Notes: a model not told the origin generated them from the letters alone. Counted from the first letter of the stretch, positions 1-46,106 are shown. The stretch is DNA of 46,106 nt from Lachnospiraceae bacterium (GCA_017889125.1 JAGHER010000054.1:1-46106), one strand, 5' to 3'. A program made the numbers and translations.

Positions 1-85
1 CCACTCCAAAAGTGGATGCCTCAAAAGTTGAGCTTAGTGTCCTAGCGGACACCGCCCATCCTGTTGGCCGACAGGGTGGGCTTAT
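1..85 (-). ncRNA. Stacked-hairpin segment, possibly the structured 3' region/antitoxin side of a degenerate type I toxin locus
   Basis: Consecutive inverted repeats: CCACTccaaaAGTGG, GCCTCAAaagTTGAGC, GTGTCCtagcGGACAC, GCCCATCCTGTtggccgACAGGGTGGGC. Confidence 0.35.
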
Positions 86-175
86 TTCTTCTTACGCTTA
101 TCTCTTTTATCGAGATATGTAAGAAATCATTCACCCTTATTACTATAGGTTAAATGAAAATGAGGCAAGCCACTC
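86..175 (-). pseudogene. Decayed holin-like (type I) toxin remnant; C-terminus FLTYLDKRDKRKKK* readable
   Basis: Minus-strand reading gives FLTYLDKRDKRKKK-stop, resembling the C-terminus of small holin-like toxins; an in-frame TGA lies just upstream and no intact TM-encoding ORF precedes it. Confidence 0.4.
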
Positions 176-308
176 CTGTCATGGATGTTTTCCGTGAATA
201 AATCTTATCATATCAGGAAAATATTTTCAACAAGAAAGACGATAAATCGACAAAACCGATTTCTGGCAGCGTGGTGAATGAAAACACAAAATGTATGAAA
301 AATTCTGG

Positions 309-337
309 TTGAATCCCCATACCCGGTATGCTAAAAT
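309..337 (+). promoter_or_regulatory. Sigma-A-like promoter
   Basis: TTGAAT - 17 nt - TAAAAT. Confidence 0.45.
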
Positions 338-343
338 GGTCAG

Positions 344-446
344 AGAAAATCGAAAACATAGCATCTGTCCAGGTACGGGAACACGCAGGCAGGTGTGAAA
401 AGTGTTTGGCAGACACTCTTCACAAAGATAGCATCCAAAAGACGGC
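344..446 (+). ncRNA. Candidate structured leader/small RNA upstream of the acylation cluster
   Basis: Lies between the promoter-like sequence and an intrinsic terminator; hairpin TGTGAAaAGTGT(394-405)/ACACTcTTCACA(413-424); no convincing ORF. Confidence 0.4.
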
Positions 447-486
447 AAGGTGTGAAGCGCAGAGCTTGACACCTTGTTTTTTGTTT
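446..486 (+). terminator. Intrinsic terminator
   Basis: CAAGGTGTgAAGCgcagaGCTTgACACCTTG followed by TTTTTTGTTTT. Confidence 0.75.
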
Positions 487-536
487 TCCCAAAATGGATG
501 AGGGCATCCAAATATTATACAGTTACTTAAGAGGGT

Positions 537-1679
537 ATGAAAATGAGAAAGTGTTTGAAAGTATTTGCAGTGACTGCGGCATTCAGTTTATTTGCCGCTA
601 TGCCCGGGTTTGCGGAGCAGTCCTCCAGATGGTACAGCGGTCAGGACGGGAGCTGGTATGTGCGCAGCCGGGACAATAAGGGCAATGTGGAAAACAGCTG
701 GTTTCAGGATCTGGATGACAGCTGGTATCTTTTGGCTCCAGATGGCCATATGTATGCGGGGCTGATCCATGACACATCTACGGGGCGCTATTATTATTGC
801 CAGACGGAGCATGACGGCTTTTACGGCAGGATGGCGGTCACTGATGGCGCCTATACGGTGAATGGGCGGCAGGTTTACCTGAAATTCAACCAGGAGCACG
901 ATGGGGCCTTTGGCGCAATTACTTCTGGTCTGGCGGCGCTGCAGCGCACAGGGGTAGCGACGGTGGAAATCGATGGGATTTCCAGTGAGAGCGAGGCTGC
1001 CCAGGAAAATGAGGAGGAGGTTCTCCAGGAGAGGGAAGTGTCGGAGGCGGAGATTGACGCCTTTTACAACGGCTCTGTGCTGGTTGGCGATTCGGTTATG
1101 CTGGGATTCCGGAATTACTGTATGCGGAGCAGCGATCCCTTTTTGAAATCCTTTAATTTTCTTGCATCGGGAAGCTTTTCGGTACATAATGCCCTGTGGC
1201 CGGTGAGTTCGAAAAGCGTTCATCCGATTTATCAGGGAGCGCAGCGTCCTGTGTGGGAGTCTCTGGCGCTGATGCAGGCGAAAAAGGTATTTCTTTTCTT
1301 TGGTCTGAATGATTTGAACATGGGAAATGACACCTGCGAGTGTTACCAGCAGGTGGTTGCTAATATCAAGCAGCTTTGCCCGGATGCGGAGATTCACATT
1401 ATGAGCATGACCTATACGCTGAGAGGCAAGGGCAAGGGCCGGCTGAACAATGACAATATCCGGGTGTTTAATGCACAGATGAAGGAAATCGCTGAGGCCA
1501 ATGGCTGGGGATACATTGATCTGGCTACGCCGCTTTCTGATGCCAACGGCGATTTGGCTCCGGAGTACTGCAGCGACAATTACGTGCACCAGACCTCCGC
1601 AGCATATCAGGTGTGGACCAATGTGCTGAGGCAGTATGCCAGAGACCAGTTAAAATATACCCCGGCACCGGAGGCGTAA
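537..1679 (+). CDS. Secreted SGNH/GDSL-family hydrolase with N-terminal cell-wall-binding-like repeats
   Basis: Signal peptide; W/Y/G-rich repeats (SRWYSGQDGSWYV..., DDSWYLLAPDGHMYAG); SGNH blocks VGDSVMLG, FFGLNDL, YVHQTSAAY. Confidence 0.75.
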   Translation: MKMRKCLKVFAVTAAFSLFAAMPGFAEQSSRWYSGQDGSWYVRSRDNKGNVENSWFQDLDDSWYLLAPDGHMYAGLIHDTSTGRYYYCQTEHDGFYGRMAVTDGAYTVNGRQVYLKFNQEHDGAFGAITSGLAALQRTGVATVEIDGISSESEAAQENEEEVLQEREVSEAEIDAFYNGSVLVGDSVMLGFRNYCMRSSDPFLKSFNFLASGSFSVHNALWPVSSKSVHPIYQGAQRPVWESLALMQAKKVFLFFGLNDLNMGNDTCECYQQVVANIKQLCPDAEIHIMSMTYTLRGKGKGRLNNDNIRVFNAQMKEIAEANGWGYIDLATPLSDANGDLAPEYCSDNYVHQTSAAYQVWTNVLRQYARDQLKYTPAPEA

Positions 1680-1729
1680 ACTGGAGATGCCCCATATGGG
1701 GATAAGCGATAACGAAAGAGGAGATTGAG

Positions 1730-2602
1730 ATGAAAAAGAGAACAGCAATTTGGAAGGTAAAGAAGGGCGCCGCGGTTTTGGCCATGGCGGTGATTTTAGG
1801 CGGCTGCGGCAGCCAGGGCGGAAGCGAGACAAAGCCTGCAGATGCAGTGACGGAAGCGGTAGCGGACGGGGCTGTGTCTGAGGCGGAAGATGGGGCTGAG
1901 AAGACGGAGGAAGCGCCTAAAGGAGTCTCTGCTTCTGAGACGGCAGAGGCGGATGAAAAAGAGACAAAGGAAAAGGCGGAAGCGGCAGAAAAAGACGCTG
2001 CGGAAGATACAGAAGAGAAAGAAGCGGAAGAAGACGGAGCGGCAGAAGATGGAGTGAAAGAAAACGCAGAGAATGAGGCGGAAGAACCAGCAGCCGACAC
2101 TTCTGCAGAGGGCGGCCAGGAACAAAAAGCCGGAGAGGCAGAGGAGACTGTGGATGCGGCAGAAACAGCGGCGGAAACAGCAGCAGAGACGGCGGCAGAA
2201 CCTTCTTCTGCGGCTTCTGTTACGCCAGCCTCCATCTATGCGGCTGTAGGAAATCAGGTGGCCCTTCCTTCCATGATCGAGGGAGATGACAACTTTATTT
2301 CCAATTATTACGGCATCAATCCGGCAGACCTGGATGGATATGTGTTTGCCAGCGCGGAGGATCCCACCCTGGCGGATTCGGTTATCATTATGAAGGCAAA
2401 GAGCGGGGACGGGGCAGAGCGCATTGTGGCTGCACTGAACACCGTTATTGAGCAGAAGGCTGTGGAAATGGAGAATTACCTTCCGGAGCAGTATGCCATC
2501 GTGGCGAAAAGCTCGGTAAAGACGGAAGGGGACTACATCTATCTGGTTATCTCAGCGGAGGCGGACAGCATCGAGTCCGTGATCCGGGAAAATCTGAAAT
2601 AA
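1730..2602 (+). CDS. DUF4358-like lipoprotein with long acidic linker
   Basis: Lipobox LGGCGSQ; E/A-rich low-complexity linker; C-terminal domain (LPSMIEGDDNFISNYYGI...) matches the DUF4358 pattern as remembered. Confidence 0.7.
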   Translation: MKKRTAIWKVKKGAAVLAMAVILGGCGSQGGSETKPADAVTEAVADGAVSEAEDGAEKTEEAPKGVSASETAEADEKETKEKAEAAEKDAAEDTEEKEAEEDGAAEDGVKENAENEAEEPAADTSAEGGQEQKAGEAEETVDAAETAAETAAETAAEPSSAASVTPASIYAAVGNQVALPSMIEGDDNFISNYYGINPADLDGYVFASAEDPTLADSVIIMKAKSGDGAERIVAALNTVIEQKAVEMENYLPEQYAIVAKSSVKTEGDYIYLVISAEADSIESVIRENLK

Positions 2603-2614
2603 CGGGAGGAAATC

Positions 2615-4030
2615 ATGGTTTTCAGCAGCATACCATTTTTGTTTTTCTTTCTCCCGGCAAGTTTAATCCTTTATTATGCTGCGCCCTTTAAACTGAAAAA
2701 TCATATCCTGCTCGCCTTCAGCTTAGTTTTCTATGCCTGGGGCGAGCCGGTTTACATTATCCTGATGCTTTTTGCGTCTGCGGTGGATTACACAAACGGG
2801 CGTTTCATGGATAAATTTGGGGCGGATGACCGGCGGAGAAGGATTTTTTTATGTATTTCCGTGATGATCAACCTGTCCATGCTGGGCTTTTTTAAATATG
2901 CAGATTTCCTTGTGGAGATTGTCAACGGCCTCTTTGGCAGTTCCATTAAGCCATTAGGCCTGGGGCTTCCTGTGGGCATCAGCTTTTTTACCTTCCAGAC
3001 CATGAGCTACAGCATTGATTTATATCGGAGAGAGGTGAAGGTGGAGAAAAATTATCTGACCTATCTCACCTATGTTTCCATGTTCCCCCAGCTGATTGCC
3101 GGGCCCATCGTCCGGTTTTCTACGGTCAATGAGGAGCTTCATGAGAGAACCATCGACTGGGACGGCTTTGTTTATGGAACCCTCCGGTTTATGCAGGGAT
3201 TATTTAAAAAGGTTCTCCTTGCCAACAATACGGGGGCGGTCTGGGAAGCCATCAAGGGGATGGAGACGGGCTCGGCCTCTGCAGCGACGGCCTGGCTGGG
3301 AGCGATGTGCTTTACCCTTCAGCTATACTTTGACTTCAGCGCCTACAGCGATATGGCCATCGGCATGGGGCGTATGCTGGGCTTTCATTACATGGAAAAC
3401 TTCTGCTATCCCCTGTCGGCCGTTTCGGTGACAGACTTCTGGAGAAGATGGCACATTTCCCTGTCCACCTGGTTTCGGGATTATGTGTATATTCCCCTGG
3501 GCGGGAACCGGAAGGGCGCGGCGAAGCAGCTGCGGAATATGTTTATCGTCTGGTTCCTCACCGGGCTTTGGCACGGGGCTGCATGGAATTTTATCATCTG
3601 GGGCCTGTATTACGGTGTCCTTTTGGCCTTGGAAAAATTCGTCTGGGGCGAAAGGCTTTCCCGGCTGCCTTCCTTCCTGCGCCACCTGTATGCGGTGGTG
3701 ATCGTGGTGTTCGGCTTTGTCATCTTCGTCTTTGACGATATGGGACAGCTGGGGGCATATATTTCGTCCATGTTTGGAATGGCGGGAAATGGGCTGTTTG
3801 GAGAAGAATTTTTATGGTACGCTGCCAACAACGGGCTTCTCCTGGCGGTGGCCATCGTCCTGGCCTTCCCCTTTTATCCTTTTGTGAAAGAGAAGCTTAA
3901 AAAGGTGGGGAAGCGGGGGCAGAGTCTTCTGGCCCTGGGGTCTATGGCGGGCTATGTGGGCCTTCTTTTGCTGACCACCGCTTACCTGGTAAACGATACC
4001 TATAATCCGTTTCTGTATTTCCGTTTTTAG
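2615..4030 (+). CDS. MBOAT family O-acyltransferase (AlgI-like)
   Basis: Multi-TM protein; MBOAT signatures FDFSAYSDMAIGMGRMLGF, DFWRRWHISLSTWFRDYVYIPLGG, GLWHGAAWNFIIWG. Confidence 0.93.
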   Translation: MVFSSIPFLFFFLPASLILYYAAPFKLKNHILLAFSLVFYAWGEPVYIILMLFASAVDYTNGRFMDKFGADDRRRRIFLCISVMINLSMLGFFKYADFLVEIVNGLFGSSIKPLGLGLPVGISFFTFQTMSYSIDLYRREVKVEKNYLTYLTYVSMFPQLIAGPIVRFSTVNEELHERTIDWDGFVYGTLRFMQGLFKKVLLANNTGAVWEAIKGMETGSASAATAWLGAMCFTLQLYFDFSAYSDMAIGMGRMLGFHYMENFCYPLSAVSVTDFWRRWHISLSTWFRDYVYIPLGGNRKGAAKQLRNMFIVWFLTGLWHGAAWNFIIWGLYYGVLLALEKFVWGERLSRLPSFLRHLYAVVIVVFGFVIFVFDDMGQLGAYISSMFGMAGNGLFGEEFLWYAANNGLLLAVAIVLAFPFYPFVKEKLKKVGKRGQSLLALGSMAGYVGLLLLTTAYLVNDTYNPFLYFRF

Positions 4031-4044
4031 GAGGGCGTTCAGAC

Positions 4045-5181
4045 ATGAAGGAAAACAACAATAAAATCCAGTCGGCCACGGCGGTGATCCTGGCTGTTTT
4101 CGTTCTCGCTTTTTCCTGCGCCTTTTTCCTGATGGAGAAAAAGGAATTTTCGGAGAGTGAAAACCGGTATCTTTCCGCATTTCCGGAATTTTCCGCGGAA
4201 ACCCTGAAAAACGGGGATTTTATGGAGGGTGTGCAGACTTATCTGGCGGATCATTTTCCATGCAGAGATATGTTTATGGGGATTAAGGCAGAGGCGGAGA
4301 TCGCCGCAGGAAAGCGGGAGATCAATGGCATTTACATTGCCGATGACGGGTATTTGATCGAGGCCTACAAGGCGCCGAAAAACACGGAAAAGATCGTGGG
4401 AAATTTCCAGAAATTTTACGAGGCAGTGAAGGATGAGGATGTATCCGTTTCTCTTCTGCTGGTGCCTACCGCTTCGGTGATCTATGCAGAAAAGCTGCCG
4501 TCTTTTGCCCAGGAACCGGATCAGATGGGAGAGCGGGAGGCCATCTATGCGCGCTCCGGCCTGCCAAAGATCGACTGCTATGGGGCGCTTATGGACAAGA
4601 AGGATGAGATGCAGCTGTATTACCGCACCGACCATCACTGGACCAGCTACGGCGCGTATGCGGCCTATACGGCGTACTGTGAGCAGACGGGGATCGAGCC
4701 GGTGATGCTGGAGGATTTAGTCGCCAAGGAGGTGTCCGCGGATTTTCGAGGGACTATTTATTCCAAGTTAAATGACGGAAGGATGGGGAAGGATACCATC
4801 ACGGTCTTTGAAAATCCGGAAAATCAGCTGACGGTTTTTTATACGGACACGAAAGAAACCACGGATTCCCTTTATAATTTTGCGTATCTGGAGAAGAAGG
4901 ACAAATATTCCTTATTTTTGGACAATCTTCATTCCCTGATTGAGATTACCAATGAAACGGCGGATTCGGAGAGGGAGCTGGTGCTGATTAAGGACAGCTA
5001 TGCCAATTCCATGGTTCCCTTTTTGGTGAATCATTTTAAGAAGATTTATGTGTTTGATACGAGGTATTATAAGCAGGGGCCAAGTTCGTTTGTTAAGGAG
5101 CATCCGGAGGTTACCGATGTGCTGATTTTGTATAATATGAATACCATTGATACGGATTTGGGGATTGGGGGGATTTACTAG
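4045..5181 (+). CDS. DHHW-family (AlgX/AlgJ-like) protein
   Basis: N-terminal TM; SENRYLSAFPEFS; YYRTDHHWTSYGAYAAY motif; follows MBOAT. Confidence 0.85.
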   Translation: MKENNNKIQSATAVILAVFVLAFSCAFFLMEKKEFSESENRYLSAFPEFSAETLKNGDFMEGVQTYLADHFPCRDMFMGIKAEAEIAAGKREINGIYIADDGYLIEAYKAPKNTEKIVGNFQKFYEAVKDEDVSVSLLLVPTASVIYAEKLPSFAQEPDQMGEREAIYARSGLPKIDCYGALMDKKDEMQLYYRTDHHWTSYGAYAAYTAYCEQTGIEPVMLEDLVAKEVSADFRGTIYSKLNDGRMGKDTITVFENPENQLTVFYTDTKETTDSLYNFAYLEKKDKYSLFLDNLHSLIEITNETADSERELVLIKDSYANSMVPFLVNHFKKIYVFDTRYYKQGPSSFVKEHPEVTDVLILYNMNTIDTDLGIGGIY

Positions 5182-5185
5182 AATC

Positions 5186-5602
5186 ATGTACACATTTAAA
5201 GATTTTGTAGAGATCGTTGCAAAGCTTCGTTCAGAAAATGGCTGTCCGTGGGACAGAGCGCAGACCTTCGAGTCGCTGAAAAAATGTCTGGCGGACGAAA
5301 CCGAGGAGGTATTTCAGGCGATCGACAATAAGGACATGGAAAATCTGTGCGAGGAGCTGGGGGATGTGCTTCTGCAGGTGGTGATGAACAGCCAGATCGC
5401 GGCGGAGCTGGGGGAATTTACCATTGACGATGTGATTGACGGCGTCAGCCGCAAGATGGTGCGGCGTCATCCTCATGTTTTTGGGGACGCAAAAGTGACC
5501 AATGCGGAGGAAGGATTGGCCCTCTGGAATGCCATCAAGAAAGAGGAAAAAGCCGCGAAAAATCAAGGAAAAAAAGACCTGGGAAAAGAGGGCGGAAAAT
5601 AG
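5186..5602 (+). CDS. mazG: MazG nucleotide pyrophosphohydrolase domain protein
   Basis: LRSENGCPWDRAQTFESLKKCLADETEEVFQAI...EELGDVLLQVVMNSQIA; ATG at 5186. Confidence 0.9.
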   Translation: MYTFKDFVEIVAKLRSENGCPWDRAQTFESLKKCLADETEEVFQAIDNKDMENLCEELGDVLLQVVMNSQIAAELGEFTIDDVIDGVSRKMVRRHPHVFGDAKVTNAEEGLALWNAIKKEEKAAKNQGKKDLGKEGGK

Positions 5603-5611
5603 CGAAAATCC

Positions 5612-5640
5612 TTGACAAAAGGCATAGAAACGGATATAAA
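5612..5640 (+). promoter_or_regulatory. Sigma-A-like promoter for the HU gene
   Basis: TTGACA - 17 nt - TATAAA. Confidence 0.7.
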
Positions 5641-5766
5641 TGATAGGGTACACATTTTAGCGCGCGAGGGAAGGTCGAGGCTTTCAGTTATGCGAGCAGC
5701 GGGCCGGGAAGGATAAGTTTTCGAACCGGCATAGGCTCCCCCCGCAGACGAATCAGGAGGAATACG

Positions 5767-6042
5767 ATGAACAAAACCGAATTAATCGCAGCAATCGCTG
5801 AGAAAGCAGAAATTTCCAGAAAAGATGCAGAGAAGGCGCTGAAGGCATTTACCGATGTAGTAGCAGATGAGCTGGTTAAGGGCGAGAAGGTACAGCTGGT
5901 TGGCTTCGGTACTTTCGAGGTTTCCGAGAGAGGCGAGAGAGAGGGCAGAAATCCCAAGAGCGGCGAGCCTATGGTAATCGCAGCTTCCAAGAGCCCCAAG
6001 TTCAAAGCAGGCAAGGCATTAAAGGATCTGGTGAACGCATAA
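5767..6042 (+). CDS. hup: HU family DNA-binding protein
   Basis: MNKTELIAAIAEKAEISRKDAEKALKAFTDVV...GFGTFEV...RNPKSGEPM. Confidence 0.96.
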   Translation: MNKTELIAAIAEKAEISRKDAEKALKAFTDVVADELVKGEKVQLVGFGTFEVSERGEREGRNPKSGEPMVIAASKSPKFKAGKALKDLVNA

Positions 6043-6045
6043 ACG

Positions 6046-6285
6046 ATGAGACTGGACAAGTTTCTTAAGGTTTCCCGGCTGATTAAGCGGCGGACGGTGG
6101 CCAATGAGGCCTGCGACGCCGGCCGGGTGCTGGTGAATGATAAACCGGCGAAGGCCTCCCTGAATGTAAAAGAGGGAGATATTATCGAAATCCAGTTCGG
6201 CGCCAAGGCTGTGAAGGTGAAGGTGCTGGACGTACAGGAGACGGTGAAGAAGGACGAGGCCAAGGAGCTGTATGAGTATCTTTAA
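6046..6285 (+). CDS. RNA-binding S4 domain protein (RqcP/YabO-like)
   Basis: MRLDKFLKVSRLIKRRTVANEACDAGRVLVND; position next to yabP. Confidence 0.9.
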   Translation: MRLDKFLKVSRLIKRRTVANEACDAGRVLVNDKPAKASLNVKEGDIIEIQFGAKAVKVKVLDVQETVKKDEAKELYEYL

Positions 6286-6397
6286 GGAAAGGCGGATTAA
6301 CGCATTTTCCTGATAAGAGAAATTCGGACTGGCAGTCATATTTGCGCAAACCTCTTAATATACTGAACAACAGGTCAGTGTGTTAGGAGGTTTTTTG

Positions 6398-6682
6398 ATG
6401 GAAGAAAAGATCGGCGGGCGTCCTCACCGGGTGATGATGGAGGACCGGGGAAAAATCAGCATAACGGGGATCGCAGATGTGGTTTCCTTCGATGAGAATC
6501 AGGTGGTTTTGGACACGGACAAGGGCCTGCTGACCATAAAAGGGCGGGATTTGTGCGTCAGCAGACTGACCCTGGACAAGGGGGAAATCGATATCGACGG
6601 ACAGGCAGAAAGCCTGGTGTACAGCTCCAATGAAGCCTTCCGAAAGAGCGGCGAGTCCTTTCTGGCAAGGCTCTTTAAGTAG
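6398..6682 (+). CDS. yabP: Sporulation protein YabP
   Basis: HRVMMEDRGKISITGIADVVSFDENQVVLDTDKGLLTIKGRDL; SD AGGAGG; ATG at 6398. Confidence 0.9.
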   Translation: MEEKIGGRPHRVMMEDRGKISITGIADVVSFDENQVVLDTDKGLLTIKGRDLCVSRLTLDKGEIDIDGQAESLVYSSNEAFRKSGESFLARLFK

Positions 6683-6690
6683 GCCGGCCT

Positions 6691-7245
6691 ATGGGGGCGG
6701 TCAGCGGGGAGATTTACGGGCAGGCAAGGCTTCTTTTATCGTCTCTGGCCCTGGGGATTTGGCTGATGATCTGCTATGATCTGCTGCGGATTTTCCGGAT
6801 TTTGCTGGCTCAGAAGGCCTGGCTGGTAAGCCTGGAGGATTTCTTTTACTGGATCTATGTGAGCCTTTCGGTTTTTGCCCTTTTGTACCGGCTCAATGAC
6901 GGAATATTCCGGGCCTGGGCGGTGGGCTGCGTGTTTCTGGGAATGGTTTTTTATGACCGGCTGGTCAGCAGAAATGTGATGAAAGCCTTGCAAAAAGCGG
7001 TGGATGGTATTAAAATAAACTATTATAACCGGCGGCAGAAGCGGAAAGAGCTTCGCAGTAAGACAGACAGTAAAAGTGGTGGTGCAGATGAAGGCCAAAA
7101 AGAGGCAGTCCCGGATGTACAGGCGGGACAAATGGGAGAACCGGATGGCATTAATCGGAATCACAGCGGTGGTGCTGAGCCTGGCTGTGGTGGTGAACCT
7201 GAAGGGTGCATCCCTGAGAGCAAAGGATCTGGAATACCAGATTAA
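6691..7245 (+). CDS. yabQ: Spore cortex biosynthesis protein YabQ
   Basis: Multi-TM YabQ-like N-terminus (LGIWLMICYDLLRIFR...WLVSLEDFFYWIY); located between yabP and divIC; C-terminal tail overlaps the next gene. Confidence 0.85.
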   Translation: MGAVSGEIYGQARLLLSSLALGIWLMICYDLLRIFRILLAQKAWLVSLEDFFYWIYVSLSVFALLYRLNDGIFRAWAVGCVFLGMVFYDRLVSRNVMKALQKAVDGIKINYYNRRQKRKELRSKTDSKSGGADEGQKEAVPDVQAGQMGEPDGINRNHSGGAEPGCGGEPEGCIPESKGSGIPD

Positions 7246-7414
7246 GGAACAGAATCTTGAGGCCCAGAAGGCAGAAGAGGAGCAGAGGACGGCAGAGCTT
7301 GAAGAGCGGAAGATCTACGTCCAGACGAAGCAATATATTGAGGAAGTGGCCAAGGAAAAGCTGGGACTGGTGATGCCGGACGAAATCCTGCTGAAGCCTT
7401 CCGATGGTCAGTAG
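7088..7414 (+). CDS. divIC: Septum formation initiator family protein (DivIC/FtsL-like)
   Basis: Single TM followed by coiled coil and YIEEVAKEKLGLVMPDEILLKP. Confidence 0.85.
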   Translation: MKAKKRQSRMYRRDKWENRMALIGITAVVLSLAVVVNLKGASLRAKDLEYQIKEQNLEAQKAEEEQRTAELEERKIYVQTKQYIEEVAKEKLGLVMPDEILLKPSDGQ

Positions 7415-7500
7415 TGAAGTTCTCTGGCGGCAGCCAGTGAAGCTTTTTGGCGGCAGGCAGTGAAGTCTTTTGGCAGCTGGTGATGAAGCTTTTCGTTGTC
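7406..7500 (+). repeat. Degenerate tandem repeat, period about 23 nt
   Basis: GGTCAGTAGTGAAGTTCTCTGGCGGCA / GCCAGTGAAGCTTTTTGGCGGCA / GGCAGTGAAGTCTTTTGGCAGCT / GGTGATGAAGCTTTTCGTTGTC. Confidence 0.7.
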
Positions 7501-7530
7501 GGTAAGGAATTCTTCCCGTGGTCAGTAATG

Positions 7531-7597
7531 AATTCCCTCCCGTCCGCATATAATCTTTTTGAGTATCCGAAAGATGATATGCGAATGGGAGGGATTT
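7531..7597 (+). promoter_or_regulatory. Long imperfect hairpin overlapping the spoIIE ribosome-binding site
   Basis: AATTCCCTCCCGTCCGCATATAATCTTTT pairs with AAAAGATGATATGCGAATGGGAGGGATTT-type right arm with few mismatches; loop about 7560-7568. Confidence 0.75.
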
Positions 7598-7599
7598 TT

Positions 7600-9015
7600 G
7601 TGCTTTTTTCCAAGGGAAAACGGAAGCGTCTGGATATGGCGGATGTGAATGTATATACGGCGGCCAGGCTGGCGGACCTGGCCGCTTCCTTAAGCCGGCT
7701 GGCAAAATCATTTACGGAGGAAATTGACGGCCGTCATCTGACTAAGGAGGACGGGGCGGCGGCCATGCAGACGGCAGCGGCTATGGTCTGCGGCAGCTGC
7801 AGCCGCTGCAATCTGTACCAGGACAGTGCCAGGGAGGACAGCTATTATCTGTATTATCTGCTGCGGGCCTTTGAGGTCCACGGGGCGGTGCGGATGGAGG
7901 ACATGCCTCTTCTTTTCCGTCAGACCTGTTTTCATAAGGAACGGTATTTAAGCCAGTTAAACAGCAGCCTGGGACGAGCTACCATGAATCTGTCCTGGAA
8001 GAACCGTTTTCTGGAAAGCCGGGACGCGGTGGTGGTGCAGTTTCGGGAATTGGCATCAATTATCGAGGAATTTTCCCACCAGATGGAGAGGGCTGCGGAT
8101 GTGACCGGCCAATGGGAGCAGGCGGTAAAGCGAACCTTCCGGCGCCACCACATGCTGGTGGAAAATATGCTTGTGCTGGAGTACGAAAACGGCCAGCGGG
8201 AGGCCTACATGACCATGCACACCACCCACGGGGCCTGTCTTACGTCCCGGGAGGCGGCGGCTGTGCTGGGACAGGCCATGGACCGGCGGCGCTGGTATCC
8301 TGCCCGGGACAGCAAGGCCATTGTCACCAGGCAGTCAGGTACTCTGCGGTTTGTGGAGGAAGGAAAATACCAGATGCTCTGGGGGTCTGCCCGGGCGCCC
8401 AGGCAGGGTCAGCAGGTGTCCGGGGACAGCTATACCTTTTTCCGGAACGTGGAGGGGCAGGTGATTATGAGCCTTGCTGATGGTATGGGATGGGGAGAAC
8501 AGGCATCCCGGGAGAGCGAGCGGGTGGTGGAATTGACGGAACAGCTGATGGAGGCCGGCTTCACCGCCCGTTCTTCATTAAAGTTAGTGAATACCGTCCT
8601 GCTTTTAGCGGGGGCGGAGCAGCATCCGGCGGCGGTGGATCTGGTGTGTGTGGATCTGCATACCGGCGTCCTGGAAATCATGAAGCTGGGGGCGGCGGCT
8701 TCCTTTGTCATGGGGCAGGACGGAGTGGAACTTCTGGATTCGGGGGATGTGCCCATGGGGATACTTAACCCGGTGGAGCCTGCTCTGATGTCGAAAAAAT
8801 TGTGGGATGATGACCGGATTGTGATGGTCAGCGACGGGATTTTGGATGCCCTTCCAGGAGAGGAGAAAGAGCAGGTGCTGCGGGAATTTCTGGAGGCGCT
8901 GCCCCAGGCCGGGCCTCAGGAGATCGCTGACCAGGTGCTGGCCTTTGCCCAGTCCTCCGGCGGGGCAAGGGACGATATGACGGTGCTGGCGGCGGGGATA
9001 TGGGAGAAGGGGTAG
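7600..9015 (+). CDS. spoIIE: SpoIIE family PP2C-type phosphatase lacking the N-terminal membrane domain
   Basis: PP2C blocks GDSYTFFRNVEGQVIMSLADGMGWGEQASRES, DLVCVDLHTGVLEIMKLGAAASF, MVSDGILDALP, GGARDDMTVLAAGI; GTG at 7600 preceded by GGGAGGG (ORF is open upstream to 7447). Confidence 0.8.
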   Translation: MLFSKGKRKRLDMADVNVYTAARLADLAASLSRLAKSFTEEIDGRHLTKEDGAAAMQTAAAMVCGSCSRCNLYQDSAREDSYYLYYLLRAFEVHGAVRMEDMPLLFRQTCFHKERYLSQLNSSLGRATMNLSWKNRFLESRDAVVVQFRELASIIEEFSHQMERAADVTGQWEQAVKRTFRRHHMLVENMLVLEYENGQREAYMTMHTTHGACLTSREAAAVLGQAMDRRRWYPARDSKAIVTRQSGTLRFVEEGKYQMLWGSARAPRQGQQVSGDSYTFFRNVEGQVIMSLADGMGWGEQASRESERVVELTEQLMEAGFTARSSLKLVNTVLLLAGAEQHPAAVDLVCVDLHTGVLEIMKLGAAASFVMGQDGVELLDSGDVPMGILNPVEPALMSKKLWDDDRIVMVSDGILDALPGEEKEQVLREFLEALPQAGPQEIADQVLAFAQSSGGARDDMTVLAAGIWEKG

Positions 9016-9129
9016 AGGAAGGGCGGCGCAGACGGGAAATTCGGAAATGCAGATGGCATTTTTAAAGAAATCCTGTTATGATGTAGGGGTTAAAAGGTAT
9101 TTTACGGCAGGGAAGAAGGGGAACGGCAG

Positions 9130-11010
9130 ATGAGAAGAGAGACAGAAGATTTTATGGTACGGCATGGAATGCTGAAAAAGGGCGGGCGGATTCTGGCGGC
9201 CTTATCCGGCGGCGCAGATTCGGTCTGCCTTTTGTATGTATTGGCCGGAATGCGGGAAAAATGGGATTTGGAGGTTCGTGCCCTTCACGTCCACCATGGT
9301 CTTCGCGGGGCGGAGGCAGACCGGGACCAGGCCTTCTCGGAAAGCTGTGCCCGGAGTCTGGGTATTCCTTTTTCCTGCGTGCAGGTGAATGTGCGGCAGC
9401 TGGCGGCGCAGGAGGGCCTTTCAGAGGAGGAAGCGGCCCGGAGTCTGCGGTATCAGGCATTGGAGGAAGCAGCCTGCCGGTGGGAGATGGAGGAGAATCC
9501 AGCGCAAGCGCCGGAGCAGACTGAGGAAGCATCGAGGCAGCCTGCGGAAGTGCCGGGGCAGCTTGCGGAAGTTCCGAAGCAGCCTGCGGAAGTGTCGGAG
9601 CAGAGTACTGGAGTGCTGAAACAAACTTCCCCAGTCCAGATCGCCGTGGCCCACCACCGGGATGACAACGCGGAAACGGTGCTTCACCACCTGTTTAGGG
9701 GAAGCGGCCTTCGGGGACTTTCCGGCATCCGGCCTGTGCGGGGACGGATTATCCGGCCGCTTTTGTGGGCCGGCCGGCAGGAGATTGCGGCGTTCCTGCG
9801 GGAGGAAAAGGTTTCCTGGATTGAGGATTCCACCAACGCCTCGGAGGCTTACACCAGAAACCGGCTGCGGAACCAGATTCTTCCCCTGATCTGCAGCCAG
9901 GTCAACAGCCGGGCGCCCCAGCACATCAGCCAGGCGGCAGAATTTATCGGCCAGGCAGATGCCTATCTGGAAATGCAGGCCGCCAGGTGGCTGGAGGAAC
10001 ATGGGGTGAAATACGGCGGCGGGACAAAGGCTGGAGAAATGCCGAAACCGCAGAAAACAGAGCTGGGAGAAATGCCAAAACCGCAGAAAGCAGAGCTGGG
10101 AGAAATGCCGAATCCACACAAAACCGCGTTAGACGGACGCCGGATTCAGGCAGATGGAAGGGCACTCTCCCGGGAGCCGGAAATCATCCGGACCTATGTG
10201 GTGCGGCAGATGATGGAGGAGACGGCGGCGGGAATGCGCGATTTGTCATCGGTCCATGTGCGGGATGTGCTGGCCCTTCTAGAAAAGCAGTCCGGCAGCC
10301 AGGCAGACCTTCCCGGCGGCCTTTGTGCCTGGAAGGAGGGGGAAAACCTTATCCTGGGATACCGCGGCCGGAAAAGCGGTAAAGAGTGCCCGAGCAGGCA
10401 AACTGAGAGGGAGTACCCAGGCGAGCAAAGCGGTAAAGCGTACCCAAGCGGGCAAACTGAGAGGGAGTACCCAGGCGAGCAAAGCGGTAAAGCGTACCCA
10501 AGCAGGCAAAGCGATAAGGGATGCCCGGGCAGGCGCCCCAGAAAGGGGCATCCGAACCGGCAATCTGGGCAGGAAATGCCGTCTGTGCTGTGCGGCATCC
10601 TCCCCTTTATTCCAGGAGAAACCCATCGCCTATCCGCGGAAGCTGCCGGGGATGGGGAAGCCTTAAGCCTGGAGTTTACGGCATTTTTCCTGGAAAAAGG
10701 GATGAATTTTCCCCAAAAACAGTATACGAAATGGTTCGACTATGATAAAATACAAGGTGCGTTGTCTGTGAGAACAAGGCAGACCGGCGACTATTTTCTC
10801 TTGCCTGGAGGCGGGAGAAAGAGTGTAAAGTCATACATGATTGACCAGAAAATACCGGCCGGCATCCGGGACCGGATCCTTCTTTTGGCAGAGGGAAGCC
10901 ATGTTTTATGGATTATTGGATGGAGAATCAGCGAAGGAGCCAAGATCACTCCAAAGACCCGGAGGATCTTGCAAGTACACGTAAGCGGAGGGAAGGAAAA
11001 TGACAGATAA
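9130..11010 (+). CDS. tilS: tRNA(Ile)-lysidine synthetase with three repeat-rich insertions
   Basis: ALSGGADSVCLLYVL PP-loop; LHVHHGLRGAEADRD; VAHHRDDNAETVLHHLFRGSGLRGLSGI; C-terminal TilS domain; between spoIIE and hpt. Confidence 0.93.
   Translation: MRRETEDFMVRHGMLKKGGRILAALSGGADSVCLLYVLAGMREKWDLEVRALHVHHGLRGAEADRDQAFSESCARSLGIPFSCVQVNVRQLAAQEGLSEEEAARSLRYQALEEAACRWEMEENPAQAPEQTEEASRQPAEVPGQLAEVPKQPAEVSEQSTGVLKQTSPVQIAVAHHRDDNAETVLHHLFRGSGLRGLSGIRPVRGRIIRPLLWAGRQEIAAFLREEKVSWIEDSTNASEAYTRNRLRNQILPLICSQVNSRAPQHISQAAEFIGQADAYLEMQAARWLEEHGVKYGGGTKAGEMPKPQKTELGEMPKPQKAELGEMPNPHKTALDGRRIQADGRALSREPEIIRTYVVRQMMEETAAGMRDLSSVHVRDVLALLEKQSGSQADLPGGLCAWKEGENLILGYRGRKSGKECPSRQTEREYPGEQSGKAYPSGQTEREYPGEQSGKAYPSRQSDKGCPGRRPRKGHPNRQSGQEMPSVLCGILPFIPGETHRLSAEAAGDGEALSLEFTAFFLEKGMNFPQKQYTKWFDYDKIQGALSVRTRQTGDYFLLPGGGRKSVKSYMIDQKIPAGIRDRILLLAEGSHVLWIIGWRISEGAKITPKTRRILQVHVSGGKENDR
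9511..9632 (+). repeat. In-frame tandem repeat in tilS (about 21 bp / 7 aa)
   Basis: RQPAEVP GQLAEVP KQPAEVS EQSTGVL KQTSPVQ. Confidence 0.8.
10033..10131 (+). repeat. In-frame tandem repeat in tilS (33 bp / 11 aa, 3 copies)
   Basis: GEMPKPQKTEL / GEMPKPQKAEL / GEMPNPHKTAL. Confidence 0.93.
10375..10580 (+). repeat. In-frame tandem repeat in tilS (27 bp / 9 aa, about 7 copies)
   Basis: SGKECPSRQ/TEREYPGEQ/SGKAYPSGQ/TEREYPGEQ/SGKAYPSRQ/SDKGCPGRR/PRKGHPNRQ; higher-order 54-bp duplication almost perfect. Confidence 0.95.
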
Positions 11011-11524
11011 GATTCGGGTATTGCTGACCGAGGAAGAGGTAAACGCAAGGATCAATGAGATTGCGTCAAAAATTAATGAGGATTATGCTGGCAGGCCGGT
11101 GCATTTGATCTGCATCTTAAAGGGCGGCGTGTTCTTTACCTGCGAGCTGGCCAAGCGCCTGACAGTGCCTGTGTCCCTGGACTTTATGTCCGTATCCAGC
11201 TACGGAAGCGGCACGAAATCCAGCGGCGTGGTAAAGATTATCAAGGATCTGGATGAGCCTCTTGAGGGAAAAGAGGTTATTATCGTTGAGGATATTATTG
11301 ACTCCGGCCGGACGCTGGCCTATTTGATGGAAATATTGAAGCAGAGAAATCCCAGGAGCATTGAGCTGTGCACCCTCCTGGATAAGCCGGAGCGCCGGGT
11401 GAAGAAGCAGGTGCAGGTAAAATATACATGTTTTACCATTCCGGATGAATTTGTGGTAGGCTACGGCCTGGATTATGACCAGAAATACCGCAATCTGCCA
11501 TATATTGGAGTAGTAGAACAGTAA
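11000..11524 (+). CDS. hpt: Hypoxanthine phosphoribosyltransferase
   Basis: ICILKGGVFFTCELAKRL; VIIVEDIIDSGRTLAYL; CTLLDKPERR; FVVGYGLDYDQKYRNLPYIGVV. Confidence 0.95.
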   Translation: MTDKIRVLLTEEEVNARINEIASKINEDYAGRPVHLICILKGGVFFTCELAKRLTVPVSLDFMSVSSYGSGTKSSGVVKIIKDLDEPLEGKEVIIVEDIIDSGRTLAYLMEILKQRNPRSIELCTLLDKPERRVKKQVQVKYTCFTIPDEFVVGYGLDYDQKYRNLPYIGVVEQ

Positions 11525-11536
11525 GGAGGCAGCTAG

Positions 11537-13348
11537 TTGAGACAGCAGCAGCAATTCAGAGGCCTGGGTTTTGTGCTTATCATTGCGCTTATGCTTTTAT
11601 TGGTAACCACATTTTTCAGACCGATTTTAACTAATGACGAGATCAGCTACCAGCAGTATCAGGAGCTGCTGGATGGCGGAGAGATAACCAGAGTAATCAT
11701 TCACCAGAATCAGCAGACCCCTACCGGTATGCTGACCATAAATCTTCAGGACAACAGCAGCTGGCAGTATTATACTTCCGATGTGGCCGTGGAGCAGGAG
11801 GTTCTCCGGGGGAAGAATATTGATTTTATCCTTCAGGATGTGCCCCAGGATAATTACCTGTTAAGCATCATGCTTCCTATTCTCCTTTCTACGGTGGTAG
11901 TTGTGGTGTTGATTTTCATGATGAATGCCCGGGCGGCAGGCGGCGGCACTAATGCGAAGATGATGAATTTCGGAAAAAGCCGGGCCAGGCTCAGCCGGGA
12001 CAGCAAGGTGAATTTCCATGATGTGGCAGGTCTGGAGGAGGAAAAGGAAGAGCTGGAGGAGGTTGTGGATTTCCTTCGCCAGCCCCAGAAATATACCAGC
12101 GTAGGCGCCAGGATTCCCAAGGGTCTTCTCTTGGTGGGCCCGCCAGGTACAGGAAAGACCCTTCTTGCCAAGGCTGTGGCCGGTGAGGCGGGCGTTCCCT
12201 TCTTCTCCATCTCCGGTTCGGATTTTGTGGAGATGTTCGTGGGTGTGGGCGCTTCCCGTGTCCGCGACCTGTTTGAGGATGCCAAGAAAAATTCTCCCTG
12301 CATCGTATTTATCGATGAGATTGACGCGGTGGCCCGCAGAAGAGGCACCGGAATGGGCGGCGGCCACGATGAGCGGGAGCAGACCTTAAACCAGCTCCTG
12401 GTGGAGATGGACGGCTTTGGCGTGAATGAAGGCATCATCGTTATGGCGGCCACCAACCGGGTGGATATTCTTGATCCGGCTATCCTCCGTCCCGGCCGTT
12501 TTGACCGGAAGGTGATGGTGGGACGCCCGGATGTGAAGGGGCGTCAGGAGATCCTGAAGGTTCACTGCAAGGAGAAGCCGCTGAGCGATGATGTGGATCT
12601 GGAGCGGGTGGCCAGGACTACCGCCGGATTTACCGGCGCGGATCTGGAGAACCTGATGAATGAGGCCGCCATCATTACGGCCAGAGAAGGCCGCCGGTTT
12701 GTGCGCCAGGAGGATATTGACAAGGCCTTTGTGAAGGTAGGCATCGGCTCGGAGAAAAAGAGCAAGGTGATTTCTGAAAAGGATAAGAAGATTACCGCAT
12801 ATCACGAGGCCGGTCACGCGATTCTCTTCCATGTGCTGCCGGATGTGGGCCCGGTTCACACTGTTTCCATCATTCCTACGGGAAATGGCGCAGGCGGCTA
12901 CACCATGCCTCTCCCGGAGAAGGATGAGGCTTATATGACCAGAGGGCGGATGCTGCAGCATATTATGGTGGCGCTGGGCGGACGGATTGCCGAGGAACTG
13001 ATCTTTGATGACATTACCACTGGTGCTTCCCAGGATATCAAGCAGGCCACCGGCATTGCCCGGGCTATGGTGACCCAGTACGGCATGTCCGATAAGGTGG
13101 GCATGATTAATTACGGAAGCGATGAGGATGAGGTATTTATCGGCCGGGATCTGGCCCATGCCAAGAGCTACGGCGAGGCGGTGGCCACGGTGATTGACGA
13201 GGAAGTGAAGCGGATCATCGATGACTGCTACCAGAAGGCGAAGGCGATTATCATGGAGAATGAGCATGTCCTCCATACCTGCAGCCAGCTGCTTTTGGTG
13301 AAGGAAAAGATCGGCCAGGAGGAATTTGAGAAGCTGTTTGCGCGATAA
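11537..13348 (+). CDS. ftsH: ATP-dependent zinc metalloprotease FtsH (TTG start)
   Basis: Two TMs; [49 protein letters not shown] region; HEAGH zinc motif. Confidence 0.97.
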
Positions 13349-13491
13349 GCCCGGAAAGCGGATGCCGTGCCTGCACGAGCGGGCCTTCCCCTATCCGATG
13401 CGGAAACCATGTAAATCAGCAGGAAATATACAATATGCACAAAAACAATATGCAAAATATGTGAAGTTTGTGCACACTTATTTTGAAACCT

Positions 13492-13604
13492 ATGCTATTA
13501 TAATACACGTAACCCCCCCAATACATTATATAGTTTTTGCTACACCCCATAAGAAACGAAATACCTTCTCCTGAAGAAGCCGGCTCATGTGAGCCGGCTT
13601 CTTT
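13492..13604 (+). ncRNA. Candidate small transcript ending at a strong intrinsic terminator
   Basis: Extended -10 TGcTATTAT near 13492-13500; no ORF; terminator at 13574-13604. Confidence 0.25.
13574..13604. terminator. Intrinsic terminator downstream of ftsH
   Basis: AGAAGCCGGCTCatgtGAGCCGGCTTCTTT. Confidence 0.8.
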
Positions 13605-13840
13605 ACATCTATTTGGAAATTCCGCATTCTGTAAAGCAAAAGTCTCCGGCGAAGAAACGGCCCAAATTTCGACTGAAAATTTCGTGACTTTTCCCCATTG
13701 TATAATCCTGTGATATCGTTTACAATTACTCTATTACGTATTTAAAAGTTTACCGTCTCAAAGGGCGGTTTCAATCGTGTGTCAGCAAAGGGATGCAAAG
13801 GGGAAGGATCCGCTTTGACGGGACAGGAGGGGCGTAGAGC

Positions 13841-15985
13841 ATGAATGCTGAAATGTGCTATTTAAATCGGGAAGCCTTATTCTGTTCGGAGACGGAGGAC
13901 TATCGGATTCCGGCGGAGCCGGAGGAAAATCAGGAGGTAGCTCTGCGCTTTCGGACAGCGCGGGAGGATGCAGACCGAATTTTGTATAGAGAATGCGGCA
14001 GCGATCAGGCTATAGATATGAAAAAGATCGCCAGTGACGCATATTTTGATTATTATGAGTGCCGGATCCGGACGGAAAAGGAACCGATCCGCTATTATTT
14101 TGAGATTATAAAGGGCAGCGGCAACTGCTTTTACAATCGCATGGGTGTCCAGCAGGAGGCTCTGCCGGAATTTGCCTTCTGCATCACGCCGGGCTTTCAT
14201 ACGCCGGAGTGGGCCAAGGGTGCAGTGATGTATCAGATTTATGTGGACCGGTTCTGCAATGGAGACCCCTCCAATGACGTGGAGACCGGAGAATACATTT
14301 ACATCGGACAGCCGGTTCAGGGCGTAAAGAATTGGGAGAAGCCTCTGGAGCCGCTGGATGTGGGATATTTTTACGGCGGCGATTTGAAGGGTGTTTGGGA
14401 GAAGCTGGATTATCTCCAGGGCCTTGGGGTGGAAGTGATTTATTTTAATCCTATTTTTGTATCGCCCTCTAATCATAAGTATGACTGCCAGGATTATGAG
14501 CATATTGATCCGCATTACGGGGTGATTGTGAAGGATGGCGGCGAGCTTCTCGGAGGCCAGACAGATCCCGAGGGCGGGGAAGGAGACCGGCGGGAGGAGA
14601 ATAAGCGTGCCACCCGCTACATTACCCGGGTTACGGATCGGGAGAACCTGGAGGCATCCGATGCCTTTTTTGCCCGTTTTGTGGAGGAGGTTCACCGGCG
14701 GGGCATGCGGGTGATCCTGGACGGTGTGTTCAATCACTGCGGTTCTTTCAATAAATGGCTGGACCGGGAAGGGATTTATGAGGGCGCTGAGGGCTATGAG
14801 CCGGGGGCGTATGTATCGGAGGACAGCCCGTACCACACCTTTTTTAAGTTTCATAAGTCCGATTCGGAAAACTGGCCTTACAATGGCAGCTATGACGGCT
14901 GGTGGGGGCATGATACCCTTCCGAAGCTGAATTATGAGGAATCGCCGAAGCTTCAGGAGTATATTTTAAATATTGCCAGGAAATGGGTCTCTGCGCCTTA
15001 CTGTGCGGACGGATGGCGTCTGGATGTGGCGGCGGACTTAGGCCACAGCGGTGAGTTTAACCACTATTTCTGGCAGCAGTTCCGCAAGGCGGTGAAGGAG
15101 GCCAATCCGGAGGCGCTGATTCTGGCGGAGCATTATGGTGATCCTAATGGCTGGCTGCAGGGAAATGAGTGGGACACCGTGATGAATTACGATGCGTTTA
15201 TGGAACCGGTCACATGGTTCCTTACGGGAATGGAGAAGCACAGCGACGAGTATGACGGGCATCTGTACGGAGACGGCGAAGGATTTTTCCGGGCCATGTA
15301 CTATCACATGAGCCGGATGCAGACTCCCTCGGTAATGGTGGCCATGAATGAGCTGTCCAATCACGATCATTCCCGTTTCCTGACCAGGACCAACCAGACG
15401 GTAGGGCGTATTGCCACCATGGGCGCTGAGGCGGCCTCTGAGGGCATCCGCTACGGCGTGCTGCGGGAAGCGGTGATGCTGCAGATGACCTGGCCCGGCG
15501 CGCCGACCATTTATTACGGCGATGAGGTGGGGCTCTGCGGATGGACGGATCCGGACAACCGGAGAACCTATCCCTGGGGGCATGAGGATCTGGAGCTTCT
15601 GGAATTTCACCGCTATATGTGCAGCATACACAAGCGTCTGCCTGTGCTGCGGCGGGGCAGCGTAAAGCCTCTTCTGGCGGGACGCCAGCTTCTGGCATAC
15701 GGCCGGATGATGGGACGCTATAAGGCGGCTGTGGTAGTGAATAACCGGGACAGCGAGCGGGATGTGGAGCTGCCGGTGTGGCTTCTGGGCGTGCAGCCTG
15801 ATGAGCCTATGATGCGGATTATGCTGACCACGGAGACAGGGTACAATGTCGGTCAGGTGAAGGTGGACATCCGCCAGGGGAATGCGTTCCTTAAGATGCC
15901 GCCGGTGAGCAGTGTGCTGCTGATTACCCATGGGGATGAATTTTACAGTGCAGCGGCGCTGGATCATTCAGTAGGGGAAATTTGA
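13841..15985 (+). CDS. GH13 alpha-glycosidase (neopullulanase/cyclomaltodextrinase-like)
   Basis: N-terminal CBM34-like region; VMYQIYVDRFCNGDPSND; VILDGVFNH; DGWRLDVAADLG; ILAEHYGDPNGWL; MNELSNHDHSRFL. Confidence 0.9.
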   Translation: MNAEMCYLNREALFCSETEDYRIPAEPEENQEVALRFRTAREDADRILYRECGSDQAIDMKKIASDAYFDYYECRIRTEKEPIRYYFEIIKGSGNCFYNRMGVQQEALPEFAFCITPGFHTPEWAKGAVMYQIYVDRFCNGDPSNDVETGEYIYIGQPVQGVKNWEKPLEPLDVGYFYGGDLKGVWEKLDYLQGLGVEVIYFNPIFVSPSNHKYDCQDYEHIDPHYGVIVKDGGELLGGQTDPEGGEGDRREENKRATRYITRVTDRENLEASDAFFARFVEEVHRRGMRVILDGVFNHCGSFNKWLDREGIYEGAEGYEPGAYVSEDSPYHTFFKFHKSDSENWPYNGSYDGWWGHDTLPKLNYEESPKLQEYILNIARKWVSAPYCADGWRLDVAADLGHSGEFNHYFWQQFRKAVKEANPEALILAEHYGDPNGWLQGNEWDTVMNYDAFMEPVTWFLTGMEKHSDEYDGHLYGDGEGFFRAMYYHMSRMQTPSVMVAMNELSNHDHSRFLTRTNQTVGRIATMGAEAASEGIRYGVLREAVMLQMTWPGAPTIYYGDEVGLCGWTDPDNRRTYPWGHEDLELLEFHRYMCSIHKRLPVLRRGSVKPLLAGRQLLAYGRMMGRYKAAVVVNNRDSERDVELPVWLLGVQPDEPMMRIMLTTETGYNVGQVKVDIRQGNAFLKMPPVSSVLLITHGDEFYSAAALDHSVGEI

Positions 15986-16029
15986 TCTGCAGAAGAGATG
16001 TGGAAATTTGTGGAAATCAGATTTTTTCC

Positions 16030-16058
16030 TTGATTTTTTTGCAAAGATATGCTATTAT
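16030..16058 (+). promoter_or_regulatory. Promoter for tRNA-Tyr
   Basis: TTGATT - 17 nt - TATTAT. Confidence 0.55.
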
Positions 16059-16088
16059 TACAGATGCCTGTCGATGACAGGCGCATAT

Positions 16089-16170
16089 GGGTGGATTCCC
16101 GAGTGGCCAAAGGGGACAGACTGTAAATCTGCTGCGATTCGCTTCGGTGGTTCGAATCCACCTCCGCCCA
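16089..16170 (+). tRNA. tRNA-Tyr (anticodon GTA), no encoded CCA
   Basis: GGGTGGATTCCCGAGTGGCCAAAGGGGACAGACTGTAAATCTGCTGCGATTCGCTTCGGTGGTTCGAATCCACCTCCGCCCA; class II variable arm. Confidence 0.93.
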
Positions 16171-16177
16171 TTTTTTA

Positions 16178-16204
16178 AGCCCGGCTTTGCCGGGTGTTTT
16201 TTTG
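16178..16204 (+). terminator. Intrinsic terminator after tRNA-Tyr
   Basis: GCCCGGCtttGCCGGGTGTTTTTTTG. Confidence 0.75.
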
Positions 16205-16244
16205 TTTAATAAGAACTAAGAACGGTTTAGAGAGGAGAAGAGGG

Positions 16245-17057
16245 ATGATTAAAGCGGATTTTCACACCCATACTACATACTGTGATGGGAAAAATACCCC
16301 CAGGGAGATGGTGGAACGGGCCTGGGGGCTGGGGTTTACGGATTTCGGCCTGTCGGGGCATGCGGATTTTTCCTTTTGTGATCCGGGCTTTGGCATGTCA
16401 GATGAGGCTCTTCGGCAGTACCGGCAGGAGCTTCTTCTTCTTCGGGAGGAATACCGGGGGAGGATGAATCTGTATATCGGCATTGAGCTGGACTGCCTGG
16501 GTCCGATTCAGAAGGCGGAATATGCTATTGGTTCCACCCATTGTGTGGAAAGGGATGGAGAGGTGATTGCCGTGGATGATACCGCCAGGAAGCTGGAGGA
16601 TGGGGTGATGCGGCTCTGGAAGGGGGACTGGTACGCCTTTGTCCGGGATTACTATGAGCTGGAGGCACAGGTTTATGATCGCACCGGCTGTGACTGGGTG
16701 GGGCATTTTGACCTGCTGACGAAATTTAACGAGGGATGCCGTTATTTTGATGAGACCTGTGATGATTACCTGGAGCCGGCCCTGACGGCTATGCGGAAGC
16801 TAAATGAGCAGGGGATGCCCTTTGAGATCAATACCGGCGCCATGTCCAGAGGCTACCGGAGCGATCCCTATCCATCGCGGATCTTGCTGCGGGAGCTGTG
16901 CCAGATGGGCGGGCGGATCCTGATCAGCTCGGACAGCCACAGCGTGGATGCCATTGGCCACGGCTTTGCGCAGGCGGAGCGGCTGGCTTGGGAGTGCGGC
17001 TTCCGGTCAGTGCTGTGCCTGCGTCCGGAAGGCGGTTTCCGGGAGATTCCTCTGTAG
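16245..17057 (+). CDS. PHP-domain histidinol-phosphatase family protein
   Basis: MIKADFHTHTTYCDGKNTPREMVERAWGLGFTDFGLSGHADF; ISSDSHSVDAIGHGF. Confidence 0.85.
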   Translation: MIKADFHTHTTYCDGKNTPREMVERAWGLGFTDFGLSGHADFSFCDPGFGMSDEALRQYRQELLLLREEYRGRMNLYIGIELDCLGPIQKAEYAIGSTHCVERDGEVIAVDDTARKLEDGVMRLWKGDWYAFVRDYYELEAQVYDRTGCDWVGHFDLLTKFNEGCRYFDETCDDYLEPALTAMRKLNEQGMPFEINTGAMSRGYRSDPYPSRILLRELCQMGGRILISSDSHSVDAIGHGFAQAERLAWECGFRSVLCLRPEGGFREIPL

Positions 17058-17186
17058 AGTTATTGTCAGAAAATATTATCCGGATTCTGATTGCACATGA
17101 GACGAAAACCGATTATACTGAAATTAATGGATGATCGAAGGTTGAAGAATTATCGGAAGTGTGTAAAGGAAGAAGGAGGCGTAATT

Positions 17187-17807
17187 ATGGAGACGGTAAT
17201 TGTGACCATTGGGCGGCAGTATGGCAGCGGGGGCCATGCCATCGGCGCACGGCTGGGGGAGCTTTTGGGGATTCCCTGCTATGACCGTGAGCTGATTCAG
17301 CTGTCCTCGGAGAAAAGCGGCATTGAGGCAGGGACCCTGGCCCTTCATGATGAGCGGACTTCCTCGGCATCTCTTTTCAAGATTCCGGAAAAGGGGAACC
17401 GGATTACCGATCAGGGCACGCCGATTGTGGACACCCTGTTCCTGGCCCAGTCCCAGGTGATCCGGGAGCTGGCCCAGAAGGGCTCCTGCGTCATTATCGG
17501 GCGCTGCGCCGATTATGTGCTGCAGGATCAGGCGGAGCTTTTCTCGGTATTCGTCAGCGCGCCTGTTGAGGCCCGGGTGGCCCGGATTGCGGAGCGCAAC
17601 CATATGAGCGAAAGTGATGCGGAGATGGCAGTGCGGAAGGTGGACAAGCAGCGGCGCACCTATTATGAATTTTATACGGATAAGGAGTGGGGCGCGGCGG
17701 AAAGCTATAAGCTGACGGTGGACAGCAGCCAGTTCGGCATCGAGGGGACGGCCAGGATGCTGGAGGAGATTGTCCGCCAGTTTATGGAGGGAGGCTGGGA
17801 ACATTAA
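17187..17807 (+). CDS. Cytidylate kinase-like family protein
   Basis: METVIVTIGRQYGSGGHAIGARLGELLGIPCYDRELI; GRCADYVL; SD AAGGAGG. Confidence 0.88.
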   Translation: METVIVTIGRQYGSGGHAIGARLGELLGIPCYDRELIQLSSEKSGIEAGTLALHDERTSSASLFKIPEKGNRITDQGTPIVDTLFLAQSQVIRELAQKGSCVIIGRCADYVLQDQAELFSVFVSAPVEARVARIAERNHMSESDAEMAVRKVDKQRRTYYEFYTDKEWGAAESYKLTVDSSQFGIEGTARMLEEIVRQFMEGGWEH

Positions 17808-17902
17808 ATTTTCTCGATTAAATTTTCTTTGTGTGAGACTTGACAAGAAATCGTTCTGTTAATAGAATAGTTTGCAGGCAAACGAAATGAAAGGGGCGCA
17901 GT

Positions 17903-18382
17903 GTGAATACCGATATCTGTTTTTTTGTAAAAAAGCTGGATCATCATATCAGCCGGCGGTTTTACAGCATGTACAGCAGAAAAGCGCTGGATGAGTGCAG
18001 CATGTCCAATGTCTGGCTGGTGGACTATCTTTATGACCACCGGGACAGGGATGTGTTTCAGAAGGAGATTGAGGATAAGTTTTTTGTCAACCGGGCTACA
18101 GTATCCAAGATGTTAAAGCTGATGGAGGAGAAAAAGCTGATCTGCCGCGTTCCCTCTGCTGCCGATTCCAGGAAGAAGAAGCTGATGCTGGATGACAGGG
18201 GCTATGCCCTTCACCGTCTCTGCCAGTCGATCCGCAGCGAGATGGAGGCACAGGTGTCCTCCTCGCTGACAGAGGAGGAAAAGGAGCTTTTTCGCTCGTT
18301 GTGCCTGAAGATGATAAAGAATATGGAAGGAGAAATGGAAAGCGATGATACGAGTACTGATGAAATCCATCCGGGAATTTAA
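17903..18382 (+). CDS. MarR family transcriptional regulator (GTG start)
   Basis: winged-helix region QKEIEDKFFVNRATVSKMLKLMEEKKLICRVPSAADSRKKKLMLDDRG; overlaps the ABC gene. Confidence 0.85.
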   Translation: MNTDICFFVKKLDHHISRRFYSMYSRKALDECSMSNVWLVDYLYDHRDRDVFQKEIEDKFFVNRATVSKMLKLMEEKKLICRVPSAADSRKKKLMLDDRGYALHRLCQSIRSEMEAQVSSSLTEEEKELFRSLCLKMIKNMEGEMESDDTSTDEIHPGI

Positions 18383-20087
18383 GAGCGCGTCCATCAAGGC
18401 GCCCATTCTGGTTTCGCTGGAAGTTGTCATGGAATGTATAATGCCTTTCGTGGTAGCGCAGCTGGTGAATCAGATTAAGGCCGGATGCGGTATGGATGTG
18501 ATTCTTCGCTACGGGCTGGCGCTGGTTTTGATGGCGGTCCTGTCCCTGGGATTTGGTGCTGGCGCCGGATTTTTCTGTGCGAAGGCATCCTGCGGCTTTG
18601 CCCGTAATTTAAGAAAGGATATGTTCTATAAGATTCAGACCTATTCTTTCGAGAACATTGACAAATTTTCCACGTCATCTCTGGTGACCAGAATGACTAC
18701 GGACGTAACCAATGTGCAGCTGGCATACATGATGATGGTGCGGCTGGCATTCCGCGCTCCGCTGATGCTGGTATTTTCCTTTGCTATGGCGGTGATTATG
18801 GGCGGAAAGCTGGCCATTATTTTCCTTCTGGTTATTCCGGTGCTGGGCATCGGCCTGATTACCATTATGCGGACGGTTATGCCCCTGTTTAAGCGCGTGT
18901 TTAAGAAATATGACGCCTTGAATGAATCCATTCAGGAGAATGTCAAGGGCATGCGGGTGGTGAAATCCTACGTGCGCGAGGACTTTGAGAAGGCGAAATT
19001 CGGCCGGGCGGCTGAGGATGTATGCGCGGACTTTACCCGGGCAGAGAAGATCCTGGCCTTTAATAACCCGCTGATGCAGTTCTGCCTGTATGCGGCTATG
19101 ATTTTCGTTCTCACGGCCGGTTCTTACACCATCATTACCACTAAGGGACTTGCACTGGATGTGGGACAGTTCTCAGCCATGCTGGTTTACAATTTCCAGA
19201 TCTTAAACAGCCTGATGATGCTTTCCATGATCTTCGTAATGATTACCATGGCGGGCGAGTCGGCAAAGCGTATTACGGAAGTGCTTACCGAGGAGAGCAC
19301 CCTTCACAATCCGGAGAATCCGGTTTATGAGGTGGCAGACGGCTCCATTGATTTTGACAACGTAAGCTTTAAATACTCCAAGCACGCGGAGAAGATGGCC
19401 CTGGCGGACATTAATCTTCACATCCGCTCCGGCGAGACCATCGGCATCATCGGCGGCACCGGCTCTTCCAAGTCCTCGCTGATCCAGCTGATCTCCCGTC
19501 TGTATGACGCCACTGAGGGCGTGGTGCGGGTAGGCGGCCTGGATGTGAAAAGCTATGACCTGGATTCCCTGCGGAACCAGGTGGCAGTGGTTCTCCAGAA
19601 GAATGTCCTGTTCTCCGGCACCATCAAGGAAAATCTTCGCTGGGGCAATGAAAACGCCACTGACGAGGAGATCAAGGAAGCCTGCTGTCTGGCTCAGGCC
19701 GATGAATTTATCATGCGGTTCCCGGACCAGTACAATACCTACATCGAGCAGGGCGGGTCCAATGTTTCCGGCGGTCAGAAGCAGAGACTGTGTATCGCCA
19801 GAGCATTGCTTAAGAAGCCGAAGATCCTGATTCTGGATGACTCCACCAGTGCGGTGGACACCAAGACCGACGCGCTGATCCGGAAGGCCTTTGCCGAGTA
19901 CATTCCGGAGACCACGAAGATTATCATTGCCCAGCGTGTGGCTTCCGTGCAGGATGCGGACCGTATCCTGGTTATGGAGGGCGGAACCATCCGCAATATG
20001 GGAACCCATGAGGAGCTGTTAAAGACCAGCCCCATTTACCAGGAGGTATACAACTCACAGAACAGGGGAGGTGAGCAGAATGAATAA
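18345..20087 (+). CDS. ABC exporter, fused permease/ATPase (half-transporter A)
   Basis: ABC_membrane domain; GGTGSSKSSLIQLISRLYD Walker A variant; VSGGQKQRLCIARALLKKPKILILDD. Confidence 0.93.
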   Translation: MIRVLMKSIREFKSASIKAPILVSLEVVMECIMPFVVAQLVNQIKAGCGMDVILRYGLALVLMAVLSLGFGAGAGFFCAKASCGFARNLRKDMFYKIQTYSFENIDKFSTSSLVTRMTTDVTNVQLAYMMMVRLAFRAPLMLVFSFAMAVIMGGKLAIIFLLVIPVLGIGLITIMRTVMPLFKRVFKKYDALNESIQENVKGMRVVKSYVREDFEKAKFGRAAEDVCADFTRAEKILAFNNPLMQFCLYAAMIFVLTAGSYTIITTKGLALDVGQFSAMLVYNFQILNSLMMLSMIFVMITMAGESAKRITEVLTEESTLHNPENPVYEVADGSIDFDNVSFKYSKHAEKMALADINLHIRSGETIGIIGGTGSSKSSLIQLISRLYDATEGVVRVGGLDVKSYDLDSLRNQVAVVLQKNVLFSGTIKENLRWGNENATDEEIKEACCLAQADEFIMRFPDQYNTYIEQGGSNVSGGQKQRLCIARALLKKPKILILDDSTSAVDTKTDALIRKAFAEYIPETTKIIIAQRVASVQDADRILVMEGGTIRNMGTHEELLKTSPIYQEVYNSQNRGGEQNE

Positions 20088-21972
20088 TAAGGGCGGATTC
20101 AGAAAAAATACCCTGATGCGTCTGCTGAAAACGCTGTTTGAGTTTTATCCGGTTATGCTGCCGTTAGTCATTGTCTGCATTATTTTCAATGCGCTCATCA
20201 GCTCTGTGCCGGCGATTTTCCAGCAGAACGTTATCGCAATCGTGGAGCAGAACTGGCAGAGCGGCGACTGGAACGCGGCTTCCGGCCAGATCTTAAAGCT
20301 GGTGGCCATCCTTGCTACCTTTTATGTGATTTCCCTTTTGGCCGGTTTTGCTTATACCCGAACCATGGCGGTGATTACCCAGGGCTCGCTGATGAAATTC
20401 CGTGAGAAGATGTTTAACGGAATGCAGAATCTTCCGATTAAGTACTTTGATACCCACAATCATGGCGACATCATGAGCTATTACACCAACGATATCGATA
20501 CTCTGCGGCAGATGATTTCCCAGAGTATTCCGCAGCTTTTGATTTCTCTGATTTCCGAGGTAACCATCTTCTGCATCATGCTTTATTACAGCGTGTGGAT
20601 GCTTCTGGTGGTAATCGCCGGTGTGATCCTGATGGTCTTTGTGACCAAGAAGATCGGCGGCAATTCTGCCAAGTACTTCATCCGTCAGCAGGTGCAGATG
20701 GGTAAGACCGAGGGCTTTATCGAGGAGATGATGAACGGCGAAAAGGTGGTTAAGGTTTTCTGCCATGAGCGTCAGGCAGAGGCAGATTTCGATGCCATCA
20801 ATGATGAGCTGTTCCGTGTGGCAGAGCAGGCCAACCGCTATGCCAATACCCTGATGCCCATTCTGATGAACGTGGGCAATGTGCTTTACGTGATTGTTGC
20901 GGTGGTGGGCGGCATCCTGCTGCTTAGCGGCGCACCGAACTTAAGCCTTTCCGGAATGGCCTTCAGCATCAGTATTGCTGTGCCCTTCTTAAATATGACC
21001 CGTCAGTTCTGCGGAAACATCGGCCAGGTGTCTAACCAGGTCAACTCCGTGGTTATGGGTCTTGCGGGAGCCGAGCGTATCTTCAATCTGATCGATGAGG
21101 AGCCGGAGGTGGATGACGGCTACGTGACCCTGGTTAATGCCAGAGAAGAGAACGGCGAGCTGGTGGAGTGCAAGGAGCGCACCGGCATCTGGGCCTGGAA
21201 GCATCCCCACGGAGACGGCACCACCACCTACACCAGAGTGCGGGGCGATGTGCGCATGTTTGATGTGGATTTCGGCTACGATGAGAAGAAGCTGGTGCTT
21301 CATGACATTACCCTGTACGCAGAGCCTGGTCAGAAGGTGGCCTTTGTAGGCGCTACCGGCGCAGGAAAGACCACCATCACCAACCTGATCAACCGGTTTT
21401 ACGATATTGCCGACGGAAAGATCCGCTATGACGGCATCAATATCAACAAGATCAAAAAGGCGGACCTGCGCCGCTCCCTGGGCATCATCCTTCAGGATAC
21501 GGTGCTGTTCACGGGAACGGTTATGGAGAATATCCGCTACGGAAATCTGGATGCGCCGGATGAGGATTGCATCGGAGCGGCCAGACTGGCAGGCGCCCAT
21601 GACTTCATCACCCGTCTGCCGGATGGCTACAACACTATGATCCAGGCAAACGGCGCCAACCTGTCTCAGGGCCAGCGGCAGCTGATTGCCATCGCCCGGG
21701 CGGCTGTGGCCGACCCGCCGGTAATGATTATGGACGAGGCGACCTCCTCCATCGATACCCGTACGGAGGCCATTGTCCAGAGAGGTATGGATGCGCTGAT
21801 GAACGGGCGCACGGTATTCGTTATCGCCCACCGTCTCTCCACAGTACAGAATTCGGATGTGATTATGGTTCTGGAGCTGGGCCACATTATCGAGCGGGGC
21901 AGCCACGATGAGCTGATCGCCCAGAAGGGCAAGTATTACCAGCTGTATACCGGCGCCTTTGAGCTGGAATAA
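20080..21972 (+). CDS. ABC exporter, fused permease/ATPase (half-transporter B)
   Basis: GATGAGKTTITNLINRFYD; LSQGQRQLIAIARAAVADPPVMIMDEATSSID; overlaps the preceding gene. Confidence 0.93.
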   Translation: MNNKGGFRKNTLMRLLKTLFEFYPVMLPLVIVCIIFNALISSVPAIFQQNVIAIVEQNWQSGDWNAASGQILKLVAILATFYVISLLAGFAYTRTMAVITQGSLMKFREKMFNGMQNLPIKYFDTHNHGDIMSYYTNDIDTLRQMISQSIPQLLISLISEVTIFCIMLYYSVWMLLVVIAGVILMVFVTKKIGGNSAKYFIRQQVQMGKTEGFIEEMMNGEKVVKVFCHERQAEADFDAINDELFRVAEQANRYANTLMPILMNVGNVLYVIVAVVGGILLLSGAPNLSLSGMAFSISIAVPFLNMTRQFCGNIGQVSNQVNSVVMGLAGAERIFNLIDEEPEVDDGYVTLVNAREENGELVECKERTGIWAWKHPHGDGTTTYTRVRGDVRMFDVDFGYDEKKLVLHDITLYAEPGQKVAFVGATGAGKTTITNLINRFYDIADGKIRYDGININKIKKADLRRSLGIILQDTVLFTGTVMENIRYGNLDAPDEDCIGAARLAGAHDFITRLPDGYNTMIQANGANLSQGQRQLIAIARAAVADPPVMIMDEATSSIDTRTEAIVQRGMDALMNGRTVFVIAHRLSTVQNSDVIMVLELGHIIERGSHDELIAQKGKYYQLYTGAFELE

Positions 21973-22046
21973 TCGGCGGGGCATTTAGCCGGATTGAAAG
22001 AGTTTACATTGCGGCAAACTTCACGAAATTGAATAAGATCTTTGGA

Positions 22047-22086
22047 GGGCAGGAGAATTTGCACAAAATTCTCCTGCCCTTTTTGG
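22047..22086 (+). terminator. Intrinsic terminator after the ABC exporter
   Basis: GGGCAGGAGAATTTtgcacaAAATTCTCCTGCCC + TTTTT. Confidence 0.92.
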
Positions 22087-22097
22087 TAGTTAAGATA

Positions 22098-22125
22098 TTG
22101 AGTTTCAAGGGGGATATGATATAAT
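22098..22125 (+). promoter_or_regulatory. Promoter upstream of the amylosucrase-like gene
   Basis: TTGAGT - 16 nt - TATAAT. Confidence 0.5.
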
Positions 22126-22214
22126 TTAAATCGCAAAAAGTGAAAACGATTACACATGAAGTTCAGGTAACAGACACCGGCACTGCCGGAGAAGGGATGA
22201 CAGGGGAGTTATTT

Positions 22215-24080
22215 ATGGCGACGGAGAGAACAGGGAAAAAGACAAAGGAATTTGAGGCGAGACTGGCCAGGCATTACGATGAGCTGAAGTGGCTTTACTG
22301 CGAGCTTTACGAGAACCGCATGGACGCCTTCGAGGAGCTGTGCAGCCAGCTGTGGTACTGGTATCAGAATCGGAAGACCGACTTAAAGAAGCTGGACCGG
22401 AAGCGGGAGAAGGACCCGGACTGGTACAAGTGCAATGATCTGCTGGGCATGATGATGTATGTGGATGCTTTTGCCGGAAATTTAAAGGGTGTGGAGGAGA
22501 AGCTGGATTACATTAAGTCCTGCAACGTAAACTATCTCCACCTGATGCCCCTGCTGGAGTCTCCCAAGGGCCGCAGTGACGGCGGCTACGCGGTAGCCGA
22601 TTTCCGGAAGGTGCAGCCGGAGTTAGGAACCATGGAGGATCTGGAGCAGCTGGCGGATCACTGCCGGAAGGAAGGCATCAGCGTCTGCCTGGATTTTGTC
22701 ATGAATCATACCTCCGAGGATCATGAGTGGGCGAAGAAGGCCAGACAGGGTGACCCGGAGTATCAGAGACGGTATTATTTTTATGACAATTATGATATTC
22801 CGGCCCAGTTTGAAAAGACGGTGCCCCAGGTGTTCCCCACCACGGCGCCGGGAAATTTCACCTGGCTTCCGGAGCTGAATAAATTTGTCATGACCACCTT
22901 CTACCCCTATCAGTGGGATCTGAATTACTGGAATCCTACCGTATTTAATGAAATGGTTTACAATATGCTGAACCTGACCAACAAGGGTATCGACATCATC
23001 CGTATCGACGCGGTTCCCTATATCTGGAAGGTTCTTGGCACCAACTGCCGCAATCTTCCCCAGGTACACAGCATTGTGCGGATGATGCGGATGATCTGCG
23101 AGATCGTGTGCCCGGCGGTGATCCTTCTGGGCGAGGTGGTAATGGAGCCCTCCAAGGTGGTTCCCTACTTTGGCACAGTAGAAAAGCCGGAGTGCCACAT
23201 GCTTTACAATGTGACCACCATGGCCAGCACCTGGCATACGGTAGCTACGGCAGATACAAGGCTTCTGCGCCGGCAGATGGACATTGTCAGCGGCCTGCCA
23301 AAGCAATACGTATTCTTAAATTACCTGCGGTGCCACGATGACATCGGCTGGGGCCTGGATTATGATTATCTGAAGCTTTTCGGCTTCCAGGAGGTGGCCC
23401 ACAAGAAATACCTCAATGACTTCCTGACCGGTCAGTATCCCGGCGCCTTTGGACGGGGTGAGCTTTACAATTCCGATCCCACCTCCGGCGATGCCAGACT
23501 GTGCGGAACCACGGCGTCTCTGTGCGGCATTGAGAAGGCGGTTTGGGAGCAGAATGAAGGCGCTCTGGAGCAGGCGGTGCGGTTTGATATTATGCTTCAC
23601 GGCTATATGTTTGTCCAGTCTGGTATTCCTGTGCTTTACAGCGGCGATGAGGTGGGACAGCTTAATGATTACTCCTACCATGAGGATCCGGATAAGTGCC
23701 AGGATTCCCGCTACATCCACCGGGGACGTTTCCAGTGGGATCTGGCCGAGGAGCGCAAGGAAAAGGGCACCATGCAGAACCAGATCTTTGAGACGCTGGA
23801 TATGATGGAGGAGATTCGCAGAAGCCATAAGGTCTTTGACACTACGGCAGATGTGTGGACCCTGGATACCTGGGATGACGCTATCCTGGGCGTGGGCAGA
23901 TGGAAAGACGGAGAGAAGCTGATCGCCCTCTTTAACTTCAGCGGCCAGGACCGGACGGCCTGGATCAACGAGGATGACGGCGAGTATACCGATCTGCTTA
24001 CCGGCGCCAAGATGAAGGCCTGCGGCGTGCAGATTCCGGCCTACGGCATCTGGTGGCTGTATAAGAACGATAAGCAGTAA
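22215..24080 (+). CDS. GH13 amylosucrase-like alpha-amylase family protein
   Basis: YVDAFAGNLKGVEEKLDYIKSCNVNYLHLMPLLESP; SVCLDFVMNHTSEDHEWAKKA; GIDIIRIDAVPYIW; ILLGEVVM; YLRCHDDIGWGL. Confidence 0.88.
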   Translation: MATERTGKKTKEFEARLARHYDELKWLYCELYENRMDAFEELCSQLWYWYQNRKTDLKKLDRKREKDPDWYKCNDLLGMMMYVDAFAGNLKGVEEKLDYIKSCNVNYLHLMPLLESPKGRSDGGYAVADFRKVQPELGTMEDLEQLADHCRKEGISVCLDFVMNHTSEDHEWAKKARQGDPEYQRRYYFYDNYDIPAQFEKTVPQVFPTTAPGNFTWLPELNKFVMTTFYPYQWDLNYWNPTVFNEMVYNMLNLTNKGIDIIRIDAVPYIWKVLGTNCRNLPQVHSIVRMMRMICEIVCPAVILLGEVVMEPSKVVPYFGTVEKPECHMLYNVTTMASTWHTVATADTRLLRRQMDIVSGLPKQYVFLNYLRCHDDIGWGLDYDYLKLFGFQEVAHKKYLNDFLTGQYPGAFGRGELYNSDPTSGDARLCGTTASLCGIEKAVWEQNEGALEQAVRFDIMLHGYMFVQSGIPVLYSGDEVGQLNDYSYHEDPDKCQDSRYIHRGRFQWDLAEERKEKGTMQNQIFETLDMMEEIRRSHKVFDTTADVWTLDTWDDAILGVGRWKDGEKLIALFNFSGQDRTAWINEDDGEYTDLLTGAKMKACGVQIPAYGIWWLYKNDKQ

Positions 24081-24121
24081 AGTGTGGCATCAGCAGGGAA
24101 GAGAATCAGGCGGGGATTGAA

Positions 24122-25174
24122 ATGACGATCAGTGAAATCGCAAAGCTGGCGGAGGTTTCCAGCGCGGCAGTCTCCCGATATCTCAATGGGGGAAGCTTAA
24201 GCGAGGAGAAACGCAGACGGATAAAAGCGGTGATTGAGGAAACCGGATATGTGCCTTCGGAGTATGCCCGCACGCTGCGGACAAAAAAGACGCACCATGT
24301 GGGCGTGATTGTTCCTAATATCAAGTCCAGCACCACTGCGCGGATAGTCAGCGGCATCGGCAGCGTCATCCAGGAGAAGAATTACCATATGGTTCTGGGG
24401 GACACCGATAATGACCCGAAGCTGGAGCTGGAGTATCTGGAGTTTTTTGGAAGCGGACATATGGACGGCGTGATTTACCTTGCCGGCGCCCTCAGCCGCC
24501 GTCATCAGGAGATTTTGAGAAGCTATAAGATTCCTGTGGTGATTGTGGGGCAGATGGTATCGGAGTTTGACTGTGTGTACCATGACGATTTTCACGCTGC
24601 CAGAGATGTGATGGAGGTGCTTTTAGCGTCCGGATGCCGTCATCCGGGAATGATTTTCGTTACGCCCAGGGACCAGGCTGTGGGGAAGATGCGCATTGAC
24701 GGTGCGGAGGATGCCCTTAAGACACGGGGATTTGCGCCGGAGTCAGTGCCCCGCATCCAGGCGGGCTTTGCTCTGGAGGAGGGGCGGGAAAAGATGGCCC
24801 GTCTGCTTCTAGCTCATCCGGACATTGACGGTGTCTTCTGCGCTACGGCCAGTCTGGCGGTAGGGGCGGAGATGTACCTGAAGGAAGCGGGGCGGCGGAT
24901 TCCCCAGGATATCCGGGTCTGCAGCGTGGGGAATAATCAGGCGTCGGATATTATCGAGCCAAGGCTTACCACGGCCCATTATCATTACCGTACCAGCGGC
25001 GTCGAGGCGGCAAAAATGCTCCTTTCCAAGATGGGCGCCGGAGAAAAGGAAAAACGGCCGGTGCGGCAGCTGATGCTGGGGTATCAGATTGCTGAGCGGG
25101 AAAGCACGGGAAGGAATGCCGGGATTGCCGGAAGGGGCCGGGCGGACATGGGAATAGCGGAAGAAATTTCTTGA
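24122..25174 (+). CDS. LacI family transcriptional regulator
   Basis: MTISEIAKLAEVSSAAVSRYLNGGSLSEEKRRRIKAVIEETGYVPSEYARTLRTKKTHHVGVIVPNI. Confidence 0.93.
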   Translation: MTISEIAKLAEVSSAAVSRYLNGGSLSEEKRRRIKAVIEETGYVPSEYARTLRTKKTHHVGVIVPNIKSSTTARIVSGIGSVIQEKNYHMVLGDTDNDPKLELEYLEFFGSGHMDGVIYLAGALSRRHQEILRSYKIPVVIVGQMVSEFDCVYHDDFHAARDVMEVLLASGCRHPGMIFVTPRDQAVGKMRIDGAEDALKTRGFAPESVPRIQAGFALEEGREKMARLLLAHPDIDGVFCATASLAVGAEMYLKEAGRRIPQDIRVCSVGNNQASDIIEPRLTTAHYHYRTSGVEAAKMLLSKMGAGEKEKRPVRQLMLGYQIAERESTGRNAGIAGRGRADMGIAEEIS

Positions 25175-25339
25175 TTCCCGTTGGAATTTGCTTTATGATG
25201 AAGGAAGAGAAGGAAGAAACAGCCGTCTCTTCCTTTTTTTGCTATGATGGCTTGGTGGTGCACTCGTTTGCCGGGCGCGTGTGGGTTTGCTGTGAGGAAC
25301 CGGCGGGCAGGGAGAATATTTGCAGTGGGAGGAGTTATT

Positions 25340-25918
25340 ATGGCCGAGGATAGAGTTTTTGAAGATGATAAAATTTTTGGAGAAGACAAAGTTATGGGGG
25401 AGGATATTGGGGGACAGGAAGATGCCCTTCAGGAGGAAGGGGCTGATGCGCAGGTGTATTCCGTGGCCTGCCCGGTGACTGGCGAGGTGATTCCTCTGTC
25501 GCAAATTCCTGATAGTACCTTTGCATCCGGCATGATGGGGCCGGGCGTGGGAATCCGGCCGGAGGAGGGACAGATCGCGGCGCCCTTTGACGGGGAGGTG
25601 TCGGCTCTTTTTGATACCAAGCATGCTATGGGGCTGACAAGCGATGACGGCGGCGTGGAAGTGCTGATCCACATTGGCATCGACACAGTAGAGCTGCGGG
25701 GAGCGTACATCACTGCGCTGGTGGCGCCTGGAGATCATGTGAAGGCAGGGCAGCCCCTTCTGGAGGTTGATCTTTCCAAAATCCGGGAAGCCGGGTACGA
25801 TACCACTGTGGCTGTGCTGGTTTCAAATCTTTACCTTTTCCCCAGGATTCGTGTGGTGGGATATGGGCGGAAGGAGCAGATGGAGCCGCTGCTGGAGTGC
25901 AGGAAGGAAACGGAATGA
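25340..25918 (+). CDS. Stand-alone PTS glucose-type EIIA with acidic N-terminal extension
   Basis: IAAPFDGEVSALFDTKHAMGLTSDDGGVEVLIHIGIDTVELRG; extension MAEDRVFEDDKIFGEDKVMGEDIGGQED. Confidence 0.88.
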   Translation: MAEDRVFEDDKIFGEDKVMGEDIGGQEDALQEEGADAQVYSVACPVTGEVIPLSQIPDSTFASGMMGPGVGIRPEEGQIAAPFDGEVSALFDTKHAMGLTSDDGGVEVLIHIGIDTVELRGAYITALVAPGDHVKAGQPLLEVDLSKIREAGYDTTVAVLVSNLYLFPRIRVVGYGRKEQMEPLLECRKETE

Positions 25919-25962
25919 GAAGGATTTGCGGGAGATATCGGCAGAGGTATCTGCCGGAGATG

Positions 25963-25997
25963 AGAAAAGCCCGGGAGCGTGTCCTGGGCTTTTCTTA
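25963..25997. terminator. Intrinsic, probably bidirectional terminator
   Basis: AGAAAAGCCCGGGAgcgtgTCCTGGGCTTTTCT between convergent genes. Confidence 0.8.
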
Positions 25998-26025
25998 AAG
26001 CAATTCTCATTACAATCGTCTTTTC

Positions 26026-26331
26026 TTACAGTGCTTTCAATTCAAAGGTAACGGGGCGGATTCCGTCGGTGCAGCAGACGATATTTTGATTGGCCGCATT
26101 CTGCCATGGGGCATAGGAACCGCCAGTGGCCAATGCGTTGACGGAATGATAGATGTCTATCCAGGCCCAGGGGCAGAATCCCTCCGGCATCTGGGCGCCG
26201 CCCTGATAAAGGAAGGTATCTCCCACTTCAAAGAAGGTACAGGAGCCTGCATCCTTTCCGTCGGTAAGATAACGCTGGGCGAGAGCTTCATCGTAGGTGA
26301 TTTTGATTACTTTGATTTGTACATTGCGCAT
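26026..26331 (-). CDS. TIGR04076 family protein
   Basis: MRNVQIKVIKITYDEALAQRYL...FFEVGDTFLYQGGAQMPEGFCPWAWIDIYHSVNALATGG...CCTDGIRPVTFEL; SD AGGAGG. Confidence 0.75.
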   Translation of the reverse strand: MRNVQIKVIKITYDEALAQRYLTDGKDAGSCTFFEVGDTFLYQGGAQMPEGFCPWAWIDIYHSVNALATGGSYAPWQNAANQNIVCCTDGIRPVTFELKAL

Positions 26332-26360
26332 AGTGGGAAACCTCCTGTTTTTTGTGTTGA

Positions 26361-26495
26361 TTATAGTGAAACAACTGGAGCCAGATCGGGATAATCAGCG
26401 ATATTCTGGCGCTGCTCCTGTGATAATGGGATATGAATATCTTTTAAATGTCGGACGTTGTAGATGTGCAGGGCGGTCATAAAAGTTGCGTCCAT
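26361..26495 (-). pseudogene. 44-codon N-terminal remnant resembling an AAA ATPase
   Basis: SD AAAGGAGG then MDATFMTALHIYNVRHLKDIHIPLSQEQRQNIADYPDLAPVVSL*; the first part resembles the start of AAA ATPases, Walker A absent. Confidence 0.4.
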
Positions 26496-26607
26496 AGTAT
26501 CCTCCTTTTAGGCGAATGCGCTTAATTATCTGCTTGGTTATATTATTATAGCGTTTTGCGGCAGCAAAAACAACCAGGCATCCAGCTGTGTTTTTCTGGC
26601 TATTTGA

Positions 26608-26640
26608 CAAAAAGGAGCTTCCGGAAAACCGAAAACTCCT
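26608..26640 (-). terminator. Terminator downstream of the tRNA cluster
   Basis: Minus strand AGGAGTTTTCGGttttCCGGAAGCTCCTTTTTG. Confidence 0.65.
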
Positions 26641-26658
26641 CTTGCTGTAAAAGAAAAG

Positions 26659-26730
26659 AGCGCGAGACGGGATTCGAACCCGCGGCCCCCACCTTGGCAA
26701 GGTGGTGCTCCACCCCTGAGCCACTCGCGC
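26659..26730 (-). tRNA. tRNA-Gly (anticodon GCC)
   Basis: GCGCGAGTGGCTCAGGGGTGGAGCACCACCTTGCCAAGGTGGGGGCCGCGGGTTCGAATCCCGTCTCGCGCT. Confidence 0.93.
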
Positions 26731-26753
26731 ATAATTAAAAGTATTCACTTTTA

Positions 26754-26824
26754 AGCGGGTGATGGGAATCGAACCCACGTATCTAGCTTGGAAGGCTAGT
26801 GTTCTACCATTGAACTACACCCGC
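26754..26824 (-). tRNA. tRNA-Gly (anticodon TCC)
   Basis: GCGGGTGTAGTTCAATGGTAGAACACTAGCCTTCCAAGCTAGATACGTGGGTTCGATTCCCATCACCCGCT. Confidence 0.93.
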
Positions 26825-26863
26825 AAGTATGTTCAATCATATTCAGCATAATGAAGAACATAA

Positions 26864-26936
<73 letters not shown>

Positions 26937-26965
26937 CTCTGCTGTGTTTCACAAGCAACGGTGAT

Positions 26966-26994
26966 ATTCTACTAAATAAAACGGGAAATGTCAA
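26966..26994 (-). promoter_or_regulatory. Promoter for the tRNA cluster
   Basis: Minus strand TTGACA - 17 nt - TAGAAT. Confidence 0.7.
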
Positions 26995-27119
26995 TAGGTT
27001 TTTTGAAAAAAATTAAAAATTTTAAATTTTCCAGATTTTGCTTGCATTTTGGATAATTTTGAGGAGAGAGTCGGCGGAGAGATGGGGGATGGGACCGCAG
27101 GTTTTGGCGATTTTAGGCG

Positions 27120-27148
27120 TTGACAAGAGCGGGCGGTTTTGCTATGAT
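27120..27148 (+). promoter_or_regulatory. Promoter with long leader ahead of the ABC-F gene
   Basis: TTGACA - 17 nt - TATGAT. Confidence 0.7.
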
Positions 27149-27602
27149 GATTTTCGAAGCCGCGGCGGAGACTGGAGGATTTGGCATCCGGCGGCTTTGG
27201 AAAATTGTTTTGTGATTAATCAGATGGAGGTCGAAATAAGAGAATGATTCTTGCAAGATAGTGTTATGAGGCATGGAGATTTCAGGAGACGTGGGTCTCT
27301 TCTGGAGGCGCGGGAAAGAGACGGCGCTTTTTGGAAGAGCCTGATTTTGCCGTGCGCATTGCAGGAAGCATTACATTTCGAACCTCTTTTTCAGCTTTTA
27401 TAGAAATACGTCAGACGAGTGGAGCCGGGAAAACACAGAGTCGGGGTCTCCGGAAATCGAAATTCGCCGGAACGAGGATGCGTTTCCCGGGAATGGATTG
27501 GCTTTACGGGTCGGACGGATATGCTGACAGCAGAGGCTGCGGGAATGTTTATGATTCCTGCGGCCTTTTTGTATGCGCCGGATTTTATGAGGAGGCGGTT
27601 TT

Positions 27603-29204
27603 ATGTCAATGATTCAGGTGAGGAATTTAACCTTTTCCTATGAAGGAAGCCCGGAGCCGGTTTTTGAAAATGTGTCATTTTGCATTGATACAGATTGGAA
27701 GCTGGGATTTACCGGGCGGAACGGACGGGGGAAGACCACCTTTTTGAAGCTTTTGATGAAGGAGTATGAATATAGCGGGAGCATTCAGACGGATGCGGTG
27801 TTTGATTATTTTCCTTTTTCTCCGGAAAATGAGGAGCAGGATACGATTCTGGTGGCGGGGGAGGTGTGCCCGGATTACGATTACTGGCGGCTGGTAAAGG
27901 AGCTTTCCCGGCTTAAGGTGGAGGAAGAGGTGCTTTTTAGGCCCTTTAACACCCTGTCTCAGGGGGAGCGGACGAAGATTCTGCTGGCGCTGCTTTTTTT
28001 GAAGGAGGAGCATTTTCTGCTGATTGACGAGCCCACCAATCATTTAGACCAGGAGGGACGGGAAGTGATGGCGGAGTATCTGAGCAGGAAGCGGGGATTT
28101 ATCCTGGTTTCCCATGACCGGGCATTTCTTGACCGGGCAGTGGATCACATGCTGGTGATTAACAAAAATTCCATTCAGGTGCAGAAGGGAAATTTTTCTT
28201 CCTGGTACAGTAATAAGCAGAAGCAGGATGCATTTGAGGAAGGGGAAAATGAAAAGCGCAGAAAGGAAATCCGGCGGCTTTCAGCGGCGGCCGAGCGGAC
28301 GGAGCGCTGGGCAAATCAGGCGGAGAGCCTGAAGCTGGGAAAGAAGGGCGCAGCGGTCTTTGGCATTGACCGGCCCAACCGGGATTACCTGGGAGAGAAA
28401 TCCCGGAAAATGCAGCAGCGGCGGAAGAATCTGGAAAAGCGCAGGGAGGCGGCTGTCCAGGAAAAGAAGGAGCTGCTTCACGATGTGGAGTCTGCGGAGG
28501 AGATTAAGCTGTTTCCTGGGGTCTGGAGGCAGGAGCGGCTGATCTGGATGCGGGAGGGACGGATCGCGTACGGAGAGCGGACGATTCTTTCCAATGTCAA
28601 TCTGGAAATCCGGCGGGGGGAGCGGCTGGTGCTTCAGGGGTCGAATGGCTGCGGAAAGTCCAGTATATTGAAGGCGATTTTGCAGATAGCCGGAGCTGGC
28701 GGAACGGAGAGTGCCGGGAGCGGGGCAGAGTCTTGCGGGGCTTTCGGGCATCTTCGGTATGAGGGCGAGATGTATCTGGGGGCAGGGATGGAGATTTCCT
28801 ATGTGTCACAGGATACCTCGGGGCTCTCGGGAAGTCTTTCGGATTATGCGGTTCGGGAGGGTGTGGAGGAGAGCTTGCTGAAAAGCCTTCTGCGGAAGCT
28901 GGACTTTTCCAGAGAGCAGCTTTCCCGGCCCATGGAAACCTTCAGCCAGGGGCAGAAGAAAAAGGTGCTTCTGGCAGCCAGCCTTTGCCGGCAGGCCCAT
29001 CTGTATCTGTGGGATGAACCGCTGAATTATATCGACGTGTTTTCTCGAATGCAGATTGAGGCGCTGATTGCGCGGTTCCAGCCCACAATGGTGCTGATTG
29101 AGCATGACCGGGCCTTTACGGAAAAGGTGGGGAGCCGGTTTATCCAGGTGAGGGATTTTTTCGCAAGTGCAGATGAAAGGGTTTCTTTAGGGAAACGCAG
29201 ATGA
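27603..29204 (+). CDS. ABC-F type ATPase, Lsa-like putative ribosomal protection protein
   Basis: Two ABC domains, no TM: GRNGRGKTTFLKLL, LSQGERTKILLALLFLKEEHFLLIDEPTNHLD; GSNGCGKSSILKAIL, FSQGQKKKVLLAASLCRQAHLYLWDEPLNYIDVFSRMQIE. Confidence 0.85.
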   Translation: MSMIQVRNLTFSYEGSPEPVFENVSFCIDTDWKLGFTGRNGRGKTTFLKLLMKEYEYSGSIQTDAVFDYFPFSPENEEQDTILVAGEVCPDYDYWRLVKELSRLKVEEEVLFRPFNTLSQGERTKILLALLFLKEEHFLLIDEPTNHLDQEGREVMAEYLSRKRGFILVSHDRAFLDRAVDHMLVINKNSIQVQKGNFSSWYSNKQKQDAFEEGENEKRRKEIRRLSAAAERTERWANQAESLKLGKKGAAVFGIDRPNRDYLGEKSRKMQQRRKNLEKRREAAVQEKKELLHDVESAEEIKLFPGVWRQERLIWMREGRIAYGERTILSNVNLEIRRGERLVLQGSNGCGKSSILKAILQIAGAGGTESAGSGAESCGAFGHLRYEGEMYLGAGMEISYVSQDTSGLSGSLSDYAVREGVEESLLKSLLRKLDFSREQLSRPMETFSQGQKKKVLLAASLCRQAHLYLWDEPLNYIDVFSRMQIEALIARFQPTMVLIEHDRAFTEKVGSRFIQVRDFFASADERVSLGKRR

Positions 29205-29314
29205 AAGCGTTTCCCGTGCCGGATTTGCGCTGCGAAGCAGCAATTTCCCTTGCAAATCCGTGCACATCCACCGGAGGTTCTAAGGAAACGTTTGTTTAAT
29301 CAGCGTTTCCTTAG
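29190..29314. repeat. Cluster of three inverted repeats plus a 17-bp direct repeat
   Basis: GGGAAACGC/GCGTTTCCC; GGATTTGC/GCAAATCC enclosing GCTGCgaaGCAGC; CTAAGGAAACG/CGTTTCCTTAG; direct repeat GCAGATGAAAGsGTTTC at 29169 and 29197. Confidence 0.8.
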
Positions 29315-29319
29315 AAACG

Positions 29320-29348
29320 TTGTAATTATCTGGGAAACATTGTATACT
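29320..29348 (+). promoter_or_regulatory. Promoter upstream of the large surface protein
   Basis: TTGTAA - 17 nt - TATACT. Confidence 0.4.
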
Positions 29349-29464
29349 GGAAGCAGGAACCCATAGAGGAAATTTGCAGGCGGCTGGGGACAAATACAGC
29401 GGCCTTTACGGAAGCAAAGCCGCCATGAAGCGGCACGGACGGATCTGGAAACGGAGGAGAAAAT

Positions 29465-32400
29465 ATGGGGAGGAAGAGAAAGACTGCAGCAGGGCTCTGC
29501 GTATTGATGTTTATGCAGGCGCTGGTTCCCGGGGAAACGGCCTGGGCCGGGAATACGGGGAAGATGCTGGCTGCGGAGGAATCCGCAGAGACGGCAGAGG
29601 AATCGGGGAAAGCTGCGCAGAAATCTGAGAAGGCCACAGAGGAATCTGCGGAGACAACAAAAGAAAAGAGAAAAAGCAGCGGCCAGGAGACGGAGAGTGC
29701 CAGCCAGAAAATAGCGGAGAAAGAAACAGCGGAAGCAGAAACCGCGGAACCAGAAACAACGGAGCCAGGGACAACGGAGCCAGAGATAACGGAACCAGAA
29801 ACAACGGAACCAGAAACGGCTGAACAGGAAATGGCTGAACCGGAGACTGACGAACCGGAAACTACCCAGCCGGAGACCACGGAGAAGGGGAATGCGAGAC
29901 GGCAGGAGAAGCCGGAGGAGGAGACGCAGGAGCCGGAATCCAGGGCGGCTAAGACGGAGACTGGTGCGGAGAAAAAGGATCTGGAAGAGAAGGAGACTTC
30001 TCTGGGGATTGAAGTGACTGCCGATGCGGAGCGGGCCCGGGTATTTTGCCAGCTTTCCGTTCAGGCGCCAGAGGAGGCTTACCTTCAGCTTACCATTCCG
30101 CAGATGTTTGCCGTGGAGGAGATTTCCCGGGAGGATGAGGACGGAAGGAAAACCGTGCTGACGGAAGGTGAGGACTGGGAAGTTAAGGACGGAGAGGTGC
30201 TTTGCCGCTTAGAAAAGCAGGGCGGGGAAATGCTGTACGAGATTTCCATGGGCCTTAATGGGGAGGCCATGAAGAACTATATGGAAAGCGGCGAGGCGCT
30301 GGAGGCAGAGTTTTCAGGTGCAGTGTCCCTACTGGATCAGAAGGATAAGGTTCTGGCAGAGAAGGATTTTCCGAAGGAAACGCTAAGCCTGAGGCCGTTT
30401 CTTGAAAAGGAGGCCCAGGGCCAGGGACGCGCACAGAAGACCTTTGCCTGGACGGACTGGGTGAATCTGGGGGCAAATCCTGGGAAGGGCTATCTGGCGG
30501 CAGTGATTGAGGATCTGGAGGGCGGCCACCATTTTGACTTTGAAAACGGATGTGTGATGCTGCTGGACTCCCAGGGGGAGGTAAAGGAAGAAATCCCGGT
30601 AACCAAGGTGCAGCCGGACCGGTCTGGGGCTTTTGGGGAAATCTTTACGGCGGAGGATGCCAGAGAGCTTTTGGGCGGCATTTCCGGCGCTGGTTTTTAT
30701 TCTTATGAGGATGATGAGGAGCAGCAGAATGGGATTCTCATTGTGCCGGTAGAGGCGCAGGCGGAGCTGACGGGGATTTCTTACCGGACCAGAGTATCTG
30801 CTGCAGAGGAGCCGGGGATTTATCAGTGGAGTGCGGCGCTGGAGAGCGGCAGCAAGTTTTTATGGGAACAGGCTGAGCCTGTTCCGGAGGAGGAGACAAA
30901 ATACGAAGCTGGGAAGGATTATGAAGCCGGACGGGATTATGAAGCTGGACGGGATGGGGCCGGGAAAAATGAGGATGAAGCATCTGCAGAAGCTGGAGCA
31001 GAGGATATGGATGTAAGCAAGCTTCTTCATCCGGTGTGGGAGATCCGCGCAGCGCGGATTTCTGCAGACAAGGAGCCTGGGGAGAAGGCGCAGACCTTTG
31101 CGGCTAAGAGCATCTGGCTGTCCAAGGAGGCCTCCTGCAGCTTAGTGAGCCAGCAGCCGGGCGAGGATGGGTACAGTCTGGAGACGGGAACAGCCGTCTG
31201 GGATTTCCTGGTGAATCAGAATGGAGAGGATGTAAAGGAAGCGGTGATTACCCGGGAGCTTCGCGGCAGTGAGCAGAGCTTTTCCGGAGCCATCTCCGAT
31301 GGGAAGGAAATTACGGCGGTGCTCTGCCGGGGAGATGCGTCATGGGAGGATGAAACGGAGGAGGCTGTGATCCTTCCTTATGAGGAATGGGAGGAAATGC
31401 AGGAATCAGAAGAGGCATCTTCGGATTTTTATGGTTATTATGTGCTGGATCAGCAGGAGGAAACAGAGCGGCTGGAGATCCATCTGTTTCAGCTGGGCCA
31501 GGCGGCGTGCCGGTTTTCCGTGGAGACGAAGGTGAAGGACGGAGCCTTTGCTGCGTGGAGTGAGGAATTTTCCATTTCCTCTGGGGATACGGCGTATACG
31601 GCGGTGCTGGAGAACCGTGATGGGCAGGTGCAGCAGACGGAAGGCGAATGCGGCACGGAAATCCCTGCAGAGAATGCCTGGCTTCTTTTGGAGGCCGCCG
31701 AGGGGTATGATTATGCTGACCACAGTCTGGAGCTGGAGATGACGGTGAATCCGGATGGGCGCAGTCTGACGGATCCGGAGGTCATGGTGACCTTGTCGGA
31801 TGGCCTGGAGCAGGTGGAGATCCGACAGGTGACGGCCTGGGAGAAGGATGGACGGCAGGAGGATATTACAGAGGAAGAATGGATTTGGGCAGAGGAAGAG
31901 GCGCCGGATGAGCGGACTGGCGAGAGCCATGTGCTCTTTTCCTGGCGGGAAGCCAAAGAGGATGAGGAAAGGCCCTCGGAGAATACCACATACCGGATTC
32001 GTTTCCGCTGCAGGATGTCAGAGGATATGCGCAATGAAAGCTTCCTTTCCGGCGATGAGGAGGTGCTTTTTGCCAGTGCCCAGCTGACGGGCAATGCGGG
32101 AGCTTCCGGTGAGGAGGAGGCCATTGCCGGGGCGGAGGCTAAGGTGTCCATAGAATGGAATTCTGCCGCGGCCGCAGGCGAGGGCTACTATCTGGAAAAC
32201 CGCTACAGTCAGGAGAATTCCCGCTGGGATGGAACACGGATGCCAAGGGCAGAGTGGAGGGTGGTGATTAACCGCAATGAAGGCGATCTGACTGGTGCAC
32301 GGTTTGTGCTGGAATGGCCGGATTCCCTTCAGGCAGATCCCGCATCCCTTCGCATTTATATGGCACAGCTGGATGAGACGGGCGGGCTTGGCAGTGAACG

Positions 32401-34690
32401 TCAGCAGATCTGGCCTTACGAGGATGCGGAGGATGAAGAAGAGGCCCGCAGCCTTCTGCCGGAGGATCAGGTAAAGGCGGAGGCGGATGAACTGGAAATT
32501 ATCCTGCCGGACAGCCTTGCCGGACGGACGCTCTGCGTGGAGCTTACTACCTTTGTCCAGGCGGATATGGAGGAGTCGGATTTTGCTGCTGTATATCGGC
32601 TGGAGCGGGATGCGGACACGTTAGAATCAGGAGAATTCAGCGTAAACGGGGCAAGAGCGGTGTCTATTCTGGAGGCCGCAGAGAAAAACAGGATCCCCTC
32701 GGCGGCGGTGATGCTGACCAGTGCAAATTCAGACAGCGGACAGCCCTACGGCCTGTCTGGCGCAGTGTACCGGCTGACCAGGATGGAAGCGATCGATGAG
32801 GATGGCCAGTGGGATTCCTTCGAAGAGGCAGATGCAGGAAAGGATGAAAGCGGGGCAGTGATGACTGCGGCTGCGGAGGATGGCGGTCAGGCGGCATTCC
32901 TCTTCCTTGAGGAGGACACCCTTTACAAGCTGGAGGAGATCCAGCCGGCAGAAGGGTATGAGCCCTGGGAGGAGGCCAGATATCTGGTTCTTCTGGATAA
33001 GCTTACGGAAAGCGATTTCCCGCAGGAGGATGAGGAGCATAAACTGTACGCCGGAGAGACCCAGGTGCGGATTCGGGAGGAGAAGAGCCTGGACAGGTGG
33101 AAGTCCGGCGAAGAAACGGTCAGAGGCGGCCGGCTGGAATTTTACGTGGAGGATCAGGAAGGAAATCCTCTGGAAAACGTAAGCTGCAGCCTGACCTATG
33201 CTGCTTATGAGCAGGAAAAGACGGGAAGGCTTAAGTCAAGACAGGCGACCAGCGATAAAGACGGCCTGGTAGTATTTGACGGGCTGGATCCTCTGATGGA
33301 GGGCAAGGAGGGTTATGAGATTCATGTGACGGCGCCTTACGGCATGGAAGACCCGGCGGAATTTTCAGCCGGGACAGCTGTTGAGGAGGACGGAAGCTTC
33401 CGTACCTGGGTAGAGGGCAAGGCAGCCCGGCAGGAGGAGGACGGGATTTATGTAACCTGTCTTCCGGCATCTGCAGATGTACGGATCCCGGTTACGGATC
33501 AGAATGGAAATCTTCTTGCTGGCTGCGGCCTGGAGCTGCAGGTGGAGCGGCTAGAGGAGCCGGAGGAGGAAGCGGAAAGAGAGAAAGAAAATTCCCAGGA
33601 GGAAACCGCCGCCCGGTTTGCTTCTTACCAGCCCATGCCGTCGGCGGCAGAGGATGGAAGCGGCTGCATTACGCTGACGGATCTTCCCTACGGAACCTAC
33701 CGCGTGTTCGGGGGCCGGTCGATTATGACGCTGATTCTGGATGAGGATGGAGTAGAAGGCTGGCTTGAGCCGGTGGAGGCGGAGAGTGAGCGGGGGGACC
33801 GAAAGACAGTACGCCTTGAGCTTGAACCGGATGAGCATGGAGTTTACACAGCTGCAGAGGAAGACGGCTGGTATATGGAAGAATTCCTTCCGAGAAGGCC
33901 GGCGAGCTTCCGGCTAAGAGAAAGCGGTCTGGAGGATTCTGCCGTATCTGGAAGCCGCTTCCTGGTATATGAGACCTGGAGCGACCGTCTGGTTGGCGAA
34001 TTAAAGGAAAGCAGCCAGGAGGCGGGACTTTACCAGCTGACGGCCTCAGAGCGGCCGGAGGCTGTCCTGATCAATGACCGGGGACTTTCCTACATTGAGG
34101 ACGGAAAAGTTCTGCCGGGAACCTACGCTGTGTGGGAGATTCAGGCGGCGGAGGGCTTCAGCCCGGATGGCAGCGGCGTCTGGTATTTTCAGTCTGGCGG
34201 AGAAGAAGGCCCCATTGGAAATGAAGCGCTGATCGATGGCGGCGGGCAGGAAAAGCCTTTTGAAAATTCGGTTATCCGCTGCCAGGTGCCTTTCCTTCTG
34301 ACTCCGGAAATGGAGGAGCCAGAGGATAACGGGCAGGAGAAGCCGGAGAATGGAGAACAGGCATCTGCCAGACAGGAAAATGCGGCAGAGGAAAAGTCTG
34401 CCAAAGCAGGATCTCTGACAGTAACCCTTCGCGGAACGGCATGGGGAAGCGGAAATGCTGCCGGTGATTATGAGGCAGAGTTAACGTGCGCAGTCGGCGA
34501 AAGCCTGAGGGAAGCCTTTGACCAGGTCCCCGTGGGAATTTACATTCTGCGCATAGATCCGGATTCCATGGAGAACCTGACGGCTTCGCCTGGCATCCAG
34601 GTGCAGGTGCAGTATGACGGCCAGGTGATTTTCCGCACCATCGGCGGCCGCCTCCTGGAGGAAGGCGAGCTGACTTATGGGCTGCGGTAG
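29465..34690 (+). CDS. Large secreted SpaA-like (prealbumin-fold) surface protein, 1741 aa
   Basis: Signal peptide MGRKRKTAAGLCVLMFMQALVPGETAWAG; T/E/P-rich stalk; SpaA-type segments (YGLSGAVYRLTRMEA...LYKLEEIQPAEGYEPW; AVSGSRFLVYETW...VWEIQAAEGFSPDG); no LPXTG or C-terminal TM. Confidence 0.75.
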   Translation: MGRKRKTAAGLCVLMFMQALVPGETAWAGNTGKMLAAEESAETAEESGKAAQKSEKATEESAETTKEKRKSSGQETESASQKIAEKETAEAETAEPETTEPGTTEPEITEPETTEPETAEQEMAEPETDEPETTQPETTEKGNARRQEKPEEETQEPESRAAKTETGAEKKDLEEKETSLGIEVTADAERARVFCQLSVQAPEEAYLQLTIPQMFAVEEISREDEDGRKTVLTEGEDWEVKDGEVLCRLEKQGGEMLYEISMGLNGEAMKNYMESGEALEAEFSGAVSLLDQKDKVLAEKDFPKETLSLRPFLEKEAQGQGRAQKTFAWTDWVNLGANPGKGYLAAVIEDLEGGHHFDFENGCVMLLDSQGEVKEEIPVTKVQPDRSGAFGEIFTAEDARELLGGISGAGFYSYEDDEEQQNGILIVPVEAQAELTGISYRTRVSAAEEPGIYQWSAALESGSKFLWEQAEPVPEEETKYEAGKDYEAGRDYEAGRDGAGKNEDEASAEAGAEDMDVSKLLHPVWEIRAARISADKEPGEKAQTFAAKSIWLSKEASCSLVSQQPGEDGYSLETGTAVWDFLVNQNGEDVKEAVITRELRGSEQSFSGAISDGKEITAVLCRGDASWEDETEEAVILPYEEWEEMQESEEASSDFYGYYVLDQQEETERLEIHLFQLGQAACRFSVETKVKDGAFAAWSEEFSISSGDTAYTAVLENRDGQVQQTEGECGTEIPAENAWLLLEAAEGYDYADHSLELEMTVNPDGRSLTDPEVMVTLSDGLEQVEIRQVTAWEKDGRQEDITEEEWIWAEEEAPDERTGESHVLFSWREAKEDEERPSENTTYRIRFRCRMSEDMRNESFLSGDEEVLFASAQLTGNAGASGEEEAIAGAEAKVSIEWNSAAAAGEGYYLENRYSQENSRWDGTRMPRAEWRVVINRNEGDLTGARFVLEWPDSLQADPASLRIYMAQLDETGGLGSERQQIWPYEDAEDEEEARSLLPEDQVKAEADELEIILPDSLAGRTLCVELTTFVQADMEESDFAAVYRLERDADTLESGEFSVNGARAVSILEAAEKNRIPSAAVMLTSANSDSGQPYGLSGAVYRLTRMEAIDEDGQWDSFEEADAGKDESGAVMTAAAEDGGQAAFLFLEEDTLYKLEEIQPAEGYEPWEEARYLVLLDKLTESDFPQEDEEHKLYAGETQVRIREEKSLDRWKSGEETVRGGRLEFYVEDQEGNPLENVSCSLTYAAYEQEKTGRLKSRQATSDKDGLVVFDGLDPLMEGKEGYEIHVTAPYGMEDPAEFSAGTAVEEDGSFRTWVEGKAARQEEDGIYVTCLPASADVRIPVTDQNGNLLAGCGLELQVERLEEPEEEAEREKENSQEETAARFASYQPMPSAAEDGSGCITLTDLPYGTYRVFGGRSIMTLILDEDGVEGWLEPVEAESERGDRKTVRLELEPDEHGVYTAAEEDGWYMEEFLPRRPASFRLRESGLEDSAVSGSRFLVYETWSDRLVGELKESSQEAGLYQLTASERPEAVLINDRGLSYIEDGKVLPGTYAVWEIQAAEGFSPDGSGVWYFQSGGEEGPIGNEALIDGGGQEKPFENSVIRCQVPFLLTPEMEEPEDNGQEKPENGEQASARQENAAEEKSAKAGSLTVTLRGTAWGSGNAAGDYEAELTCAVGESLREAFDQVPVGIYILRIDPDSMENLTASPGIQVQVQYDGQVIFRTIGGRLLEEGELTYGLR

Positions 34691-34751
34691 ATTTAAGAAA
34701 GAGCTGATCGGCGCTTCTGTGCCGGAACCGGAGGACAACAGAGAGGAGTAG

Positions 34752-35600
34752 ATGATGAAAAAGGGCAGGAAGAGGCTGTACGATGTGCTGTTTGCATTGT
34801 GCATCCTGGTATTTGTGGGAAGCGGCTGTATGCTGATTCAAAAGATTGCCGCGCAGAAGAAGAATGACGGACGGCTGGAGGATTTGTCCAGTCTGGTAAC
34901 GGCGCAGCTGGAGACGGAGGCCCAGACTGCGGCGGATGAGGAGGATAAAGAGGAGGAGATACAGGAGAAGACCCTGACGCCCGAAGAGATTCGGGCGGCC
35001 AGGCTGGCCCGGCTGGAAGCATACCAGAAGGTTAAAGAGCTGAATGAGGATATGGTAGGCTGGGTAAAGGTGGAGGGCACGAAGATTGATTACCCGGTGC
35101 TTCAGAGCCTGTACAGTCCGAACTTTTATCTGACCCATGATTTTGACAAGAAAAAAAGTGTCTACGGGGCTCCCTACGTGGCAGAGGAGTGCGATCTGAC
35201 TCAGGATTGTCCCAACATTCTGGTATATGGGCATCACATGAAGAATGGAAGCATGTTTGCTGCCCTGGACGGGTATCTGGATAAGCGCTTTTACGAGGAG
35301 CATCCGATTGTCCAGTTTGACACCATGGATTCTTACGGAGATTATCAGGTAATGGCTGTATTTTCCATGAGTGCGGTAGATCAGAACAATCCCCTTTACA
35401 GCTGGATTTCTGCAGGGAATGAGGAGGCCTTTAACAATTATGTTTCTTATGTAAAGGCCCAGTCGGTCTATGATACCGGGGTGGATGCCCAGTGGGGAGA
35501 TCATCTCCTGAGCCTGATTACCTGTGAATATACCCACCAGGACGGCCGACTGATTGTGGTGGCAAAGAAGCTGGAGGAAATGGAGACAGCTGAAAAATAA
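34752..35600 (+). CDS. srtB: Class B sortase
   Basis: N-terminal TM; DMVGWVKVEGTKIDYPVLQ; NILVYGHHMKNGSMFAAL; LSLITCEYTHQDGRLIVVAKK catalytic Cys. Confidence 0.92.
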   Translation: MMKKGRKRLYDVLFALCILVFVGSGCMLIQKIAAQKKNDGRLEDLSSLVTAQLETEAQTAADEEDKEEEIQEKTLTPEEIRAARLARLEAYQKVKELNEDMVGWVKVEGTKIDYPVLQSLYSPNFYLTHDFDKKKSVYGAPYVAEECDLTQDCPNILVYGHHMKNGSMFAALDGYLDKRFYEEHPIVQFDTMDSYGDYQVMAVFSMSAVDQNNPLYSWISAGNEEAFNNYVSYVKAQSVYDTGVDAQWGDHLLSLITCEYTHQDGRLIVVAKKLEEMETAEK

Positions 35601-35673
35601 TCGATAAATAGTGACAAAATGTCCAAAAAACACCGAATAATTATGAATAAACTGTTAAATGCGTAAAAAATAC

Positions 35674-35703
35674 TGGACAAGGAGTTAAAAAAATGTTTAT
35701 AAT
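35674..35703 (+). promoter_or_regulatory. Promoter for the atp operon
   Basis: TGGACA - 18 nt - TATAAT. Confidence 0.5.
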
Positions 35704-35741
35704 ACGCTATATGCAGTTATCGTAGGAAAGCAGGTGAAATC

Positions 35742-36170
35742 ATGAGATACAAGAAGCAGGTGTTCCGCAGCCTTGCTATGGTAACCCAGCTCGGTATCAG
35801 CGTGATGACACCTGTTTTTTTATGTATATTTGTAGGCTGTTGGGTAGACACTCATTTTAAGACGAAAACCCTGCTTTTTTTTGTGATCATCGGTATCCTG
35901 GCAGGAGGCCGCTGCGGCTGGCAGATGGTGAAGATGACCCTGGCAGCCGGAGAAAAGGATGACCGGCAGGAGAAGGAAGCAGAGGAGGAGCGCCGCAGGC
36001 GAAGGGATAAGCCGGCGGTAAGCCGCCCCAAGCAGCCCAGCCGCGTGCTGGGACGGGATGAGGCGGGACGCTCGTTAACCGGCGTTTCCTTAAAAGAGAG
36101 TCTCCCGGAGACCGGCGGCGGGCCGGGGAAAGACGAGCAGAAAGGCGGGACGGACAGACTTGACGGATAG
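35742..36170 (+). CDS. AtpZ/AtpI family protein with long charged C-terminal tail
   Basis: Two TMs (TQLGISVMTPVFLCIFVGCWVD; LLFFVIIGILAGGRCGWQMV), first gene of atp operon. Confidence 0.75.
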   Translation: MRYKKQVFRSLAMVTQLGISVMTPVFLCIFVGCWVDTHFKTKTLLFFVIIGILAGGRCGWQMVKMTLAAGEKDDRQEKEAEEERRRRRDKPAVSRPKQPSRVLGRDEAGRSLTGVSLKESLPETGGGPGKDEQKGGTDRLDG

Positions 36171-36663
36171 GACAAAGCAGCTGTTTTTGCAGATGTCGGC
36201 GGGTATTTTTTTGTGGAATCTGCTTCTGGCAGCCGTCGGCTTTATACTGGCTCCCGCATTGGGATGGACCCGCTCTTCCGTGCTTCTTGGTGTGCTTCTT
36301 GGCGCCGTCTGTGCGGAGCTTATGCTGTTTCACATGGCGGTGATTACCGAGCGGGTGCTGAGCAGCGGAAACGAAGCCTATGCCAATAAGACCATGCTGG
36401 TTCATTCCATCCTCCGGAAGCTGGTCTTTTTTGTGCTTCTGGCGGTTATCCTGTGGAAAATTCCCCAGATCAATGCCCTGGGGGTAGTGCTGGGGGTCAT
36501 GGGGCTTAAGGCCGGGGCGTACCTGCAGCCGGTGCTGTTTCGAAGCCGCGATGTGGGAGAGGCTGTGCCGGACCTGGACGGGGCCGACCCGGCAGATATC
36601 GCTCATGAATCGGATACCCCCGCCTTACAAGAAAATAATAATCCGGAGAGAAAGGAGGAATAG
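36160..36663 (+). CDS. ATP synthase subunit I-like (TTG start)
   Basis: Four hydrophobic segments; between atpZ-like gene and atpB; overlaps upstream gene. Confidence 0.7.
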   Translation: MTDRTKQLFLQMSAGIFLWNLLLAAVGFILAPALGWTRSSVLLGVLLGAVCAELMLFHMAVITERVLSSGNEAYANKTMLVHSILRKLVFFVLLAVILWKIPQINALGVVLGVMGLKAGAYLQPVLFRSRDVGEAVPDLDGADPADIAHESDTPALQENNNPERKEE

Positions 36664-36665
36664 GT

Positions 36666-37690
<1,025 letters not shown>

Positions 37691-37809
37691 TTTCTTTCCT
37701 TAGCGAAGGATGCAGAGACAAAAATCTGCGGGCCGCGCGCGGTTTGCTGCCCTGATGAACGGGGCGGCGGCTTGATTGTGTGTGCCAAAGCAGGAAAGGA
37801 GGGAAGGCC

Positions 37810-38334
37810 TTGGAGGAATTTTTAAGAATTATCGGCTTCGACTGGCAGCTGATTCATGACGCGGTGCTGATGGGAATCAATATTTTCATCCTGTTCTTTT
37901 TCCTGTCTTATTTTCTCTTTAATCCCGTGCAGGATTTCCTGGAGAAAAGACGGCAGAGAATCGCGGGACAGCTGGCTGAGGCGGCGGATAACCAGAAGGC
38001 GGCCAAAGCGCTTAAGGAAGAGTACGAGAACCGCTTGAAGGAGATCCAGACGGAGGCCGACGGAATCCTGGCGGATGCCAGGAGGAAGGCGAAGATTAAG
38101 GAGGCGGACATTCTGGCGGAGGCCAGAAACGAGGCAGCCAGAATCGTGGAGCGGGCAAACCGCCAGGCAGAGTTAGAGCGCCAGAAGGCCCGGGATGAGA
38201 TGAAGCGGGAGATGATCTCCGTTGCCTCTCTGATGGCCGGAAAGCTGGTGACGGCTTCCATCGATCCGGCTATGCAGGACCGTCTGTTTGACGAGACGCT
38301 GAAGGAAATAGGTGAGAATACATGGCTACAGTGA
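37810..38334 (+). CDS. atpF: F0F1 ATP synthase subunit b (likely TTG start)
   Basis: TM then long charged helix; SD AAGGAGGGA before TTG 37810 (ORF track opens at 37780). Confidence 0.9.
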   Translation: MEEFLRIIGFDWQLIHDAVLMGINIFILFFFLSYFLFNPVQDFLEKRRQRIAGQLAEAADNQKAAKALKEEYENRLKEIQTEADGILADARRKAKIKEADILAEARNEAARIVERANRQAELERQKARDEMKREMISVASLMAGKLVTASIDPAMQDRLFDETLKEIGENTWLQ

Positions 38335-38867
38335 CCAAGGTATATGGGGATGCCCTGATGGCGGCGGCTTTGGAGGGAAATGAGACGGACCGCCTTTACG
38401 AAGAGGCCCGGGCCTTGCAGGAGATCTGGCGGGAGAACCCGGAGCTGTCTGCGTTTCTGGAGAATCCCAATGTGGCCGACGGAGAAAAGCTGTCGGTGTT
38501 AAAGGCGGTTTTTGCTGAGCGGGTTTCTCCGGATATGATGGGATTTCTCATTACCGTCCAGGAGAAGGGACGGCAGAAGGAAATTCCGCAGATCCTGGAT
38601 GCCTTTATCCATCAGGTCATGGAATATAAGAAAATCGGAACCGCATGGGTGACCAGCGCTGTCAGCCTGACTGAAGAGCAGAAGGCTCAGGTTCGGGATA
38701 AGCTTTTAGCGACCACATCCTATGTGGAATTTGAGATGCATTTTGCCGTAGATCCCTCGCTGATTGGCGGCATGGTGCTCCGCATCGGAGACCGGGTGGT
38801 GGATTCCAGTATCCGGACCCGGTTACACCGGCTGGAGAAGGAGCTTTTGGGCCTCCAGCTTGATTAA
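38322..38867 (+). CDS. atpH: F0F1 ATP synthase subunit delta
   Basis: YGDALMAAALE...MMGFLITVQEKGRQKEIPQILDAF...LIGGMVLRIGDRVVDSSIRTRL. Confidence 0.93.
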   Translation: MATVTKVYGDALMAAALEGNETDRLYEEARALQEIWRENPELSAFLENPNVADGEKLSVLKAVFAERVSPDMMGFLITVQEKGRQKEIPQILDAFIHQVMEYKKIGTAWVTSAVSLTEEQKAQVRDKLLATTSYVEFEMHFAVDPSLIGGMVLRIGDRVVDSSIRTRLHRLEKELLGLQLD

Positions 38868-40397
<1,530 letters not shown>

Positions 40398-40412
40398 AAA
40401 GCAGGTGAAGCA

Positions 40413-41273
40413 ATGGCGTCCATGAGAGATATTAAGCGGAGGCGTGCCAGCATTCAGAGCACGGAGCAGATTACCAAGGCCATGAAGCTGGTTTCTACAG
40501 TAAAGCTGCAGAAATCCAGGGAGAGGGCTGAGGAGTCCGCACCCTACTTTGATCTGATGTATGACACCATCCGCTCCATACTGCGCAGGTCCGGGAAGCT
40601 GGACCATAAATACCTGAAGACCGGCGCTTCAAATAAGAAGGCGGTGGTGGTCATCACCTCCAACAGAGGGTTGGCCGGCGGCTATAATAACAATATTGTC
40701 CGGCTGGTTTCCCAGAGCGAGGCCCTTCCGGCGGCAGATACCTATGTGTATGCCATTGGCCGCAAGGGAAAGGACGGGCTGGTGCGAAAGGGATATACCA
40801 TCAAGGCAGATTATTCGGAGGTCATTAACCAGCCCATGTACCGGGATGCTTCCGATATCACCTATGAGCTTCTGGATGCATTTTCCCGGGGAAAGATCGG
40901 GGAAATCTATCTGGCCTACACCTTTTTTAAGAATACGGTGGTTCATGTGCCGAAGCTGGTAAAGCTTCTGCCCCTGGATGCGTCAGACCCGGAAAATGAC
41001 TTAAGCCACGATGAGCTGATGATGAATTATGAGCCCAATGAGGACGAGGTATTGAGCGCAATCATACCGAAATATATGAGCAGCCTGATTTACGGAGGGC
41101 TTTTGCAGGCGGCAGCCAGCGAAAACGGCGCCCGCATGACGGCCATGGACTCCGCCACCAGCAATGCGGAGGAGATGATCGAGGAGCTGAGTCTCCAGTA
41201 CAATCAGGCCCGTCAGTCTTCCATCACCCAGGAGCTGACGGAGATTATCGCCGGAGCCAACGCCATCGGCTGA
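40413..41273 (+). CDS. atpG: F0F1 ATP synthase subunit gamma
   Basis: MASMRDIKRRRASIQSTEQITKAMKLVSTVKLQKS; MDSATSNAEEMIEELSLQYNQARQSSITQELTEIIAGANA. Confidence 0.97.
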   Translation: MASMRDIKRRRASIQSTEQITKAMKLVSTVKLQKSRERAEESAPYFDLMYDTIRSILRRSGKLDHKYLKTGASNKKAVVVITSNRGLAGGYNNNIVRLVSQSEALPAADTYVYAIGRKGKDGLVRKGYTIKADYSEVINQPMYRDASDITYELLDAFSRGKIGEIYLAYTFFKNTVVHVPKLVKLLPLDASDPENDLSHDELMMNYEPNEDEVLSAIIPKYMSSLIYGGLLQAAASENGARMTAMDSATSNAEEMIEELSLQYNQARQSSITQELTEIIAGANAIG

Positions 41274-41292
41274 TGGTATGGACGGCGCATAA

Positions 41293-42702
<1,410 letters not shown>

Positions 42703-42713
42703 GAGGAGTGTCT

Positions 42714-43112
42714 ATGGCAGAGCTCTTTACGCTGCAGATTATTACGCCGGACAGGATCTTTTACGATCAGCCGGTGGAGATGGTGGAGCTGACCACCACA
42801 GAGGGGCAGATGGGCATTTACGCCAGGCATATTCCGCTGACGGCGGTAGTTTCCCCGGGAATCCTGACTATTCACCAGGAGGATGGCCCTAGGGAGGCTG
42901 CCCTCATGTCCGGCTTTATCCAGGTCCTTCCGGAGAAGGTGACCATCTTAGCGGAGGTGGCTGAGTGGCCGGAGGACATTGACGAAAACCGGGCAAAGGA
43001 GGCCAAGGCAAGGGCGGAGCGGCGGCTGAAGTCCGGAAGCCCGGAGGTGGATATGGCCCGGGCGGAGATGGCTTTGAAGCGGGCGATTGTGCGGTTGGAG
43101 GTTTCGAAATAG
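42714..43112 (+). CDS. atpC: F0F1 ATP synthase subunit epsilon
   Basis: LFTLQIITPDRIFYDQPVEMVELTTTEGQMGIYARHIPLTAVVSPG. Confidence 0.95.
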   Translation: MAELFTLQIITPDRIFYDQPVEMVELTTTEGQMGIYARHIPLTAVVSPGILTIHQEDGPREAALMSGFIQVLPEKVTILAEVAEWPEDIDENRAKEAKARAERRLKSGSPEVDMARAEMALKRAIVRLEVSK

Positions 43113-43122
43113 GATTTTGTTT

Positions 43123-43345
43123 GGAATTGCAGGCGCGAGCAGTTTGGCATTGGAATGACAGTGCATGAATGGCCGTGCAGGAAGACTGTTACAGCGCCGT
43201 AGGTCTGGCGGCAGAGAGGACGGCCTGGAATGGCAGTCGCGTGCGCGAGCAGCCTGGACAGGGAAATTCAGCACAGAAAATCTGGCCCAGGAGAGCCTGG
43301 AAGGCGGTACAGCGCCGCAGGTCTGGCGGCAGAGAAAGCAGGGAT
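43123..43345 (+). repeat. Imperfect tandem duplication, unit about 104-118 bp
   Basis: TACAGCGCCGyAGGTCTGGCGGCAGAGA at 43190 and 43308; GCGCGAGCAG at 43133 and 43243; GGAATkGCAG at 43123 and 43227. Confidence 0.7.
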
Positions 43346-43351
43346 GAGGAT

Positions 43352-44203
43352 ATGGATTTTCGTTATGAGGTTGTTATGCCCAATGAAGGCCTGCCCTTCC
43401 GCATGTTTATCTTTGAGGGAAAGGACGGGAATTATAAGGTAACCAAGCACTGGCACCAGTCGGTGGAGCTTTTCCTGGTTCTGGAGGGGACCATCGGCTT
43501 TTACATTAATTCCCGGTATTTTTCCCTGGGAGAGCAGGAGTTTGTGATCGTCAATGCCAATGAGATCCACTCCATAGACTGTCCCGATCCCAACCTGACT
43601 ATCGTCCTGCAGATCCCGGCGGAGGCCTTCGAGGATTACAAGGAGGAAGCGCCCTACATTAACTTTGGCCGGGGCACGGAAGGCGCCCGGGCCCGGCTGG
43701 TGGAGCTGGTTACCGACATGTTCCAGGCATATGAAGGGAAAAATTACGGCTACCTTCTGCGGGTGAAAGGCGAATTTTACCAGCTTTTGTACCTGATGGT
43801 GACGGAATTTAAGGAAGAGAAGCTGGACGCGGAGGTAGTGCGGCAGCGAAAGCAGTTGGATAAGCTGTCCCAGGTGACGGACTTTATGAAGACCTACTAC
43901 CGGGAGGATATCCGGCTGGAGCAGGTGGCCAGCCGGTTTGGCTTTTCGCCCACGTATCTCTCCAGAATCTTTCAGAAATATGCCCAGGTGAACTACCGCA
44001 CCTACCTGATTGACCTGCGGGTAAAGTATGCGGTGCGGGAGTTGATCAACACCGACCGGGAGATCGGGGAGATTGCCCTGGACCATGGGTTCCCTGACGG
44101 GAGGGCCTTTGCCAAGGCCTTTAAGAAGCGGTATGGGTGTTTGCCAAGTGAGTATCGGAAGAATTTGGCGGGGCAGAGTGGGGCGATGGCTGGTCATGAT
44201 TGA
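43352..44203 (+). CDS. AraC family transcriptional regulator with cupin N-terminus
   Basis: KHWHQSVELFLVLEGTIGFYINS; YYREDIRLEQVASRFGFSPTYLSRIFQKYAQVNYRTYLIDLRVKYA; AFKKRYGCLPSEYR. Confidence 0.92.
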   Translation: MDFRYEVVMPNEGLPFRMFIFEGKDGNYKVTKHWHQSVELFLVLEGTIGFYINSRYFSLGEQEFVIVNANEIHSIDCPDPNLTIVLQIPAEAFEDYKEEAPYINFGRGTEGARARLVELVTDMFQAYEGKNYGYLLRVKGEFYQLLYLMVTEFKEEKLDAEVVRQRKQLDKLSQVTDFMKTYYREDIRLEQVASRFGFSPTYLSRIFQKYAQVNYRTYLIDLRVKYAVRELINTDREIGEIALDHGFPDGRAFAKAFKKRYGCLPSEYRKNLAGQSGAMAGHD

Positions 44204-44226
44204 GAAAAATGAAAAAGTGCAAGAAA

Positions 44227-44263
44227 GTGCTGTTAATCCGACAATTAACAGCACGTTTTTTTT
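44227..44263 (+). terminator. Intrinsic terminator after araC-like gene
   Basis: GTGCTGTTAATccgacaATTAACAGCAC + GTTTTTTTT. Confidence 0.92.
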
Positions 44264-44295
44264 GCCCATTTATACTATAATCACAAGTAGAAAAA

Positions 44296-44324
44296 TTGAA
44301 ACGGTGCAGAGGGCATGGTATAAT
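44296..44324 (+). promoter_or_regulatory. Promoter for xylB
   Basis: TTGAAA - 17 nt - TATAAT. Confidence 0.65.
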
Positions 44325-44394
44325 GACTGCAAAGCGGTCATTGTACCAGCGCCGGTTTCGGCAGGATATGTGATTTGGACAGGAGGAAGCGGAA

Positions 44395-45918
44395 ATGAAC
44401 TATTTAATCGGAATTGATGTGGGAACATCGGCGACGAAGACGGTGCTTTTCGATGAGACGGGAAAGGTGGTAGCTTCGGCGTCGCGGGAGTATCCCATGT
44501 ACCAGCCGCAGAATGGCTGGGCAGAGCAGAGGCCGGAGGACTGGCGGGATGCGGTTCTGGAAACTCTGGCTAAGGTTAAGGCTGAGTCTGGGGCGGACAG
44601 CGCAGACATTAAGGGAATCGGCATCTCCGGCCAGATGCACGGCCTGGTTATGCTGGATGAGGAGGGGCAGGTGATCCGGCCGTCCATCATCTGGTGCGAC
44701 CAGCGGACAGGGGCAGAGGTGGAGGACATGCTTTCCATCATGCCGAAGGAGAAGTGGATTGCCATTACGGCGAACCCGCCTCTTACCGGATGGACGGCGG
44801 CAAAGATTCTCTGGGTACGGAAGAATGAGCCGGATAATTACGCCAGATGCCGTCATATCCTTTTGCCGAAGGATTACATCCGCTATGTGCTTACGGGCGT
44901 GTTTGCTACGGAGGTGTCTGATGCCAGCGGCATGCAGCTTCTGGATGTGCCGGGGCGGTGCTGGTCAAAGGAAGTGTTAGAGAAGCTTTCCATTCCGGAG
45001 GAATGGCTGGGGACGGTGTATGAGTCCTGCCAGGTGACGGGCCATCTTCTGCCGGAGATTGCCGAGGCGACAGGCCTTTCTGTGGAGACAGCCGTGGTGG
45101 GCGGCGCCGGGGACAATGCGGCTGCTGCTGTGGGCACCGGCGTGGTGAAGGATGGAACGGCATTTACCACCATCGGCACTTCCGGCGTGGTATTTGCCCA
45201 CAGCAGCCAGGTGACCATCGACCCCAAGGGCCGGGTACATACCTGCTGCTGTGCGGTGCCGGGAGCCTGGCATGTGATGGGCGTGACCCAGGGAGCCGGA
45301 CTTTCTCTGAAGTGGTTCCGGGATCAGTTCTGCCAGGATTACGTGGCAGAAGCAGAGAAGCTGGGCGTGGATTCTTATGATTTAATCAATCAGGATGTGG
45401 CAAAGATTCCTGCGGGAAGCGAGCGTTTGATTTATCTGCCCTACCTGATGGGCGAGCGGACGCCTCATCTGGATCCGGACTGCCGGGGCGTGTTCTTCGG
45501 CCTTTCGGCTATGCATACCAAGGCCCACCTGCTGCGGGCAGTTATGGAAGGTGTTTCCTATTCTCTGGCGGACTGCAATGACATCCTGGAGGAGATGGGC
45601 GTAAAGGTAGACCAGATGATGGCCTGCGGCGGCGGCGGAAAGAGCCCCATCTGGCGGCAGATGCTGGCGGATCTTTACGGCTGCCCGGTAAAGACAGTGG
45701 AGCAGTCAGAAGGGCCGGCTCTGGGCGTGGCTATTCTGGCCGGTGTGGGCTGCGGCATTTATGAGAGCGTGGAGGCGGCCTGCGAGGCGCTGATTTCCCC
45801 GGATAAGGTGACCGGGCCGAAGGATGATGAGGCAGAGACTTACAGCAAATATCATGCATTGTATAAGAAGCTGTATGGGGATTTGAAGGAGCGGTATAAG
45901 GAGCTTGCAGGGCTGTAA
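44395..45918 (+). CDS. xylB: Xylulokinase (FGGY family)
   Basis: MNYLIGIDVGTSATKTVLFDETG; GIGISGQMHGLVMLD; PSIIWCDQRT; MACGGGGKSPIWRQMLADLYGCPVKT. Confidence 0.93.
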   Translation: MNYLIGIDVGTSATKTVLFDETGKVVASASREYPMYQPQNGWAEQRPEDWRDAVLETLAKVKAESGADSADIKGIGISGQMHGLVMLDEEGQVIRPSIIWCDQRTGAEVEDMLSIMPKEKWIAITANPPLTGWTAAKILWVRKNEPDNYARCRHILLPKDYIRYVLTGVFATEVSDASGMQLLDVPGRCWSKEVLEKLSIPEEWLGTVYESCQVTGHLLPEIAEATGLSVETAVVGGAGDNAAAAVGTGVVKDGTAFTTIGTSGVVFAHSSQVTIDPKGRVHTCCCAVPGAWHVMGVTQGAGLSLKWFRDQFCQDYVAEAEKLGVDSYDLINQDVAKIPAGSERLIYLPYLMGERTPHLDPDCRGVFFGLSAMHTKAHLLRAVMEGVSYSLADCNDILEEMGVKVDQMMACGGGGKSPIWRQMLADLYGCPVKTVEQSEGPALGVAILAGVGCGIYESVEAACEALISPDKVTGPKDDEAETYSKYHALYKKLYGDLKERYKELAGL

Positions 45919-45997
45919 ATTTGCGGATTTCTGCATTTCTGCGGGCGGAACATGTGCCTGCAGAACAAAAATAAAAACATAGATAGGAGGCATTGAC

Positions 45998-46106
45998 ATG
46001 GAGATCAAACGAGTGACGGACCCGGCGTTCCGGGTGTACGGTAAGGTAGTGGATGGCTACGACTGCGGCCCTCTTCTGGAGGCCATGGAGAAGACACCCC
46101 TTCCGG
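45998..46106 (+). CDS. DUF4867-like protein, N-terminal fragment (runs off window)
   Basis: SD AGGAGG; MEIKRVTDPAFRVYGKVVDGYDCGPLLEAMEKTPLP. Confidence 0.6.
   Translation, partial: MEIKRVTDPAFRVYGKVVDGYDCGPLLEAMEKTPLP

Follow-up and report, generated by a model that had tools for sequence, protein, structure and literature searches.

Results

A giant adhesin-like gene lies directly upstream of a class B sortase gene

The window analysed here, a stretch of 46,106 nucleotides, comes from an uncultured chicken-gut lineage of Clostridia/Lachnospiraceae. On its plus strand an open reading frame at positions 29465-34690 encodes an adhesin-like protein of 1741 amino acids (the giant protein hereafter), which has a pI of about 4.2, lacks a sorting signal and is probably secreted. 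Only 61 bp separate its stop codon from the start of srtB (34752-35600, plus strand), which encodes a class B sortase of 282 amino acids and is followed by the ATP-synthase operon. The TIGR03064 class B model scores 156 bits on the SrtB product against a cut-off of 153.75, a narrow pass, and the best matches in the PDB are solved SrtB structures. Cys258, Arg266 and the histidine of YGHHMKNG are invariant across ten orthologues, and from its sequence SrtB is assessed as a catalytically complete class B sortase. A literature search found nothing directly on class B sortases in Lachnospiraceae.

Upstream, a cluster of tRNA-Gly(gcc), tRNA-Gly(tcc) and tRNA-Phe genes (26658..26936, minus strand; ARAGORN and Rfam) marks the edge of an accessory block. 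Between this cluster and the giant gene lies a gene for an ABC-F ribosomal-protection-like protein (27603..29204, plus strand; NCBIfam NF000355, score 432.7 bits, cut-off 380), which is also found upstream of the giant gene in G006, Candidatus Caccovicinus merdipullorum. The ABC-F gene belongs to the tRNA-to-srtB block and is not thought to be part of the mechanism discussed below. Its product is also close to the Lsa family, yet under that family's cut-off (632 versus 750 bits).

Scanning for promoter consensus sequences gave a weak site before the giant gene (TTGTAA-17-TATACT, 9/12; 29320..29348, plus strand) and a strong one before the ATP-synthase operon (TGGACA-18-TATAAT; 35674..35703, plus strand). 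Between the giant gene and srtB the same scan found no promoter-like site except a weak match within the giant coding sequence. The strong site points to separate initiation of the atp operon and to a transcription unit of the giant gene and srtB apart from it, and from the distribution of these promoter-like sites the two genes are probably co-transcribed. The intergenic region before the giant gene (29200-29320) folds far better than its shuffles (z -3.6) and contains a perfect 13-bp inverted repeat, TTCTAAGGAAACG/CGTTTCCTTAGAA; it has no match in Rfam.

The giant protein has a low-complexity stretch at its N-terminus

By inspection the giant protein begins with a signal peptide (amino acids 1-28, MGRKRKTAAGLCVLMFMQALVPGETAWA; 29465..29548, plus strand) made up of a basic region, a hydrophobic region and an AxA site, an arrangement that is conserved in all four orthologues identified in the genus. 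Low-complexity sequence covers about 140 amino acids at the N-terminal end, varies in length among the orthologues and contains a T/E/P-rich repeat built on a 15-bp tandem unit (29709..29841, plus strand). The usual place of such a stretch is just before a C-terminal sorting signal. The T/E/P stalk that the first-pass annotation described is thus present, but at the N-terminal end of the protein and not ahead of a C-terminal signal. Overall composition is extremely acidic (pI 4.2, 22% D+E).

This arrangement raises the possibility that the hydrophobic segment is not cleaved and serves as a membrane anchor, with the T/E/P stretch crossing the wall and the C-terminus forming the tip, so that no sortase would be needed. 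The N-terminal position of the spacer-like stretch fits such a topology, as does the observation that in an ordinary signal-bearing protein of this genome the P/T stalk closely precedes LPKTG. The hydrophobic core is, however, short (19-residue Kyte-Doolittle mean 1.37-1.68), AxA sites follow it in at least three of the four orthologues, as in cleaved signal peptides, and acidic or T-rich N-termini are also found in some Lachnospiraceae homologues that do bear a sorting signal. We regard anchoring through the N-terminus as improbable.

Eight cysteines of the giant protein (amino acids 558, 682, 729, 849, 1241, 1332, 1354 and 1675) are all kept in the four orthologues. None of them falls in the signal peptide, and their number is unusual among exported surface proteins of Gram-positive bacteria.

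The predicted domains resemble those of sortase-anchored adhesins and pilins

Amino acids 170-1085 (29972..32719, plus strand) are predicted to form a string of beta-sandwich domains resembling the collagen/fibrinogen-binding domains of MSCRAMMs, on the basis of weak matches to PF05737 and a low-confidence model. The PF05737 matches fall below the curated cut-off and are seen in two of the four orthologues, and they rise above it in distant homologues. The following segment (amino acids 1085-1345; 32717..33499, plus strand) consists of SpaA/CnaB-type prealbumin domains that lack the isopeptide lysine; Pfam SpaA (PF17802) matches the giant protein in two stretches with an E-value of 1.7e-12, above its 23.1-bit cut-off, and the best stretch is at amino acids 1092-1169. 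From amino acid 1345 to 1741 (33497..34687, plus strand) alignment and a low-confidence model point to further CnaB-like domains, the last of which reaches the C-terminus (IQVQVQYDGQVIFRTIGGR...).

A search of PDB sequences with the giant protein gave no significant match. AlphaFold models of its two halves were poor, with mean pLDDT values of 55 (N-terminal) and 45 (C-terminal), and for this reason the structural matches are only suggestive: Foldseek related the model of the N-terminal half to the PrgB Ig-like domains, CppB, Cnm, SdrE and ClfB, and that of the C-terminal half to CnaB pilin domains. The predicted beta-sandwich domains are the point of likeness to MSCRAMMs (Cna, Cnm, SdrE, ClfB) and to CnaB pilins (BcpA, RrgB). 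Those proteins are anchored by sortases and are often bonded internally by isopeptides. In contrast, the giant protein has neither a sorting signal nor isopeptide lysines in its CnaB-like domains: across five such domains, with approximate boundaries, no first-strand lysine is conserved among the four orthologues, with isolated Lys in G007 as the exception.

No sorting signal is found in the giant protein or at its junction with srtB

The giant protein ends ...RLLEEGELTYGLR. No LPxTG, NPxTN or SPxTG-like motif was found when the C-termini of the giant protein and its three orthologues were scanned, and none of the four has a hydrophobic segment in the last 110 amino acids or a basic tail. A search of the giant-srtB junction in all frames of the four genomes likewise found no sorting signal. 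Of the features of a sortase-anchored protein, then, the signal peptide is present by inspection while the C-terminal motif, hydrophobic stretch and basic tail are absent from all four. These results bear out the earlier description of a 1741-amino-acid protein without a recognisable sorting signal next to srtB.

Might SrtB instead read a non-classical signal in the giant C-terminus, for example around VIFRTIGGR, and anchor the protein without the help of a membrane helix? There is a precedent in AbpA of oral streptococci, an adhesin without a transmembrane helix whose gene lies beside that of a class B sortase; its LPKTS motif is followed only by AVK, and it is cleaved and anchored by the adjacent SrtB (PMC4974636). 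The strong conservation of the C-terminal segment IQVQVQYDG..FRTI.GR could be read in the same way. However, the L and P of LPKTS are essential for the anchoring of AbpA (PMC4974636), whereas the giant protein has no LPxT at its end and no motif like the LPKTS-AVK tail. The conserved segment is predicted, at low confidence, to form strands of the last domain. SrtB itself scores 45 bits on the AbpA-type model NF040525, far below the cut-off of 200, and the sortases of carrier genomes have no special residues: three alignment columns are carrier-specific, which is no excess over other partitions of the same genomes. We consider a cryptic signal very unlikely, and the suggestion of the first-pass annotation that the sortase uses a different motif did not find support.

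The giant gene is accessory and srtB is core

The genus comparison covered 11 MAG-like draft genomes, of which G000 is the source of the window. Orthologues of the giant protein are encoded in four: G000, G006, G004 (Candidatus Cottocaccamicrobium excrementipullorum) and G007. Identity to the G000 copy is 66% for G006, 52% for G004 and 45-52% for G007 in the main search rows; a search of GTDB contigs with a three-sequence alignment found only G006 and G004. The giant gene always lies directly upstream of srtB, with gaps of about 18-70 bp, so that the co-occurrence in relatives that had been proposed as a check is seen in every carrier. The four proteins stop within a few residues of each other, with IQVQVQYDG[QE]V[IV]FRTI[GS]GR followed by about 15 amino acids. 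Where it could be measured, dN/dS is low: between G000 and G006 it is 0.13 overall and 0.14 in the last domain, and between G000 and G007 it is 0.23; in both comparisons dS is near saturation. The shared end and the low dN/dS argue that the signal-less form is an old state maintained by purifying selection and not a broken copy.

A frameshift or truncation concealing a signal was considered and rejected: no frame contains a signal, the gaps measure only 18-70 bp and the same end recurs in the four orthologues. In G007 the giant frame (L057:8737) has an in-frame TAG at codon 1531 of the frame used. The codon falls within low-complexity sequence and the conserved C-terminus follows it intact; this interruption may reflect decay or an assembly error.

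An orthologue of srtB is present in 10 of the 11 genomes and, wherever its surroundings were inspected, immediately precedes the atp operon; it was not found in G009, a genome that is 83% complete. Four genomes (G002, G003, G008 and G010) are clear non-carriers; G001 (contig end), G005, in which a stretch of N lies immediately before srtB, and G009 are not counted among them. In the clear non-carriers srtB stands alone beside tRNA-Gly/Phe genes, and no remnants of the giant gene were found upstream of it. In G002 some 270 bp separate the tRNA-Gly-Gly-Phe cluster from srtB downstream of it, and tRNAs of the cluster are near srtB in G003, G008 and G010. Compared with G002, the locus in the window has a block of ABC-F and giant genes between the tRNA cluster and srtB. 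Since srtB occurs in 10 of 11 genomes and without the giant gene in the four clear non-carriers, gene content indicates that the genus has srtB as a core gene and the giant gene as an accessory block beside it. In the sortase tree the carriers fall in two places, G000/G006/G004 and G007, and their upstream flanks differ.

Downstream of srtB, the ATP-synthase proteins of G004 and G006 (corresponding to 36666-40397 of the window; L051, L052) are strongly diverged and form long branches. Their identities to those of other genus members are 65-68% (G004) and 77-83% (G006), and 67% to each other, against about 83-99% among the other members. From the sequences it is possible that the ATP synthase of these two genomes is under relaxed constraint or has been replaced.

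Distant homologues mostly bear a sorting signal

Profiles built from the giant proteins alone retrieved no orthologue outside the genus among 397 Lachnospiraceae genomes, but the search of these genomes led to two proteins of G311 (L126 and L127), and hhalign of the giant against the G311 proteins indicated homology over the full length (98.9%, E-value 2.8e-17, 924 columns). The paralogue at L127:4160-8668 has 1502 amino acids, no signal, no adjoining sortase and a Cys/Asn-rich tail. The L126 adhesin has 1543 amino acids, lies 3 bp after a class B sortase gene of its own and ends ...NVPKTGDSRYPHVFYGGISLISLAGIIYSLKKIFFSRKNAKLFLK. The L126 pair resembles the one studied here in combining a full-length homologous adhesin with a class B sortase (33% identity); it differs in that the sortase gene comes first and in the C-terminus of the adhesin, which bears a stalk as well as a canonical VPKTGDS-TM-basic tail.

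Once enlarged by the G311 proteins, the profile gave strong matches over several domains in G283, G036, G070, G386, G181 and G081. Five of the six homologues with a readable C-terminus (G036, cut near a contig end, and G386, with a broken frame, are left out of this tally) carry a C-terminal signal, namely VPKTGDS, AKTAD and, in three cases, VKTGD. The Collagen_bind/SpaA surface proteins of G283, G070, G181 and G081 share with the giant protein matches to the profile over several domains; unlike it, they reach up to 3837 amino acids, bear AKTAD or VKTGD signals and have no adjoining sortase. The last 400 amino acids of the giant protein weakly match internal parts of the longer homologues, a tentative result with E-values from a nine-sequence set.

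With signals in most of the distant homologues, the giant protein appears to be a derived, shorter version, and the simplest reading of these sequences is that the family ancestrally bore a signal and that the version in this genus ends early. Orthologues with a C-terminal signal had been named beforehand as the finding that would make the giant protein a simple truncation; within the genus there are none among the four, and it is the distant full-length homologues of other genera that mostly have one. Signal-less partners may recur in the adhesin family, to judge from the L127 paralogue.

Could the giant gene and srtB be neighbours by chance, a block of ABC-F and giant genes having entered the interval from the tRNA cluster to srtB by insertion, or having been lost elsewhere, with no functional relation between the two products? 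The patchy presence of the giant gene is what such a history would leave, and so is the difference between the window, with its extra block, and the non-carriers, with the plain order tRNA-Gly-Gly-Phe, srtB, atp. Yet the adjacency is kept in two lineages with different upstream flanks, and a homologue lies beside a class B sortase gene in another genus. Mere coincidence of position seems to us highly doubtful.

Candidate substrates of SrtB are encoded elsewhere in the genome

Genome-wide lists of signal-bearing proteins were drawn from profile searches, which may miss non-canonical signals. They show that the genome of the window has two pilus-like loci that include sortases of their own (C60 and C192), a second class B sortase gene on contig C4 adjoining that of a 1670-amino-acid VWA-domain protein with a P/T stalk and an ALPKTGEGR signal (L070:3874-9937), and scattered proteins ending ..VPLFALPKTGDD.., ..GLPKTGDN.. 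and ..GIPRTGDS... Searching this genome for NPQTN-type signals (TIGR03063) gave only chance-level matches. Proteins of the form VPL..LPKTGD..TM..RKRK are many and recur across the genus. Among the sortases found in G010 there are only class B enzymes, yet proteins of this genome end in LPKTGDS, LPKTGDT and LPKTADR, which makes it very likely, on sequence evidence, that the class B sortases of the genus process LPKTGD signals of the ordinary kind, complete with membrane helix and tail. Most of these genomes have a second class B sortase, as the genome of the window does on contig C4, and either of the two enzymes may be the one that does the housekeeping work. The most likely role of SrtB is the anchoring of scattered LPKTGD proteins in trans, a pairing of enzyme and substrate that we infer. 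Of the three explanations that the first-pass annotation had offered, a substrate encoded elsewhere is the best supported, given these LPKTGD proteins and the presence of srtB without the giant gene in at least four genomes.

Class B sortase genes of other genera with 43-48% identity (L060, L061, L062 and L064) lie beside genes that seem to belong to conjugative elements; judged by eye, their neighbours include VirB4-like and cell-wall peptidase-like open reading frames.

LPKTGD proteins in trans could also act as donors to the giant protein itself. In that case a lysine or the N-terminus of the giant protein would be linked by SrtB to an LPKTGD protein at its threonine end, as if a pilus subunit were being added, and the giant protein would be exposed by way of this sorted partner. 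The tight and conserved gene pair and the pilin-like CnaB domains would suit an acceptor of this kind, and the class B sortase Spy0129 has been described as able to take part in pilus assembly (PMC3019223). Lysines are few, however: their content is 3.2-6.3% across the orthologues, six are conserved in all four, and none of these six sits in a pilin motif (YPK-type context), so the earlier proposal of a tip or adhesin joined through an internal residue is left unsupported. Pilus subunits, tips included, are described as carrying a sorting signal too (PMC11389406), and the giant protein has none; moreover, srtB exists without it in at least four genomes. An acceptor role strikes us as unlikely.

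Discussion

The giant protein belongs to a known kind of adhesin, of which it is a derived form without a sorting signal, and it is encoded beside a core class B sortase. The account that we think rather more probable than its alternatives taken together is that an adhesin lineage lost its sorting signal and that the giant protein is now co-expressed with a sortase that serves LPKTGD proteins, without being its acyl-donor substrate. According to this model, the giant protein would be exported by Sec and its signal peptide cleaved, and it would fold into an acidic multidomain rod of the collagen-binding/SpaA adhesin type. In this genus it would end at a domain boundary, the signal having been lost and the short form kept by selection. 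Lacking a signal, it cannot serve as acyl donor in the sortase reaction as known; its probable fate would be release into the medium or non-covalent retention at the cell surface, while SrtB, co-expressed with it, would serve LPKTGD proteins in trans.

There is a counterpoint to this account. The family of the giant protein adjoins a class B sortase in another genus too, and the adjacency in four of four carriers, in two lineages and with gaps of 18-70 bp, suggests a tighter link than shared transcription. It is conceivable that, with no signal of its own, the giant protein is attached covalently for display by its class B sortase, whether by accepting the threonine of a sorted partner or by means of a C-terminal signal that has escaped recognition, but we give this little credence, and attachment by an unconventional sortase reaction is unsupported. 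If it were true that the giant protein is linked to the wall, there would be a sortase reaction without a sorting signal and a new kind of sortase substrate. This striking reading is not likely.

The pair formed by the giant gene and srtB resembles an enzyme with its substrate, and comparison across genomes says that it most likely is not. Annotation pipelines that infer sortase substrates by adjacency would err at this locus. For the organisms themselves, the comparison implies that wall anchoring can be lost from large SpaA/collagen-binding adhesins in gut Lachnospiraceae even though their genes stay beside that of a sortase, and that the class B sortases of this genus probably carry out general anchoring of LPKTGD proteins.
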